A stretch of DNA of 64,000 nucleotides, from contig NZ_JAKFYQ010000001.1 of the NCBI RefSeq assembly GCF_021533835.1, positions 5,001-69,000 of the forward strand, in the 5' to 3' direction. Below the pieces are notes generated by a model. It was not told the origin of the DNA. It saw nothing but the letters and a program-made list of their open reading frames with translations, and did not search any database. Within the stretch, counting starts at the first letter, position 1. Each line of letters begins with the position of its first letter. A program made the translations under genes and the position numbers. This DNA comes from Synechococcus sp. Nb3U1 (GTDB taxonomy: Bacteria > Cyanobacteriota > Cyanobacteriia > Thermostichales > Thermostichaceae). Below are positions 1 to 64,000 of this stretch, in pieces.

Positions 1-254
<254 letters not shown>

Positions 255-333
255 CGATGGGGTTCTACTCCGCTCTGGCTATGCAGCTTTCAAAGTAATC
301 TATCCCGCCTCAATCCGCTCGTGCCTGTGCACT

Positions 334-452
334 TTCCTGGTGCCTATGGCGCAGTGGCCCCACGCCGACCCATCCCGAACTCGGTTGTGAAACGCTGCAG
401 CGGCAATCCTACTTGAGGGGTGGCCCTCCGGTAATCTAGCTCGGTGCCAGGT
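334..452 (+). rRNA. rrf: 5S ribosomal RNA
   Basis: This 119-nt stretch begins with TCCTGG and ends with the complementary CCAGG, forming the terminal helix. In between is the conserved 5S core CCATCCCGAACTCGG. It lies directly downstream of 23S rRNA and upstream of a terminator, so it is the last gene of the rRNA operon. The ends are set by the terminal pairing and could shift by one or two bases. No tRNA lies between 23S and 5S. Confidence 0.95.
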
Positions 453-461
453 TGATACTCG

Positions 462-493
462 AAAAAGGATCCCAGTGTGTCGGGATCCTTTTT
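462..493 (+). terminator. Rho-independent terminator of the rRNA operon
   Basis: A perfect 12-bp inverted repeat, AAAAAGGATCCC then GGGATCCTTTTT, with an 8-base loop and a run of T at its 3' end. It starts 10 bases after the end of 5S rRNA. The two arms contain the GGATCCC core of the palindrome that is abundant throughout this genome. Because of the A-tract on the left arm it could also stop the convergent mlrC-type transcript from the right. Confidence 0.9.
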
Positions 494-546
494 TTGTTTG
501 GTTTGTTTTTGCCCGTGCATCGATAGTCTGTCTATTAAGAAGGCTT

Positions 547-2055
547 CTAAGAAGGCTTCCACTTTAGCTCTGGATCAAAGGGATAAATGGGGCGCTTGAG
601 GTGACAGAAGGTGAGTCGACCCAAATGAGGGCTGGACAAGCCAGGGGTGTCGGCTTCAATAATCTGTTTGGCAATGGGGGTGAAGGCTGCCCGAAAATGA
701 ACCAATGATTTCACTGCCAGAATCTTTTGTTCGGTGGGCTCAATGCCTTGGCTGCGAAAAACCTCCAGATCTGTGGGTTGATAGCGATGGGTGGTGACGA
801 TGACCCGTACGGATCCCCCCTGCGCGCCTGCTATCTCCAAGACGGCTGTTGGCCCCATATTGATTTCGATGCCCGTCAGCATGGATCCTGTGTGGGTAAA
901 TCTTCCGTCACTCAAGCTCTTAACTGTAGCGGTCACCGGCAGGGGATCCCCATGTAATTGATCCACCTTGCCACCCAACGTGACCGATAACGTCGCCCCA
1001 ATTCCAGCCTGGGTTGCAGCCTTGACGACTTCGGGGTCGGCGATAACTCCTACAGTTGCTTTTTGAGCTCCCAATCGTAAAAGCGCCTCCAGCAACACCG
1101 TGCCATCACAGGGGGTGCCTGCTCCGGGATTATCGCCACTGTCTGCTATGACGATGGGCCCTGCCGGAGCTTGCATGGCTTTTATGACCGCCTCGTCGAT
1201 GAAAACCGGTTGAGCGACAAAGTCATCTCGCCAATCCCAGACATAGGCTGCTAGTTCCTGGGCTTTGGCTTTGGCAAGCTGGGGCTCCCCGTTGCTGGTG
1301 ACGATGATTGTGAAGCTGGTGTGAGGAATATCGGCATAGGGAAACCCAGGCAGATAGCTGACCTTGAGAATGCCTCGCTCGGTTTCAATATCGTGGGCCA
1401 GTCGCTTCAGCCCCAACATGGGCTCAGCGTGGGTGTATTGTCGCTGCATTCCCGAGAGGAGGGGGATGTTGATGATGTGAGGGGTAGGTTGAATGCCTTC
1501 CCGAACCATTTTGGCCATCAATAATCCAGCTTCGTAGCCGCGCTCGTAGGGATCCGTGTGGGGATATTCATCGTAGGCCACGCATATGCTGGCCAGACTC
1601 ACCATCTCAGGAGTAATGTTGCCGTGGAGATCGAGCTCCACAATCACCGGCATCTCAGGCCCCACCACCTGCCGAACGGCCCGGAGAATATAGCCTTCTC
1701 CGTCATCATCCAACTCCGAGACCATGGCCCCATGCAGGGACAACAGGACACCATCCACAGGGGTCTTGGTGTGGATGGTGTCCAGACGGGTGGTCAATCC
1801 CTCCACAAGTGTAGCGAGGGCTGCTGCCGTGACGATCCCACCTGGGGTGGCAGAGGCCATCAGGGTCGGGATGACCTGGTAGTTGAGATCGCGAGCGGCA
1901 TCAATGAAACCACCAAGGCCGGTTTTGGTGCCGGTGTACTTGGTCAAAAGGCTCTCATCCACGGCATAGTGGCCTTGCTGAAAATCCTCCAGCGTGGTGG
2001 GAACGATGGAAAAGGTATTGGTTTCGTGGGCGATGCCACCAATTGCGATACGCAT
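547..2055 (-). CDS. M81 family metallopeptidase (MlrC-like)
   Basis: 502 aa, a normal length for the M81/DUF1485 family named after microcystinase C (MlrC), a zinc peptidase that cleaves the linearised tetrapeptide of microcystin. The family motifs are visible: HETNTF near the N-terminus, ELDLHGN in the middle and YPHTDPYERG after it, which supply the histidine and aspartate metal ligands. It is the last gene of a leftward operon after a peptide ABC transporter (binding protein, DppB, DppC), which fits a role in breaking down an imported peptide. The substrate is unknown; most M81 proteins have no link to microcystin. The frame is intact, unlike two of its operon partners. No signal peptide is seen, so it is probably cytoplasmic. 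Confidence 0.9.
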   Translation of the reverse strand: MRIAIGGIAHETNTFSIVPTTLEDFQQGHYAVDESLLTKYTGTKTGLGGFIDAARDLNYQVIPTLMASATPGGIVTAAALATLVEGLTTRLDTIHTKTPVDGVLLSLHGAMVSELDDDGEGYILRAVRQVVGPEMPVIVELDLHGNITPEMVSLASICVAYDEYPHTDPYERGYEAGLLMAKMVREGIQPTPHIINIPLLSGMQRQYTHAEPMLGLKRLAHDIETERGILKVSYLPGFPYADIPHTSFTIIVTSNGEPQLAKAKAQELAAYVWDWRDDFVAQPVFIDEAVIKAMQAPAGPIVIADSGDNPGAGTPCDGTVLLEALLRLGAQKATVGVIADPEVVKAATQAGIGATLSVTLGGKVDQLHGDPLPVTATVKSLSDGRFTHTGSMLTGIEINMGPTAVLEIAGAQGGSVRVIVTTHRYQPTDLEVFRSQGIEPTEQKILAVKSLVHFRAAFTPIAKQIIEADTPGLSSPHLGRLTFCHLKRPIYPFDPELKWKPS

Positions 2056-2130
2056 GGTTTTAAAGTCTGGGTGGGGAACAACTCGATTGGCTAGTTTTGG
2101 TTGATGCTATGGAGAAACTTTTTTTCAGGA

Positions 2131-3050
2131 TTAGCTGCGCTGGCGGGGATCTAGCGCATCCCGTAATCCATCTCCAATGAAGTTAAACGCCAGCACTGTC
2201 AGCACGATCATGACGCCTGGGGCAATAGCGATGTGGGGGTACGTAAGAATGTAGGCCCGGCCATCTGAGAGAATGCCCCCCAAGACGGGGCTGGGGGCCG
2301 GATCCCTAACCCCAGAAACGATAGAGCTGATTCCAGAATGATGGTGCTGCCCACCCCAAGGCTGCCTAATACGATTACAGGCCCCATGACGTTAGGGAGA
2401 ATATGGTGAAGTAAAATTCGCCTCGAAGTAGCCCCTCCTGCACGGGCTGCCATGATGAAATCTTGCTCTCTCAGGCTCATGACATCGGCGCGTACCACCC
2501 GAGCATAGGCTGCCCACGAGGTCAGCCCAATCACCGTCACGGTCGTGGTCAAGCTAGGGCCAAGCACAGCCGCCAGCATTAACAACAATGCCAGTGTTGG
2601 AAAGGCCATGAAGCTATCCAGTAGCCTGGAGAGCACTAAATCGGCCCAGCCCCCAAAGTAACCTGACAGGCCCCCCACCAGGATCCCGATGGTCACCGCT
2701 AGACTAGTACTCCCTAGGCCCACGATCAGGGCAGCACGGGTGCCAAAAATGATGCGGCTAAGCAGATCTCGGCCCACATGGTCAAACCCGAGCCAATGTT
2801 CAGAAGACGGGGGCCGGCCACGCATGCCGGCAAAAGTCTGGACGGGAGAGTAGGGGGCCAGTGCATCCGCAAACATTGCCACCAGAATCAAGATCACCAC
2901 GAAGGCAAGCCCTACCAAGGCCAAGTGATTGGCTCGATAGCGACGCCAGGCGCGCACCCAAGGGGAGATCGTCCGATGAGACTCCGGGCGGGTGGCTGTT
3001 GGGGATGATGTCGCTAAAATGACGGGGCTGGTGGGGGTGGGCATGGGCAT
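2131..3050 (-). pseudogene. Peptide ABC transporter permease, DppC/OppC type (frameshifted)
   Basis: Inner-membrane permease of the DppC family with an N-terminal membrane segment, a periplasmic part and the BPD_transp_1 core, including the EAA-loop region around LREQDFIMAARAGG. The open frame ends early at 2208 (280 aa) with a nonsense tail. Shifting one base at the C6 run 2276-2281 (G6 on the coding strand) restores the family C-terminus through a stop at 2131, ending in FNFIGDGLRDALDPRQ. The total length of 920 nt is one short of a multiple of three. The cause is either a real single-base deletion, transcriptional slippage at the homopolymer, or a sequencing error. It sits 57 bases downstream of the dppB-type gene in the same operon. 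Confidence 0.85.
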
Positions 3051-3107
3051 AGGCTAAGTCGACATGAACTTCCTGAACTAGGCCGAATAGACAAAAAAGC
3101 AGAAAAC

Positions 3108-4052
3108 CTATCGGGATCGGGCTAACAGCCGCAGGCGTGGATCGATGGCAGCGTAGGTGAGATCGGTGAGCAGGTTAACCACGACGACTAAGATGGACAA
3201 CACCATGACGATGGCTTGGGCCACCTGGTAATCCAGCCGAAAGACGGAGTCATAGAGCAGTCGCCCAATCCCAGGCAAGGCAAAGACCGATTCGATGATG
3301 ATGGTGCCGCTGAGCAAAAAGGCGATGCGAAACCCAATCACTGTCACCACCGGCAGCAGAGCATTGGGCACCCCATGGCCCAATAAGACCGCCTGGTAGG
3401 AAAACCCCTTGCTGTGGGCGGTTTTGATGTAGTCCTGTTTGAGAATTTCGATCATGGCTCCCCGCATCACCCGGGCCAGCACCGCCATCTGCTCGGTGGC
3501 CAGCACCACCACCGGCAAGATGTAACCCTGCCAAGAGCGCAAACCAAAGGGAGGCAACCAACGCAGCATCACCCCAAACACCACAATCAGCATTAGCCCT
3601 AGCCAAAAGTTGGGCAAAGCGATCCCCAACGTAGATCCCCCGGTCAGGAGGTAGTCGAACCAGGAGTTGCGCCGGGCCCCTGCGATGATGCCCGCCGGAA
3701 TGGCGACAGCAATGGCAATGCCCAACGCCAGCAAGTTGAGTAGCGCAGTCACCGGCACAGCTTCCCAGATCATCCGGTTGACCGGCACGCCAGTGCGGAT
3801 GATGGAGGTGCCGAAATTGCCGGTGAGTATCTTGCCCATCCAGGTGAGATACTGCTCCCACAGGGGACGGTCTAAGCCCCATTGTCGTCGGATTGCCTCC
3901 ACCTGAGCGTCGGTGATGGGCACTTGCCCTTCTCCCAGCAGCAAATCGACCGGATCCCCAGGGATGAGACGCACGATGATAAAGGTAATGATGCTGATGA
4001 GAAAAATCACCAACGTCCCCTGAAAAAGTCGAGCTATCAGGTATCGGCCCAT
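3108..4052 (-). CDS. Peptide ABC transporter permease, DppB/OppB type
   Basis: 314 aa, the usual length for DppB-type permeases. It starts with an N-terminal membrane helix (YLIARLFQGTLVIFLISIIT) and has a long periplasmic segment, then five more predicted helices. The EAA-like coupling loop lies around QDYIKTAHSKGFSYQ and the C-terminus carries the family tail DLTYAAIDPRLR. It would form the channel with the DppC-type protein downstream. No ATPase (DppD/DppF) gene is in the window, so the ATP-binding subunits must be encoded elsewhere. This gene shows no lesion, although both flanking transporter genes do. Confidence 0.93.
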   Translation of the reverse strand: MGRYLIARLFQGTLVIFLISIITFIIVRLIPGDPVDLLLGEGQVPITDAQVEAIRRQWGLDRPLWEQYLTWMGKILTGNFGTSIIRTGVPVNRMIWEAVPVTALLNLLALGIAIAVAIPAGIIAGARRNSWFDYLLTGGSTLGIALPNFWLGLMLIVVFGVMLRWLPPFGLRSWQGYILPVVVLATEQMAVLARVMRGAMIEILKQDYIKTAHSKGFSYQAVLLGHGVPNALLPVVTVIGFRIAFLLSGTIIIESVFALPGIGRLLYDSVFRLDYQVAQAIVMVLSILVVVVNLLTDLTYAAIDPRLRLLARSR

Positions 4053-4168
4053 GGGGTTACCTCATAATTGGCTCAGCCTAGCCATTGAGTTGATGGTGAT
4101 TGGCTATCTGGTTGACTATTCTGTCGGAACAAGGATCCCAACTGAGGGCAGAGGATCCTAGGGATCCC

Positions 4169-5830
4169 TTAGGCTTCAATCCAGATCTCGTGCAGCTTTT
4201 TGTAGATAAAGTCCCCGGCTAAGGCAGCCTCTGGCAACCCTTTGATGCGGCTGCTGAAGATATTGAACCAATCCCAATACATGACGAAGAGGAAGGGCAC
4301 CTCCTCCGCCACAATCTGCTGAATCTCGCGGTAGTATTCGGCCCGACGTTCGGGATTGACTTCCAAGCGGCCCAGTTCAAGTAGCTCGTCGACACGGGCA
4401 TTGGCAAAATTGGATCAATTGGATCGCCCATCTGATGACAGCGTGGTAGGGGCATCGGGATCCCCATTGGTGCCTCCGTAGTTCCAGTTGTAGAGGGAGG
4501 CATCGATGGTGTTGTTACGCAAACCCGTCTGGATGGCGGTGATGGGCGCCTCTGAGAGCTGCATATCGATTCCAACCTCCAGCAGCTGTTGCTGTAGGAT
4601 CTCTGCCTGAGGGCGGCGGGCCTGGTCCCCAGTGATGGTGGTGCAGGTGAAGGTCAGCTTTTGGCCATCTTTTTCGCGGATGCCGTCGGATCCTATTGTC
4701 CAACCTGCTTCTTCTAGCAATTCCCTTGCTTTGGCCGGATCATACTCATAGGTGGTGACCAGGGGCTCAAACCACTGCATCAAGGATGGGGATAAGTTGG
4801 AGGTGGCTAGGGTAGCGGCACCTTGCTGCACATCTTCAATTTGTCGAGGACGGTCGAAGGCATACATCATGGCCTGTCTCACCCGCTTGTCAGAGAGGAT
4901 GGGATGATTGTTGTTCAGCGGAAAGTGATTGACGCTGAGGCTAGCGCTGACGAAAGTGGTGAAGTTTTCGGTGTCGGACGCAAAGCGCAGGTTATCTTCG
5001 ATAAGCGGCGGCCAAGTCATTGTATCGGCTTGGCCTGTTTCCATGGCGATGGCTCGAACTGAGGCCTCTGGCACGATATCCTGGCGCAAAATGTTGATAT
5101 TGGGACGGCCTCGAAAGTAGTCATCAAAGGCTTCCAATTCGGTGAACTCTGCTGCGCGCCACTCTTTGAGCTTAAAAGCCCCTGTACCGATGGGCTGCGT
5201 TTCAAAGACTTCCTCGCCCACCTCTTCGTGATAATGCTTGGGCACGATGTAGTAATTATTGGCAGTAAGGCGCAGAAAGGTGGCGTTGGGCTGGCTGAGG
5301 GTGAAGACTACCGTGTACGGATCCGGCGTGTCGATGCTCTCGATGTCAGCAGCTTGTCCTGAGATGGTGGAGCCACTTTCGGGATCCCCATAGAACTCAT
5401 AGGTGTACTTGACATCCTCAGAGGTCAGCTCTTCGCCGTCGTGAAACAGCACCCCTTCCCGCAGCTTAAAGGTATATGTGAGGCCATCGTCGCTGATCTC
5501 CCAGGATTCTGCCAGGGCGGGCTGCACCTCAAAATTCTCGTCCACCTCTATTAGAGCGTCATAGAGCTGGTAGATAACAAATAGAGGAACATTCCCCACC
5601 GCTTTGCCAGGGCTGAGGGTCGGCACTTCTTGGTGCCCAACCGCAACAAAGGTTCCTCCCCGAACTGGCGTATCAGATTGGCCTTGAGCGGCCTCGTGAG
5701 ACGCCGAAAGGGACAGCAATGCTCCAGAACTCGAAGCCGCTGCCCCCATCAAAAGGCTGCGTTTGAGGAAGTCGCGACGGCGAACCAATCCTGCTCCAGC
5801 TCCTGACGACGGACGACGAGAGTAACCCAT
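4169..5830 (-). pseudogene. Peptide ABC transporter substrate-binding protein (SBP_bac_5), interrupted by an in-frame stop
   Basis: An extracytoplasmic solute-binding protein of the DppA/OppA family, about 553 codons in total. The N-terminus has a twin-arginine motif (RRRDFLKRSLL) followed by a hydrophobic stretch, so Tat export is likely. The frame is open from 5830 to a TGA at 4415-4417 and then continues in the same frame to 4169. A tandem 9-bp duplication (GATCCAATT twice) creates the stop: removing one copy gives an uninterrupted reading RSNFANARVDELL, as expected for the family. As it stands, about 82 C-terminal residues are lost. It is first in the leftward operon with the permeases and the M81 peptidase. 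It is probably non-functional unless the TGA is read through. Confidence 0.88.
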
Positions 5831-6073
5831 GCTTCAATTTCCTTGACGACTTTTCGGCGGAGTTGCCTGGAGAATGAGGGCAGTGTAGCTTAAGTTTTTG
5901 AGTTGAAGTTGTATCGATTTGACCAAAACCTCAATCGCTTTTAAAAGCATAATGTATCTTTGGATACAATAATCACAGATAGCTTTCGCCAGTCAATCAA
6001 GTTTTTCAAGTTTTTGCTCTGAGAGACCTTTACAGTCTGTTTAGGCTTCTTAGAGGGTTACGCCTGCTATTGG

Positions 6074-6870
6074 GTGACAAGTCTGGGGCATTCTGGGGCC
6101 ACATGGCCATTCCTCCAGTGCAGTGATTGCTTTTGCCAGATCGCTCAGTACAGTCGGGCCGAGTTGATTGGGCAGAATCACCGTTTGATCAATTCTGGCC
6201 ATCATGACAAAGCCTTTTTTCGCCAGATGTGGTCAACTATCTCACGGGGGCAAATTTGGAAAGGCGAGATCTGTATTTGCGGTCTCCGTTGCGCAGCATC
6301 GACGGTTTTGGGCAGGTGCTTTTGGAGGATGACAACGACCAACTGGATGGGCCACCTGATTGACGATTTGCTGATGTTATCGCGGGTCACCCGCAGGGAG
6401 TTGAGACAGGATTGGGTGGATCTGAGCCAGTTGGCCCATTTGATCGCTTGGGATCTGGAACAATCCAACCCGCAGCGCTCGGTGTTGTGGAGCATGGAGC
6501 CGGATCTGAGGGCCTACGGGGATCCGCGCCTGCTGCGGGTGGTGTTGGAAAACTGACTGGATAATGCCTGGAAGTTTACTGCCAAACAGGAACGAACCCA
6601 CATTGAGGGGGGATCCCGTAGGGAAGACAATGGACGCATTTATTTCGTGCGAGACAAGGGGGCAGGCTTTGATATGCACTATGCCGATAAACTGTTCGGC
6701 CCCTTTCAGTGGTTGCATCTTTCCGAGGATTATGCCGGTACTGGTATCGGCTTGGCGACGGTGCAGCGGATTATCCTCGGCACGGGGGTCACATTGGGGC
6801 AGAAGCCTCTTTGGGGCAGGGGCGATCTTCTTCTTCACTCTTGGGGCGAATGGGAGCGACCCAAAGACTT
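6074..6870 (+). pseudogene. PAS-domain sensor histidine kinase remnant
   Basis: This is a multiply damaged kinase gene. The first part (6074-6280) encodes a recognisable PAS segment including YSRAELIGQNHRLINSG. The rest of PAS and the phospho-acceptor histidine region are missing, and the frame resumes near 6340 with the end of a dimerisation helix (LIDDLLMLSRV). The ATPase domain follows, with a TGA at 6554 inside what should read [13 protein letters not shown]. After that come RDKGAGFD and [12 protein letters not shown], and then two frame changes near 6780-6830 ([10 protein letters not shown] in one frame, GAIFFFTLG in another). It carries an internal deletion, a stop and at least two frameshifts, so it cannot make a working kinase. 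Confidence 0.85.
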
Positions 6871-6947
6871 GATCCTGCCGCTATCCAAGAACCTTTCCGG
6901 ATTTGCTTGCATGGTATGCTACCTGACTGCTCTCTCGATGGTTGACT

Positions 6948-7988
6948 ATGCTGCCCGCTTTGCACCAACTGGCTCGCGCTGCCAAGACCGTCTTTGTGTA
7001 CGGCATGGGCGGGGGAGGAGATGTCATTCAGACGATCCCGATCCGCAACTACTTGCAACACTTGGGGGTGGAGCGGGTGATCATTGGGGGAGTGACCTGC
7101 CAGTGGTGGCCGCCGCCCGAATTTGACCCGGAACCCCAGGCTCCGTTTCCCCTGTCGGCTTCGGTTTGGGGCCCCTGTTACTATGCCCTAGAGGAAGTTG
7201 AAAACGGGCGCTGGATGGGATCCCAGGCGTTGCAGGTGGATGGGTTGGCCCGGGTAGGGAAGCGGATCCCGGCGGAAGCGCAAATGGCGGAGCTGTTTGG
7301 GGTAGAAGCAGTGTTGCTCAGCTTGCGGGGGGGTGGCCAGGGGTTTTTGGCAGGATTGGAAGCGGTGATCCAGGAGTTTGCGGTGGATTTGGTGGTGGGG
7401 GTGGATATCGGCTCCGACAGCATTTACAGCCATACGGACGAGGTACGGCAGCCGCGCACTCCCCTTGCGGATTTCATCAGTTTGTCTGGGCTTTACCGCT
7501 GTTCGGTGCCGTCGATCTATGGGCTGTCGGGCTATGGCTGCGATGAGGAATTAGCTCTTGAGGATTTGGAGCGTAATGTGGGTCGGGCGATGCGGGCGGG
7601 GGGCTTCCTCGGAGCTTATGGACTAACCCAAGAGGATGTGGCAGATATGGAACGCGCCTGTCATGCCATGCCGGATCCGGTGGAAAAGTGGCCCATGGAA
7701 GCGGCGAAGGGCCATTTGGGGTTGCATCGGATGCGACTGAGCGAGCCCTGGGGATCCCTGCTGCGCATTACCCCGTTACAGGCGATGATCCTGTTTTTTG
7801 ACCCGAAGATTTTGGTGGCAGCGGTGAACCGGATCGCGGCCCAAGTGGGAGAAACCGGATCCCTGGCGGAGGCGGAAGCGACTCTAGCCCGGGCAGGGAT
7901 CCTGCCGGAGAGCTACCTGCAGCGGTATATCCAGTTTCTGCGCCCGGAATTGTATGGATCTGATGGATCTGCTGGATCCGCATCCTAA
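6948..7988 (+). CDS. DUF1152 domain-containing protein
   Basis: 346 aa from the ATG at 6948; a TTG at 6942 is in frame and possible. It opens with a glycine-rich nucleotide-binding-like segment ([16 protein letters not shown]). Further conserved pieces are [16 protein letters not shown] and [18 protein letters not shown], as in the DUF1152 family known mainly from archaea and scattered bacteria. I know of no established function for the family. The gene overlaps the start of the downstream amidohydrolase by about 35 bases, which implies co-translation and a linked role, perhaps in nucleoside or pterin-like metabolism. No signal peptide or membrane segment is visible. Confidence 0.8.
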
Positions 7989-9315
7989 GGTGATGGAAAG
8001 GGAAATCGTTGATCTGCTGATTCGGGACTGTGCTGCGATCCCGATGGATGAGTTGGGGCGGGTTTTGGAGCGGGTGGATATTGCCATTAATGGGGATCGG
8101 ATCGTGGCGTTGGGGCAGGATCTCCCCTGCGTGGGCCGACAGACCCTGGACGGAAGGGATCATGTGGCTTTGCCGGGCTTGGTGAATGCTCATATGCACG
8201 AGTGCCTGACGCGGGGGCTGTGTGAGGATCGAGAGCTTTCCCGTTGGCTGGCGGAGATTTGTTTTCCTCTGGATGCCGCCTATACTCCTGAGGATATGCG
8301 GCTGGCGGCGGCCATGAACCAACTGGAGATGATCCGCTCCGGCACCACCACCTTCATCGACATCTACCGGCACCCTGCAGCGGCAGCGGCCATCACGGTG
8401 CAATCTGGGTTGCGGGGGATCTTCAGCCCGCAGGTGATCGACGAACCGGCGGGGGTGGGGGAATCGCTGGCGGATACGGAAGCGTTGATCCAAGCCTGGC
8501 ATGGGCGAGGGTCGGGTCGGGTTCACATTTGGGTGGGGTTACATGCCCCCTATTCCTGTCATCCCCGGAGTTTCACCCAGGGATCCGAGCTAGCCCAAAA
8601 GTACGGGGTGGGGCTGCATACCCACCTGGCCGAAACCCGTTGGGAGGTGGAAACCCTCCAGGCTCGCTATGGACTGACTCCGGTGCAGTGTTTGGAACGG
8701 TGGGGATGCCTGACTTCCAGGACGTTGGCCGCCCACTGTGTGCATCTGCAACCCGAAGAGATCGATCTCCTCAAGGCCAAGGGAGTGCGCATCGCCCATA
8801 ATCCCAGCTCCAACATGAAATTGGCCTCCGGCATACCGCCGGTTTTGCAGTGGCTATGGCGTGGGATCCCAGTGGGGTTGGGTACTGACTCAATTTTGAG
8901 CAACAACAACCTCGACTTGTTCGAAGAAATGCGGTTGGCGGTGTTTCTGCAACGGCTCGGGTCGGGGGATGGGGCCGCTCTCCCGGCACAGCAGGCTTTG
9001 TGGATGGCCACCCGCGGCAGCGCGGCTTGTTTGGGTCTGGAGCAGGAGATTGGCAGCTTAGAAGAGGGCAAAAAAGCCGATGTGATCCTGTTGGGTTGGC
9101 GGGCTCCGCATCTCTGGCCCCGCCTCCAGGGATCCCTGAATAACCTGATCGCCCAGGTGGTGTATTCTGCCCAGGGCAGTGATGTCGCCACCACGATCTG
9201 CGATGGGCAGATCCTCATGCACAATCGACAGGTGCTCACCCTACCCCAGGAGGAACTGCGACAGCAGGTGGGATCTCAAGCGGCGGATCTCTGTCGGCGC
9301 GCTGGGCTTGGATGA
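7954..9315 (+). CDS. TRZ/ATZ-type amidohydrolase (SAH/MTA deaminase-like)
   Basis: 453 aa from the ATG at 7954. A second ATG at 7993 begins closer to where family members usually start and follows the upstream stop codon. The zinc site motif HMHECL is near residue 70; further metal and substrate residues lie in AHCVHL, RIAHNPSSNMKL and GLGTDSILSNNN. These mark the family of S-adenosylhomocysteine, 5'-methylthioadenosine and chloro-s-triazine deaminases, which hydrolyse an amino group from a heterocycle. Which substrate is used cannot be told from sequence alone. It is translationally coupled to the DUF1152 gene. It is cytoplasmic and full length. Confidence 0.87.
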   Translation: MDLMDLLDPHPKVMEREIVDLLIRDCAAIPMDELGRVLERVDIAINGDRIVALGQDLPCVGRQTLDGRDHVALPGLVNAHMHECLTRGLCEDRELSRWLAEICFPLDAAYTPEDMRLAAAMNQLEMIRSGTTTFIDIYRHPAAAAAITVQSGLRGIFSPQVIDEPAGVGESLADTEALIQAWHGRGSGRVHIWVGLHAPYSCHPRSFTQGSELAQKYGVGLHTHLAETRWEVETLQARYGLTPVQCLERWGCLTSRTLAAHCVHLQPEEIDLLKAKGVRIAHNPSSNMKLASGIPPVLQWLWRGIPVGLGTDSILSNNNLDLFEEMRLAVFLQRLGSGDGAALPAQQALWMATRGSAACLGLEQEIGSLEEGKKADVILLGWRAPHLWPRLQGSLNNLIAQVVYSAQGSDVATTICDGQILMHNRQVLTLPQEELRQQVGSQAADLCRRAGLG

Positions 9316-9391
9316 ACAAGGGGAACTCAAGAATGGTTCTGGGCGAACGGGCTTCTTAGTGGGATTGCGGATCCCGTGCTATAGCTGGCGA

Positions 9392-10249
9392 CTAGGGTGC
9401 TTGCACAGGTGGTGGGGGCGGATCGTTGCGTAGGAAGGGCTGCACCGCCACGAACCCCAGCCCGAAAGAGCCGATCACCAAAATGACCGCGGCAGCCATC
9501 CAAAGAACGGTGGATCCCTGGGATCCGTGGTGTTGATCCCGTACCCGCTGGTAAACACCTGTGGGATAAGCCTCGGCATAGGGATCCGAACCGCCCATAT
9601 CCTGCATTAATTCATCCAGGGAAGGCACCTGATAGCCAGCGCGGGGGTAAGACTCGGCAGGAGTGTCGTGGCGGGGACGGGCAAACCCTGGCACAGTGGC
9701 TTCTGGTCGGGAGGGGGCTGGTCTGGGGGGAGTCTCAAAGGGGGCAGAAAAGCCGGGGGTGTAGGTTTCCGGATAACTGTTCGATGGGAAGGACGAGGTT
9801 CCGTTGCCGGTTTGTCGGCGCTTGAGACGATTCAAAAAGTCATAGGTAGGAGGAGCTTCTGGGGGGCTGGGATCTGGAGTGCGGGTTGGTTGAAAAGGTT
9901 GGGATCCCCCTTCAGAAGCAGCGGCAGCTTGGGCAGCCTGCCCAATTTGCTGTAGACGTTTCAGGGTGTGACCCAACTGACCTTGAAATTCCTGGCTGAT
10001 GCCGGCAATTTCTCCCGACAGTTGTTGATGCAAAGACCGCAGGCGCTGGTTTTCTGCAGAGAGCTGGCTCACTTGCTGGCGGGCAGACTCCAGTTCTTCC
10101 GCCACCTGTTGATACACCTGAATCGGCACCACCCCCGGCCCGGTTTCCATCGCAGAAGGGGAGGGATAACCATTGCGGGACAAACCACTAAGGTTGCCAT
10201 TGCCGTTGCGCACTCCAGAGGGGTTGGATCCCCGAAAATCGTACTGCAT
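9392..10249 (-). CDS. Hypothetical protein with coiled coil and C-terminal membrane anchor
   Basis: 285 aa, family not recognised. Residues about 45-105 are a predicted coiled coil rich in Gln, Glu and Leu (VAEELESARQQVSQL). The middle 150 residues are low complexity, rich in Pro, Ser, Thr and Arg, and likely disordered. A single hydrophobic helix (MAAAVILVIGSFGLGFVAV) lies about 15 residues from the proline-rich C-terminus. This is the layout of a tail-anchored membrane protein with its coiled coil in the cytoplasm. It faces the amidohydrolase convergently and is separated from nrdR by 285 bases in which I see no gene. Its function is unknown. Confidence 0.65.
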   Translation of the reverse strand: MQYDFRGSNPSGVRNGNGNLSGLSRNGYPSPSAMETGPGVVPIQVYQQVAEELESARQQVSQLSAENQRLRSLHQQLSGEIAGISQEFQGQLGHTLKRLQQIGQAAQAAAASEGGSQPFQPTRTPDPSPPEAPPTYDFLNRLKRRQTGNGTSSFPSNSYPETYTPGFSAPFETPPRPAPSRPEATVPGFARPRHDTPAESYPRAGYQVPSLDELMQDMGGSDPYAEAYPTGVYQRVRDQHHGSQGSTVLWMAAAVILVIGSFGLGFVAVQPFLRNDPPPPPVQAP

Positions 10250-10534
10250 AAGTGGAATATCGACTCCGATAGATTAGGAACCTGGGGAGGTTGTCACAGG
10301 GATCCCCGACAGATGAAACTGCAAAGGTTCCCCAAGATATAGTGCTGAATACGGCTAGACCATCATATCCAACACTAGCATTAGTGTAAGCAGCGATTGC
10401 TACCCCAAGCATACCGCCAAGCCCTTCGGATGGGTGGCATCTTGCAGCAATTTTTTCCACCCACAAGCGCCAGTCCCGCAACGGTCTGAAGTTAGGAGCC
10501 CTTGGCAGAGGCTGAAGGGCTTATAGGTGATGGC

Positions 10535-11065
10535 CTAAGAGTACCCGCCCACCCAATCAGGGGATCCTTCAGAACCCGGGGACTCCCGCAACAGACGCTC
10601 CAGATCGTCCCGCAGCGGTGGCTCCAACTGCTCCAGCTCGTTGACAAAGTCTCTCACCCCTTGGAACTGACGGTAGACAGAAGCAAAGCGCACATAGGCC
10701 ACTTCGCTCAAATTCTGCAGCCGATCTAGAACCATTTCGCCGATGCGCAGGGTGGTGACTTCCTGGACATCCTCCAGTTGCAGCTTTTCTTCAATCTCGT
10801 TGACCAGCTCTTCCATCTGCTTGACGCTGACCTGGGTTTTCTGACAAGCCCGCATCACCCCCTGCAAAATTTTGCTGCGATTAAAGCTTTCGCGGGATCC
10901 ATCCCGTTTGATTACCATGATCGGCACAAATTCGATGCGCTCGTAGGTGGTGAAGCGGTAGCCACAGGCCATGCATTCTCGCCGCCGCCGCACACTTTGG
11001 CCAGCTTCTGCCGAACGAGATTCCAAAACGCGGATCTCTTGTTTGCTACAGCGGGGACATTTCAT
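10535..11065 (-). CDS. nrdR: Transcriptional repressor NrdR
   Basis: 176 aa. The N-terminal zinc ribbon has cysteines at 3, 6, 31 and 34 (KCPRC and ECMACG), followed by the ATP-cone domain starting about residue 47 ([13 protein letters not shown]). NrdR senses ATP/dATP and represses ribonucleotide reductase genes by binding NrdR boxes. The C-terminal tail after residue 150 is longer than in E. coli NrdR (149 aa) and acidic, as is common in cyanobacteria. No NrdR box was recognised in the window. It lies about 50 bases after the leftward photolyase gene, so the two may be cotranscribed. Confidence 0.95.
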
Positions 11066-11116
11066 GGCTGGCGATCCTTAACAAACTGACAGGTCAAGAG
11101 GGAAGGTGCTCCGATC

Positions 11117-12697
11117 TTATCGGACGAATTGTGCAGGGGAAGGACTCCGTTCGCTGGGTGTTGGTTGCAGGCGCTCCCACCAAGCAGCAGCTTGAGCCTG
11201 GATTTGAGCTATGAGTTCCGATTCCATCCGATCCAGATGAACCAGTACCAGTCGCATCCTGCCTAAGGACGCCAGGAGGGAGCGGTGACGCAACAGAAAG
11301 TCCCAATAAAAAATATTAAAGGGACAAGCGTGTTCCCCTACCTTTTCGCTGTGATTGTAGCGGCAATTGCGGCAATAGTCGCTCATCTTGTGGATGTACT
11401 GAGCGGAAGCTGCGTAGGGTTTGCTGGCTAGCAAGCCGCCATCGGCAAACAGACCCATGCCCAGCACATTCGTCTGCATCACCCAGTCGTAGCTGTCGAT
11501 AAAAACATCGTGAAACCACGCCTCTACCGCTTGAGGTTGGATACCACTAATAAGGGCAAAATTACTGAGGAGCATCAGCCGTTGGATGTGGTGAGCGTAG
11601 CCGTGGCGATGAATTTGCTTCAGGGTTTGCTGCAAACAGGCCATGTCGGTGTCGGTAGTCCAGAAGAAGTTGGGCAAAGGTCGGGTGTGGTCGAAAAAGT
11701 TGTTTTGGTTATAACCCTTGGGCATTTGGTATTCATAGAGGCCGCGCATGTACTCTCGCCAGCCTAGGATTTGCCGGATGAAGCCTTCGGCCGAGGTGAT
11801 CGGGATCCCGCCCTGGGTATAGGCGGCTTCGGCGGCAGCGACGACTTCTTGGGGGGTGAGCAAACCCAAGTTCAGGTAGGGGGAGAGCAGGGCGTGGTAG
11901 AGAAAGTCTTCGCCGGTTTGCATGGCATCTTGCCAGGGGCCGAAGTGGGGCAGTTTTGCCTGGATAAAATGCTCCAGGACTTGCAGGGCTTGGGAGCGAG
12001 TCACCGCCCAGTCGAACCTGGTCAGGGATCCGAAATGCTGCCCGTGGCATTGCTTGACCTTCTGGATCACTGCTTGGGTAAGGGCATCGGGGGGGAAGTA
12101 CAGAGGCGTTGGGTAGCGGATCCCGGCTTTGGGGGGTTTGCGGTTTTCGCGGTCGTAGTTCCAGCGTCCGCCCAGGGGTTTGTTGCCGTCCATGAGGATC
12201 CGAAAGCGTTTGCGCCCTTCTCGGTAAAAATCCTCCATGAGCAGCCGTTTGCGCCCCGTGGCCCAGTCGATAAATGAGCGGCTTGTCCAGAAAAAGTGGT
12301 TGTTTTCTAGCAGCACAATTGGGCAGGGCAGGGTGGATCCCAGTTTTTCTACCTCGGCGCGGAAGGGAATATCGGCGGGCTGCATGAGGCGAATTTGGCT
12401 TAGCTGCTCTTGCTTGGCCCAGGCTTGCAGAGGTTCGGCAAAGCCGTCCGACTCCACATAGGTAACGGGGTAGCCCCGAACTCGTAACTCTTGGGCAAAG
12501 TGGCGCATGGCCGACCACACCAGCACCAACTTTTGCTGATGATAGTTGCGGCGGTCGGCCCAAGTTGAGGACTCGATCAAGATCACCGGGATCCGCTCCG
12601 GTACTAAAGCCGCTAAAGAGGCCAGGGCCGCCTGTTGGGGGTGCAGTTGATCTCCAAGGATCCAAACCCCTTCTGGGCCAGTGGGTGCGGTAGTCAT
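11117..12697 (-). CDS. FeS bacterial cryptochrome/photolyase (PhrB family)
   Basis: 526 aa from the ATG at 12697; an in-frame ATG at 12748 would add 17 poorly conserved residues. It belongs to the deoxyribodipyrimidine photolyase-related group, which binds FAD, a lumazine-type antenna and a [4Fe-4S] cluster. The N-terminal Rossmann part begins WILGDQLHPQQAAL. The C-terminal FAD-binding helical domain includes LGMGLFADGGLLASKPYA, and the cluster cysteines lie in YCRNCRYN and HACPFN. Studied members repair (6-4) photoproducts with blue light, or act as photoreceptors; which applies here is open. It is followed by nrdR on the same strand. Confidence 0.92.
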   Translation of the reverse strand: MTTAPTGPEGVWILGDQLHPQQAALASLAALVPERIPVILIESSTWADRRNYHQQKLVLVWSAMRHFAQELRVRGYPVTYVESDGFAEPLQAWAKQEQLSQIRLMQPADIPFRAEVEKLGSTLPCPIVLLENNHFFWTSRSFIDWATGRKRLLMEDFYREGRKRFRILMDGNKPLGGRWNYDRENRKPPKAGIRYPTPLYFPPDALTQAVIQKVKQCHGQHFGSLTRFDWAVTRSQALQVLEHFIQAKLPHFGPWQDAMQTGEDFLYHALLSPYLNLGLLTPQEVVAAAEAAYTQGGIPITSAEGFIRQILGWREYMRGLYEYQMPKGYNQNNFFDHTRPLPNFFWTTDTDMACLQQTLKQIHRHGYAHHIQRLMLLSNFALISGIQPQAVEAWFHDVFIDSYDWVMQTNVLGMGLFADGGLLASKPYAASAQYIHKMSDYCRNCRYNHSEKVGEHACPFNIFYWDFLLRHRSLLASLGRMRLVLVHLDRMESELIAQIQAQAAAWWERLQPTPSERSPSPAQFVR

Positions 12698-12806
12698 CGG
12701 ATCCCTTGCAATGCAACAGCTTGAGTTTAGCTGCTCAGGCTGTTGCAAAATCGCTAGGGGGCTGTCCCGAAAATCTTTTACCGACGACCCGCTGAGGTGA
12801 ACAGGC

Positions 12807-13679
12807 TCAACCTGCTAGGTGGAGGGGGGTGCCACAGCGTTTACAGAATTGGGCATCCACATCGTGTTGGGGCCATCCACAGCCTGGGCAGTCCCGTTGC
12901 ACCGAGCTGCCGCTTTTCACCAGTTGTTTGATCAAATCCCCTACCTGCCAGGGGATCAGAGCAATGCCCGTCAGGATCATCAATACCGTCAACAAGCGGC
13001 CCAACTCAGAACTGGGGGTGAGATCCCCAAATCCCACCGTGGTCATGGTGACGACGGAAAAGTAGAACGCATCCAGAAAGGTGGCAAAGGTGCTGGGGTT
13101 GACCGGATGCTCCACCTGGTAAATCAACCCTGAGTAGACAAAGAGAATGGCAAACAGGGTGAAGAAAATACGCAGCAAAATGCGGCTGTCGGAGGAGATG
13201 ACTTGCCCAAAGAGGGTTTTGCCCTCCACCAGGCGCAACAGCCGTAGAATACGGAACCAACGAAAAATGCGAATAAAGCGAATATCGGTAATGCCGGCAA
13301 AAAAGGGTAGGATCGCCAGCAAATCAATAATTGAATATAGGCTGATCAGATAGCGAATTTTTTGAGGGGCAGCAGCAAAACGCAGTAGATACTCCACCAC
13401 AAATAGGCCGAGAATAACCCGATCCACCCGTTCCAACCCCAGGCGCACCGCAAGTGGAATCGGATAGGTTTCTATTACAAAAAAGGTGACCGAACAGAAG
13501 GCCAGCACGGTGACCAGCAAATTCACCCAGCGGCTTTCGGGGGTGTCTTGATCTCCCCAGTAGCGTTGGAGGATCCCAGAATGAGCAAGCTCAGTTTGGG
13601 CGGGAGCCTGGGAGTGTAGGGTGGTCACGAGCGGGATCCGTCTAGGAGGGGTATCGAGAGGACTGAACTTTTGGCGCAC
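12807..13679 (-). CDS. Voltage-gated potassium channel-like ion transporter with C-terminal zinc ribbon
   Basis: 290 aa, starting from a GTG. It has six predicted membrane segments. The S4 voltage-sensor helix carries regularly spaced arginines (RFIRIFRWFRILRLLRLV), and the pore loop has the K+ selectivity filter TVGFGD. After S6 there is a short linker and a zinc-ribbon-like pair, CPGC and CKRC, about 16 residues apart at the extreme C-terminus. The channel core is standard for bacterial Kv-type channels. The cysteine pair is an uncommon cytoplasmic addition that may bind zinc and help assembly or regulation. It stands alone, divergent from maf. Confidence 0.88.
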   Translation of the reverse strand: MRQKFSPLDTPPRRIPLVTTLHSQAPAQTELAHSGILQRYWGDQDTPESRWVNLLVTVLAFCSVTFFVIETYPIPLAVRLGLERVDRVILGLFVVEYLLRFAAAPQKIRYLISLYSIIDLLAILPFFAGITDIRFIRIFRWFRILRLLRLVEGKTLFGQVISSDSRILLRIFFTLFAILFVYSGLIYQVEHPVNPSTFATFLDAFYFSVVTMTTVGFGDLTPSSELGRLLTVLMILTGIALIPWQVGDLIKQLVKSGSSVQRDCPGCGWPQHDVDAQFCKRCGTPLHLAG

Positions 13680-13717
13680 ACTGGAAGGGAAACCTCTAGG
13701 TGCTTGGTGCTGAACCG

Positions 13718-14314
13718 ATGTTGCCTCCTATCGTACTGGCTTCGCAATCAACCGCCCGCCGCCAACTGTTAGAGGCCGCCGGGATCCCCTACCGGGTTCA
13801 ACCCAGCTACTTTGACGAAGACCAAATTCAACTGTCGGATCCGGCGCAACTGGTGCAAAAACTGGCCTTAGCCAAAGCAGAAGTGGTGGCGGCTCAGCAA
13901 CGGGATCCCGCTTTGGTGTTGGGAGCTGACTCGGTGCTCTATTTGCAGGGAGAGATCTTGGGCAAGCCTGCCGATGCAGCTGAAGCAGAACGCCGCTGGC
14001 GACAAATGCGCGGTCAGGTGGGAGAACTTTTTACTGGACATGCCCTGGTGGATACCATCCAAGGTCGCCGTCTCACCCATTACGGTCTGACGCGGGTGTT
14101 TTTTGCCAAGCCCAGCGATGAGGAGATCCGCGCTTATGTGGCTACCGGGGAGCCTCTGGTCTGTGCCGGGTGTTTTGCCATCGATGGTCGTGGGAGCCTG
14201 TTTGTGGAGCGGATCGAGGGCTGTCACGGCAATGTGATCGGGCTGAGTTTGCCCCTGCTGCGGCGTATGGTTCAGGAGTTGGGTTATTCTCTCACGGAAG
14301 CCTGGGATCCCTGA
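13718..14314 (+). CDS. maf: Maf-like nucleoside triphosphate pyrophosphatase
   Basis: 198 aa from the ATG at 13718; a GTG at 13700 is an alternative. The Maf signature [16 protein letters not shown] opens the protein. The catalytic aspartate region is [10 protein letters not shown], and the C-terminus has the family segment [19 protein letters not shown]. The family hydrolyses non-canonical or modified nucleoside triphosphates to monophosphate and pyrophosphate and is linked to septum arrest in Bacillus. Its substrate preference (dTTP/UTP or 7-methyl-GTP type) was not decided here. It is convergent with gatB with only 6 bases between the stop codons. Confidence 0.93.
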
Positions 14315-14320
14315 TGTGCA

Positions 14321-15793
14321 TCAGGCATCAAGCTGTTGCTTGAGCAGGTCATTGGCCAGTTTGGGATCCGCCCGACCTTGGGTTTTCTTCATCAGTTGCC
14401 CGACGAAGTAGCCGAATAGCTTGGTTTTGCCGCTGCGGTACTGCTCCAGTTGGTCGGGGTTCTCGGCGATGACCTCGGCGATCATCGTTTCGAGGGCACC
14501 GCTATCGGAGATTTGCGTCATGCCCTTGGCTGCCACCAGGGCTTGTGCCGAGCCGCCTTTTTCCAGGAGTTCCGGCAGGATTTCCTTGGCAATTTTGCTG
14601 GAAATGGTGCCCTTGTCGATCAAGCCGATCAGCTCGGCTAGAGTTTCCGGCTTGAGGGCGATATCGGGGTAGTCCAACTTGTGGGTGTTTAGGTAACTGG
14701 CGATGTCGCTCATCATCCAGTTGGCGGCAGCTTTCGGGTCGGCCCCGGCGGCGATCACCGCTTCAAAATACTCAGCCGTATTGCGTTCATCGCTCAGGTA
14801 GCGGGCATCGTACACTGAGAGGGCATATTCACTTTGGTAGCGTTGCCGCTTGATGGCGGGCAGCTCTGGCAGTTCGGCTTTCCAACGGGCTTTTTGAGCT
14901 TCTGTAACACGAATCGGCAGCAGATCCGGCTCAGGGAAATAGCGATAGTCGCTGGATCCCTCTTTTTTGCGCATGCTGATGGTGCGCTGGCTGTTCTCTT
15001 CCCAGAGGCGGGTTTCTTGCACGATCGGTTCGCCCGCTTCGATGGCTTTTACTTGACGGTTGAATTCGTATTCAATGGCCCGTTGGATGGCGTTGAAGGA
15101 GTTCATGTTTTTGATTTCCACCTTCGTGCCAAAAGTTTCAGAGCCCACCGGGCGCACGGAGATATTCACGTCGCAGCGCATGGATCCCTCTTGCAGGTTG
15201 CCATCGCAGAGGCCGGCATAACGCATAATGCGGCGCAGCTCTTGCACATATTCTGCTGCTTCTTCCCCGGTGCGGATATCCGGCTCGCTGACAATTTCAG
15301 CTAGGGGTACCCCAGCCCGGTTGAAGTCCACCAAGGAATAGCTGGAGCCAGAAAGTCGGTCGCTACCGGCATGAACCAGTTTGCCCGCATCTTCTTCCAT
15401 GTGCAGACGGGTGATGCCGATGCGTTTGGTGCGACCATTGCTGAGTTGGATCTCGATCCAGCCGTGAGTGGCAATTGGCAGATCGTACTGGGAGATCTGG
15501 TAGTTTTTGGGCAAGTCGGGGTAGAAGTACTGTTTGCGGTCGAACTTGCTGTAGGGGGCAATGGTGCAATTTAGGGCTAAACCCGCCTTGACGGCGTATT
15601 CCAGCACTTTCTCATTCAATACTGGCAAAGTTCCAGGCAAGCCCATACAAATCGGGTCGATATGAGTATTGGGGGGGGCACCAAATTCTGTCGCACTGCT
15701 GGAGAAGATTTTGGTTTGGGTGCTGAGCTGGCAGTGAACTTCCAACCCAATCACGGCTTCGTATTGCACTTTGGCGGGGGCAGCAGCAGTCAT
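14321..15793 (-). CDS. gatB: Aspartyl/glutamyl-tRNA amidotransferase subunit B
   Basis: 490 aa from the ATG at 15793; a GTG two codons upstream is in frame. The GatB signature runs through VIGLEVHCQLST and LPGTLPVLN near the N-terminus. Downstream is the kinase-like domain with GIPLE-type residues (RAGVPLAEIVSEPD), and the C-terminal YqeY-like helical domain ends in the tail AKLANDLLK-like segment. With GatA and GatC it converts Glu-tRNA(Gln) to Gln-tRNA(Gln), needed in cyanobacteria, which lack GlnRS in most lineages. GatA and GatC genes are not in the window. The length is normal. Confidence 0.97.
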   Translation of the reverse strand: MTAAAPAKVQYEAVIGLEVHCQLSTQTKIFSSSATEFGAPPNTHIDPICMGLPGTLPVLNEKVLEYAVKAGLALNCTIAPYSKFDRKQYFYPDLPKNYQISQYDLPIATHGWIEIQLSNGRTKRIGITRLHMEEDAGKLVHAGSDRLSGSSYSLVDFNRAGVPLAEIVSEPDIRTGEEAAEYVQELRRIMRYAGLCDGNLQEGSMRCDVNISVRPVGSETFGTKVEIKNMNSFNAIQRAIEYEFNRQVKAIEAGEPIVQETRLWEENSQRTISMRKKEGSSDYRYFPEPDLLPIRVTEAQKARWKAELPELPAIKRQRYQSEYALSVYDARYLSDERNTAEYFEAVIAAGADPKAAANWMMSDIASYLNTHKLDYPDIALKPETLAELIGLIDKGTISSKIAKEILPELLEKGGSAQALVAAKGMTQISDSGALETMIAEVIAENPDQLEQYRSGKTKLFGYFVGQLMKKTQGRADPKLANDLLKQQLDA

Positions 15794-15842
15794 GGGCACT
15801 AAAAGATTGCGGTGTACCTATTCTAGTGTTCGGGTGGGTAGG

Positions 15843-17654
15843 TTACTGTAGGTGGCTCAGGGGGAGGTCAAGACCTGGTGAGGCGGTGGCGGCGCGACTC
15901 GGCTGGCCCCAAAGCACCTGTTCCTGTCGATAAATGACGATGCCGGGTGGGGATCCCTTCGGTTTGAAAACCTGTTTGGGGCGGGTATAAACCACCGGCA
16001 CCTGATCGCTGAGGCGACCGCGACTAAAGTGAGCGGCCAAATCGGCAGCCGCCTGGAGATCGGCTTGTTCGGCCACAGCACCGGGGGGTAAACGCAATAA
16101 CACATGGCTACCTGGGATCTCTTGGGCATGAAACCACCAATCCTGCTCTTGGGCTAGGCGGAAGGTGAGCTGATCATTTTGCAGGTTGTTGCGCCCTACC
16201 CAGATCGTGAAACCACTGGGACTGGTGAAACGGTGTGGGTTAAAGGGTTCTGATGGAGTCCGCTTTGGGGATATGCGCTCCGGGCTTTCCAAGTAGTGCT
16301 GTTGGATCAATTCCTCTTCAATTTCCTTGAGGGTAGAAAGATCTTGCGGATCTCGGTAGGTTTCCAGGTGCAGCAGAGCAGACTCCACTTGTTCCAGGTA
16401 GAGAATTTCTTGATTGACCGTTTCTAGCAGAGGCCAGACCGCTTCTTGGGCGCGTTTTTGCTTGCGGTGCTTGCGGTAGTAGGCTTGGGCGTTGAGGATG
16501 GCATTTTTCTCGGGGTCGAGAGGGATCCCGATGGCATGACCCGTTTCAAAGTCTGGCAATTCAATGTGGTGCATCCCCGGCTGCCAAAGGTGCAGGTGCG
16601 CCATGAGTAGATCGGCTGCTTGCTTGGAGTGTTCGGCCTGGGCAGATCCAGCCAGCATGGTTTCGAATTGCTGTCGCCGTTGGTAGAGCTTTTTGAGCAG
16701 GTTGGAGAGTTTTTGCAGTAGACGGTGGCGCTCGCGCCCGAACTGCTCCCGGTTGAGATGGGCTTGGTAGTAGTCTTCGAGGAGCTGGTGCAGACCAGGT
16801 TGAGGTGGAGAAGATAAGGGATCCCGAGTTGCCGAGCTTGGGCCCACCCAGCCGAGGACAGTATAGCCATTGGGAGTTGGAGCCGGATCAAATTGCCCCT
16901 TTTCCAAGCGGGTTAACCAGTCTTGCCAGATCAGGAACAAGGCTTGCCAATCTTGAGCAGACAGTTGATTGCTGGGGGTTTGCGGCGGGATCCCGGCTTG
17001 CCAACACATTGCTTCTGCCAAATGCCGACTGAGGCCGCGATAACAGCGGAATAATCTTTGGCTGATCGGGCCAGGGATCAGGGCTACCCGTTCTTGCCAT
17101 TGGAACAAGGGTTCTGAGCGTGTTGGGATGGGATCTGTGAGGGCAGGAGGAGCCTCGTAGGGCAAGCCCGGCTGCACCGGACGTACCCGTGACTGGCGCT
17201 CGCTCACTCCGTGGCCGCTGGCCAAAATCCTGCCAACTTCATCCACCAACACGGCATTGCTGTATTTCCCCATCACCTCTAGGTAAAGGTGGCGTCGCGG
17301 CGGATCCCCAGGTCGAGGGGCAAAGCGGCAATCGATGACCCGTTCCCACTCATCCAGCAGAGCTAGCTCCGTCAGGGCCAGGCCCTTCAGTTGCCGTTGT
17401 AGCGGTTGGCTGAATTGAAACCCATCTGGCTCCTTGGCAGGAGGTTGACAGAGATGAATCCGCGCTGCCTGGGGATGCCAACACAACAGTAGACACAAAC
17501 GGGCCTTCAGGGTACGCAATCCTAGGAGGATCGTCCACAGATTCGTCTGGTGAATCCATTCCAAGCGAGCGGGCAATAGGGGATCCCGACCCGCCTCAAA
17601 CCGAGTCAGATCCGCGAGCACAGCACGCAGGGTGGTTAGATCAACCGGTTGCAT
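15843..17654 (-). CDS. Rqc2/RqcH-type NFACT protein (ribosome quality control)
   Basis: 603 aa. The NFACT-N domain comes first, then a helix-hairpin-helix part and a long coiled coil (about residues 300-345, RHRLLQKLSNLLKKLYQRR). The C-terminal NFACT-R domain has WVGRNNLQNDQLTF, WWFHAQEIPGSHV and VVYTRPKQVFKPKG. The family binds stalled 50S-peptidyl-tRNA complexes and recruits Ala-tRNA to add alanine tails; it was earlier called fibronectin-binding protein A. The position matching the essential Asp-Arg pair of RqcH reads Glu-Arg (EWERVI). It is between gatB and thrC on the same strand. Confidence 0.9.
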   Translation of the reverse strand: MQPVDLTTLRAVLADLTRFEAGRDPLLPARLEWIHQTNLWTILLGLRTLKARLCLLLCWHPQAARIHLCQPPAKEPDGFQFSQPLQRQLKGLALTELALLDEWERVIDCRFAPRPGDPPRRHLYLEVMGKYSNAVLVDEVGRILASGHGVSERQSRVRPVQPGLPYEAPPALTDPIPTRSEPLFQWQERVALIPGPISQRLFRCYRGLSRHLAEAMCWQAGIPPQTPSNQLSAQDWQALFLIWQDWLTRLEKGQFDPAPTPNGYTVLGWVGPSSATRDPLSSPPQPGLHQLLEDYYQAHLNREQFGRERHRLLQKLSNLLKKLYQRRQQFETMLAGSAQAEHSKQAADLLMAHLHLWQPGMHHIELPDFETGHAIGIPLDPEKNAILNAQAYYRKHRKQKRAQEAVWPLLETVNQEILYLEQVESALLHLETYRDPQDLSTLKEIEEELIQQHYLESPERISPKRTPSEPFNPHRFTSPSGFTIWVGRNNLQNDQLTFRLAQEQDWWFHAQEIPGSHVLLRLPPGAVAEQADLQAAADLAAHFSRGRLSDQVPVVYTRPKQVFKPKGSPPGIVIYRQEQVLWGQPSRAATASPGLDLPLSHLQ

Positions 17655-17732
17655 CCCTGTTGCTCCTTTGCTTTGTGGAGAACCTGATCCTAATAACGAC
17701 CCAGTGAGGGATCCCTGCTGCCCAATAAAAGC

Positions 17733-18845
17733 CTAGAAGCCCATCAGACGAGCGACTACGGTAGGATCGGCCTCAACTCCCGTGTGGATTTGGGTTTGGC
17801 CCTGCTGAGTGGCCGTATCGGGATCCTTGAGGCCGTTGCCCGTCAGCACACACACCACCCGTGCCCCACTAGGCACCTGCTCCCGCCATTTCAGCAATCC
17901 CGCCACCGAAGCGGCACTGGCGGGCTCACAAAAGACCCCTTCTTCCGAAGCCAACAGCCGATAGGCGGCCAGAATCTCTGCATCGGTGACACTGTCCACC
18001 TGGCCACCACTCACCTGTACCGAGGCTTTTGCTTTCACCCAACTGGCGGGGTTGCCGATGCGAATGGCGGTGGCCACTGTTTCTGGATGTTCCACCACCC
18101 GATCCAAAACGATGGGAGCCGCACCTGCTGCCTCAAAGCCATGTAAACGGGGGCGACGGGTGGCCTTACCCTGCTGAAAATACTGGCTAAACCCCATCCA
18201 GTAGGCGGTGATGTTGCCGGCATTTCCGACCGGAATACAGAGCCAATCGGGGGCATCTCCAAGGGCATCCACCACTTCAAAAGCAGCCGTTTTTTGTCCT
18301 TCTAAACGGAAACGGTTGACGGAATTCACCAAGGCAATCGGGTAGTGTTCGGAGATCTGACGTACCATTTCCAGGGCCCGGTCGAAGTTGCCCTTGATGG
18401 CGATGATCTCCGCTCCGTACATCAAGGTTTGGGCCAGCTTGCCTTTGGCCACATACCCATCTGGGATCAATACATAAGCGCGCATCCCTCCTTTGGCGGC
18501 AAAAGCTGCTGCTGCTGCTGAGGTATTGCCAGTGCTGGCACAGATCACGGCTTCTGCCCCTGCCTCTTTGGCCTTGGAGACGGCCATGGTCATGCCCCGA
18601 TCCTTGAAACTGCCGGTGGGATTGAGGCCATCCAACTTTAGATACACCTGACAGTCTCGTCCGAGGCACTGACTTAAGGCCGGAGAAGAGATCAGAGGGG
18701 TATTGCCCTCATGTAGGGTGACGATGGGGGTGGCGGCGCTGACAGGGAGCCATTCCCGATAGTGCTGGATCAGGCCAGGCCAAAGTCGGACTTGAGACTG
18801 TGGCCCACCAATGCGAGGGGAATGGGTGGGGTTCAGGGTCACCAT
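17733..18845 (-). CDS. thrC: Threonine synthase
   Basis: 370 aa PLP enzyme of fold type II. The PLP lysine is in the motif [14 protein letters not shown] near residue 83, and the phosphate-binding glycine loop is around [14 protein letters not shown]. It converts O-phospho-homoserine to threonine in the cytoplasm. The size matches the short bacterial/cyanobacterial class, without the long N-terminal SAM-regulated region of plants. Its start at 18845 is about 170 bases from petG, which reads the other way, so the space between holds divergent promoters. No lesion is seen. Confidence 0.96.
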
Positions 18846-19011
18846 GCAGCAGGAAACGCCAATACCAGGGCTGGGAAGAAGGTTTGCTTCTTAACTGTAG
18901 CTGGTCGTGTCGGTGCTGCGAAGCACTTAGATAAGGATCCCGACTGGAACGGTGAGGATAAGTTTGGGCTTGGCTTATGATGATCTAGGTTCAAATTGGG
19001 AGGTCTGTGTC

Positions 19012-19125
19012 ATGATCGAGCCGATTTTGTTGGGGATCGTTCTGGGAATGGTGGTAGTCACCTTGGCCGGGCTGTTTGTGGCTGCCTATATGCAGTACCA
19101 GCGCGGCAATAAGCTTGGTTTGTAG
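19012..19125 (+). CDS. petG: Cytochrome b6f complex subunit PetG
   Basis: A 37-aa gene. The protein begins [17 protein letters not shown], is one transmembrane helix, and ends YQRGNKLGL. Both the exact length of 37 residues and the MxEPLLxGIVLG start and AYxQYxRG end match PetG, the small subunit required for assembly of the cytochrome b6f complex in thylakoid membranes. A good Shine-Dalgarno sequence, TTGGGAGG, lies 8-15 bases before the ATG. It is followed 59 bases later by panC-cmk, and thrC diverges upstream. This is the clearest proof in the window that the organism is an oxygenic phototroph. Confidence 0.95.
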
Positions 19126-19184
19126 AGACTGACTTTGCCCACTGAGAGAGTTTAAGTCTGGATCGGGAGATTGAGTGAGGTGGC

Positions 19185-20828
19185 ATGGCAATGCACTGGC
19201 TGCGCACTGTTGCTGCTTTGCGGGAGCATGTGGCTGCCTGGCGGGGATCCACAGTTGGGTTGGTGCCCACCATGGGATCCCTGCACGAGGGCCATCTCAG
19301 CCTGATCCGCCGTTGCCGCCAAGAGTGTGACATTACAGTCGTCAGCCTTTTTGTCAATCCGCTGCAATTTGGCCCAGCCGAGGACTTAGAACGCTATCCC
19401 CGCAACCTAGAAAGGGATCGGGCGTTGTGTGAAGCAGCAGGGGTCGATGCTGTATTTGCCCCAACCCCTGAGGAAATGTGGGCCGATCAGGGCAGCGGAG
19501 CCGATCGCACCTGGGTGATGCCGCCAGACTCCCTGTTGCAAACCCTCTGTGCTCCCCATCGCCCTGGCCATTTTCGCGGTGTGGCAACGATTGTCTTGCA
19601 ACTGTTGAACTTGGTTCAACCCCAACGGGCCTACTTTGGCCAGAAAGATGCCCAACAACTGGTTATTCTGCAGCGCATGGTACAGGATCTGCAGGTGCCC
19701 ACCACCATCCTGGCCTGCCCGATTGTGCGAGAACCGGATGGTTTGGCTCTCAGCTCCCGCAATCAGTATCTCTCTGCTTCTGAGCGGCAGGTGGCCTTGG
19801 GGCTTTACCGAGCTTTGCGTCGGGGATATGACCACTGGCGGGCTGGAGATCCTTCCGCAGAAGGGATCCTGGCTGCAGCCCAAGCCGAACTGAGCCGCTA
19901 TCCGCAGTTGCAAATCCAATATTTGGAGTTGGTGCATCCACAAACCCTTCAGCCTTTGCAACAGGTGGATCCCCAGGGGTTGTTGGCTGTTGCTGCTTAT
20001 GTGGGCCAAACGCGCCTGATCGACAATCTATTGCTGGCCGTGGCTCAGGGAGAGGAGGTACAGCCTACCGCAGAAATTTGCCCAGAAGGGCTGTCGTTCC
20101 CATTCGGTGCTTCTGCCGCCCCACGACGCCCCTTGATCGCCATCGATGGCCCGGCTGGGGCAGGAAAATCGACAGTGGCCCGTGCCGTGGCGGCCCAATT
20201 ACACCTGTTGTATCTGGATACAGGAGCGATGTATCGGGCCATCACTTGGCTGGCGCTACAACGAGGGATCCGGCTGGATGACGCCGAACAACTGACCCAA
20301 CTGGCTGCCCAAACCCAGCTTTCCCTCAAAAGTGGCAACTCCTCGGTAGAACCCACCCGTATCTGGGCCGATGGCGAAGAAATTACGCAAGCCATCCGCT
20401 CGCCGGAAGTGACCCGCTGGGTGTCGCAGGTTTCCGCAGTGCCGGGAGTACGGCAGGAATTGGTGAAGCGACAACGCAGCATTGGCCGGGATGGAGGTGC
20501 TGTCTTGGAAGGGCGGGATATTGGCACCCATGTCTTTCCAGATGCGGAATTAAAGGTGTTCCTGACCGCCTCGGTGGAAGAACGGGCGCAACGGCGACAA
20601 CATCAGCTACGAGCCCAGGGGCAACAGGTGGCTTTGGAGGATTTGGAAGCGCAAATCCAGCAACGGGATCGCCGTGATAGTGAACGGCCGATCTCTCCCC
20701 TAAGGCCTGCCCCGGACGCCATTTTGATCGATACGGATCACCTAAGCCAGTCGGAGGTTCAAGACAAGATCGTCATGCTCTATCAGCAGCTTTTGGCCCG
20801 CTCTAGCACACCACGTTTTGACCAGTGA
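19185..20828 (+). CDS. panC-cmk: Bifunctional pantoate--beta-alanine ligase / cytidylate kinase
   Basis: 547 aa, a fusion of two enzymes. The N-terminal PanC domain (about 1-285) carries the nucleotide motif PTMGSLHEGHLSLI and makes pantothenate from pantoate, beta-alanine and ATP. The C-terminal Cmk domain (about 315-540) carries the P-loop IDGPAGAGKSTVAR and the CMP-binding segment EGRDIGTHVFPDA, and phosphorylates CMP and dCMP. The fusion is characteristic of cyanobacteria. A linker of about 25 residues joins them (EGLSFPFGASAAPRRP). An ATG at 19191 is an alternative start two codons in. It lies just downstream of petG on the same strand. Confidence 0.97.
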   Translation: MAMHWLRTVAALREHVAAWRGSTVGLVPTMGSLHEGHLSLIRRCRQECDITVVSLFVNPLQFGPAEDLERYPRNLERDRALCEAAGVDAVFAPTPEEMWADQGSGADRTWVMPPDSLLQTLCAPHRPGHFRGVATIVLQLLNLVQPQRAYFGQKDAQQLVILQRMVQDLQVPTTILACPIVREPDGLALSSRNQYLSASERQVALGLYRALRRGYDHWRAGDPSAEGILAAAQAELSRYPQLQIQYLELVHPQTLQPLQQVDPQGLLAVAAYVGQTRLIDNLLLAVAQGEEVQPTAEICPEGLSFPFGASAAPRRPLIAIDGPAGAGKSTVARAVAAQLHLLYLDTGAMYRAITWLALQRGIRLDDAEQLTQLAAQTQLSLKSGNSSVEPTRIWADGEEITQAIRSPEVTRWVSQVSAVPGVRQELVKRQRSIGRDGGAVLEGRDIGTHVFPDAELKVFLTASVEERAQRRQHQLRAQGQQVALEDLEAQIQQRDRRDSERPISPLRPAPDAILIDTDHLSQSEVQDKIVMLYQQLLARSSTPRFDQ

Positions 20829-21030
20829 GCTTTTCCAGGGGCTAGTTAAGTTGGGCGCTCCAGGGATCCCGCTCCAATGGGGGGTCTGGGTATTGATGGT
20901 GCTGAGCTTGGGCAAAACCGCTAAGGTGTTGAAATGCTGGCTGGGATCCCGTTGACGAAGATGTGCCGACCTGCTTTTCTCTGGACGTGCCGAAGCTGTC
21001 TCCCTTGTGTTTTGCACGACCGGGAGGGGT

Positions 21031-22056
21031 ATGGTTAACGCTTTTCTCTTGGCCTTTTTGCTGATCCTCTCCGGGGCCTGTTCTGGGGCAGAAACCGCCA
21101 TCACAGCCATGGATAACCTGCGCCTGGAATCCCTGATCGAGGAACAAGGGGATCCTCAAGGTTTGTATCGCTTGGCCCAGCAGCAGCGCTCGCGGCTGAT
21201 CACCACCCTGTTGCTGCTGAATAACTTCGTCAATATCGGTATTGCCGCCTTGGCCACGACGATTTCTATTCAACTGCTGGGATCCCAGTTTGGGGCTTTG
21301 GCAGCAACGGTTCCGACGACGATTGGGGTGCTCCTATTTGGGGAAGTGGCACCCAAATCTTTGGCGGTGAGCCATCCGCTGGCGGTGTTCCGGTGGGTGG
21401 TGCGGCCTGTGCATACCCTATCGGTGCTGCTGCGCCCCTTTGTCCAAGCCTTTGAGTGGATTGTCAGCAAGCTCTTTAACCTGTTGGAACTCTCCCCGCT
21501 CACAGCAACGGCTTCTCTCAAGGATCTGGAGCTTCTGATCGATGTGTTGGGGCAACGGGGGCTGCTGGATTGGCAAAAGCGGCGCTTGTTTCGGGGGGCC
21601 CTGGCTCTGGATTTGATCCAGGCGCGGGATGTGGCCAAACCAAGGGTAAAAATGGAGACAATCTCCCACGATAAGACGCTGCAGGATGTGGTGAAGCTAT
21701 GCCTAGAGACGGGCTATTCCCGCATCCCGGTGCAGGGAGAGTCTAAGGATGAAATCGTCGGTATCATTCATCTGAAGCAGGCTCTACGCCACCTCGATCA
21801 AAAAGGCAATAGCGAGGTGACCAAAGCCATGACACCGCCCTTTTTTGTGCCGGATACCAAGCGCATTAGCCTGTTGCTTAAGGAAATGCTGCGCTCCCGC
21901 CAACACTTGGGGATTGTGGTGGATGAATTCGGCGGTACCACCGGCCTGATTACGCTGGAGGATGTCTTGGAGGAATTGGTGGGGGATATCTACGATGAGA
22001 GCGATCTTTCGCCACTGCTGCTGCAGCGACAACGGCGACAAAGTGCTTCCTCCTAA
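21031..22056 (+). CDS. CNNM/CBS domain protein (HlyC/CorC-type), short form
   Basis: 341 aa from the ATG at 21031, chosen because GGGAGGGG lies just upstream; in-frame codons reach back to 21007. The N-terminal DUF21/CNNM membrane domain (about 1-180) includes LSGACSGAETAITAMD and MxLLLLNNFVNIG-type helices. Two CBS modules follow (about 200-325), with FGGTTGLITLEDVLEELVGD at the end. The family is linked to Mg2+/Co2+ efflux. The usual C-terminal CorC_HlyC domain is absent: the protein ends a few residues after the second CBS. No frameshift was seen that would hide it. It is convergent with the 2TM protein gene (13 bases). Confidence 0.88.
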   Translation: MVNAFLLAFLLILSGACSGAETAITAMDNLRLESLIEEQGDPQGLYRLAQQQRSRLITTLLLLNNFVNIGIAALATTISIQLLGSQFGALAATVPTTIGVLLFGEVAPKSLAVSHPLAVFRWVVRPVHTLSVLLRPFVQAFEWIVSKLFNLLELSPLTATASLKDLELLIDVLGQRGLLDWQKRRLFRGALALDLIQARDVAKPRVKMETISHDKTLQDVVKLCLETGYSRIPVQGESKDEIVGIIHLKQALRHLDQKGNSEVTKAMTPPFFVPDTKRISLLLKEMLRSRQHLGIVVDEFGGTTGLITLEDVLEELVGDIYDESDLSPLLLQRQRRQSASS

Positions 22057-22069
22057 AAAGAAAAGGGGG

Positions 22070-22381
22070 TTAGCCGACTTCCAAGGGATCCGCTTCCGGG
22101 GCTTCTGAAGACTCTATCGGGGCCAACTCTACGTAGCCGGGATGGACTGGGTAACGGGCCACAAAAAAGATCCAGAGGCTGTGGATCCCAAGGCCCAAAG
22201 CCCACCAGCCCAAGATCGGCACCAACCACTGCCAGTCCGCCCGGTAAAGCTGCTGAAAAAACACCAACCCAGAGCCGACGCAGAGAAATACCGCGATATG
22301 GGCGGCATAGGTGTAGCGGTCGTCCAACTTGCGAAACTCGGGGTCTTGGCGGGAGGGTTTACGGGGCCAGCGAGGAGGCAT
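22070..22381 (-). CDS. 2TM domain-containing membrane protein
   Basis: 103 aa from the ATG at 22381 (start MPPRWPRKPS); the open frame extends to 22444 but that part overlaps the next gene. Two hydrophobic helices (AAHIAVFLCVGSGLVFFQQL and LVPILGWWALGLGIHSLWIF) are separated by a short turn, the 2TM-domain arrangement. The C-terminal 25 residues are acidic and hydrophilic. The family is found at the ends of some sensor kinases and as free small proteins; the function of the free form is unknown. It is encoded just after the DUF4126 gene. Confidence 0.75.
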   Translation of the reverse strand: MPPRWPRKPSRQDPEFRKLDDRYTYAAHIAVFLCVGSGLVFFQQLYRADWQWLVPILGWWALGLGIHSLWIFFVARYPVHPGYVELAPIESSEAPEADPLEVG

Positions 22382-22428
22382 GAATGCAACCATCCGAAAC
22401 TCAAACTTTCTTAAGTCTAGAACAGCGG

Positions 22429-23055
22429 TCACAGGGATCCCCACTCAGATCGGGGTAGGAGAGGAGCTGGTTGCACGGGATCTCGGGATTTTTTGACGAA
22501 AAACAGCTTTACCGCCCGTTTACCCAGCCAGTACACCACCAAGCCCATCAACAACACCGCCAGCCAAGGAGCCAGCACTGCCACCGCCGCCAGCACCAGA
22601 GAAGTGACATTTTCGGTGGTTGCCAGCAACGGATTGCCCAAACCTCCGGTGGTTGTGGTGGAAACCAAACGCAGCACATCAGTTGTCCCTTGGGTGATCC
22701 CAGCAGCCCCACCCCCTAGGATCGCAGCCAAAGTCCAGCGCAGCGCCGGGCTCACTTCGCCAATGTCTCCGAGCGCCGCCGACATCACCAGGATCCCGGC
22801 TATCACTGCTACGGGCGTGGCCATCACATCCAGTAGATTATCCACCCAGGGTACATAGTAGGCCGACACCTCAAAAAAGGTAGCCACGGCAAAAACCATC
22901 AGTGCCACTTCTGAGCCAATCCACTGCAAATTGGGAGCCAGGGTGAGGTGCCCAGACTGGGCGGCCATGCTCATCACCAAAAGCGGCACAAAAATGCGAA
23001 AACCGCAGGCGGCACTTAGGCCCAAACCAAGGGCAATAGCTAGCAAAGGTTCCAA
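22429..23055 (-). CDS. DUF4126 family membrane protein
   Basis: 208 aa. It starts MEPLLAIALGLGLSAACGFR, typical of DUF4126, with about five hydrophobic segments and a glycine-rich middle (LAAILGGGAAGITQGTTDVL). The last 30 residues are basic and proline-containing, probably cytoplasmic. The function of the family is not established. A purine-rich stretch precedes the start (AGGAGGACAG). It is probably cotranscribed with the 2TM protein gene, whose start lies about 50 bases after its stop. Confidence 0.82.
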   Translation of the reverse strand: MEPLLAIALGLGLSAACGFRIFVPLLVMSMAAQSGHLTLAPNLQWIGSEVALMVFAVATFFEVSAYYVPWVDNLLDVMATPVAVIAGILVMSAALGDIGEVSPALRWTLAAILGGGAAGITQGTTDVLRLVSTTTTGGLGNPLLATTENVTSLVLAAVAVLAPWLAVLLMGLVVYWLGKRAVKLFFVKKSRDPVQPAPLLPRSEWGSL

Positions 23056-23200
23056 AGGACTGTCCTCCTAGAGAGCTTGCTGGGTTCAGATCTCCCCCGC
23101 TACTGAGAAGTTGATGGCTGTAGATCCGTTATGACGGAAGCAGACCCCTACTTTTCCCCTATCCCATATTTTAGTCGGGAGAACAGTTGGAAGGGCTGGC

Positions 23201-25168
23201 TTATCTCTGGGTTGGTTCCTCTAATTCTGGGACATCGCGCCAATCGCAACTGGGGGGATCCGTCTCGTTCTGAGGGGCAGCGAACTCCATCGGCAAGCCA
23301 TCTGCCAAGCCGTACAAATGTAGATCGAACCAGAAGGTGGATCCCTCTTCCAGCTTGCTTTCCAGATGAATACGGCTGTGGTGCTTTTCGAGAATGTTAC
23401 GCACGATGGCCAGCCCCAAGCCGGTGCCCTCCAGGGTATGCACGCGATTCTCAACCCGGAAAAAGCGATCAAAAATGCGCTCTTGATCCTCTGGGGCAAT
23501 GCCGATGCCAGTATCGGCCACTGCCACCCGCACCGCTTGCAGGGATCCATCCGGTTGGGTGACCACATGGGCGTGCAAACTCACAAGCCCACCGGGCGGG
23601 GTGAACTTGAGGGCATTGCCCAACAAATTGGTCAGCACTTGCAAAAGCAGGTCATAGTTGCCCCACACCAGCGGTAGATCCGGATCCACAAATTTGCGCA
23701 GGTGGATCCCTTTGTCCCGGGCTTGTAGGTGATGGGTGCGCAGGGTTTGCTCGATTACCGCCGAGATATCGATGCCCTCGAAACGATACTGCTTGCCCGA
23801 TTCCAAGCGGGATAGATCCAGAACATCGTTGACCAAACGGGTGAGGCGATCCGTCTCGCGGTTGGCAATTTCCAGATAATCTTGCCGCTCAGCCGGGGCC
23901 ATCTGCTCACCGTACTCGTAGAGGGTCTCGATGAAAGACTTGATGCTGAAGAGGGGGGTGCGCAGCTCGTGGCTGATGTTACTGATGAATTGAGCTTTGG
24001 CCTCATTCAGCTCTACCTCGCGGGTGATGTCTTGCACCGTCACCACGATCCCCTTCAGATTCTGCCGCCGGGGATCCGACACTGGCGAGAGCATGACGCG
24101 GATAATGCGGGCGGTAGGGCCAGCTAGGTTAACGCGAATTTCTTCCGCCTCTTGATCGCCGCGGGCAATTTGCAGCAGTGGGCGCGCCAGTTGTACCCGT
24201 AGATCTTCCGGCAACAGCTCCAACAGATTTTTCCCCAAAACGGGATCCCCTTCCCAGCCAAACATTTGTGAGGCCGCCGGGTTGAGCAAGAGCACCCGAA
24301 ATTCAGCATCGAGAAGAATAGCGGCATCGATAATTGAGGAGACCAGGGTTTCCAGCTTGGCTTTGGCCGCCGTCAGCTCTTCGATGTTTTGTTCTTCGTA
24401 GCTTTGCAACCGTTCTGCCATTTCATTGAAACTATCGATCAGCTGGGCCAGTTCGCCCCCGAAGGGCAGATCGATGCGCTGTTTGAAGTTGCCCTTGGTG
24501 ATCTCCTGAACGCCCTTGACCAGCTCTTTGATCGGCTGCGTGATGGTGAGGGCGTTGACCACAGAGCCGAGAATAGCCAAGACCCACACCGCCAAAAATA
24601 CCCCGATAGAGACCTCTCGGGCCAGTTGCGTCGAGCGCATCAGGGTGGGATTGGGGTTAATCCCCAGGCCGAGAGTGCCCAAAAACTGTCCCTGTTGATA
24701 GATGCCGACAAAAATATCCGTGACCCGCCCGGCAGGGGTGAGGTGGGTGCGCACCAGCGGTTGGCCTTCGGCAGGCGGGCGATTGTCCGGTAGTTGAATG
24801 CGACGGGTGAGGCTGAGGGAAGTTTTCACCTCTTGGTTGGAAAACGGGATCCCGTAATAAATATCTCCGTTCGGGTCGGCGTAGAGCAGATAGCGGATGC
24901 TGCTGGTGCTCTCAAAGTACTGCCGGGAAAGTTGTGCCACCTCGCCAATGCGATCCTCCGCTACTAAGGGGGCGACATTGGCCGCGAGCAGCAAGCCCAG
25001 ATCTCGACCAAAACGCGCTTCGTTAAACTGGGCATCCTGCTGTACATTGCTGACGGCCCAAAAGGTGAAACTGCTCACCACCAGCGACACCACCAGTGTC
25101 GCCACAAACAGCAACTGGGTTTCCAGTCGCAGCTTTTGTTTCCATTGCGCCCACCAGTGCTTCACCAT
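23201..25168 (-). CDS. nblS: Sensor histidine kinase NblS (Hik33/DspA family)
   Basis: 655 aa from the ATG at 25168, matching Hik33 (about 663 aa); upstream in-frame ATGs at 25300 and 25342 add up to 58 weakly conserved residues. The order is TM1, an extracytoplasmic sensor segment, TM2, HAMP, a short coiled coil, PAS, HisKA and HATPase_c. The phospho-acceptor box is FISNISHELRTPLFSIKSF, followed by the highly conserved TDRLTRLVNDVLDLSRLE; ATP-binding parts are NLLGNALKFTP, DTGIGI and GTGLGLAI. NblS is the conserved, usually essential cyanobacterial kinase that signals high light and other stress to RpaB. No response-regulator gene is adjacent, as usual for this gene. It is the last gene after trpG, the MBL protein and the ankyrin gene. 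Confidence 0.92.
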   Translation of the reverse strand: MVKHWWAQWKQKLRLETQLLFVATLVVSLVVSSFTFWAVSNVQQDAQFNEARFGRDLGLLLAANVAPLVAEDRIGEVAQLSRQYFESTSSIRYLLYADPNGDIYYGIPFSNQEVKTSLSLTRRIQLPDNRPPAEGQPLVRTHLTPAGRVTDIFVGIYQQGQFLGTLGLGINPNPTLMRSTQLAREVSIGVFLAVWVLAILGSVVNALTITQPIKELVKGVQEITKGNFKQRIDLPFGGELAQLIDSFNEMAERLQSYEEQNIEELTAAKAKLETLVSSIIDAAILLDAEFRVLLLNPAASQMFGWEGDPVLGKNLLELLPEDLRVQLARPLLQIARGDQEAEEIRVNLAGPTARIIRVMLSPVSDPRRQNLKGIVVTVQDITREVELNEAKAQFISNISHELRTPLFSIKSFIETLYEYGEQMAPAERQDYLEIANRETDRLTRLVNDVLDLSRLESGKQYRFEGIDISAVIEQTLRTHHLQARDKGIHLRKFVDPDLPLVWGNYDLLLQVLTNLLGNALKFTPPGGLVSLHAHVVTQPDGSLQAVRVAVADTGIGIAPEDQERIFDRFFRVENRVHTLEGTGLGLAIVRNILEKHHSRIHLESKLEEGSTFWFDLHLYGLADGLPMEFAAPQNETDPPSCDWRDVPELEEPTQR

Positions 25169-25367
25169 GCCCTCTGGAGTCGGGATCCCCTGTTTCGTTC
25201 GCTCTGGCGTGTCAACGGCGCAAGACAACAGTTCTGAGCGAGAAGAAGAAGCTGGCTCAACGGTTTCGGCAGTCGGCTTGGCAGTGCTGACAGAAGGCAT
25301 GAACCTGAGGTAAACAAACATGGAGAATGATGTCGCCACCATTCTGACATGGGCAGGGGGGATCCCC

Positions 25368-25922
25368 TCACTCCGTTAAGGCTGAGCGGGGCCACCGAGA
25401 AAGAAGGATCGCGGCTTCCCAACGGCGGAGATCCTGAGCAATGTTCAGGGGGGTGAGGCCGTAGCCATCTCGCTCATCAATCTCAGAGCCATGCTCCAGC
25501 AACAGCTGCACCACCTCTGGATTGCCCGACCAAGCGGCAAAATGTAGCGGGATCCCGCCACCCCCAAAGTGGACATTCACCTCTGCTCCCCCCTGTAGCA
25601 AAACTTTCGTCACCTCAGAGTTGCCCATACGGGCCGCTTGGTGCAAAGGGCTGGCCCCTCCATAGTCCAGTTGATTGGGGTCGACCCCATGCCTGAGCAA
25701 AAGGCGGGTGTTGAGGCCACTGTCCACAAAAAACAGAGCGGTTTTGCCCCGCACATCCACAACATGGGCATCCTTGCCCAGCCAAAGGGCCAGTTGCAGT
25801 CGCAGCGGGTTCGTCTTGGCAAAGGCTTCGGGATCTTCTGATAAGGTGTGGCCATAGTAGAATAAGCCTGCCACCAGCAGGGATCCCAGGCCGATACCAA
25901 TTCCCAAGAACCTACGCCGCAT
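25368..25922 (-). CDS. Ankyrin repeat protein with N-terminal membrane anchor
   Basis: 184 aa. A basic start (MRRRFLG) is followed by one hydrophobic helix (GIGLGSLLVAGLFYYG), so the protein is probably anchored or exported. From about residue 70 there are three to four ankyrin repeats; the consensus is clear in GGASPLHQAARMGNSEVTKV and GGGIPLHFAAWSGNPEVVQL. Ankyrin repeats bind other proteins; the partner is unknown. It starts 5 bases after the MBL-fold gene, so the two are almost certainly cotranscribed and may form a functional pair at the membrane or in the periplasm. Confidence 0.85.
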   Translation of the reverse strand: MRRRFLGIGIGLGSLLVAGLFYYGHTLSEDPEAFAKTNPLRLQLALWLGKDAHVVDVRGKTALFFVDSGLNTRLLLRHGVDPNQLDYGGASPLHQAARMGNSEVTKVLLQGGAEVNVHFGGGGIPLHFAAWSGNPEVVQLLLEHGSEIDERDGYGLTPLNIAQDLRRWEAAILLSRWPRSALTE

Positions 25923-25927
25923 GGCTG

Positions 25928-26725
25928 CTACTCCCCAAACGAGAGAATCACCGTTCCCTGGGGAGGCAAAGCCTGGGCGGACAGGATAAGGGGATTGCTG
26001 GCGGCAGGCTGAACCGCCCCAGCGGGAAACAAGCCCAAAAATGCCTCTAGAGGCACCAGCTCACACTGCGCCCCCTCGGCAGCTGCAGTGCGATACATCG
26101 TCGGGATCACCAACTTCGGTTGTAGGGCTTCGATGGCGGCTTTGGCCCCAGCAGGATCGTAGTTTTTCGGGCCACCGCCCACTGGCACCAACAACAGATC
26201 GGGCCGAGACAACAAAATAGATTGCTCCCGCGTGATCGGGGCTGATGCACCGCCCAAATGGACGATGTCGATCCCGGCCATGCTCCAGCGCCAGCCGACA
26301 TTCACCCCGAAGCGAGGGCCGCGGGGCATACGCACCCCCTGGACCCGGATCCCGTCTACTTGATAGTCGCCTGGCTGAAAGAGCACCCGTGGGTTGCCGG
26401 GCACCACATCCAAAGCCCCCTCATCGAACAGCCGACTACTGAGCAACACCAGATCCGCAGGGACTCGTGGGGCAGGGTAGCCAGCCGTACAGCCAGCCGG
26501 GCGAAAGGGATTGACCAAAAAGCGAGTGCCGCCCGCCTCGAACAGAACACAACTGTGGTGGAGCCAGGTCAGCTGCAGCCCCTCTAAGCTGGGGCCAGAG
26601 GTGAATTCTATGGCTACAGGTGTTGTTGCCCCCCCTTCAGGAGTGGTTTGAGCACCTACTTTCAATCCCACCGCCATCGATCCCAGTAGTCCCGCACTGG
26701 CTTGCAGTAATTGACGACGATTCAT
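25928..26725 (-). CDS. Exported MBL-fold protein lacking the HxHxDH metal motif
   Basis: 265 aa from the ATG at 26725. A Tat-like signal (NRRQLLQASAGLLGSMAVG) is followed by a UlaG/Lactamase_B_2-like domain starting LQLTWLHHSCVLFEAGGTRF. Where active members have a histidine-rich metal motif after the strand, this protein has VLLSSRLFDEGALD, with no histidines. The later metal histidine (VIPTMYR in place of IPTHY) is also missing. HLGGASAPI keeps the fold pattern. It is therefore probably not a zinc hydrolase. Its ATG overlaps the TGA of trpG (ATGA), which shows translational coupling. Its real function is unknown. Confidence 0.8.
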   Translation of the reverse strand: MNRRQLLQASAGLLGSMAVGLKVGAQTTPEGGATTPVAIEFTSGPSLEGLQLTWLHHSCVLFEAGGTRFLVNPFRPAGCTAGYPAPRVPADLVLLSSRLFDEGALDVVPGNPRVLFQPGDYQVDGIRVQGVRMPRGPRFGVNVGWRWSMAGIDIVHLGGASAPITREQSILLSRPDLLLVPVGGGPKNYDPAGAKAAIEALQPKLVIPTMYRTAAAEGAQCELVPLEAFLGLFPAGAVQPAASNPLILSAQALPPQGTVILSFGE

Positions 26726-27381
26726 GGGCAAGGGATCCCTGACGGAACAACAGCAATGGTTTCCCGCAACGGGGTGGATGACTTAGACGATCGAGCAGTG
26801 AAGACTTGGGCCTCCTGTAGGAAATTGCTCAACAATCGTTTGCCTTCCCCTGTCAAAATGCTTTCGGGGTGGAACTGCACGCCCTGGATGTGGAGATAAC
26901 GGCGATGGCGCACCCCCATGATCATCCCTTCGCCGGTTTGGGCGGTTACTTCCAGCTCGGCAGGGCAAGTGGAAGGCTCGATCACAAGACTGTGGTAGCG
27001 GGTGGCCGTAAAAGGTTGACTCAACCCTTCAAACACCCCGACCCCTTGATGGTAAATCTGCGAGGTTTTGCCGTGCATCAATTCGGGCGCACGCACAATC
27101 CGGCCTCCGTAAACCTGCCCAATACACTGGTGCCCCAGACAAACTCCCAAAATGGGTAGGACTGGCCCTAACTCTCGGATCAAATCCAAAGAAATCCCCG
27201 CCTCTTCCGGTCGTCCTGGCCCGGGGGAAATGACCACGGCCTCTGGCTGTAGCTGTCGCAAATCGGCCACCGAGAGCTGATCATTGCGAAAAACCTGTAA
27301 ATCGGCTCCCAACTCCCCCAGATACTGCACCAGGTTGTAGGTGAAGCTGTCGTAATTGTCGATGACGACCAGCACAATCAT
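26722..27381 (-). CDS. trpG: Anthranilate/aminodeoxychorismate synthase glutamine amidotransferase subunit
   Basis: 219 aa from the ATG at 27381 (start MIVLVVIDNYDSFTYNLVQ). It is a class I glutamine amidotransferase: the nucleophile cysteine is in GVCLGHQCIGQ, and the His-Glu pair is in GVQFHPESILT. It supplies ammonia to TrpE for tryptophan or PabB for folate; a single protein may serve both, so TrpG or PabA are equally valid names. The C-terminal 25 residues after the domain are an unconserved tail. It is the first gene of the cluster with the MBL-fold and ankyrin genes, and no trpE is in the window. Confidence 0.93.
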   Translation of the reverse strand: MIVLVVIDNYDSFTYNLVQYLGELGADLQVFRNDQLSVADLRQLQPEAVVISPGPGRPEEAGISLDLIRELGPVLPILGVCLGHQCIGQVYGGRIVRAPELMHGKTSQIYHQGVGVFEGLSQPFTATRYHSLVIEPSTCPAELEVTAQTGEGMIMGVRHRRYLHIQGVQFHPESILTGEGKRLLSNFLQEAQVFTARSSKSSTPLRETIAVVPSGIPCP

Positions 27382-27600
27382 TTCCGGCAACGGCACTCTA
27401 TTCTAGCACTGCTCAGGCTGCTGCCCGTCTGCCCGGCTTGCCCTGAGACCATTCCAGGGTCTGACACTCCCCTCCTGAGCACCCCTTCCAACATCCGAAG
27501 AATCCTTGCAGTCCATTGACAGCCCATTGAGCCCGCCTACAGGATCCCTTACACTACCCCTTGCTTGGGTCTGTATTCGGATCCCTCCTCACCCGTAGCT

Positions 27601-29559
27601 ATGTCTCAACCCACGCTCGAATCAATCCTGCAGGAGAAACGCCTTTTCCCGCCCCCTCCTGCCTTTGCTCAGCAGGCCCGCATTCCCCCCGAACGCTACC
27701 AACAGCTTTGCCAAGAGGCCGAACGGGATCCCTTGGGGTTTTGGGAACGGTTGGCGCGTGAAGAACTGCACTGGTTCCAACCCTGGCAGCAGGTCTTGCA
27801 GTGGGATCCGCCGCAAGCCCAGTGGTTTGTGGGCGGGCAACTCAACCTCAGCTATAACTGCCTGGATCGCCATCTGGAAAATGGCCGCCGCCACAAAACA
27901 GCCCTGATTTGGGAGGGGGAGCCGGGGGAGATTCGCACCTTCACCTATGAGCAACTACACCGAGAGGTCTGTCGCTTAGCCAATGGCCTCAAAGCCCTGG
28001 GCATTCAAATGGGGGATCGGGTGGGGATTTACATGCCGATGATCCCGGAAGCCCTGATGGCCATGCTGGCCTGTGCCCGGGTTGGGGCGGCCCATACGGT
28101 GGTGTTTGGGGGCTTTAGTGCCGAGGCCCTCAAGGAACGGCTGCGGGATGCAGAGGCCAAAGCCGTGATTACTGCCGATGGAGGCTGGCGCAAGGATGCC
28201 ATCGTTCCCCTCAAACCGCAGGTGGATCTGGCCCTAGCCGAAGGGGTGCCCAGCGTCGAAAAAGTCCTGGTGGTGCAGCGCACCGGGCAAGCGGTGGAGA
28301 TGACCCCAGGCCGAGATGTTTGGTGGCATGAACTGGCCCCCACTGTCAGCGAGGAATGTCCTGCCCAACCGATGGATGCAGAGGCGATGCTGTTTATCCT
28401 CTACACCTCCGGCACCACGGGCAAGCCCAAAGGTGTTGTCCATACCACCGGCGGCTACAACCTCTACACCCACCTCACCTGCCAGTGGATCTTCGATTTG
28501 CGGGAGGAAGACATTTACTGGTGTACCGCCGATGTCGGTTGGATTACAGGGCACAGCTACATTGTCTATGGCCCTCTTTCCAACGGGGCAACGGTGTTTA
28601 TGTATGAAGGGGCCCCCCGCCCTAGTAAACCCGATTGTTTTTGGGATCTGATCGCCCGGCACGGAATTTCCATTTTCTACACCGCTCCCACAGCGATTCG
28701 GGCCTTCATGAAAAGTGGGGAGGCCCTGCCCCGCCAGCATGATCTCTCCTCTTTACGTCTGCTGGGCACCGTCGGCGAGCCGATCAACCCAGAAGCCTGG
28801 ATGTGGTACCACCGCGTCATTGGCCATGAACGCTGCCCGATTGTGGATACCTGGTGGCAAACCGAAACCGGCGGCATTATGATTTCCCCTTTGCCGGGGG
28901 TCACTGCTACCAAACCGGGATCCGCTACCCGTCCTTTTCCGGGCATTCAAGCGGATGTAGTGGATTTGGAGGGGGATCCGGCCCCAGAAGGGGGTTATCT
29001 GGTGATTCGCCAACCCTGGCCAGGGATGATGCGCACCGTCTACAAAGATCCCCAGCGGTTTCGAGCCAGCTACTGGGAGAAGATTCCCCCCAAAGATGGG
29101 CAATACCTTTACTTTGCCGGGGATGGAGCCCACCGGGATGAAGAGGGTTACTTCTGGGTAATGGGCCGGGTGGACGATGTGATCAGTGTGGCGGGCCACC
29201 GCCTCGGGACAATGGAACTGGAATCGGCTTTGGTGTCTCATCCTGCCGTAGCGGAGGCGGCTGTGGTCGGTCGCCCGGATGAGATCAAGGGCGAAGCGAT
29301 TGTGGCCTTTGTGATTTTATCGGAGGGCCAAGAGGGCAGCGAGCCCCTGCGCCAGGAGCTGATGCAACACGTCGTCACGGAAATTGGGGCGATTGCCAGA
29401 CCCAGTGAAATTTGCTTCACCGAGGCTTTGCCCAAGACCCGTTCTGGCAAGATCATGCGGCGTCTGTTGCGGGATTTGGCCTCGGGATCCGGCATTAGTG
29501 GCGATACCTCCACCCTAGAGGATCGGGGGGTGCTGGAACGGTTGCGGCAAGGAGTGTAA
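27601..29559 (+). CDS. acsA: Acetate--CoA ligase
   Basis: 652 aa from the ATG at 27601, the normal length for AMP-forming acetyl-CoA synthetase. The adenylation P-loop is [12 protein letters not shown]. Other core motifs are [10 protein letters not shown] (acetate pocket tryptophan) and [14 protein letters not shown]. The C-terminal lysine that is acetylated in regulated Acs proteins is present in [10 protein letters not shown]. The enzyme activates acetate with ATP and CoA. It stands alone in a rightward run of genes, and a terminal-inverted-repeat element lies 17 bases after its stop. Confidence 0.97.
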
Positions 29560-29575
29560 AACTCACAGCGAACTT

Positions 29576-29680
29576 ACAGCCTTTTCCAGCGTTATCTGAC
29601 AGGGCAGATTCAGATCACTCCCTTGCCCCATAGGGTTTTTTGTCTAACTCAAGGATCTGCGTAAAGGCGGAAAAAGCTGT
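29576..29680. repeat. 105-bp TIR element, copy A
   Basis: The left end is ACAGCCTTTTCC and the right end GGAAAAAGCTGT, an almost perfect inverted repeat, flanked by TA on both sides. By eye it differs from the copy at 47581-47685 at about 14 of 105 positions, without gaps. It has no coding capacity. The TIR and TA flanks are like those of MITEs derived from IS630/Tc1-mariner elements; that origin is inferred. It sits just after acsA and could act as its terminator. The remaining 160 bases up to the cysteine desulfurase gene hold nothing recognisable. Confidence 0.75.
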
Positions 29681-29840
29681 AGCAAGCAAGTTGCCTTCGT
29701 CATGTCTGGAGGCACTGAAGGGGTCATGTCTCCTGATGCGATTTGCTAAAAACACTGGGCAGGGCGGCGAACCCTTCCTTTAACCAGCAAAGGGGCGCAC
29801 TAAGATGAGGGGGTCTAGTCTTCTACCCTCTGTAGTGTTC

Positions 29841-31064
29841 ATGTTGCATCTGGATCCCGCCCTTTATTTTGACCACAGCGCTACCACCCCGCCCCGGCCC
29901 GAAGTGATCGAGGCCATGCAGGTGGCTATGCGGGAGAGTTGGGGCAATCCCTCCAGTTTGCACGGCTGGGGAGAGCGGGCGACGATGGCCATGGAACGAG
30001 CACGACAACAGGTGGCGGATCTGCTCAATTGTGAGCCGGAGTCGTTGTTGTTCACCTCTGGGGGCACTGAGTCGAATAATCTCGCCCTATTTGGGGTAGC
30101 CCAGGGCCACAGGACACCCCAACACCTGATTGTTTCCAGTATTGAACATTCCTCGGTGGAAAATGCCGCCCGTCAGTTGCAGGCTCAAGGGTGGCAGGTA
30201 ACCCGATTGCCCGTGAACCACTTTGGAGTGGTAGATCCCGAGCAGTTAAAAAGTGCCTTGCAGTCCAATACTGTTTTGGTCTCGATCCTGCACGGGCAAA
30301 ACGAGGTGGGATCCCTACAACCGATTGCTGAGCTGGGTCGCCTTTGCCGGGAGGCAGGCGTGCTCTTTCACAGCGACTGCGTGCAGACGGTGGGGCGGAT
30401 CCCGTTGGATCTTTCGGAACTGCCTATAGATATGCTCTCCCTGTCTGGCCATAAGCTCTACGGGCCACAGGGAGTCGGGGCCCTGTACCTGCGACCGGGG
30501 GTGGAATTACGGCCTTTGCTACGGGGGGGAGGGCAAGAACGGCGGCTGCGTTCCGGCACCCAAGGGATCCCAGGGATTGTCGGCTTGGGGGTGGCGGCAG
30601 CGTTGGCGGCTGAAGAGTTGGCGGCCGAGACAGAACGGTTGCGCAGTTTGCAACGTCAATTGGGTCAGGCATTGCAGGGAGTGCCCGGATTAATCCCGAC
30701 GGGGCCGCAGGATCAGCAGCAACGCCTGCCCCATCACCTCAGCTACTGTATCGACCGGATCCCGGGCAATGTGTTGGTTACAGCCATGAGTCGCCAAGGC
30801 ATCGGCATCAGTGCTGGATCCGCCTGTAGCAGTGGGCAGTTGATCCCCAGCCGCATTCTTCTAGCGATGGGCTACTCGGAAGCAGAGGCCCTGGGAGCCA
30901 TTCGCCTGAGTCTTGGCAAGGCCACCACTGCGGCTGCCGTGGAGTATGTGGCCCGTTGTTTGCGGGGGCTACTCCTTTCTGGGTCGGGATCCGGATCCCT
31001 TGGGGAGTTGAGAACTCAGCCAGTGTTGGTCGGTTCCTTTCGCGCCAGCGGGCCGGAGGCCTAG
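29841..31064 (+). CDS. Cysteine desulfurase (NifS/IscS family)
   Basis: 407 aa from the ATG at 29841. It is a PLP enzyme of the class V aminotransferase fold, starting YFDHSATTPPRPEV. The PLP lysine is in LSGHKLYGPQGVG and the active-site cysteine in ISAGSACSSGQL, in the short loop typical of group I (NifS/IscS) enzymes. It removes sulfur from cysteine as a persulfide for Fe-S clusters and thiocofactors. Its sulfur could feed the MoeZ/MoaD-like pair elsewhere in this window, but no direct link is shown. It is followed by the CPP1-like gene 54 bases later. Confidence 0.93.
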   Translation: MLHLDPALYFDHSATTPPRPEVIEAMQVAMRESWGNPSSLHGWGERATMAMERARQQVADLLNCEPESLLFTSGGTESNNLALFGVAQGHRTPQHLIVSSIEHSSVENAARQLQAQGWQVTRLPVNHFGVVDPEQLKSALQSNTVLVSILHGQNEVGSLQPIAELGRLCREAGVLFHSDCVQTVGRIPLDLSELPIDMLSLSGHKLYGPQGVGALYLRPGVELRPLLRGGGQERRLRSGTQGIPGIVGLGVAAALAAEELAAETERLRSLQRQLGQALQGVPGLIPTGPQDQQQRLPHHLSYCIDRIPGNVLVTAMSRQGIGISAGSACSSGQLIPSRILLAMGYSEAEALGAIRLSLGKATTAAAVEYVARCLRGLLLSGSGSGSLGELRTQPVLVGSFRASGPEA

Positions 31065-31118
31065 TGCCTTGTGGGCTGGGTTTGGTTAAGGTATTGGAGA
31101 GTTACAGGGCTGGTCGTC

Positions 31119-31727
31119 ATGGCTGAGATGAGTCCGTATCAAGTGTTGGGAATCAGCGAAGAAGCCTCCTTCGAGGAGATTCAGTCGGCGCGGGAGCAAT
31201 TGCTGGCCAACTTGAGTGCGGATGAACAACAACAGGAGCGGGTGGAACAAGCCTACGATGCTATCCTGATGCAGCGGCTGCGCCTGCGCAAAGAGGGGAA
31301 AATTGCCGTTCCCGATCGGATTCGCTATGCCGAACAACGGGCTGCTACTCCTGAGCCGGAGCTGAGTGTGCCCCCACCCGCTAGCAAAACTCCGCGCTGG
31401 GTCAGCCGCTGGTTGGATACACCTTCTACCACCGATGCCCTCCTGCCTGCTGCCATTTTGGGGGGATTGGTCGGTTGGGTGGTCTTGGCCCCTGATGAGT
31501 ATCCCTCTCTGCAGTTGGCCCTGGGGTTGATGGCCTGCATTTATCTTCTCTACCGCAAAGAGCGGCGCTTTATTCGCTCCTTTCTCTTGGCCTTGGCGGG
31601 CTTGAGTTTGGGGTTGTTGCTGGCCTATGGCATTGCCATCCCCCTCACGGGCGGAGATGCTCCCGGAGCACTGTTGGTGGGGATCACCTTTGGGGTGATG
31701 TGGTTGGTGACCAGCTTCTTGCGCTAG
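31119..31727 (+). CDS. CPP1-like J-domain-related membrane protein
   Basis: 202 aa from the ATG at 31119; an ATG three codons later is also possible. The N-terminal 60 residues are a degenerate J-domain-like helical unit (MSPYQVLGISEEASFEEIQ) without the HPD tripeptide. Four hydrophobic segments follow from about residue 110. This is the layout of the CPP1/DUF3353 family, whose plant member is a chaperone-like protein of protochlorophyllide oxidoreductase. A chaperone role at the thylakoid or plasma membrane is inferred from the family. It is conserved in cyanobacteria and plastids. Confidence 0.85.
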   Translation: MAEMSPYQVLGISEEASFEEIQSAREQLLANLSADEQQQERVEQAYDAILMQRLRLRKEGKIAVPDRIRYAEQRAATPEPELSVPPPASKTPRWVSRWLDTPSTTDALLPAAILGGLVGWVVLAPDEYPSLQLALGLMACIYLLYRKERRFIRSFLLALAGLSLGLLLAYGIAIPLTGGDAPGALLVGITFGVMWLVTSFLR

Positions 31728-31864
31728 CTGTGGGCTTTATCAGATGGACATAGCCCCTTTTCATTCAATGGCCCAAACACCGACTGTTCTCGATCTAGAA
31801 CAGATCGGGATCCCTGCCACAGGAGTTCCAGCCTACACTAGCGGTGGGTGCTGGTGGGGAAATC

Positions 31865-33808
31865 ATGCTCGAGGGCAGGTCTAGGGGTGAGTTATCTCGG
31901 GTGGCCTTGAAACGCGCTTCGCGTTCGCGTCAGCCTGCCCTGAGTTCTGGCCAGCGGTCTTTATCCGGGAAGGCGGGGCCGGCCAGGATCCCCCGCCGCC
32001 GCCGCACCGAAGATGGGCAGCACCTTCTGGAGCAACTGGGGCTATGGCTAGGGTGGATCCTAGGCAATCGGATCCCGACGGCTCAACAACTGAACTTCCG
32101 TACCTGGACGATCGGCCTGGTGTTGGTGATCGCCCTGTTTCTGACGGGGGCACGCTTGATCTACCTGCAACACCAGCAGGCACCGATGTTGCAAGAGCGG
32201 GCCCAGGCTCAACAACGGGCCCAACTGCGACCCTTCATTCCCCGTCGCTCCATTCTGGATCGCCACTCCATTGCCAAGCAGCAGGCGGAACTGTTGGCGG
32301 TTGATCGCCCAGTCTATACTCTTTGGGCCCATCCTCGTCTGTTTGGCAGACGCACCCCACAGGATATTGCTGCTGCTCTCGCTCCCGTGTTGCGTCGTCC
32401 GGTGGAGCAACTGACAGAACAGCTATCGAGCACCAATCGTGCTGTGCGGGTGGAGCGCTGGGTATCGCAGGAGGTGGCGGATCAAATCCAGGCTTTGTAC
32501 CTGGATGGGCTGGAGTTGGTGAGCGAGCGGCAACGCATTTACCCACAAAAAGAAATGGCTGCCGAGGTGGTGGGCTATGTAGATCTGGATCATCAAGGTC
32601 AAGCCGGATTGGAATATGCCCAACAGGGGTTGATGGAGCGCACTGTACAGCCGGTCACCATTCCCCGCGATGGCTATGGGCAACTGTTGGCGGCGGAAGT
32701 GCCGGAGGGCTTGCTGCAATCCCGGGAGACGGTGCTGCAACTGACCCTGGATATGCGCCTACAACGGGCCGCCCGCGCTGCCCTGAAAACTCAATTGCAA
32801 CGATTTCAAGCGCTGCGGGGTACGGTGATCATCCTGCAGCCGCGAACGGGGGAAATTTTGGCTTTGGTGAGCGAACCCACCTACGACCCCAACCGCTATT
32901 TTGAGTTCGATCCGGGCCTGTTTCGCAACTGGGCGGTGACGGATCTGTACGAGCCGGGATCCACCTTCAAACCAATCAACATCGCCATCGGACTGGATGC
33001 CGGGGCTTTCTCCGCGGATGAACGGGTGTACGACGAGGGCCGGATCCTGATCGGTCAATGGCCGATCCAAAACTACGACTACCACCAGCGGGGGGCTCAT
33101 GGCTGGATGAGCGTTACCGATATTCTCAGACAATCCAGCAATGTCGGTATGGTGCATTTGATGCGCAGGCTGGATCCCCGCCAGTACTACAATGCCTTGG
33201 TCAGGTTGGGGCTCAATGAGCGCAGTGGGGTGGATCTGCCCTTTGAGCCCGCCAGCCGGTTAAAACCGCTGCGGCAATTTGTCACGGTGCCGGTGGAACG
33301 AGCGACTACGGCTTTCGGCCAAGGCTTTGCCCTTACGCCTCTGCAATTGGCCAGCTTGCATTGCATCATTGCCAATGGCGGGTGGAAGGTGCAGCCGCAT
33401 GTGGTTCGTGGGTTGGTGGAGAAAGATACCGATACGCTGGTGTGGGGATCCGCCCAACCGCAACCGGTGCGGGTTCTCTCGGAACAGGCCACCTTGAGTG
33501 TGCGCACCCAGATGCGGGATGTGGTGGATTTTGGCACCGGGCAATCCGCCAAGATCGAAGGCTATGAAATTGGTGGCAAAACTGGTACTGCCCAAAAAGC
33601 CGGGGTGCGGGGAGGGTATTTGCCAGGCAAACGCATCACCAGCTTTGTGGGATATTTCCCGGCCATTCGCCCCGACTATGTGATTTTGGCGGTGCTCGAC
33701 GAGCCTCGTGGGGAAGATGCCTTTGGGTCTACCACTGCTGCCCCGATCGTCCGCTCTATTATTCAGGAGATTATTACCTTGGAAGGGATCCGCCCAAATG
33801 CAACTTAA
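31865..33808 (+). CDS. ftsI: Peptidoglycan D,D-transpeptidase FtsI/PBP2-type
   Basis: 647 aa from the ATG at 31865; a GTG at 31844 is an alternative. A basic cytoplasmic tail of about 90 residues precedes one membrane helix (TWTIGLVLVIALFLTGARLI). Then come the PBP dimerisation domain and the transpeptidase domain. The three catalytic motifs are present: SxxK in GSTFKP, SxN in QSSNVGM, and KTGT in GGKTGTAQKA. It cross-links septal peptidoglycan in the periplasm as part of the divisome. The assignment to FtsI (class B, division) rather than elongation PBP2 rests on overall similarity. No cell-wall cluster surrounds it. Confidence 0.9.
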   Translation: MLEGRSRGELSRVALKRASRSRQPALSSGQRSLSGKAGPARIPRRRRTEDGQHLLEQLGLWLGWILGNRIPTAQQLNFRTWTIGLVLVIALFLTGARLIYLQHQQAPMLQERAQAQQRAQLRPFIPRRSILDRHSIAKQQAELLAVDRPVYTLWAHPRLFGRRTPQDIAAALAPVLRRPVEQLTEQLSSTNRAVRVERWVSQEVADQIQALYLDGLELVSERQRIYPQKEMAAEVVGYVDLDHQGQAGLEYAQQGLMERTVQPVTIPRDGYGQLLAAEVPEGLLQSRETVLQLTLDMRLQRAARAALKTQLQRFQALRGTVIILQPRTGEILALVSEPTYDPNRYFEFDPGLFRNWAVTDLYEPGSTFKPINIAIGLDAGAFSADERVYDEGRILIGQWPIQNYDYHQRGAHGWMSVTDILRQSSNVGMVHLMRRLDPRQYYNALVRLGLNERSGVDLPFEPASRLKPLRQFVTVPVERATTAFGQGFALTPLQLASLHCIIANGGWKVQPHVVRGLVEKDTDTLVWGSAQPQPVRVLSEQATLSVRTQMRDVVDFGTGQSAKIEGYEIGGKTGTAQKAGVRGGYLPGKRITSFVGYFPAIRPDYVILAVLDEPRGEDAFGSTTAAPIVRSIIQEIITLEGIRPNAT

Positions 33809-33871
33809 CTTCTGCAGTCGAAGAGGTTAGAGTCGGAGCAAGATCTGTTTTGATTTTTCCTGGGATCCCGA

Positions 33872-36517
33872 ATGCCCTCTCTTGCCTCCACCCGCCTCAA
33901 TCCCATCGATCTTGACCACCTGCTCACCCCCGACATTCAGCGGCCGGCCCGCTACTTGGGCAAAGAATTTGGTGCCGCTCATCGGGCTTGGGATTCGGCA
34001 CAGGTGCGTTGGGTTCTGAGCTACCCGGAACTGTACGAGGTGGGATCCTCCAATCTTGGCCACATCATTCTCTACAACATCCTCAATGCCCAATCGAACC
34101 AACTGTGTGACCGGACTTACCTGCCGGGGCCAGATCTGATCGCCCGCATGCGGCAGTTGGAGATCCCATTGTTTGCCGTGGAATCCCGCCGCCCCTTGCG
34201 GGAGTTTCACCTCATCGGCTTCAGCCTTGCCTACGAGCTGGGGGGCACCAACATTCTGGAGATGCTGGATCTGGCCGGGATCCCCCTCAAATGGTCGGAA
34301 CGCCAGTCCCTATCGGTGCAAGCCTGCCCGTTGATTTTTGCCGGTGGGCCGACAGCGACCTCCAACCCAGAACCCTTTGCAGACTTTTTTGATTTCTTCG
34401 TCTTTGGGGATGGCGAAGAAGTGTTGCCGGAGATCGGCGCGGTGCTGGCGCAATCTCTACCCAAGTCCCGCCAGGAGGTGTTGTTGGATCTGGCCCAGGT
34501 GCCGGGGGTGTATGTACCGCAATTTTACGAAGGGATCCCGCCCAAGCCTGTTGTCGCAGGGGTGCCAACCCGGATCCGGCGGCGGGTAGCAGTTCCGCAA
34601 CCCCAGTATTCCGTTGGATTGGTGCCCTTTGTGGAAACCGTGCATGACCGACTGGTGATGGAGGTACGGCGGGGCTGTACTCGTGGCTGTCGCTTTTGCC
34701 AACCGGGGATGCTGACTCGTCCAGCCCGGGATGTGGAACCCGAACAACTGGTGGAAGCGGTGGTGCAGGGCTTACAAAAAACCGGCTACAACGAGTTTGC
34801 TCTGTCTTCCCTCAGTTGCTCCGATTACCTTTCTCTGCCGGCGGTAGGGGCCGAGCTGCACAATCGCCTCCTCAAGGAACATATCGCCCTTTCCCTACCC
34901 AGCCAGCGGGTAGATCGCTTCGATGAGCAAATTGCCGCCATTATGAAGGGATCCCGGCGTTCCGGCCTCACCTTTGCCCCAGAAGCCGGTACCCAGCGCC
35001 TGCGGGACATCATCAACAAGGGACTCACAGATGCAGATCTGGTTCGAGGTATTCGCACCGCTGCTCAAGAGGGCTGGGACAAAATTAAGCTCTATTTTAT
35101 GATCGGGCTGCCGGGGGAAACCGATGCCGATGTCATCGGTATTGCCCGTACGGTACAGATGCTGCAACGGGAATGTGCTGCTGTTGGGCGGGCAAGGGTG
35201 CAATTGACCCTGACAATTTCCAACTTCACCCCCAAACCCCACACCCCCTTCCAGTGGCATCGGGTTGACTATGTCGATATCCAGCGTAAACAGGCCCTGC
35301 TTAAGAAAGAGCTGCGCCCGTTGCGGGGGGTGAAAGCCCACTTTACGGATATTCGCTTCAGCATCTTGGAGGATCTCATCGGTAAAGGGGATCGCTCTCT
35401 GGGGCAGATGATCGAGCGAGCTTGGCGGGCCGGGGCCGGTATGGATGCCTGGTGGGAAAACATTGACGCGGCCTACACTGCCTGGGTGAGTGCCTATCGA
35501 GGGGAAGAAACGGATCCCACGGTAGACCCAGCCCTGCCCAATGCCCATCTGCCCATTCATGAGTTTGACCTGGAGGATTCCCTCCCTTGGGATCATGTGG
35601 ATACCGGCATTGAGAAAAAATGGCTGCAGAAAGACTACCATCGTGCCTTAGAAGCCATGACCGTCGAAGACTGCTCCTTCGAGGGCTGTTCCGCCTGTGG
35701 CATCTGTGGCCCTGGGTTTGGACACAACATCGTCATTCCCCCTGCCCCTATTCCCCCCATCCAAAGCCAACCGCAACCCACCAACGATCCGCTCGAACCT
35801 GAACAGGCAGCCCAACGCTTTCGCATCACCTACGGCAAAACTGGGGATCTGCGCTGGCTGGGCCACCTAGACTTGATGCGCCTTTGGGAACGGGCCTGTC
35901 GGCGAGCCGGCTTGCCTTTAGCCTTTAGCGGAGGGTATCACCCTATGCCGCGCCTGTCCAATGCCAATGCTCTGCCCATCGGCCAGGTGGGATCCGGCGA
36001 AATTTTGGATCTGGAACTACTGCCCCGCTACCTCTTTGGAGAACGGCTGCCCTTCACCCCAGAAGAACTGCATACTCGCCTGCTGGAACAACTGCCCGCT
36101 GAAATTCCCATCCAGTCCATCCGGGAGATCGACCGGCGGGATCCTTCGGCTACCGAAGCGGTCTATGCCGCGGAATATCAACTCACCGTCAGGACTGAGG
36201 CTGCGGATCCCAAGTGGTCAGCCTGGGTGAATCAGATCCTGGATGCTCCAGAAATTTGGATCGAGAAACTCTCCAAATCCGGCAAACCCTACCCGATCAA
36301 TGTCCGTGCTTTGCTTTATCATCTGGAGTTTCAAGGCCAAGTCTCGGATGGATCCGCTCGCCTCTTCTATCGGGGCAGTTGCCGCAATGATGGCGCCTAC
36401 TTACGGCCCACCTATCTGGCCCAAATGGCCCAAAAATTGGGGTTACCTACCTGGGAGCTAGTTGTGGTGGAACGGTTGCGCTTGTTGCTCCAGGAGCATG
36501 AGTTGAGTATTGCGTAG
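33872..36517 (+). CDS. Radical SAM protein (TIGR03960) fused to DUF2344 (TIGR03936)
   Basis: 881 aa. The N-terminal 240 residues resemble a B12-binding fold. The radical SAM core follows, with the cluster motif CTRGCRFC near residue 270 and the SAM-binding glycine patch in YFMIGLPGETDADV. After a linker with cysteines (CSACGICGPGFGH, about residue 610), the last 230 residues form the DUF2344 domain, starting near FRITYGKTGDLRWLGHLDLM. The two parts are separate adjacent genes or a fusion in many bacteria, often beside rne/rng and ribosomal protein genes. The reaction is unknown; RNA or ribosome modification is a guess from context. Here rne follows after a 685-base leader. Confidence 0.9.
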   Translation: MPSLASTRLNPIDLDHLLTPDIQRPARYLGKEFGAAHRAWDSAQVRWVLSYPELYEVGSSNLGHIILYNILNAQSNQLCDRTYLPGPDLIARMRQLEIPLFAVESRRPLREFHLIGFSLAYELGGTNILEMLDLAGIPLKWSERQSLSVQACPLIFAGGPTATSNPEPFADFFDFFVFGDGEEVLPEIGAVLAQSLPKSRQEVLLDLAQVPGVYVPQFYEGIPPKPVVAGVPTRIRRRVAVPQPQYSVGLVPFVETVHDRLVMEVRRGCTRGCRFCQPGMLTRPARDVEPEQLVEAVVQGLQKTGYNEFALSSLSCSDYLSLPAVGAELHNRLLKEHIALSLPSQRVDRFDEQIAAIMKGSRRSGLTFAPEAGTQRLRDIINKGLTDADLVRGIRTAAQEGWDKIKLYFMIGLPGETDADVIGIARTVQMLQRECAAVGRARVQLTLTISNFTPKPHTPFQWHRVDYVDIQRKQALLKKELRPLRGVKAHFTDIRFSILEDLIGKGDRSLGQMIERAWRAGAGMDAWWENIDAAYTAWVSAYRGEETDPTVDPALPNAHLPIHEFDLEDSLPWDHVDTGIEKKWLQKDYHRALEAMTVEDCSFEGCSACGICGPGFGHNIVIPPAPIPPIQSQPQPTNDPLEPEQAAQRFRITYGKTGDLRWLGHLDLMRLWERACRRAGLPLAFSGGYHPMPRLSNANALPIGQVGSGEILDLELLPRYLFGERLPFTPEELHTRLLEQLPAEIPIQSIREIDRRDPSATEAVYAAEYQLTVRTEAADPKWSAWVNQILDAPEIWIEKLSKSGKPYPINVRALLYHLEFQGQVSDGSARLFYRGSCRNDGAYLRPTYLAQMAQKLGLPTWELVVVERLRLLLQEHELSIA

Positions 36518-37202
36518 GGTTGGATTGGCCGGATCCCGGCCCCCTTGCTGCCGCCTTCTAACGGGCCTGCGCTATGGGGCTATGGGCTTAGGGATCCCAC
36601 AAGCGCTATAATCTTGCCATTGCTGGCTCTTGCTGCTGCAAAACTCGCTAGGCTTCAACCTCGCCGGTGGCAGGGCGAGCAGCGGGTCAGATGTTGGGCC
36701 AGATCCCCAAATGGAAACAGTCTTAACTCAATACCCAGAAGACGCGAACACGCGCGATGTGGTGGATATGAGTGGAGGGGGCAACTCACCCCTGGTTTTT
36801 TCCATAAGGGTGCTTCTTCCCGGTTGTATGCTCCCTCTCATGTGACCTGTTGAGGTTGCATTTGGGGATGGTCAATAGAGCCTTGGCCAAAGTTTGGGCT
36901 AGAGCGGAGCCATGTTCAAGCAGGAATGTGAGCAGCCGTTCTCCCCCTCCCAGGGTGCTAGAGGTATTTTCAGTCCTTGGTACATGGCCACCCCCGTTGA
37001 TACCCATGCATCCGAACCGAAAAAATGCTTACGGGCCACCCCCGACAAAGCTTAGTTTAGGCATCAGTTCAAGTAATGGATAACCCCATGTTCAGTAGGT
37101 TTTGGTTAGTGGATCCCCGGTGGATCCCAGTAGCGAATTTATTGGTGTCCTTCCGTATCAATACACTGGCATTGTCTGCTCCTGGCGCAGTGAGGCATGT
37201 TC
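36518..37202 (+). other. Long intergenic region, probable rne leader
   Basis: 685 bases without a convincing gene. A perfect TATAAT at 36607-36612 could be a -10 box, but no good -35 was found at 16-18 bases upstream. If used, it would give an rne leader near 580 nt. Long autoregulatory leaders are known for rne in E. coli and have been reported in cyanobacteria. Short open frames (for example 36545-36853) have no recognisable protein features. Two GGATCC-containing palindromes lie near 37110-37130, close to the start of rne. No tRNA or known riboswitch was seen. Confidence 0.45.
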
Positions 37203-39440
37203 ATGCCTAGGCAGATCGTCATTGCTGAGCAACATCGAGTTGCAGCCGTCTTCGCCGAAGATCAAGTTCAAGAGCTGATCGTTGCCAGTGGTGTTCACCA
37301 GGTGGGAGACGTTTATCTGGGGGTGATCGAGAACGTCCTGCCTAGCATCGACGCGGCCTTTGTCAACATAGGCCCTTCTGAGCGCAATGGTTTTATCCAT
37401 GTCACCGACCTAGGTCCGCTGCGCATCAAGCGGAGCCATGCTTCCATTACTGAGCTGGTGTTGCCCCAGCAAAAAGTATTGGTTCAGGTGATGAAGGAAC
37501 CCACCGGCAACAAAGGGCCACGCCTTACTGGAGATCTGGCCTTTCCAGGACGGTATTTGGTGTTGCGCCCCTACGGCAAAGGCGTTCATTTGTCCCGCCG
37601 CATTGAGGATCGAGAAGAACGTAACCGCCTGAAATCCCTGGCCATCCTGATCAAGCCAGCACAAATGGGCCTACTGGTGCGCACCGAGGCAGAAGGGGTG
37701 TCTGAAGAGGCGATGATCGACGACCTGGAGCAATTAAAAAGACTCTGGGAAGACATTCAGCAACAGTACCAGTCGGCGCGTGGGCCGGGGCTACTTAACC
37801 GGGATGACGACTTTATTCAACGGGTTTTGCGGGATGTTTACTCCGAGGATGTGAACCGCATTGTCACCGATTCACCCGCAGGAGCTAAGCGAGTCCGCGG
37901 CTATCTGCAAAGTTGGAACAAAGGCCAAATGCCCGCCGGGATCTTTGTGGATGCCCACCGCGAGCCCACCCATATCTTGGAATATTTCCGGGTCAATGCT
38001 GTCATTCGCCAAGCCTTGCGCCCACGGGTGGATTTGCCCTCGGGTGGCTATATCATCATCGAGCCCACAGAAGCCCTGACGGTGATCGATGTCAACTCCG
38101 GCTCCTTTACCCAATCGGCTACCTCCCGTGAGACAGTGCTGTGGACCAACTGTGAAGCGGCCACCGAAATTGCCCGCCAACTGAAATTACGCAACATTGC
38201 CGGGGTGATCGTGGTGGATTTCATCGATATGGATTCCCGCCGCGACCAGTTACAGGTGTTGGAGCATTTCAACAAAGCGCTTTCTAGCGACAAGGCTCGT
38301 CCGCAGGTGGCACAACTGTCGGAATTGGGGCTGGTGGAGCTAACCCGCAAACGGCAGGGACAAAGCCTATACGAGATCTTCGGCCACTCCTGTCCCACCT
38401 GTGAGGGACTGGGGATCCTGGCCCGATTGCCCGGGGTTGAGCCAGGCCGTCTACTGACGGTAGAAAATGGCCTGATGGTGACACTGCCCGACGAAGGCGC
38501 TGACGCTCCGCGACGTGCCGGGCAGGATGAAGAAAGCTCCGCCATTCTGGTGCCGCGAGATGGTGATTCCCAGCGGGTGCGTTTGCGGGTGGGAAATGAT
38601 GGGGTGCCCCGCGCAGAGAGTCGTGTCCCTCTACGGCGATCTCGCTCTGGCCCAGGACAACGACGCTACGGCCCGACGGGTGGCCTGGATCCGTTCTCTC
38701 CCTTTGGTAGCCCGGCGGAGTTGGAGGACGAGGCTCGCTCAGAAGGGGGACGTAAGCGCCAAGAGTGGGGGGATCCCCGGCAGCGCAGTGGATCTCGGGG
38801 GGGAGATAGCGAAGAAGGAGATGCCCTCCCGGCTGCAGAACCTTTCGGGGATGATTTCCTGCCAGACACGGCTAATATCGGTGAACCCAGCTCTGGTTCA
38901 CGAGTCGGCCAAAAACGCAGAGACTCCCGTCGTTCTGGACGAGGAGAAGAGGGAGAAGGCTACAGCCCCCGTAAAGACTACATCTCGCTGACCCGAGCGG
39001 AAGAAAGTCGACCTGCTCCGGCGCGGCAAACCATCACAGTTGAGATGACCCCACTGCAACAACGAGTGTACTCAGAATTGGGCTTGTCACCGCTGCTGCT
39101 CCTTGAGCCGCTGCCGCCTCTGGGTCGAGATACGGTGGTTACGGTGGCTCTGCCGGGTATGACTCCAGCCTCGGTGGATACGCCAACGGAGCTAGAGGGC
39201 AGTGAATCCTTGCTTGGGGATGCGCCGGAATCTCCGGAATCTGAAGTGGGTGTTGGGATCGAACCAGAAGCAGAACCACGGGATCCGAGCCGCTCTTTTC
39301 AGGCAGACTTGGCTGAGGGAGAGGATATTCCGCCGGAGCCAGTTGCTGAGGCACCAGCCCCAGAGCTGAAAGAACTGGTGGTGAACCCAGCCAAGCAATC
39401 TCCAGCAGCTTCAAGACGACGGCGCTCCCGCAGCAGTTAG
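37203..39440 (+). CDS. rne: Ribonuclease E/G
   Basis: 745 aa from the ATG at 37203 (MPRQIVIAEQ). The catalytic half (about 1-400) has the S1 domain, with VGDVYLGVIENVLPSIDAAF, and the DNase I-like active site with TVIDVNSGSF and VVDFIDMD, whose aspartates bind Mg2+. The zinc-link cysteines are in SCPTCEGLG. The C-terminal 330 residues are low complexity and end in SRRRRSRSS. In cyanobacterial RNase E such an arginine-rich terminal patch binds polynucleotide phosphorylase. It starts mRNA decay and rRNA/tRNA processing. It precedes rnhB, a common cyanobacterial pair. Confidence 0.96.
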   Translation: MPRQIVIAEQHRVAAVFAEDQVQELIVASGVHQVGDVYLGVIENVLPSIDAAFVNIGPSERNGFIHVTDLGPLRIKRSHASITELVLPQQKVLVQVMKEPTGNKGPRLTGDLAFPGRYLVLRPYGKGVHLSRRIEDREERNRLKSLAILIKPAQMGLLVRTEAEGVSEEAMIDDLEQLKRLWEDIQQQYQSARGPGLLNRDDDFIQRVLRDVYSEDVNRIVTDSPAGAKRVRGYLQSWNKGQMPAGIFVDAHREPTHILEYFRVNAVIRQALRPRVDLPSGGYIIIEPTEALTVIDVNSGSFTQSATSRETVLWTNCEAATEIARQLKLRNIAGVIVVDFIDMDSRRDQLQVLEHFNKALSSDKARPQVAQLSELGLVELTRKRQGQSLYEIFGHSCPTCEGLGILARLPGVEPGRLLTVENGLMVTLPDEGADAPRRAGQDEESSAILVPRDGDSQRVRLRVGNDGVPRAESRVPLRRSRSGPGQRRYGPTGGLDPFSPFGSPAELEDEARSEGGRKRQEWGDPRQRSGSRGGDSEEGDALPAAEPFGDDFLPDTANIGEPSSGSRVGQKRRDSRRSGRGEEGEGYSPRKDYISLTRAEESRPAPARQTITVEMTPLQQRVYSELGLSPLLLLEPLPPLGRDTVVTVALPGMTPASVDTPTELEGSESLLGDAPESPESEVGVGIEPEAEPRDPSRSFQADLAEGEDIPPEPVAEAPAPELKELVVNPAKQSPAASRRRRSRSS

Positions 39441-39938
39441 AAGTTCGACATGGAGTTGATTAGGTTTAGGTTAGTTAGGCAGAAGGCAAAACTGTTGGCG
39501 ATAGTATGTTTCTCCTCTCCGAATCCCTGTAGAGTAGATGCGCGGTAGGGTAGATGCGCGCTTGCTCTGCTGATGGCTCCTGATTAAGTTGGCCCTGTCA
39601 ATTTGAATCTGTCAACTTGAATTGGGAGTGGGAATATGAAAAACCAAGGTCAAGAAGAAATTCCTGTCGGACAAAGGGTTGGCCTGTATTGGCTGTAGTC
39701 TGTATCGCTGGAAAAGGCTGTAATCTTGATTTTTCTTTTATTTTAATAAAACCTTGCCGCCTAGCGTGACAAGAGTTTGCTTAACAGTCTTGGGTAACGG
39801 GCTACAGTCGTTTCCTTTGAGTAGCCCTAGGCCCTTTCCCTTCGTGATATCTATATCTAATCTCTGCACGCCCCAAAATCTCGACTTGAACTTGGTTTGC
39901 AATACTTAGTCTATTGCTCATTGCCAGGCTTGTGGAGT
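39441..39938. other. Intergenic region between rne and rnhB with short repeats
   Basis: 498 bases without a supported gene. It holds three short structures. Two near-identical 16-base units GTAGRGTAGATGCGCG lie in tandem around 39530-39561. Two 14-base units CTGTCAAYTTGAAT lie in tandem around 39594-39621. A solitary copy of the TIR-element end, CGCTGGAAAAGGCTGTA, lies at about 39706-39721. An AT-rich stretch follows (39725-39755, TTTTTCTTTTATTTTAATAA), which could be an UP-element or terminator tail. Promoter boxes for rnhB were not clearly identified. Confidence 0.5.
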
Positions 39939-40568
39939 ATGGGAAACCAGGTGCAGCCCAGTTTGGTTTGGGAGGGATCCCTTTGGCAACAAGGGATCCA
40001 CTGGGTCGCGGGGGTCGATGAAGTGGGGCGGGGATCCCTGGCGGGGCCGGTGGTGGCAGCGGCGGTGATTCTACCAGTGGGGATGGATCCCGCAGAACTA
40101 GGAGGGGTGAGGGATTCCAAACAACTGCGCCCACAGCAACGAACTCGATTGGCGGAGCGGATTCGACAGGTAGCCCTAGCCGTCGCGATCGGGAGTGCCT
40201 CCGCAGCTGAGATTGACCAGATCAACATTCGGCAGGCAACGGTGCTGGCCATGCAACGGGCTTTGGCTCAGTTGGGTCAGGTTGAGCACATTTTGCTGGA
40301 TGGATTGCCCCTAGCCGAGCTGGGATCCTGGCAAACGGCGCTGGTGAAGGGGGATCAAATCAGCCTATCCATTGCTGCTGCTTCGATTGTGGCCAAGGTC
40401 TGGCGAGATACCCTGATGCAGAACTGGGATCGGCAGTACCCCGGCTATGGCTGGGGAACCAACGTTGGCTATGGCACCCGCCAGCATCGACAGGCCCTGC
40501 AAGACTTGGGACTGACTCCGCAGCACCGCTGCAGTTTTGTCCACTTGGCAGAGCTGAAGGCAAATTGA
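39939..40568 (+). CDS. rnhB: Ribonuclease HII
   Basis: 209 aa from the ATG at 39939; an upstream GTG/TTG-type extension to 39897 is open but unconserved. The catalytic aspartate-glutamate pair is in [16 protein letters not shown]. Further active-site residues are in RDSKQL and ILLDGLP, and in the family segment [14 protein letters not shown]. It cleaves RNA of RNA-DNA hybrids and single ribonucleotides misincorporated in DNA, using Mg2+ or Mn2+. The tail carries the GTRQHRQAL signature. It is the last gene before tRNA-Arg, 24 bases away. Confidence 0.95.
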
Positions 40569-40592
40569 TAGAATACGAACCGCAGTTACGTT

Positions 40593-40666
40593 GCCCACGT
40601 AGCTCAGTGGACTAGAGCACTGGGTTCCGGTCCCAGGTGTCGGAGGTTCGAATCCTTTCGTGGGCG
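40593..40666 (+). tRNA. trnR-CCG: tRNA-Arg (anticodon CCG)
   Basis: A 74-nt cloverleaf. The acceptor arms GCCCACG and CGTGGGC pair perfectly, with discriminator G. The D-arm is GCTC...GAGC. The anticodon stem CTGGG/CCCAG encloses the loop TTCCGGT with anticodon CCG (40626-40628 area). The T-arm GGAGG/CCTTT has the loop TTCGAAT. No CCA is encoded; CTT follows. It lies between rnhB and a GNAT gene whose open frame starts inside the acceptor arm. Confidence 0.95.
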
Positions 40667-41160
40667 CTTCTCCTCGGATTATCTCTCCGCTCTACCGTCA
40701 AGCCACCCCACAAGAGGACTTGCTCTTGGGGAATCATTTTCTGCAGTTGTGGCGGGATAACGGCTTCAGCCCAGACCAAATTCGGGCAGATGGATTAGAA
40801 AGGATCCTCTCTTTTATTGAACAATTTATTGAACAAGCGCGGCAAACCTTGCAGTTTCAAGCCTTTGTTGCCCAACTAGAGGGTCAAGTGGTGGGCTCCG
40901 TTGGCTGCCAGTTGTTTACAGGCTTATACCCTCTGGTTTTGAGAGAAGACTGTCGCAAGTACGGATACATTTGGGGCGTCTATGTCGAGCCGGACTTTCG
41001 CCGTCGGGGGATTGCTCGGCAGTTGACCCAGTTAGTACTGGAATACCTACACTCTATCGGCTGTACCCGCGCAATTTTACACGCCTCTCCCAGTGGAAGA
41101 CCTGTTTACGAGAAGTTGGGGTTTGTAACTTCTAGCGAGATGCGATTGGATCTCATCTGA
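40660..41160 (+). CDS. GNAT family N-acetyltransferase
   Basis: 166 aa if the GTG at 40660 is used. The acetyl-CoA-binding motif is in GVYVEPDFRRRGIARQL, followed by the family end segment LHASPSGRPVYEKLGFV. It transfers an acetyl group from acetyl-CoA to an unknown amine. The start is a puzzle: the GTG lies in the 3' acceptor strand of tRNA-Arg, and no ATG occurs before the conserved domain. Other choices are ATT codons at 40678 or TTG codons near 40720, the latter already inside the domain. Translation may begin at a non-standard codon after tRNA processing, or the gene lost its original start. Confidence 0.82.
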   Translation: MGASPRIISPLYRQATPQEDLLLGNHFLQLWRDNGFSPDQIRADGLERILSFIEQFIEQARQTLQFQAFVAQLEGQVVGSVGCQLFTGLYPLVLREDCRKYGYIWGVYVEPDFRRRGIARQLTQLVLEYLHSIGCTRAILHASPSGRPVYEKLGFVTSSEMRLDLI

Positions 41161-41217
41161 GGAATTTGAGATGTCGAATGAGATGTCGAAAATAGCAAGA
41201 TAGAGACCCGGACTCAA

Positions 41218-42174
41218 TCAACCATATAAATGCGCTACATACTCTCCATAGCCGTTGTAGGGCAAGGTTGGCACCGTCTGCCAATGGGAGCGGGATCCAA
41301 ATCCGATCAGGGTTTCCTGTGCTTGTGACCAACGGGGATGAGGCACCGTCGGATCCACGTTGGCTTCAAATCCATATTCATCAGGGGCTAAGGTGTTCCA
41401 AAAGGTGGGGGGTTGCTCCGCTAGAAATTCAATTTTGACGATGGATTTCCCCCCCTTAAAGCCATATTTCCATGGGAGCACCATGCGAATCGGAGCCCCA
41501 TGCTGTTTGGGCAGCGGTTTGCCATAAATCCCCAGGGCGAAAAAGGCCAACTCATTCGCCATTTCTTCAATCCGCAAGCCCTCGGTATAGGGCCAGGGCA
41601 AGTTGGGGGGCCAAATGGGGCCATACATGATGTCACGGTCATAAAAGGAGGTGAAGCGGACAAATTTGGCCTCCGACAAGGGATCCACCCGTTCGATCAA
41701 CAACCGCATCGGAAAACCCAACCAGGGCACTACCATTGCCCAAGCTTCCACACAGCGGAAGCGATAAATGCGTTCTTCTAAGGGGAACCTAAACAGATCT
41801 TCAAGGCCCAGCTTTTGCGGTTGCCGTACCAGCCCTGTGATTTCGACCGTCCAGGGATCTGTCGGCAGAGCCTGTGCCCCCCGCCAAATTCGTTTGCCGG
41901 ATCCAAATTCATAAAAGTTATTATAGCGGGCTGCAACAATCTCTTCGGTGAGAGGTCGCTCTGGATCTGAAAAAGTGGGGTTCAAAAGGATCCCACTCAA
42001 GTCCCGTTCCACAGAAGGAGCTGCTTCTCTGCTGCCAAACCCAAAAATGGAGAAACTGGCCCCTGCCCCGGCGGATCCCAGTTGGGTGAGAAATCGCCGC
42101 CGGTCCAAAAAGATTGCTTCCGGTGTAACCGGGGTTTCTTGTTGCCAGGGGCGAGGAACCTGGAGCCCGAGCAT
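41218..42174 (-). CDS. msrP: Protein-methionine-sulfoxide reductase catalytic subunit MsrP (YedY-like)
   Basis: 318 aa. The twin-arginine signal DRRRFLTQLG near residue 25 means export by Tat with its molybdopterin cofactor already bound. The molybdenum-ligating cysteine is in YRFRCVEAWAMVVPW. Other family segments are FTSFYDRDIMYGP, QHGAPIRMVLPWKYG and the end TLPYNGYGEYVAHLYG. MsrP reduces oxidised methionines in periplasmic proteins. The heme partner MsrQ, found beside it in E. coli, is not in this window, as is frequent in cyanobacteria, so electrons must come from another source. Confidence 0.93.
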   Translation of the reverse strand: MLGLQVPRPWQQETPVTPEAIFLDRRRFLTQLGSAGAGASFSIFGFGSREAAPSVERDLSGILLNPTFSDPERPLTEEIVAARYNNFYEFGSGKRIWRGAQALPTDPWTVEITGLVRQPQKLGLEDLFRFPLEERIYRFRCVEAWAMVVPWLGFPMRLLIERVDPLSEAKFVRFTSFYDRDIMYGPIWPPNLPWPYTEGLRIEEMANELAFFALGIYGKPLPKQHGAPIRMVLPWKYGFKGGKSIVKIEFLAEQPPTFWNTLAPDEYGFEANVDPTVPHPRWSQAQETLIGFGSRSHWQTVPTLPYNGYGEYVAHLYG

Positions 42175-42308
42175 ACATCAGCCATCCTTTAGGCGGGGAA
42201 AAGTCTGCTGCCAAAATTTACTCTACCGTCAACGGCCAGGAAAACTCTGTAGGTAGAGGATCACATAGGCTATGTGGACTTGTGAACCGAGCCAAATCGT
42301 TGCTGCAT

Positions 42309-42782
42309 TTACCCAGTTGACTCCGTTGACACCTGTTTGAGCAGATCCGCCGCATGGGTTTCCACTTTAACCTTGCTGACGATGGCTTCGATCTTGCCTT
42401 GCGGGTCGATGATAAACGTGGTGCGATGAATGCCGTTGTACTCTTTGCCCATGAATTTCTTCGGGCCGAATACCCCGTAGGCTGTGGCCACCTGTGCCCC
42501 CTCATCCACCAACAACGGAAAGGGCAACTGGAACTTCTGGGCAAACTTTTGATGGGAACGGGCATTGTCCGCGCTTACCCCCAATACGCGGATCCCCTGC
42601 GCCTGATAGTCCGCGTAAGCATCTCGAAACCCACAGGCTTCTTTGGTGCAGCCGGGAGTATTGTCTCGGGGGTAAAAGTAAAGCACCACCCGCTGCCCCC
42701 GCAAATCGCTCAAGCAAATGAGGTTGCCCTCTGCATCCGGCAAGGTAAAGTCAGGGGCGGGATCCCCGACAGAAAGACTCAT
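42309..42782 (-). CDS. bcp: Thioredoxin-dependent peroxiredoxin PrxQ/Bcp
   Basis: 157 aa of the PrxQ/BCP family. The peroxidatic cysteine is in YPRDNTPGCTKEACGFRD, and the resolving cysteine is five residues after it, as in atypical PrxQ enzymes with an intramolecular disulfide. The N-terminal fold starts VGDPAPDFTLPDAEGN. It reduces peroxides with thioredoxin as electron donor and is cytoplasmic. It is followed by a 130-base gap and then msrP on the same strand, so two oxidative-repair genes sit side by side. The infC gene lies 16 bases upstream and may share a transcript. Confidence 0.95.
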   Translation of the reverse strand: MSLSVGDPAPDFTLPDAEGNLICLSDLRGQRVVLYFYPRDNTPGCTKEACGFRDAYADYQAQGIRVLGVSADNARSHQKFAQKFQLPFPLLVDEGAQVATAYGVFGPKKFMGKEYNGIHRTTFIIDPQGKIEAIVSKVKVETHAADLLKQVSTESTG

Positions 42783-42797
42783 AGACGGGATCCCTCC

Positions 42798-43355
42798 TTA
42801 GGCTAATTTCTTGGGGGAGAGGATCATAATCATGTTTCGCCCTTCTTTGCGGGGGGCTTGCTGCATTTCCGCTACTTCTTCTAGGTCTTTGAACAGACGG
42901 CGCAACAATTCTTCTCCCAACTCGGCGTGCTGAGCCTCCCGACCGCGGAACATAACGGTCGCTTTCACCTTGTCACCATCCGCCATAAATTGCTGGGCAC
43001 TGCGCAGACGGACATTGTAGTCATGCTCGCCAATGTTGTAACGAAACTTCACTTCCTTTACTTCGGCAGTGTGTTGTTTCTTGCGCGCTTCCCGCTCTTT
43101 TTTCTCTTTCTCAAACTTGAACTTGCCGTAGTCCATAATGCGGCAGACGGGCGGATCGGCTTTGTCGCTCACCAAGACCAAATCTAGGTCTTTTTCTTCT
43201 GCCAATCGCAGGGCTTCGCGCGGGCTCATGATCCCCAGTTGTCCGCCGTCGGTATCGATGAGACGGATTTTGGGGAAGCGGATGCGCTCGTTAATGTTCG
43301 GCAGCTCTGCACGCTGCTTGCGGGGGAAGCGGTCAAATGGACGCTCTAAGGCCAA
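42798..43355 (-). CDS. infC: Translation initiation factor IF-3
   Basis: 185 aa. The N-terminal domain has [20 protein letters not shown], the linker is lysine-rich, and the C-terminal domain has [20 protein letters not shown] and [21 protein letters not shown]-3 binds the 30S subunit and checks the start codon. The start is the TTG at 43353-43355, preceded by AGAGAGGAAAAC, a strong ribosome binding site. No ATG is available in the conserved N-terminus. A non-AUG start of infC is known in other bacteria, where IF-3 discriminates against its own start codon for feedback control. No rpmI/rplT follow here. Confidence 0.96.
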
Positions 43356-43554
43356 GTTTTCCTCTCTATGAGATATCTACGAGATAACGAAGGGGTAGCA
43401 AGCCTCGTTTCGCCGATGCTAGCCGATGGGTTGTGCCAGCGAAAGGGCAAGGCATGCTCCACCTATATTAGCTAGCATTTTCCGTCTCGTTCTGGGGTTG
43501 TTAAGGCCTGCTGACTTAGGGATTCTGCCAGATTTAGGCATCAACCACGGTAGG

Positions 43555-43869
43555 ATGACCAGGGTAACGATCCTGCTGAGAGAACCCAGGCTTCAGCAGA
43601 TCCGCCATTATTTTCTACTGTGGTTCGTAGGGAGGGCAAAAGCAGTGCAGTTAGGTTTAACTCAACGGGAACTGACGGAATTGACCCGAAAGTCGGTACA
43701 ACTGATCCTGAGTGGGCGTGAGGGGGATAGCGAAGCCTTGACCCAATACAAAACCTCTGCTCAATTCCGGGCTGGGGTGCAACTGGCTTGTGCGGCGATG
43801 GTCTTGGTCTTAGCGGAAAACAATGAGCGCATCAGCCAACAGTTGGCTAGCCTCCAGAAGGAATCCTGA
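43555..43869 (+). CDS. Small hypothetical protein
   Basis: 104 aa from the ATG at 43555; the open frame reaches back to 43426 but that part looks non-coding. Family not recognised. It is predicted helical, with the pattern LTQRELTELTRKSVQLILSG that could be a helix-turn-helix-like unit, and a second helix-rich half (AGVQLACAAMVLVLAENNER). A small regulatory or scaffolding role is possible but not shown. Its stop overlaps by about 23 bases with the stop of the convergent gene on the minus strand. Confidence 0.55.
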   Translation: MTRVTILLREPRLQQIRHYFLLWFVGRAKAVQLGLTQRELTELTRKSVQLILSGREGDSEALTQYKTSAQFRAGVQLACAAMVLVLAENNERISQQLASLQKES

Positions 43870-44263
43870 GGTGAGTTCGAACCTGATGCCATACCTGCCC
43901 TAGGGAGCTGCACCAGCTGAGGGGGGCTAGGCCTCCAGCCCCAAGTTTTGCCTGCGATCCCTGCGGGGGTTGAACCTTTGCCGGAAAGGCTAACCCCAAC
44001 CGGATCAAGTGGGCACAGGCTTGGCGAACCGCGAACAGGTCTTCTTCTAGATCGAGGCTGATTTGCTGCACCGTTGTGCCTGGAGAGAGTTGTTCCCAAA
44101 CACTCCATTGCAGCGGGGTGAGCTTGACTGAAGGGATCCCTTTTGAACTGCGGCACAGGTGGGCGGATGGATCGGGCCACTCCTCTAAGCTCGGAGCTGC
44201 TGGCGGGGAGTAAGGCACATCTGGAAAACTGGGGCTCATGGCGAGAACAACAACACGGGTCAT
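43847..44263 (-). CDS. Hypothetical protein with winged-helix-like segment
   Basis: 138 aa from the ATG at 44263; in-frame codons continue to 44350. A central segment (LTPLQWSVWEQLSPGTTVQQ followed by a second helix ending HLIRLGLAFPA) has the pattern of the winged-helix part seen after DUF4388 in bacterial regulators. The rest is rich in Pro and Ser, with no recognised domain. The other long minus-strand frame through the same region (43761-44345) lacks such a pattern and was rejected. It converges on the small gene upstream of it on the plus strand. Role unknown. Confidence 0.5.
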   Translation of the reverse strand: MTRVVVLAMSPSFPDVPYSPPAAPSLEEWPDPSAHLCRSSKGIPSVKLTPLQWSVWEQLSPGTTVQQISLDLEEDLFAVRQACAHLIRLGLAFPAKVQPPQGSQAKLGAGGLAPLSWCSSLGQVWHQVRTHLRIPSGG

Positions 44264-44442
44264 CCCCTTGCCTCGAAAAACCGAATCGGCGGTGACAGGG
44301 TCGATCCTTCCGCGAGGTCTGGGGGACAGGGATCCCAGCCAACAACTCATGGCAGGATCATGGATGGATGATGAACGATAACCGGGGAAAAATCAGGGAA
44401 AAGTTGACATCTTGGTAGCTTTTTTATCGCATCGGGACACCT

Positions 44443-45933
44443 TTGAGTGATTTAGATTACATTAGATCACTTGGATCCCAAGGGATCCCGACTAGCCTAG
44501 CGGAGGAGGAAACTTTGGTTCAGGTGCGCAGCGAACGGGATTCGATGGGGGAGCGGCAACTGCCGGAGTCGGTCTATTACGGCATTCAAACCGCCCGTGC
44601 TCTGGAGAATTTCCCTATCAGTGGTCTCAAGCCCTTACCTGAATATGTGGATGCTTGTCTGCTCATCAAAAAAGCAGCTGCCAAGGTGAATGGGGAGTTG
44701 GGGTGCATTCCTGCGGATGTGGCCGAGGCCATTGTGCGAGCAGCAGATGAAATTTTACAGGGATCCCTGCGGGATCAATTTGTGGTGGATGTCTATCAGG
44801 CGGGAGCGGGTACCTCCCACCACATGAATGTCAACGAGGTGCTGGCCAACCGGGCCTTGGAGATCCTGGGAGAACCCAAAGGTCACTACGACCGCGTGAG
44901 CCCCAACGACCACGTCAACTACGGCCAATCCACCAACGATGTCATCCCCACTGCGATGCGGCTGGCGGCTCTGTTGCGAGTGCGGCAGAATTTGTTACCC
45001 ACCCTGGATCATTTGGTGGCGGCACTCGGACAAAAAGCAACCGAATTTCAGTCAATCCTCAAGGCCGGGCGTACCCATCTGCAGGATGCTGTCCCGGTGC
45101 GGCTGGGAGATAGCTTTGGTGCATACCAGGTGATCTTGGCCCAACATCGCCAGTGGATCGACCAGGCCAGTCAGGCCCTGTACAGCTTGGGATTGGGGGG
45201 AAGCGCTGCGGGTACTGGGCTCAATACCCACCCCCACTATCGGCAACAGGTGGGGCAACGGCTGGCGGAGTTGACCCAACTGCCCCTGACCCCAGCCCCC
45301 CATTTGATGGCGGCCATGCAGAGTATGGCTCCCTTTGTGCATCTGTCGGGATCCCTACGCAACCTGGCTCAAGACTGCATCAAGCTGGCCAACGACCTAC
45401 GCCTGATGGATTCTGGCCCCAAAACTGGCCTCAAGGAGATCCAGCTGCCGCCGGTGCAACCAGGATCCTCGATCATGCCGGGCAAATACAATCCGGTGAT
45501 GGCAGAAATGCTGAACATGGTCTGCTTTCAGGTGATTGGGTTGGATGGGGCGATCACCCTTTGTGCTCAAGCCGGACAATTTGAGCTGAATGTGATGATG
45601 CCTCTGATCGCCTATGACCTGCTGCACAGCCTGCGGATCTTGAATAACAGCTTGCGGGTCTTTACGGAACGCTGCATTCAAGGGATTACACCCCAGCCAG
45701 AACGATGTCGCCACTACGCGGAAGGGACTCTCGCCCTGGTAACCGCCCTCAACCCCTACATCGGCTATTTGCAAGCTGCAGAGGTGGCCAAAACCTCTCT
45801 GGAAACGGGGCGATCAATCCGGGCAATTGTCCTAGAGCGCAATTTGATGACTCCAGAACAGGTGGCGGAGGTACTAAACCTGGAGGCGATGAGCCAGATG
45901 CAACCTCTTGCTCAATCCCCCCTTGTTGATTGA
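44443..45933 (+). CDS. aspA: Aspartate ammonia-lyase
   Basis: 496 aa if the TTG at 44443 is used. An ATG at 44545 would cut off the conserved RSERDSMGERQLPE, so the start must lie upstream of it, perhaps at a GTG near 44524. The fumarase/aspartase signature GSSIMPGKYNPV is present. Other substrate-binding parts are AGAGTSHHMNVNEVLANRA and NDHVNYGQSTNDVIPTA. The enzyme interconverts aspartate and fumarate plus ammonia. Class II fumarase is the main alternative, but the SxxNxNEV pattern and the MNVNEV segment favour aspartase. No ribosome binding site stands out before the TTG. Confidence 0.88.
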   Translation: MSDLDYIRSLGSQGIPTSLAEEETLVQVRSERDSMGERQLPESVYYGIQTARALENFPISGLKPLPEYVDACLLIKKAAAKVNGELGCIPADVAEAIVRAADEILQGSLRDQFVVDVYQAGAGTSHHMNVNEVLANRALEILGEPKGHYDRVSPNDHVNYGQSTNDVIPTAMRLAALLRVRQNLLPTLDHLVAALGQKATEFQSILKAGRTHLQDAVPVRLGDSFGAYQVILAQHRQWIDQASQALYSLGLGGSAAGTGLNTHPHYRQQVGQRLAELTQLPLTPAPHLMAAMQSMAPFVHLSGSLRNLAQDCIKLANDLRLMDSGPKTGLKEIQLPPVQPGSSIMPGKYNPVMAEMLNMVCFQVIGLDGAITLCAQAGQFELNVMMPLIAYDLLHSLRILNNSLRVFTERCIQGITPQPERCRHYAEGTLALVTALNPYIGYLQAAEVAKTSLETGRSIRAIVLERNLMTPEQVAEVLNLEAMSQMQPLAQSPLVD

Positions 45934-45950
45934 ATCTCTACTGAATCTCT

Positions 45951-46379
45951 TCAGGCTTGCAGAGCGTTACAGGGTCTGGCGCCACGGTAGAACAAAGGCC
46001 GACGTGGAGAAGGTTCGGCATCCACAAAATAGGCATCGGCAGGAATCGACTGGCCCCAGTTGCGGAAGGGACTCTTCGCTTTGGGTTTGACCGGAGCGGC
46101 GGGTTGAGAAAGGGTCATGTTCAAAAGTTGTTTCGGCATGACGGGAATTTCGGAGCCCACCCGTGACCAGACCTCACAGCGATCAGAATGCACCACCACA
46201 ATACTGACCAGGGATCCGTAGTCCATGTCGTGGCGGCAGCTGTCGACGGCTTCCTTCAGCTTACGGAAGCTACGGTTAAAGGCGTAAAAATGGTTCTGAA
46301 AGCGAATGGACTCCAAGAAACCATCCGTCGTAACTGCCACATGGTTATGGTCGGTGGAAGCGTAGTCGAGGATCACCAT
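45951..46379 (-). CDS. Hypothetical protein
   Basis: 142 aa from the ATG at 46379 (MVILDYASTDHNHVAVTTDG); the frame stays open to 46445. Family not recognised. The first 80 residues look like a compact alpha/beta unit (SIRFQNHFYAFNRSFRKLKE and SLVSIVVVHSDRCEVW). The C-terminal 50 residues are basic and proline-rich, probably disordered (QPAAPVKPKAKSPFRNWGQS). There are no membrane segments and no signal peptide. Its stop is 17 bases from the stop of aspA on the other strand. It may be restricted to cyanobacteria. Confidence 0.55.
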   Translation of the reverse strand: MVILDYASTDHNHVAVTTDGFLESIRFQNHFYAFNRSFRKLKEAVDSCRHDMDYGSLVSIVVVHSDRCEVWSRVGSEIPVMPKQLLNMTLSQPAAPVKPKAKSPFRNWGQSIPADAYFVDAEPSPRRPLFYRGARPCNALQA

Positions 46380-46528
46380 AAGTGGAGAGGCTGAGAGAGG
46401 GTGAATCAAAACGAATGGGCTTTTGCCGTAATTACACTTAAGCATGACTTCTCATAGCTGGTCATCCGCGAAATGGCTTGTCTGCAACAAGGTTTAACGA
46501 AATCTTCCGTTGACTCTATCCTCTGCCC

Positions 46529-47539
46529 TCAAGCTTCCATTTCCTGGGCGGGGATCCCACCCAATTCCCGCCGCAGTTCTGCCAGGGCAGCTTCCCCAAT
46601 GTGAGGAGCGGCACAGACCAGGGTGGGCATGCGGATCAGATCGGCTCGGGCTTGGCGCAATAAGGCGCGCAGGGTAGGGTAGCTGGCTTCGTCGCAAATG
46701 AGGGTATGGGCGCGGCGCATGATAGAGCTCACCCGCTCTGTATCAGAGATCACTGCTGTCAGCACCAGCAGATCCTCTCCCCGCAAACTGTGGATGATCA
46801 CCTCCGCAACCTCCAGCAGAGCGGTGCTGATGCTGACCAGCCCCAGGCAGGCATGGGGGGGCAGTTGGCGAACCAAATCAATTTCCTTGGCGTAGTCGGA
46901 TACCTCTATGGGCAAAACACGGGCGCCGCGGGGCTGGGCAATGGCTTCGACGGCACTCAGAAAATAACGGAGCGTCACGACGGTGCCGGAACGGAGCTGA
47001 TCCAAAACCGTGGCCAGATCCTCCAAGGGCACCAACTGTACCCGGATGCCCAAGGCCTGTTGGATTTGCTGAGTCATCAGTTCCCCTGTGCCCAAATCTC
47101 GACCCGGCACACACACCAAGACCTGGGCGCTACAGCGCAAGCGCCAATCAATCTCCGCCAGCAGCAGATCCCGTACCTGTTCTAGAGAAAACCCCTGTTG
47201 TTGGAGTTGGTCAATGCCCTGGCGCACCTGATGCAAGGCTTGTTTGGATTTGTCCAGATTTTGACTCAGGACTTGAGAAGTATTGGCTACTTGACTGGCT
47301 GCTCCACTGACATAGATCCCGGAAGCGGCCCGAGTTTCCACCAGGCCCATTTCTTCCAGTTGGTGATAGACCTTGTTGATGGTGTTGCGGTGCAGGCCCG
47401 TTTGCATGGCCAATTGGCGGGTGCTAGGCAGGCGACGACCGGGGGGAAATTGCCCACAGGCGATGGCAAAACAAAGTAGGTTAAACAACTGTACAGAGCC
47501 AGGGATCCCACTCTCCGGTTGAATGGAAATGCGCATCAT
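46529..47539 (-). CDS. plmA: GntR-family transcriptional regulator, PlmA-like
   Basis: 336 aa. The N-terminal GntR winged helix (about 1-75) has LPSTRQLAMQTGLHRNTINK and VYHQLEEMGLVETRAASG. A coiled-coil linker and a long C-terminal effector-type domain of about 200 residues follow. That layout, and the rarity of GntR regulators in cyanobacteria, suggest PlmA, which forms a complex with PII and PipX and was first found through plasmid maintenance. The identification is by pattern, not alignment. A TIR element lies 40 bases upstream of its start, in the promoter region, and may influence its expression. Confidence 0.75.
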   Translation of the reverse strand: MMRISIQPESGIPGSVQLFNLLCFAIACGQFPPGRRLPSTRQLAMQTGLHRNTINKVYHQLEEMGLVETRAASGIYVSGAASQVANTSQVLSQNLDKSKQALHQVRQGIDQLQQQGFSLEQVRDLLLAEIDWRLRCSAQVLVCVPGRDLGTGELMTQQIQQALGIRVQLVPLEDLATVLDQLRSGTVVTLRYFLSAVEAIAQPRGARVLPIEVSDYAKEIDLVRQLPPHACLGLVSISTALLEVAEVIIHSLRGEDLLVLTAVISDTERVSSIMRRAHTLICDEASYPTLRALLRQARADLIRMPTLVCAAPHIGEAALAELRRELGGIPAQEMEA

Positions 47540-47580
47540 CGGTCCGTTGTTCTCCCTACGGAATCACCTGCCAGCAAGAT

Positions 47581-47685
47581 ACAGCCTTTTCCAGCGTTAT
47601 CTGATACAGCAGATTCAGGTCAATCCCTTGCTCCATAAGGTTTTTTGCCTAGCTCAAGGGCCTGCGTGAAGTCGGAAAAGGCTGT
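47581..47685. repeat. 105-bp TIR element, copy B
   Basis: The ends are a perfect 12-bp inverted repeat, ACAGCCTTTTCC and GGAAAAGGCTGT, again flanked by TA. It has the same length and orientation as the copy at 29576-29680 and about 87 percent identity by eye. It lies in the 274-base space between the divergent plmA and yqiJ-like genes, so it sits in both promoter regions. The rest of that space shows no gene. Confidence 0.78.
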
Positions 47686-47813
47686 AGCGTTAACGCAGAA
47701 AGGATTGGCATTCAATGGGGCCTGGATTCAATCCAAGACTGGTAGGGTAAGAGCAGCCGCATCCGGCGTGCTGTCAAAATCGCCCGTTGTGCAGAGTTTA
47801 CTTGAGGCTGGTT

Positions 47814-48473
47814 ATGCTCTTTAGCCTGCTTAACTTGCCCTATTGGATCCTGTTGGGGGTTGGGGTCGGACTGTTTTTACTGGTAATCCTGGCGGGTGGG
47901 GGAGATGAAGATCTGGAGGTAGAGGCCGAATTGGACTCAGAGCTAGAGGCTGACGGGGGATCCCTGTGGAGCTGGCTGGGGGTGGGGGAGGCGCCGCTGA
48001 TCTTGTTGTTGGCCCTGGATTTTTCCCTCTGGGGGCTGCTGGGCTGGCTGGTTCAGGTGACGTTGCTGGGTTGGCTGGGATCCCTGGGCAATAGGGGGCA
48101 ATTTTTGGTTTTGATGGGATCCTTGGTGGTTGCCATCGGCTTGGGGCGTTGGATTGCTCGTCCGATTGGTTTGGCATTCGCCGGGTTTGGCGAGGATGCC
48201 AGCGAGGAACGGTTGATTGGGCGGGTGGGCACCGTTAGCTCCCAGGAGATCCCCTTGGGAGGGCGAATTGGCCAGGTGGATGTCTTGGATACCCACCGCA
48301 ATCGAGTCACCGTCAGCGCTCGGCTGCCTGAATGGGCCACCGCTGCACCGAAAAGAGGCCAGGAGGTGATCTTGATCGAGCGGGGATCCCAGGGATATGT
48401 GGTGATCTTGAAAGATAGCCCCGATGAGGCCCACTGGTTACGGCCTGGGTCTTCCCCTACTTTGCCGGAATAG
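47814..48473 (+). CDS. YqiJ/NfeD-like membrane protein with OB-fold domain
   Basis: 219 aa from the ATG at 47814 (MLFSLLNLPYWILLGVG). The first helix is followed by an acidic stretch (about residues 30-45), two to three more hydrophobic helices, and a soluble C-terminal OB-fold (about 130-205, RLIGRVGTVSSQEIPLGGRI). This is the DUF1449/YqiJ arrangement, related to NfeD. YqiJ-type proteins are normally paired with a flotillin of the YqiK type; here a flotillin gene follows on the same strand. They probably act together in a membrane microdomain. The exact role of the pair is not established. Confidence 0.83.
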   Translation: MLFSLLNLPYWILLGVGVGLFLLVILAGGGDEDLEVEAELDSELEADGGSLWSWLGVGEAPLILLLALDFSLWGLLGWLVQVTLLGWLGSLGNRGQFLVLMGSLVVAIGLGRWIARPIGLAFAGFGEDASEERLIGRVGTVSSQEIPLGGRIGQVDVLDTHRNRVTVSARLPEWATAAPKRGQEVILIERGSQGYVVILKDSPDEAHWLRPGSSPTLPE

Positions 48474-48613
48474 GCTCCGTTTTGACTTGGTACCAGATTT
48501 CATTTGAGTCGTAGAAGTCTTGTTGTATGCTCAGGGCGTACCAGAGGGAATGGAATTGCCCCGTTGCAGTGCCCCTGCCCATCAGACTTATCTGCAGTAG
48601 AGAGGGATCCCTG

Positions 48614-50542
48614 ATGTTGTTTTGGCTAGCGTTGCTGCAATCTTTACCGATCCCCAGCGAGAGGGATCTCCCGCAAGCACAGGTTACCCTCCTCCCGCAA
48701 CGCCCTCCGCTACCCACCACTTTAACCCAGACGAACGGGATCCCTTTATCAGCCCGCGGTCAACTGCTGAGTGGCCCCACTTTTTTTGCCGGGGTGGCTG
48801 GAGCGATTGTCTTTCTGTTGCTCCTGGCCATTTGGGCCTATACCCGCGTCTACGTGATCACCCCCAACAACGAAGCCTTTGTGCGCACAGGCGGGGTGGT
48901 GGCCAAGAAAAAGACTGTGATTTTGAATGGTGGCTGCATCGTTTTACCCGGGTTTCATGAGCTGACACGGGTTCCTTTGCGGGAGATTTCCATCGATGTG
49001 GAACGTACCGGGAAACTGGCGGTGCGCACCCAAGACTACCTGCGGGCGGATATGCGGGTCACCTTTTTCGTCTGCATCAACGCCACCGAAGAAGATGTGC
49101 TGACGGCAGCGGCCAGACTGTCTCAGGCGGGGCGGATTACCCCCGACGACATCAAAAATGCTCTGGAAAAACGAGCCGATGACGCGATCCGAGCCGCTGC
49201 CAAAACCAAAAACCTAGCCGAGATCGACTCCGATAAATTAGGCTTTGCGCAGGAGGTCTTAAACCTGATCGAGCCGGACTTGAAAAAAGTTGGGCTAACC
49301 CTCAACAACATCGCCATCTCAGAAGTAGAAGAAAGCGATACCTACGATACCAACAATTTCTTCGATGCCCAGGGAGTACGCCTGCGCACCGAGACTATTC
49401 AAAAATCCATTCAGCAAAAACGGGAAGTAGAACTCTCCACCCAGGTCACCATCGAACAAAAGGAGCTGAACGCCGAGAAGCAATCCCTCCTGATCCAGCA
49501 GGAAAAAGAGAGCGCTCGTATGGAGCAGCAGCTACAATTAGAAGCCCTAAAGGCCCAGCGTGAACGGGAAATCCAAGAAGCACAGGTGCGGGAAGCAGCT
49601 ACTGTGGAGCGGAATAAAATCCTACAAATGCAGTCGGTGGAAGAGGAGGAAATTCGCAAAAAGTTGGCCATTCAGCAGAGCCAAATCAATGCCGATATTG
49701 CTCTAGAAGAACGGAACAAACAGCTCAAAATTGTGCAAATCCTACAACAACAGGAATCAGAAACTGCTGAGATTCAGCGACAACAGGCGATCGAATCCGC
49801 CCGACTGGGATCCCAGGTGCAAATTGCCGAGTCGGAACGGCTGGCCCAAATTGCCCGCGAAGAAGCGCAGATTGCCATTGCTAACAAGCGCCGCGAGAGT
49901 CTTTTGGCGGAAGCCGAACGGGTGAAAGCTGAAAGTGGGGTGCAAACGGCCCGCGAGCTGGAACAAGCGGAACGCCGTCAACGGCTGGCCATTATCGCTG
50001 CCGAAGAAGAGGCCGAACAACGCACCATCAGCGAGCGCAATGTGGTGGAAATCGAGGCCTTCCGGCGCAAACGACAGGCCCAGATCGCCCAAGAAGCCGC
50101 CCAAATTGAAGCAGAATCCATCCGCACTTTGGCTGCCGCAGAACGGGATCGGGCCTTGGCCGAAGCAGAAGGGATCCGCGCCAAACTGGCCGCTCAAAAC
50201 ACCGTCAGCACCGCCACCCTTACCGCTGAGTTGATCAAAGAACTGTGGCCGGAGCTCGTCCAGCAATTGCCCCAAACCCTGGAGGCGCTCGCCCCTAAAC
50301 CCGGAGTCTTAGGGGATGCCCGCATCTACAGTTTTGGTGGCGGCATGGGTAATGGCTCCTCCGCGGCAGAAATTAACAAGCTGCTGCTCTCCAGTAGTGG
50401 TCTCGAACTTCTCAGTGGTTTGCTCAAAGAAGACAAGCTGGGCGCCCTGCTAGACCGGATTGCCCTCCTGTTGCGGCAGCCGGAGGCTGACTCTTCTGCT
50501 CCTGAGGTGCATCAAGGGATCCCGACCAAGGAAGGAGGGTAG
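48614..50542 (+). CDS. Flotillin family protein (YqiK-like)
   Basis: 642 aa from the ATG at 48614, preceded by AGAGAGGG at a suitable distance; the frame is open back to 48527. A short N-terminal hydrophobic stretch and a proline/threonine-rich segment come first, then a strong membrane helix (GVAGAIVFLLLLAIWAYTRV, about residue 60). The SPFH/PHB domain covers about 80-260 (VLPGFHELTRVPLREISIDV). Then a charged Glu/Gln/Ala coiled coil of about 270 residues reaches to about 560 (EQQLQLEALKAQREREIQ). Flotillins oligomerise on the cytoplasmic face of membranes. It is paired with the YqiJ-like gene upstream (140 bases). Confidence 0.9.
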   Translation: MLFWLALLQSLPIPSERDLPQAQVTLLPQRPPLPTTLTQTNGIPLSARGQLLSGPTFFAGVAGAIVFLLLLAIWAYTRVYVITPNNEAFVRTGGVVAKKKTVILNGGCIVLPGFHELTRVPLREISIDVERTGKLAVRTQDYLRADMRVTFFVCINATEEDVLTAAARLSQAGRITPDDIKNALEKRADDAIRAAAKTKNLAEIDSDKLGFAQEVLNLIEPDLKKVGLTLNNIAISEVEESDTYDTNNFFDAQGVRLRTETIQKSIQQKREVELSTQVTIEQKELNAEKQSLLIQQEKESARMEQQLQLEALKAQREREIQEAQVREAATVERNKILQMQSVEEEEIRKKLAIQQSQINADIALEERNKQLKIVQILQQQESETAEIQRQQAIESARLGSQVQIAESERLAQIAREEAQIAIANKRRESLLAEAERVKAESGVQTARELEQAERRQRLAIIAAEEEAEQRTISERNVVEIEAFRRKRQAQIAQEAAQIEAESIRTLAAAERDRALAEAEGIRAKLAAQNTVSTATLTAELIKELWPELVQQLPQTLEALAPKPGVLGDARIYSFGGGMGNGSSAAEINKLLLSSSGLELLSGLLKEDKLGALLDRIALLLRQPEADSSAPEVHQGIPTKEGG

Positions 50543-50821
50543 AGGGTTGCGGGGGATCACCCCAGAATCAAGAGATCCAGACTATAAGGCAATCATTAAA
50601 AAACTATTAAAAATTTTAAAATCGCATCCTCCAAACGGAGCAGACCACGTCCCTCCAGGATATTCTTGTAGTAATAAAAACTTGCTTGCCTTATTTTCTG
50701 TACTTTTTATGTGGTTATCGGGGCATTTACTCCAGTACTTTTGAAAGATAGGCATCAAAGCTTGGATCTTGTCTCTGGGACTGGGTTTCAGGCCGGCCAA
50801 ATGTTGGGGTGGGGGGTCTTC

Positions 50822-51019
50822 GTGCGTGTTTATTCCCTGATTGAAGAAATTTTGCAGACCGAGATGCTTACTACTCGTCAGGAGCAGCGGCTAGACCAGC
50901 TTTTGGAGTCAAGGGACTTTGATTCGGATGATTTGGTGGCCCTAGATCGTCTCATTGAAGCCCTGTTCACCCGTCGAGTTGTGGCTGTGCCGGATGATTT
51001 GCCTGCTCGCTCAGTATAG
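50822..51019 (+). CDS. Small hypothetical protein
   Basis: 65 aa from the GTG at 50822 (start VRVYSLIEEILQTEMLTTRQ); an ATG at 50801 would add 7 residues. The helical pattern EEILxTxxLTxxxExxLDxLL and the conserved-looking SRDFDSDDLVALDRLIEAL are like short cyanobacterial proteins of unknown function I have seen. No domain is recognised and there is no signal or membrane segment. The 280 bases upstream, after the flotillin gene, are AT-rich and hold no other gene. Confidence 0.6.
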   Translation: MRVYSLIEEILQTEMLTTRQEQRLDQLLESRDFDSDDLVALDRLIEALFTRRVVAVPDDLPARSV

Positions 51020-51183
51020 GCTGAGTTGAACTTGTCAACGGGCCGATGATCAGTTTGCCTCTCGGCCATACAGCCTTGTTGAGAGGATTAGGGCCAGAGC
51101 ACGAATAGGGTCGATCAGGGATCCAATTTTGGGGAGCTGAGCCTGGTACTCAGTCTAGTATCTAGTTTTTCATTAATTTTTCA

Positions 51184-52353
51184 TTAATATTTCGGAATGG
51201 AAGGATCATAAGCCTCTGCCCAGGCGAGGATCCCTCCTTTGAGGTTTTTTCCCTGGATCCCGGCAGCTTGCAAAATCCCCAAGGCTTTGGCGGAGCGCAT
51301 CCCACTTTTACAGTGGACAATCAATTCCGAGCCATTCACCAGTTGCCGAACTTGTTCTATCCCATCGCCATTTTCAATTTGGGGCAACGGGATCAACTGG
51401 GCACCTGGAATACGACCGATTTCCCATTCGTTGGGGTTGCGCACATCGATCAATACAAAATCCTTTTGGGCATCGATGCGGGCCTTCAGATCGGCAACCG
51501 TGATCTCAACCATTTCGGATTGGCTAGCTTGCTCTTCCGCTTGGGCCTGCGGGATCCCGCAGAACTGCTCGTAATCGATCAGCTCCGTGATCGGGGGAGT
51601 GGCTGGATTTTTACGCAACTTCAGCTCCCGGAAGCTCATTTTTAGAGCATCGTAGAGCAGCAAACGCCCACTCAAGGTATTGCCGGTGCCCAGTAGGATC
51701 TTCACCGTTTCTGTAGCCTGAATAACCCCGATGATGCCGGGGAGGATCCCTAAGACACCCCCTTCAGCGCAGGAGGGCACCAACCCCGGTGGGGGCGGCT
51801 CAGGGTAGAGATCGCGGTAATTGGGGCCATCTTCGTAGTTAAAGACTGTGGCCTGTCCCTCAAAGCGGAAGATCGAGCCGTAGACATTCGGCTTACCCGT
51901 TAACACACAGGCATCATTGACCAAATAGCGGGTGGGGAAGTTATCGGTACCATCCACGATCACGTCGTAGCCAGCAAATAGCTCCAAGGCATTGTGAGAT
52001 TTGAGGGCGGTTTCGTGTACATCCACTTGACAGTAGGGATTGATCTCCAGGATGCGGTTCTTGGCAGATTCCACCTTGGGCTTACCCACCCAGGAGGTGC
52101 CGTGGATCACCTGCCGCTGTAGGTTGGACACATCCACCACATCAAAATCCACTAGGCCAATCTGCCCGACCCCAGCCGCCGCCAGGTAGAGCAACAACGG
52201 GGATCCCAATCCCCCTGTGCCGATGCAGAGAACTTTGCCCGCCTTGAGCTTCTTCTGCCCTTCCAAACCCACCTCTGGCAAAATCAAATGCCGAGAGAAG
52301 CGCTCCATCTCATCGCGGGAGAGACTGACTTGGCTGGTATCTAGGTTCAACAT
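51184..52353 (-). CDS. moeZ: E1-like adenylyltransferase with rhodanese domain (MoeZ/MoeBR)
   Basis: 389 aa from the ATG at 52353. Residues 1-260 are the ThiF/MoeB fold: the nucleotide loop GTGGLGSPLLLY, aspartates in LVDFDVVDVSNLQRQ, and the likely active cysteine in VPSCAEGGVLG. The zinc CxxC pairs of E. coli MoeB are not seen. Residues about 280-389 are a rhodanese with the persulfide loop IVHCKSGMRSAKA. Such proteins activate the C-terminal Gly-Gly of ubiquitin-like sulfur carriers as an acyl-adenylate and add sulfur. It lies right after the MoaD-like gene, and its ribosome binding site GGAGGG is made by the Gly-Gly codons of that gene. Confidence 0.93.
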   Translation of the reverse strand: MLNLDTSQVSLSRDEMERFSRHLILPEVGLEGQKKLKAGKVLCIGTGGLGSPLLLYLAAAGVGQIGLVDFDVVDVSNLQRQVIHGTSWVGKPKVESAKNRILEINPYCQVDVHETALKSHNALELFAGYDVIVDGTDNFPTRYLVNDACVLTGKPNVYGSIFRFEGQATVFNYEDGPNYRDLYPEPPPPGLVPSCAEGGVLGILPGIIGVIQATETVKILLGTGNTLSGRLLLYDALKMSFRELKLRKNPATPPITELIDYEQFCGIPQAQAEEQASQSEMVEITVADLKARIDAQKDFVLIDVRNPNEWEIGRIPGAQLIPLPQIENGDGIEQVRQLVNGSELIVHCKSGMRSAKALGILQAAGIQGKNLKGGILAWAEAYDPSIPKY

Positions 52354-52355
52354 CT

Positions 52356-52637
52356 TCAAAACCCTCCGGCGATAGCAGGAACAATGCTGATGGTGGCCTT
52401 TTCTCCGACGGGAGTACTATCCCCTTGGGCCAAATCCCGCACATCTTCGTCATTCAAGTAAACATTGACGAAATTGCGCAGCTTGCCATCTTCGGTGTAA
52501 AGGTGGCGTTTCAGGTCAGAGTAGCGGGCGATCAAATTGCCCATCACTTCGCCAACGCTGCTGCCATCGATCTCGACGGCTTCCTGATTGTCGGTATAGG
52601 GCCGCAAGGGGGAAGGGATCAGAATTTTGGTTGCCAT
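52356..52637 (-). CDS. MoaD/ThiS/CysO-like ubiquitin-fold sulfur carrier ending in GGF
   Basis: 93 aa with the beta-grasp fold. The N-terminus is MATKILIPSPLRPYT, and the conserved middle is KLRNFVNVYLNDEDVRDL. The C-terminus reads SIVPAIAGGF, so one phenylalanine follows the Gly-Gly that must be exposed for activation. In systems such as QbsE of Pseudomonas an extension after GG is removed by a JAMM peptidase; here a JAMM gene lies upstream. The closest functional match is CysO of Mycobacterium. It is followed by moeZ, with the two genes overlapping or touching at the stop codon region (moeZ ATG 3 bases away). Confidence 0.9.
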   Translation of the reverse strand: MATKILIPSPLRPYTDNQEAVEIDGSSVGEVMGNLIARYSDLKRHLYTEDGKLRNFVNVYLNDEDVRDLAQGDSTPVGEKATISIVPAIAGGF

Positions 52638-52833
52638 AAGTATGTAGGTAAGGATCTCAACTCATCTCAGAGGCCAAGATTCAGAAAATACAGCTCTTAC
52701 GTGGGCTTCTTACTGCAGTACTTGTGTCCTTAAAAGATAGTAGAGCGACCTACCCTGTGCAATGTGACTCACGTTCGCGCTAGCGTGCCCTTGGCGTAAA
52801 GGTCTGTAGTACCTGAATCAGAAAAAAGGGGAT

Positions 52834-53322
52834 CTACCCAGCCAAGGCCGGGAGCGAGGGGAGCTGGGATTGCTCTAACACTTGCATCGGCTCCCGTTGC
52901 GGTTGATCCTGTTCATCCAGAATCCAACTGACCACCTCTTCTGCCTTGCCATTCTGTACGCTAACAATCACACAGGAAAACCCCCAGGGAAAAGCATGTT
53001 GCCGATCAAATTCGGAGGGTATAGCTGGATGGTTGGGGTGGGAGTGGTAGGTGCCTAGGATCCCCAGACCTTTGCGCACCGCATGGTCGTTGGCTCGCTT
53101 GAAATCCGCCGGATCGATCAAAAAACGGCGGTTGCTGGATTCCCCATCAGCCAGGGGATTTTCTGCCTGATCCCAGGTGTTGGTCACTGACCAAAGTTCA
53201 TGAATGAGCTTGTCGCCCGCTTTGATCTCGCCAATCAAAATCCCGCAGCCCTCGTAGGGAAAGGCTTGCTCGCCGTGCTGGCGAATGGTGCGCAGGTGTT
53301 CTGCCAGGAGGTGAAGGGCCAT
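52834..53322 (-). CDS. JAMM/MPN metallopeptidase (Mec-like)
   Basis: 162 aa from the ATG at 53322; the much longer open frame to 53865 has unconserved, out-of-family sequence and was not used. The JAMM zinc motif is complete: Glu24 in PYEGCGIL, His93 and His95 in TYHSHPNHP, Ser103 and Asp106 in IPSEFD, with exact E-HxH-x7-SxxD spacing. The family cleaves isopeptide or C-terminal bonds after ubiquitin-like proteins; the nearest known role is Mec+ releasing cysteine from CysO. It shares strand and order with the MoaD-like and moeZ genes, separated from the former by 196 bases. Confidence 0.92.
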   Translation of the reverse strand: MALHLLAEHLRTIRQHGEQAFPYEGCGILIGEIKAGDKLIHELWSVTNTWDQAENPLADGESSNRRFLIDPADFKRANDHAVRKGLGILGTYHSHPNHPAIPSEFDRQHAFPWGFSCVIVSVQNGKAEEVVSWILDEQDQPQREPMQVLEQSQLPSLPALAG

Positions 53323-53444
53323 CAATCTCGCCTTTGCCGATGGAATTACCGTTCTTTCATTCTGACACAGATTTGTCCGGGATCCGCTATTCCCCATAGC
53401 CCGGATGGATGTCCTATTCCATGCTCTTTCTAAACTTGAGGGGG

Positions 53445-53711
53445 TTAATCGGGTTCTTTCGGATCCCGTGGGAGGTAATGGATGCAGCCCTGACAGGGCC
53501 CCTGGGGGTTCACGGCACAGCGCAACCAAACTGATTGGGCACTGAATTGACAGGAGGGATCCCCCAAAGGCGGGCCAAATTCTCCAGTCCGTTGACGGCG
53601 CAGCAACACCACCTGACGTCGCCAGTCTTGTAAAAAACGGCTGTAAGCTCGTTCCCGCCACCGGCGCTTGGCAGCATTTTCCAGAACATGGGCGGTGAAG
53701 TTGTCCAACAT
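53445..53711 (-). CDS. DUF6464 family protein
   Basis: 88 aa from the ATG at 53711; an upstream ATG at 53738 would add 9 residues. The basic helix AYSRFLQDWRRQVVLLRRQ is followed by the cysteine-rich end DPSCQFSAQSVWLRCAVNP and GPCQGCIHY. The four conserved cysteines suggest a bound metal (zinc or an Fe-S cluster). This is a cyanobacterial family without known function. It lies 120 bases upstream of the JAMM gene on the same strand and may belong to that cluster, but the connection is only positional. Confidence 0.75.
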   Translation of the reverse strand: MLDNFTAHVLENAAKRRWRERAYSRFLQDWRRQVVLLRRQRTGEFGPPLGDPSCQFSAQSVWLRCAVNPQGPCQGCIHYLPRDPKEPD

Positions 53712-53816
53712 GGGAGGAGCACTCAAAAAAGAGGCCAACTCGATGGAAGGTTGGGGGTTGCGTTGGATCAGCCCAGACCCTCAGGATGGCACACTCTATC
53801 GTGAAGAACCAAAGAG

Positions 53817-53945
53817 TACAGCTTTTCCCAGCGTCTCGCGTAGCGGGAGGATGGCCTTGATCCACTACAGTCCATATGGGCTAATTCCTGATCTGAGCAG
53901 GATTCTGGGCTACTTCAGATTCTCCATGCCGTCGGAAAAAGTGTA
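53817..53945. repeat. Diverged TIR element, copy C
   Basis: About 129 bases with ends TACAGCTTTTCCCAGCG and CGGAAAAAGTGTA, which match the ends of the 105-bp elements at 29576 and 47581. The interior is different. It begins and ends with TA-flanked termini like the other copies, so it may be a relative mobilised by the same transposase. It lies between the DUF6464 gene and argH. The match of the ends is clear but shorter than for the other copies, so the assignment is moderate. Confidence 0.5.
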
Positions 53946-53962
53946 GGAGATCCCCTCGCTGT

Positions 53963-55423
53963 TCAGCTTTCTCCCGTCTCGCCAGACTGTTCTGGAGGTC
54001 TGTGTCGAACCTGGGCCTGCTGCAAAGCTTGGCGCACAACAGCAAATCCGGTTCCTCCGGCACTAAGACGGGCCGCCACCACCTGTTGAGGATCGATAGC
54101 CGCGAAAATATCCTCCTCAAAGGCCGGGTGAAACTGCTTCCACCGCTCCAGGCTTAAGTCCCGCAATACAATCCCTTCCGCCAAACAAACGCGCACAATC
54201 TGGCCAACCAAATCATGGGCAGTCCGAAAGGGGATCCCTTGGCGCACCAAATAATCCGCCACATCGGTTGCATTGGAGAAATCTTCCCCAACGGCAGCGG
54301 CCATCCGTTGCGGCTGAAATTGGATCCCTTCTTGCAGCAGAATCGTCATCGCCTCCAAGCAGGATCTGAGGGTATCGACCGTATCAAACAGCCCTTCTTT
54401 GTCCTCTTGCAGGTCTTTGTTGTAGGCCAGCGGCAGACCTTTCAAGGTGACCAACAACGCCTGCAAATGGCCAAACACCCGCCCTGCCTTCCCCCGCACC
54501 AATTCCGGCACATCGGGGTTTTTCTTTTGGGGCATGAGGCTGGATCCCGTGGCACAGGCATCCGTGAGGGTCACGAAGCGAAACTCTTGTGAGGCCCACA
54601 GCACCATTTCCTCTGAGAGGCGACTGAGGTGCACCAAAATCAAGCTGGCCGCCGCATGAAATTCCACCACATAGTCCCGGTCACTGACCGCATCCAAGCT
54701 GTTGGTGGTAATTCGCTCAAATCCCAGCAGATGAGCCGTCAGATGCCGATCGATGGGCAGAGGAGTCCCCGCCAAAGCGCCGGATCCGAGGGGACAAACA
54801 TTTACCTGCTCTCGCACCTGGCCTAGGCGTTGCCAATCTCGCCAGAGCATTTCTTCGTAAGCCAGGAGATGATGGGCCAAGCTGACGGGTTGTGCCCGTT
54901 GTAGGTGGGTGTACCCCGGCAGGATCGTTTCGATATGTTGGCTGGCCAAGTGTAGCAGCACACCCCGCAGTTGCCAGATGGATGTGCGGATGCAATCGAT
55001 CTGATCCCGCAGATAAAGGCGCAGATCCGTGCCCACTTGGTCATTGCGCGATCGTCCTGTGTGCAGCTTTTTTCCCACTTCCCCGACTAGGGCCACGAGG
55101 CGATGCTCTACGGCGTAGTGTACGTCCTCCGCATCGGGATCCGGCTGAAAGGTTCCGGCTTCGGCTTCCTGACGGATCTGCTCCAACCCCTGCCGAATTT
55201 GCTCAGCCTCCGACAGGGTCAAAATGCCACAGGCCCCTAACATCTGCACATGGGCTAGGGATCCAGCCAAATCATAGGGAAGCAGGCGGATATCGAAACC
55301 AATGCTGGCATTGAAGCGGGCAATGGCAGGGTGCAGGGATCCCTCAAAGCGCTGGCTCCAGGGACGAGGGGTGGGAGTGGGGGTCGAATCGGGAATCGAC
55401 ACGTTGGGCAAGATATCGGTCAC
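53963..55423 (-). CDS. argH: Argininosuccinate lyase
   Basis: 486 aa, a normal length for ArgH. The superfamily signature [15 protein letters not shown] is present. Other conserved parts are [19 protein letters not shown] and [15 protein letters not shown]. It splits argininosuccinate to arginine and fumarate, the last step of arginine synthesis. An N-terminal extension of about 25 residues ([19 protein letters not shown]) precedes the domain. No other arginine gene is in the window. Its promoter lies in the 180 bases toward the small membrane protein gene, which reads the same way. Confidence 0.97.
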
Positions 55424-55602
55424 CAGGCAAAAGACCTACTGAGATGAAAGACAAGAGCCAAGAGACTCTATGGCAGGACTCTAAGATAATCTCAAGAGAA
55501 TTTCAGCGAACCCAAAACAGCACGAACCGGGCATGATGCTACCATACCCCGGTGTCCCTCCAGTACTGGATAACGGTGGATAACAGCTTTCTTGAGCCAG
55601 GC

Positions 55603-55821
55603 TCAGTGGGAACTGGTAATGCCCTTGAGCATGTAGCCCGCGACAATTCCAATCAGGGCTGCCCAGATTTGACCCGACTCCACAAAATGGTTCCAGCCTT
55701 TACTGATATCTCCTAGGACATCTTGGCGGAATACCTGACCCACAACCATTTCCGTTTGTAGGGTGGCAGGAGCAGGCAGAAAAGAAGAGTGGGTCTCAGA
55801 AAAAGCAGAGGAGGAATTCAT
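55603..55821 (-). CDS. Small single-helix membrane protein
   Basis: 72 aa. The N-terminal 45 residues are polar, with a Val/Gln-rich part (EMVVGQVFRQDVLGDISKG). One hydrophobic helix ends the protein (IWAALIGIVAGYMLKGITSS). The helix pattern is reminiscent of the C-terminus of high-light-inducible (Hlip) proteins (GRLAMIGFxAALxxE), but the chlorophyll-binding ExxNxR motif is missing, so that identity is not claimed. Family not recognised. It lies between argH and the phosphatase gene, all on the minus strand. Confidence 0.5.
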   Translation of the reverse strand: MNSSSAFSETHSSFLPAPATLQTEMVVGQVFRQDVLGDISKGWNHFVESGQIWAALIGIVAGYMLKGITSSH

Positions 55822-55891
55822 CGTTGTGCCTCGCGGAATACATTAGACAGCTGTACTAGCTAGAGCGTACCCTCAGTTTCGAAATTCGTAG

Positions 55892-57619
55892 CTAACTTTC
55901 GGCGGAATCCGCTAGCAACTTCAACACCACCAATGTTGTATCGTCCACAGATTCCGGTCGTACATAGATGTCCTCTTGCAACAGCAGCTCCGGATCATAG
56001 GAAGGGACTAGGGCAAGGCTGGATCCCTGGCGTCCCCGGAAGCTATCCATCTGCTCAAATAGGCTTTCTAGGATGTCTTGAGGGGAGTCATAGCGGCGGG
56101 CCGCTTGCTGGAGCGCTTTCATCAGCCCGGCGGTTTCTAGGCGCTCACCATGGGTATTGGCCGCCTCCGTGTAGCCATCGGTGTAGTACACCACCACATC
56201 TCCCGGCTGCAGCTGTACGCAGTTTTCCGAGTAGTGACTGTGTCCTTCTAGACCGATCAGGGCTCCATCTGTATCCAGAGCCTGAATTTCTTGGGTGCGG
56301 GCGTGCCACCACAGGGTGGGGTTGTGGGCGGCGTTGCTGTAGCAGAGGCGGTGGGAGCGGGGATCGTACTCAGAATAAAACAGGCTGATGAAGCGGTTAG
56401 AGTTCTCGAGATCGCTATACATGGCCCGGTTCAAGCGTTGCAGAACGCGCGCTGGCGAATGGCGGTTCAGGGCTTCGGCCCGCACCATGGCCCGGGTCAT
56501 GCTCATCAACATGCCAGCCGGCACGCCTTTGCCCATGACATCCCCAATCACAATGCCCAGGCGAAAATCTTCTATCTCTTCGGGAGACCGGGATCCCGGT
56601 TGAGCACCAGCCTCAGGGTCTGTCGCGGATCCCTCCATGGGAATGACTATGAAATCGTAGTAATCTCCTCCCACCTTGCTGGCGACGCGGCAACGGGCTG
56701 CCAATTTCAGGCCCCGCACCTGAGGGTACTCGCGGGGTAATAGCTGTGTCTGGATGTAGGAGCCGATCTCCATTTCTTTTTCTAGAGCCACTCTGCGACG
56801 CAGGGCTGCTGTCAGCTCATCGTTTTCAATCGCCACTGCCGCTTGGTCGGCGATCACCCGCAGCATCTGTTGACGGCGCTCATCCCATCGATAATCCGGC
56901 TGGCGGCTAAACACGTACAAACGCCCCCGCACCGAGGTGCGAATCAATAAAGGGGTACCGAACAACTGTACATCTGGCCCCAGCTTCTGACGCAGCCGCT
57001 CATCCAAGAGGCGTTCGAGGGCGGGAATTTCTACTGACAGGGATCCCGCTGTTGGCGTGGAGCGTTCTTGGGTGGAAAGATTTTGGGTAATCCGCTCCAT
57101 TTCGGCGCGGATTTGGTCGCGGCGATTCAAATCAGAACAGTGCAGTTGCTCCAGCTGAATGGTGCCATTGGGATTGAACAAAACCAGTGCCCCCCCCTCG
57201 GCGTCGGTGAGTTGGCTGGCCACAAAGGCAGTCAGCTCCAGAATCTGGTTCAGGTTGTTGAAGGAACGCAGCGCAAAGGCCAAAGCTCCGAACCAGTCCT
57301 GCACCCGTCGTTGTTCTTGCCCCAAATCCGCCAACGGATCCCGCATCGCAGGGACGGGTACAATCGCTGGATTGACCTCTGGCAGCTCAATGGCATCGGG
57401 AGAAATTCCCGGTGGACAGGTGGGCTCCTCCTCCGGGCCAACCTGAGCAGAACGTAAATCCCCTAGGTCGTCTTCGGATGGCAAGGGCTGCGAAATCGGG
57501 TTGACTGGAAACAAGCCTGAATCAGAGACCTGAGCGGACACCTTTTCCGACCACGGGGAGCCCGACAGCCCAACCTGGGGTTGCGAGGAAGTGGCCTGTT
57601 TGGGGCTGTGATCATCCAT
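55892..57619 (-). CDS. GAF domain PP2C (SpoIIE/RsbU-type) protein phosphatase
   Basis: About 575 aa from the internal start near 57619 (MDDHSPKQATSS); the frame extends to 57751 with a hydrophobic but poorly plausible N-terminus. A disordered acidic segment comes first, then a GAF domain (about 100-250, LELTAFVASQLTDAEGGALV). A coiled linker (EKEMEIGSYIQTQLLPREYP) leads to the SpoIIE phosphatase core (about 310-560). Metal-binding aspartates are in KVGGDYYDF, GDVMGKGVPAG and the final VDDTTLVVLK. Such proteins dephosphorylate anti-sigma antagonists in partner-switching systems. No antagonist or anti-sigma gene is nearby, so the target is unknown. Confidence 0.9.
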   Translation of the reverse strand: MDDHSPKQATSSQPQVGLSGSPWSEKVSAQVSDSGLFPVNPISQPLPSEDDLGDLRSAQVGPEEEPTCPPGISPDAIELPEVNPAIVPVPAMRDPLADLGQEQRRVQDWFGALAFALRSFNNLNQILELTAFVASQLTDAEGGALVLFNPNGTIQLEQLHCSDLNRRDQIRAEMERITQNLSTQERSTPTAGSLSVEIPALERLLDERLRQKLGPDVQLFGTPLLIRTSVRGRLYVFSRQPDYRWDERRQQMLRVIADQAAVAIENDELTAALRRRVALEKEMEIGSYIQTQLLPREYPQVRGLKLAARCRVASKVGGDYYDFIVIPMEGSATDPEAGAQPGSRSPEEIEDFRLGIVIGDVMGKGVPAGMLMSMTRAMVRAEALNRHSPARVLQRLNRAMYSDLENSNRFISLFYSEYDPRSHRLCYSNAAHNPTLWWHARTQEIQALDTDGALIGLEGHSHYSENCVQLQPGDVVVYYTDGYTEAANTHGERLETAGLMKALQQAARRYDSPQDILESLFEQMDSFRGRQGSSLALVPSYDPELLLQEDIYVRPESVDDTTLVVLKLLADSAES

Positions 57620-57952
57620 TTGAGGATCCGCGTTGAAAAAAATAGCTCTGAAGATCCATGAAGTTAGGATCCCACCTAGCCAGGAGCGACCCTTTGGAAA
57701 TATAACGACACAGCTTAGCAAAGATACCACAAGCTTTGTCACAGAACTCATAGAGATTCAGCTAAAGATGCAGCGGCGCGTCCCCTGTAACGCTTGGCTA
57801 GCAGCTCTTTGCTCCAGATGTTCAGCTCATGCAGGTAAACTACACCTTTTCGGATGCTTTTGCCTGCTCATAACAAGTTCATCCAGCGCGAGATTTCCGC
57901 CAGCCTATCCAGTATTCTGGGGAGCGGCCAGTCGCCATTGTGCTCAACTCAA

Positions 57953-59131
57953 CTACGCTTGAAGTCGCTGCCGGGATCCCTGGCAAAGCTGCCGGTAGAG
58001 TTGTTCCACCTGACTAATGTTGTGGCTGAGGGTATAGCGCTCCAGTACCCGTTGACGAGCCTTCATGCCTAAGAGCTGCGTAAATTCCCGTTGATCCCGC
58101 AACAAAGGCAGCAAAGTTTGCAGTTCAGCCGTCACCCGCGTTGGATCAAGCAGGATCCCGGCCCCACCCGCCAAAACCTCACCATCCGCCCCCACGTCGG
58201 TGGCTACAGGGGCTAGTCCACAGGCCATAGCCTCCAAAAGAGAGAGCGATAGGCCCTCGATTAAAGAGGGCAAAATAAATACGTCGGCCCCGCGCAAGAT
58301 CTCGATACGCTGTTGATCCTCAGCTACATACCCCAGCCAGTGGATCCCGTGCTGAGCGTTGTAGAAGGGCTTGAGGCTGTTGACCAGCGGCCCATCCCCC
58401 AAAATCAACAGACCACAGCTCTCCCCCATTTGCGATTGCTTCCAAGCTTTGAGCAGAGCCTCTAGATTTTTCTCCGGGGAAACCCGCCCTTGATAGACAA
58501 AAACTCGCTGCAACCCCAGCCGCTGTTTCAAGCTGGAAGGGCCAGGAGCATATTTGTCTACATCGACCCCATTGGGAATGACCGCCACCTGTTCCCCCCT
58601 CACCCCCAACTTGATCAGAATCTCCCGTTGGGTTTCAGAGAAAACAATGGTGCGATCGTAGTTGGCGAGCGAGGGAGCATAGATCTGATAAGCCAAGTGT
58701 TGGGTGCGGGAGGCAATGTTACGCCGCCGTCGGTCAAATGCGGGGTGGAAGGTCGCCACCAGAGGTTGCTGAAGTTCGGCACAGATCTCCGGTAACACAA
58801 AATCAATTGGGGAAATCGTCAAGGAGGCATGCACCAGATCTGGCTTGAGCTCCCGCAGGGCTTGGGTCAGCACCCGGGTGGCGTTAGGGGTTGGGATCGT
58901 ATAAATCTGGGATTTGTACAGGCAAGGCAAAGAAACATCCCGTCCATCCAATTCCGCCCGCCAATCCCCACCGGATCCCTTCCCTTTGTCGGGCTCGGAA
59001 GATTGACCTTCCTGGGTGAAGTGAAAAAAGCTCACTTGGTGCCCCCGATCCAGGAGACCGTTGGTCACCTCGCGGCTATAGGTGACATTGCCACAGAAGG
59101 GGGTTTTCTTGCCTATCCAGGCGATGTGCAT
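57953..59131 (-). CDS. Family 4 glycosyltransferase (GT-B)
   Basis: 392 aa. The N-terminal half starts MHIAWIGKKTPFCGNVTYSR, and the C-terminal GT4 nucleotide-sugar site has FVYQGRVSPEKNLEALLKAW and LPSLIEGLSLSLLEAMACG. It should use a nucleotide-activated sugar as donor; the acceptor (lipid, polysaccharide or other) is not clear. The conserved start with CGNVTY is shared, as I remember it, by a cyanobacterial subgroup. It is separated from the phosphatase gene by 200 bases without a gene, and from the MFS gene by 157 bases; all are on the minus strand. Confidence 0.88.
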   Translation of the reverse strand: MHIAWIGKKTPFCGNVTYSREVTNGLLDRGHQVSFFHFTQEGQSSEPDKGKGSGGDWRAELDGRDVSLPCLYKSQIYTIPTPNATRVLTQALRELKPDLVHASLTISPIDFVLPEICAELQQPLVATFHPAFDRRRRNIASRTQHLAYQIYAPSLANYDRTIVFSETQREILIKLGVRGEQVAVIPNGVDVDKYAPGPSSLKQRLGLQRVFVYQGRVSPEKNLEALLKAWKQSQMGESCGLLILGDGPLVNSLKPFYNAQHGIHWLGYVAEDQQRIEILRGADVFILPSLIEGLSLSLLEAMACGLAPVATDVGADGEVLAGGAGILLDPTRVTAELQTLLPLLRDQREFTQLLGMKARQRVLERYTLSHNISQVEQLYRQLCQGSRQRLQA

Positions 59132-59288
59132 GGGTCGATCCCTATTGAGCTAAGAAAGGGGAAGCTGCAAGGGGAGGCTTCAGCATTGAGCCTCCCTTAA
59201 GGCTAGCAGAGTCGGATCCCACTCCAGACAATAACCTCGAAAAGGGATCCCTGGGTCTCAACTTGTTTTGCGCGTGATCAAGCTTGAT

Positions 59289-60842
59289 TTACGGGATGGG
59301 AAAGTGTCCTTTTTCATCCCGACCCAACAGGCCCCAGGTGTAGAGGCCAAACAGCCCCGCCGTAATCGCCAGCCCAAGAAACACCCAGGATAGACCCAGG
59401 TAGGTCTCTGCTACCCCCGTCAATACCAACGGCAAGCTGAGGGCGATATTGGCCACATTGTTCTGCAATCCAAAAACCTTACCCCGCAGCTGTTCGGGGG
59501 TTTCTTCCTGGATCAAGGTTTGCATCGGTACCGCCACCAGCGCTCCGGCGCAGCCCAGTAGGGCGATCAATCCCAAACTGGGGAACAACCTATCGGTTGT
59601 CCAGGCCAGGGATCCCAGAGCCACACAGAGCAACACCGAGCCCAGACCACTCCAAGCTCGGCGGCTCACCTGTCGACCCGTATGCCCCACCCAAAAGGCC
59701 CCGATCCCCATGCCCAACCCGGCGGCAGCCAGCAACACCCCAAACTGATCCGGCTCCAGCTCCACCATCACCTCCGCCATGCGCACCGCCAAAACCGCCA
59801 GTGCCGCAAACAGAGAGTAAAGCACCACCACCTGTACCAGAGCTGCTTTGATGGCTGGCATCTGTCCAATGTATTGAAGCCCCAGTTTCAGGTCTTCCCA
59901 AACGTGAGGAGCCTGTTGACTGTGGGGTTCTAACTTCTCGTGAGGCTGTAGAAACACCAACAGGGATCCCGCCAAGAGGTAAGCTGCCCCCACCAGCAAT
60001 TCAGGCCCCACCTCCAAGCTCGGCAGCCAGGTGCGCACCCAATGATCCGTCAGGGTTAGCAAGGGTTCTCCGATCGCAAACCCGACGATCACCGAAGCCA
60101 TCATCGTGGTGGTGTAGAGGGAGTTGGCCGCCAGCAGATCTCGTTTGGGGAGGATCAGCGGCAAGGTTGCCTGTTCGGCAGGGGCAAAAAACTGGGTCAG
60201 GGTAGAGACGGCAAAGCTAACCAGCAGCAGCCCTGCAAATCCCAAGGGCATCCCTGGCCAAAGCTCATGATGAGCGGTGAACCAGAGCATCGGCGGCAGC
60301 GACAGCACCAAGCCCCCCCGCACCCAGTTGGAGGCCACCAAAACGCCTTTTTTCAGCCAGCGATCGACAAACACCCCCGCTACACCGCCAAACAGCATCG
60401 CCGGTAGCGTAAAAGCCAACATGATCGCCGACACCCAACCGCTGATGGAGGCCCCTTCTGGCTGAAACTGGCTGGAGACCAACCCAATCAGCAACACCAA
60501 CAACACCTTGTCCGCCAACTGCGAACACACTTGCCCCATCCACAGCAGCAGGAAGTTACGGCGGCGCAACACAGCCACGAAATTGGCTAGGCCAGGCCTA
60601 GACAAACCTTCCTCTTCTTTTTGGGCTTCAGTTTTGGGATCTTCGAGGGGCGGGTCTAGCATGGGATCCCTGCACCCCGATTCAACCCAGTGGGGGGTGG
60701 AGTTTGCCTCCGGCAAAGGATCTTCTTCTGAGCGTGCAAACCAATCTGGGGTCGATGGGTGGGCGAGATCCTGCGGATGGGGATGCAAGTGGTGGCAATC
60801 CTCCTCCCCTTCCAACCAGTCCCATCGTTGCTCCAAGGTCAT
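59289..60842 (-). CDS. MFS transporter with histidine/acid-rich N-terminal extension
   Basis: 517 aa with 12 predicted membrane segments (first helix about LLWMGQVCSQLADKVLLVLL). Motif A-like residues are seen in GGVAGVFVDRWLKKG after TM2. It belongs to the MFS_3/drug-efflux-like group; the substrate is unknown. The first 80 residues are an unusual soluble extension, very acidic, with a cluster CHHLHPHPQDLAH at residues 16-28 that could bind a metal. The extension is free of frameshift signs. It is not associated with a regulator gene. The next gene, ycf54, is on the same strand upstream. Confidence 0.88.
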   Translation of the reverse strand: MTLEQRWDWLEGEEDCHHLHPHPQDLAHPSTPDWFARSEEDPLPEANSTPHWVESGCRDPMLDPPLEDPKTEAQKEEEGLSRPGLANFVAVLRRRNFLLLWMGQVCSQLADKVLLVLLIGLVSSQFQPEGASISGWVSAIMLAFTLPAMLFGGVAGVFVDRWLKKGVLVASNWVRGGLVLSLPPMLWFTAHHELWPGMPLGFAGLLLVSFAVSTLTQFFAPAEQATLPLILPKRDLLAANSLYTTTMMASVIVGFAIGEPLLTLTDHWVRTWLPSLEVGPELLVGAAYLLAGSLLVFLQPHEKLEPHSQQAPHVWEDLKLGLQYIGQMPAIKAALVQVVVLYSLFAALAVLAVRMAEVMVELEPDQFGVLLAAAGLGMGIGAFWVGHTGRQVSRRAWSGLGSVLLCVALGSLAWTTDRLFPSLGLIALLGCAGALVAVPMQTLIQEETPEQLRGKVFGLQNNVANIALSLPLVLTGVAETYLGLSWVFLGLAITAGLFGLYTWGLLGRDEKGHFPIP

Positions 60843-60979
60843 AGTGCTCCCACCGCGACATACTCATTTCTCCAGCCTTAGCCTTGCAATGGAGACCAAT
60901 CACCGCTGGCGAACCGGAAATGAGGTGCCCCGATCTTATCTCGGCCTGTCTCGCAATCAAAGGATAGAAATCGGAGAGT

Positions 60980-61324
60980 TCAAGATTCTGCTGAGGCGAG
61001 CGAGCGCAAGGGATCCGGAATCGACTCGCTTGGAGCTACGAAGCTGCCCTTTTCCACAAAGGTAAGGCGCACGCTTAACCAACGAATGAAGTCAGCATCG
61101 GTCGACACCACAGCCCCCAAAGCACCGCTGAGTTTGTCTCGCAATGGCCTCAGATCAGCGGCTTCCATAAAGGCAGGCTCAGGCACCCAAAAGAAATCAA
61201 TAGGCCGTTGGTGTTCCCCATAGTAGCGACGGCGTTCCTCCAGCACCTCCTCTAGGGGCTCAGAACGCAAGAAAGACAGGCTGGCAACAACAAAATGGTA
61301 GGTGACAGGTTCGGCAGCAGACAT
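60980..61324 (-). CDS. ycf54: Ycf54 (DUF2488), Mg-protoporphyrin monomethyl ester cyclase partner
   Basis: 114 aa from the ATG at 61324, just before the conserved start TYHFVVASLSFLRSEPLEEV; upstream ATGs at 61348 and 61378 are possible. The core PIDFFWVPEPAFMEA and AVVSTDADFIRWLSVRLTFV are diagnostic of Ycf54. In cyanobacteria and plants it stabilises or helps the aerobic cyclase (AcsF/CycI) that forms the fifth ring of chlorophyll. A C-terminal tail of about 20 residues follows the domain. acsF itself is not in the window. It follows the helical-repeat gene by about 70 bases. Confidence 0.92.
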   Translation of the reverse strand: MSAAEPVTYHFVVASLSFLRSEPLEEVLEERRRYYGEHQRPIDFFWVPEPAFMEAADLRPLRDKLSGALGAVVSTDADFIRWLSVRLTFVEKGSFVAPSESIPDPLRSLASAES

Positions 61325-61397
61325 ACTTCCTGTAACGGTAAAGAGCATAGCCAGGCGTTCACGGCCAAGGCGCATCATACCCCGAATGCTCTGTCCC

Positions 61398-61859
61398 TCA
61401 GAAATTGGCAGATTTGAGCAAATGCAGGGCCGGATCCCGAGAACTACAGAAAGCTTGACACTCCTCCAGCTGTTGCAGAACAGGCAACCGGGTCATCAAC
61501 TCCTCTGCAGGCATGTAGTGTTCCAAAGCTTGTCTGAGGGTAGGTAGAGCCTGTGCTGCCCATTCCTGAGCCCAAAGTGAGGTTTCAGGGATCCCTGTCT
61601 GCTCCAGCAACTCCTGGCAAAGAGCAGCAGAACGCTCCAGATCCCCGCTGCGCTGGTAGGCTATCACCAGAGCAACCTGGGCCAATACACATTCCGAGGG
61701 ATCCATCCGAGAGCCGTTGCGCTCGCTGGGGCGGCGAAGTGTGCTCTCTTGAATCGAACAGCAGTAACAAAAAGATTCGAGAAGGTTGATCGCCTCCAGG
61801 TAGCGCTCCTGCTTCAGAGCAGTGATACCAGCACGGAGGGATCCAGTTGAATGGGACAT
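61398..61859 (-). CDS. Tetratricopeptide-like helical protein
   Basis: 153 aa from the ATG at 61859 (MSHSTGSLRAGITALKQERY). The pattern GxxALKQxxYxEAInLLE and later VALVIAYQRSGDLERSAALC fits two TPR-like helical pairs. There is no signal or membrane segment. Cysteines in CYCCSI and ECQAFC are notable but not arranged as a known site. It is immediately upstream of ycf54 in the same direction, so cotranscription is likely, and a role in assembling pigment-related complexes is possible but not shown. No family name was recognised beyond TPR-like. Confidence 0.65.
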   Translation of the reverse strand: MSHSTGSLRAGITALKQERYLEAINLLESFCYCCSIQESTLRRPSERNGSRMDPSECVLAQVALVIAYQRSGDLERSAALCQELLEQTGIPETSLWAQEWAAQALPTLRQALEHYMPAEELMTRLPVLQQLEECQAFCSSRDPALHLLKSANF

Positions 61860-62013
61860 GAGCCTAAGCACAAGAAAAGGTTCTGACGGCCTTGCACCAG
61901 AGGGTTATCCAATCAGGGAATGAATGACCCGGCTTTGTATCCAAGTTTCGTGTCTAACACTACTATACATCCTCTGGACAAGGAGTCGCGGATCCCTTTT
62001 TTGAAGCAGACTC

Positions 62014-63126
62014 TCAGCCTTTACGGGCCAGGGTATAGCTGCTGACATAGTGGGTTTCTCGGCGCAACACCTCACAGCCAGCCTGTTGTAGGCGCGCTCC
62101 CAAATCGTCGTGGATGTAGTCGCGGTAGTAGGGTTCGTGGAAGGTCTGCATAAAGGCTTCCATCGTCTCCTCCAGCTCTGGCGAGTCCAGCAATTGCACC
62201 GAATCGCAAATCAGCACCACACCCCCCGGTTTCACCACCCGACTCATCTCGTTAATGACGTTTTGTCGGGCGAGGCCGGGCAATTCGTGAAAAAGAAAGA
62301 CGCTGGTGACCGCATCAAAGGTAGCATCGGCATAGGGCATCGACTCCCCATTGGCCCGCAACAACTGGGGCAATTCCCCCGGCAGCTCCTGCAACAGTTG
62401 GTTGGCTTTGCGCAGATAGGCGGGCGAGAGATCCAACCCATACAGAGCCGCTTTGGGCAGGGATCCCCGTACCATGCGCAGCGTCCGCCCCGTGCCACAG
62501 GCCACATCAAGGATATGAGGGCTGGCCAAAGCGGGATCCAGAGCATCTTTGAGCAATCGAATCACCCGACGACGCATCGCATCCGCTGTGCCCCCAAATA
62601 GCAATTCCACTTGCAAGTCGTACAGCTCAGCCGAGTCATCGCTCAGGTAGCCATTGGTCTGGTAGTGGAAATTTTGCAGGTAGTACTTCGGGTAACCTTC
62701 TGTGGGGATATTTTGAGAAAACTCTTGATAACGCTTGCCATGGACTCGTTGGGCAATTTGTGGCAAATCCAACCACACTTGCGGGTAGTAGCGGGCAAAA
62801 TCTATCCAGGGATTATCAAACAACAGAGCATGAGGGTAGTACCCTGCTTCGGCGTCTTGCCAATCGGTCTGCAAAAGTTGCTCGTACCGAGCTCGCAAAA
62901 TCTGCAATGTGGCAGCACTAACACTAACTCGCGCCCGTGGGGGGATAGCTTTCCCCGAGGAGAGGGTTTGCAGGTCACTGAGCAGGGAGAGCATTAAATC
63001 GGAAGCCTGGGTGGAGAGGGCTTTGTGGGCGAAGCCGAAGATGTTTTTGCTCCACTGAAAGGCGCGATAGGCGGCCTCCCCAAAGGGGGATGGGATTGGC
63101 AGTGACAGCTCGGGACTCAGTTGCAT
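62014..63126 (-). CDS. Class I SAM-dependent methyltransferase
   Basis: 370 aa from the ATG at 63126; an ATG two codons earlier (63132) is equally good, and the frame runs to 63282. The N-terminal 200 residues are a mostly helical domain specific to the subgroup. The methyltransferase domain follows, with motif I HILDVACGTGRTLRMV, an acidic residue after strand 2 in LYGLDLSPAYL, and motif III-like PGGVVLICDSVQLL. The methyl acceptor is unknown. It is divergent from a response regulator gene; the 235 bases between hold both promoters and no gene. Confidence 0.85.
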   Translation of the reverse strand: MQLSPELSLPIPSPFGEAAYRAFQWSKNIFGFAHKALSTQASDLMLSLLSDLQTLSSGKAIPPRARVSVSAATLQILRARYEQLLQTDWQDAEAGYYPHALLFDNPWIDFARYYPQVWLDLPQIAQRVHGKRYQEFSQNIPTEGYPKYYLQNFHYQTNGYLSDDSAELYDLQVELLFGGTADAMRRRVIRLLKDALDPALASPHILDVACGTGRTLRMVRGSLPKAALYGLDLSPAYLRKANQLLQELPGELPQLLRANGESMPYADATFDAVTSVFLFHELPGLARQNVINEMSRVVKPGGVVLICDSVQLLDSPELEETMEAFMQTFHEPYYRDYIHDDLGARLQQAGCEVLRRETHYVSSYTLARKG

Positions 63127-63361
63127 GCTCATACCCTGCAAAGTGCGAATACTTAACGTTTGTTTACATCGATTATAGCGAGGGAGCAACGGGAAACTGG
63201 CAACCATTGGGTCTGAGGAGAATCTGGCGGGATTGGATCCCTGGCCACACCCCATCTGCCCGAGTACCCTAATGATCGTCATGATCGTCCTAGATTTGCT
63301 TTTTGAGTCCGGCGAACAGATTGAGCGGGTTCAGAAATTGGGAGGATGGAGTACCTTTGGT

Positions 63362-64000
63362 ATGGCAACCAAAACGGTGTTGGTAATCGACGATAGCATC
63401 ATGATCCGCAAAATGGTGGCCAGCATTCTGGCCGATCAGTTCGAGGTGCTAGAGGCCAAAGACGGCATGATTGGCTTAGAAACGGCCAAGAAATATCATC
63501 CCGATCTGATCTTGCTGGATTTTGTCATGCCGAAGATGGATGGCTATGATACGTTACAAGCGATTCGGCGCGAAGACAGCCTGAAAAACACTCCCGTGCT
63601 CATGATGTCGGGACTGAAAGAACAGGTGACCTCCCGCATTCCTGAGCCCTTTGTCGGCTTTGATTTTATCGAAAAACCTTTTGAGGCCGATGCCCTGCTC
63701 TCGCAAATTCGTAAGGCTCTGCAGGTCACCCCGAGGGTTGTGCCAGAGCCGGGATCCGAAAGCAACACCCAACTGGTCTTGAACAAGCTGACGGCGATCG
63801 AAACTCTACTGATTCAGGGCACTGAGAACTTAATTCAACGGGAGGTGGTTAGCCGGCTCTCTAATATTAACCAGCGCTTAGTCCGGCAGGAGGTCTGCAG
63901 TGCTAACCTGGAGGCGCAGCTTGCCAAGCTTACCAGTGAAGTGGAACGACATACTCGCGGTTTGGCTTTGATTGTCAATGAGCTACGACAGATACGGAAA
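63362..64000 (+). CDS. Response regulator, receiver domain with coiled-coil tail (cut by window end)
   Basis: 213 codons are visible without a stop, so the gene continues outside the window. The receiver domain (about 1-120) starts MATKTVLVIDDSIMIRKMVA. The acidic pair is at D10-D11, the phospho-acceptor aspartate is in LILLDFVMPKMDGYDT (about D53), and the conserved lysine is in FIEKPFEADAL. After it, a proline-containing linker leads to a predicted coiled coil (QLVLNKLTAIETLLIQGTEN onward). No DNA-binding domain is seen in the visible part. GGAGGATGG lies 8-16 bases before the ATG. What it regulates, and its kinase, are unknown. Confidence 0.88.
   Translation, partial: MATKTVLVIDDSIMIRKMVASILADQFEVLEAKDGMIGLETAKKYHPDLILLDFVMPKMDGYDTLQAIRREDSLKNTPVLMMSGLKEQVTSRIPEPFVGFDFIEKPFEADALLSQIRKALQVTPRVVPEPGSESNTQLVLNKLTAIETLLIQGTENLIQREVVSRLSNINQRLVRQEVCSANLEAQLAKLTSEVERHTRGLALIVNELRQIRK

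Follow-up and report, generated by a model that had tools for sequence, protein, structure and literature searches.

The window analysed here, a stretch of 64,000 nucleotides of Synechococcus sp. Nb3U1, carries a gene for a DUF1152 protein (PF06626) whose end is probably overlapped by the start of a gene for a deaminase-type amidohydrolase. The pair is laid out as follows:

6948..7988 (+): DUF1152 gene, 346 aa (PF06626, 149 bits; AlphaFold2 model with pLDDT 85.9 and pTM 0.88; orthologue with 94% identity in genome G005)
7954..9315 (+): amidohydrolase gene of the TRZ/ATZ type, 453 aa, from the MTA/SAH/5'-deoxyadenosine deaminase branch (Amidohydro_1, 213 bits; 4f0r; catalytic motifs)
7954..7988 (+): overlap of the two reading frames, 35 bases (17 bases in G005)

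The gene pair and its conservation in the genus

The DUF1152 gene starts at ATG 6948, with TTG 6942 as a possible alternative. If ATG 7954 is used, the amidohydrolase begins exactly 35 bases inside the end of the DUF1152 gene, in agreement with the original prediction. A second in-frame ATG at 7993, the start of MEREIVDLLIRD, lies 4 nt past the DUF1152 stop and would leave no overlap; the segment aligning with family members opens at this codon. ATG 7954 is preceded by GGAA in the window and by GGAG in G005, a genome from the same genus, where this ATG is kept. From these signals, the overlapping ATG 7954 is the more likely, if unproven, start.

In G005 the two genes had the same order, were co-oriented and overlapped by 17 bases. 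Among the six genus members searched, this was the only genome with a DUF1152 gene, apart from that of the window itself (G000). That DUF1152 is present in some members of the genus and absent from others suggests a horizontal gain. Between G000 and G005, the DUF1152 proteins were 94% identical and the deaminases 91%. The dN/dS ratio was 0.059 for DUF1152 (334 codons) and 0.099 for the deaminase (438 codons), with a dS of about 0.5. Both genes are under strong purifying selection.

The surroundings of the pair are less stable. Just upstream, the window has a broken histidine kinase gene. Its remains, with a PAS domain (6059-7114, +), are interrupted by a stop and by changes of frame, and part of the sequence is deleted; its counterpart in G005 was a long ORF of 826 aa. 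Further upstream, on the reverse strand (547-5830), there was a block with an M81/MlrC-type peptidase, OppC, OppB and a solute-binding protein. OppC had a frameshift near its end, and the solute-binding protein was cut by an in-frame stop ahead of a tail that looks conserved, so that the transporter looks decayed, unless there are assembly errors in this region. Nothing matching this block was present in the 19 kb of G005 that were read around its pair. The low dN/dS ratios, the broken kinase and the lack of the M81/ABC block around the pair in G005 together indicate that the pair consists of intact genes kept in unstable surroundings.

Such flanks, with a neighbouring block that is unmatched around the second pair, would also be expected if two unrelated genes had been inserted together by chance, the overlap being a mark of compact insertion and not of a functional link. 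The pair did not recur outside the genus in our sample (see below), which points the same way. We nevertheless consider chance placement unlikely, because the overlapping order persists at the synonymous divergence given above while both genes are strongly constrained.

The deaminase

The gene following DUF1152 had been predicted to encode a deaminase, and this was borne out: it encodes a deaminase-type amidohydrolase with intact catalytic residues, in a co-oriented, overlapping pair that is kept in G005. The protein matched Amidohydro_1 with 213 bits, as a TRZ/ATZ amidohydrolase. Its best solved relative was the MTA/SAH deaminase 4f0r (E 7e-68, 232 bits). The nearest curated models were “N-ethylammeline chlorohydrolase” (PRK06038) and “5'-deoxyadenosine deaminase” (PRK07228). 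Curated models of 5'-deoxyadenosine and MTA/SAH deaminases thus matched the protein, with scores below every curated NCBIfam cut-off (378.7, 338.4 and 220.6, versus 609, 522 and 779).

An alignment with 22 other sequences showed the metal-binding and catalytic residues HxH, HxxE, H and D to be intact, in the motifs NAHMH, HLAE, AHC and GTD. The protein thus has the metal and acid residues common to the MTA/SAH and 5'-deoxyadenosine deaminase (DadD) enzymes; it differs from this branch by its sub-cut-off scores, and the best cyanobacterial and euryarchaeal homologues in the sample were only 40–45% identical. Most euryarchaeal relatives have WP.E where the window deaminase has FPLD. This position is presumably a ribose contact in the Thermotoga enzyme TM0936, and sugar recognition by the window deaminase may therefore differ. 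The enzyme would turn an amino-heterocycle, of the adenosine type or related to it, into the oxo form.

A second family member in the same genome was 40% identical to the window deaminase. We found no donor of the gene in 244 genomes from the cyanobacterial phylum and 196 archaeal genomes. In the former, the best homologue other than the gene itself had 40% identity. In the latter, all from the phylum of an Archaeoglobales genome, the closest homologue was a partial match with 45% identity.

Predicted fold and putative active site of DUF1152

The window protein passed the Pfam cut-off for PF06626 (149 bits versus 27), over model positions 1-287 of 295. The family had been described as without assigned function, in line with our literature search, in which no paper found named “DUF1152” or “PF06626”. 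By sequence search we found no solved structure of DUF1152, and a PDB search with the family profile gave only two meaningless matches (E 0.77 and 0.98).

We modelled with AlphaFold2 the window protein (47-row alignment, pLDDT 85.9, pTM 0.88) and a DUF1152 protein from Thermoproteota, from locus L131 (41 rows, pLDDT 96.3, pTM 0.94). The two models are not fully independent, because their alignments have many sequences in common. Against the PDB, Foldseek found nothing at E ≤ 0.001 for the window model, and for the L131 model the top match was the LmbE-type deacetylase 8bgo (E 9.3e-4). VIA-align was used as a second look at the Foldseek list. For the window model the best 20 rows were all LmbE/PIG-L deacetylases (Z 8.4-11.3; top 3dfi, Z 11.3, rmsd 4.0 over 197), and the next, unrelated row had a Z of 7.7. 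For the L131 model the best 13 rows were all LmbE/PIG-L deacetylases (Z 8.1-9.8; top 2xad, Z 9.8, rmsd 3.8 over 183), and unrelated Rossmann-like proteins followed from 6.5 downwards. These values only moderately exceed the stated background of VIA-align, a typical best Z of 7-8.

The predicted Rossmann-like fold is thus similar to that of the LmbE/PIG-L N-deacetylases, such as MshB, BshB, teicoplanin deacetylase and chitobiose deacetylase. The sequences are not: hhalign of DUF1152 with 24 LmbE sequences gave a probability of ≤1.7%, and the PIG-L profile (PF02585) had no match at E ≤ 10 in three DUF1152 proteins. According to PMC4101496, every LmbE-like enzyme characterised carries an HXDD + H metal motif. 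This motif was absent from DUF1152, where no alignment column had more than 21 His among 94 sequences and HxDD was found in one protein of the 94 (L021). The loop after strand 1 differs as well, being GxGGxxD in DUF1152. By the models, DUF1152 may use an LmbE-like scaffold; by the motif test it is not an LmbE member.

Nucleoside hydrolases (PF01156), considered because of a DxGxD motif in DUF1152, were rejected as relatives (hhalign probability of 0.1% versus 14 sequences). They were not among the 50 VIA-align rows listed, which is not evidence against such a relation.

Two conserved elements of DUF1152 were located by alignment and model:

6999..7022 (+): glycine-rich loop YGMGGGGD, residues 18-25, after strand 1 (residues 14-19)
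7404..7418 (+): DxGxD motif (D153, G155, D157), at the end of strand 148-154

The G-rich N-terminus noted in the original prediction (YGMGGGGDV) is therefore present, and in the model it forms the loop after strand 1 of the Rossmann-like fold. Eight residues (G21, G22, D25, D153, G155, D157, D175 and G255) were conserved, to rounding, in 94/94 DUF1152 sequences. DSSP on the window model placed the GxGGxxD loop after strand 14-19, the DxGxD motif at the end of strand 148-154, and a GxG after strand 189-194. In this predicted model the invariant residues are mostly at C-terminal strand ends, which in Rossmann-like folds form the usual ligand crevice. The strand-end pocket of DUF1152 would accordingly be made of the GxGGxxD loop, the DxGxD motif and a further Asp, with the zinc motif absent. 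We infer from the model a loop that binds phosphate or ribose, and an acidic centre that may bind a metal. The glycine loop would bind a phosphorylated or ribosylated small molecule, and the Asp cluster would hold a divalent metal for its hydrolysis or for group transfer. Overall, the models point toward a small-molecule enzyme with an LmbE-like fold and a different active site.

A glycine loop after strand 1 could also belong to a non-enzymatic nucleotide sensor or to a generic Rossmann dinucleotide-binding protein without LmbE likeness, and universal stress and CARF proteins did appear lower in the VIA-align list (Z 7.7 and 7.0). The LmbE rows, however, clearly led for both models, and acidic residues that do not vary among the aligned proteins point to catalysis or metal binding. 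A sensor or dinucleotide-binding protein is therefore very unlikely in our view.

Of the results obtained, this structural lead for DUF1152 is the most useful. It is a first one, and with a fold assignment and a short list of invariant residues DUF1152 becomes an enzyme candidate that can be tested. One guess at its type of substrate comes from the deaminase beside it in this genus, an association that is not general in the survey below.

Distribution of DUF1152 and generality of the pairing

A first scan of the genome contigs with a single protein as query gave no matches. In the search of relatives, DUF1152 was found in 2/39 genomes, and in the own phylum in 3/386, the own genome included in both counts; one of the latter genomes, G351, is from the same class. 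DUF1152 was further found in 9/201 genomes from the phylum of G408 (Anaerolineales locus L051), 5/116 from the class of G409 (Natrinema locus L017) and 43/151 from the phylum of G411 (Acidilobaceae locus L039). It was thus common in Thermoproteota, and present also in some haloarchaea, Archaeoglobi and Chloroflexota. Sulfolobus acidocaldarius carries a DUF1152 gene as well.

In a midpoint-rooted FastTree phylogeny of 94 DUF1152 proteins, the window and G005 proteins were on their own branch beside the bacterial type (support 0.98). By pairwise identity, the window protein was closest to Archaeoglobales proteins, with up to about 35%. Within PF06626 the two proteins form a deep branch, with no more than about 35% identity to archaeal members. 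The window protein is still a near full-length match that keeps every invariant residue, and residues 162 and 164 depart from the family norm.

To assess how general the pairing is, we surveyed 139 DUF1152 loci, each confirmed by profile; when the last 150 residues are compared, 96 different proteins are represented. Many loci overlap one another, and the flanks were mostly 1.5 to 8 kb, shorter at contig ends. From the phylum of G411, 38 of the 43 places were read, and the survey covered a minority of the bacterial phyla. By tblastn (E 1e-3), the deaminase was found at only three of the 139 loci (L001, L002 and L005), all from G000 and G005 and thus from one genus. Conversely, among 53 deaminase loci with flanks of about 1.5 kb, DUF1152 was found only at the own pair.

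These two counts give no support for a pathway-level association outside the genus, and the coupling looks like a lineage-restricted putative operon. Of the original prediction, the adjacency recurred in a second genome, and its interpretation as a general two-step route was not supported: in the sample, adjacency was confined to one genus, close to the single-genome restriction that the prediction itself named as its refutation and short of it only through G005.

A two-step route on a nucleoside such as SAH, MTA or 5'-deoxyadenosine has to be weighed, in which the amidohydrolase would deaminate the substrate and DUF1152 would cleave or otherwise alter the inosyl product. It would fit the overlap kept in two genomes, the nearest curated families of the deaminase (PRK06038 and PRK07228) and the frequency of DUF1152 in archaea, at 43 of 151 genomes in the phylum of G411. 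A precedent exists in Methanocaldococcus, where PMC10978960 describes a deaminase-first SAH route with DadD followed by an SIH hydrolase (DadD/SIHH). In the same source, however, homologues of DadD are reported from Bacteria and Euryarchaeota alone, and Thermoproteota are a group in which DUF1152 is common. The FPLD of the window deaminase, against the WP.E of most euryarchaeal relatives, and the near absence of the deaminase from DUF1152 loci also speak against this route.

A further point in favor of the two-step route comes from a haloarchaeal plasmid (locus L009), in which DUF1152 was found among genes for NUDIX, NAD kinase, nicotinate phosphoribosyltransferase and a macro-domain protein. 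This context recurs only in part, with NUDIX alone found next door again, in L023 and in G647 (L073/L074). On balance, we regard the two-step route as improbable. The possible NAD/ADP-ribose link of DUF1152 is no more than a lead.

Our preferred explanation, which we hold with about even confidence, is that the two genes form a small operon that selection has maintained within a single cyanobacterial genus, in at least two of its genomes; DUF1152 would be an LmbE-like small-molecule enzyme, and the deaminase would act on an amino-heterocycle. In this genus both genes would have been put in one transcript, so that the proteins are made together, and elsewhere DUF1152 would function without this deaminase. 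Going further, DUF1152 might be an enzyme family built on an LmbE fold, with the glycine loop and the Asp cluster in place of the zinc site, that takes nucleoside- or NAD-derived substrates and is wired here to a deaminase in a new salvage or detoxification step for modified purines. This we offer as speculation, more doubtful than not by a long way.

Clustering of the neighbours at 46, and then at 82, DUF1152 loci gave no neighbour conserved across lineages, and 20 selected neighbours, when scanned with Pfam, had no theme in common. Synteny was found only at the lineage level, for example in Archaeoglobales. In three haloarchaeal genomes a NUDIX hydrolase gene, 68–72% identical, adjoined DUF1152 (L009, 7526-7918; L023, 7561-7950; L073/L074). 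A gene of the RNA 2'-phosphotransferase (Tpt1/KptA) type was found one to five genes downstream of DUF1152 at the Thermoproteota loci L040, L155, L156 and L159. The Archaeoglobus-type loci L025, L027, L029 and L030 had a gene of the aconitase/isopropylmalate dehydratase small-subunit type just upstream of DUF1152.
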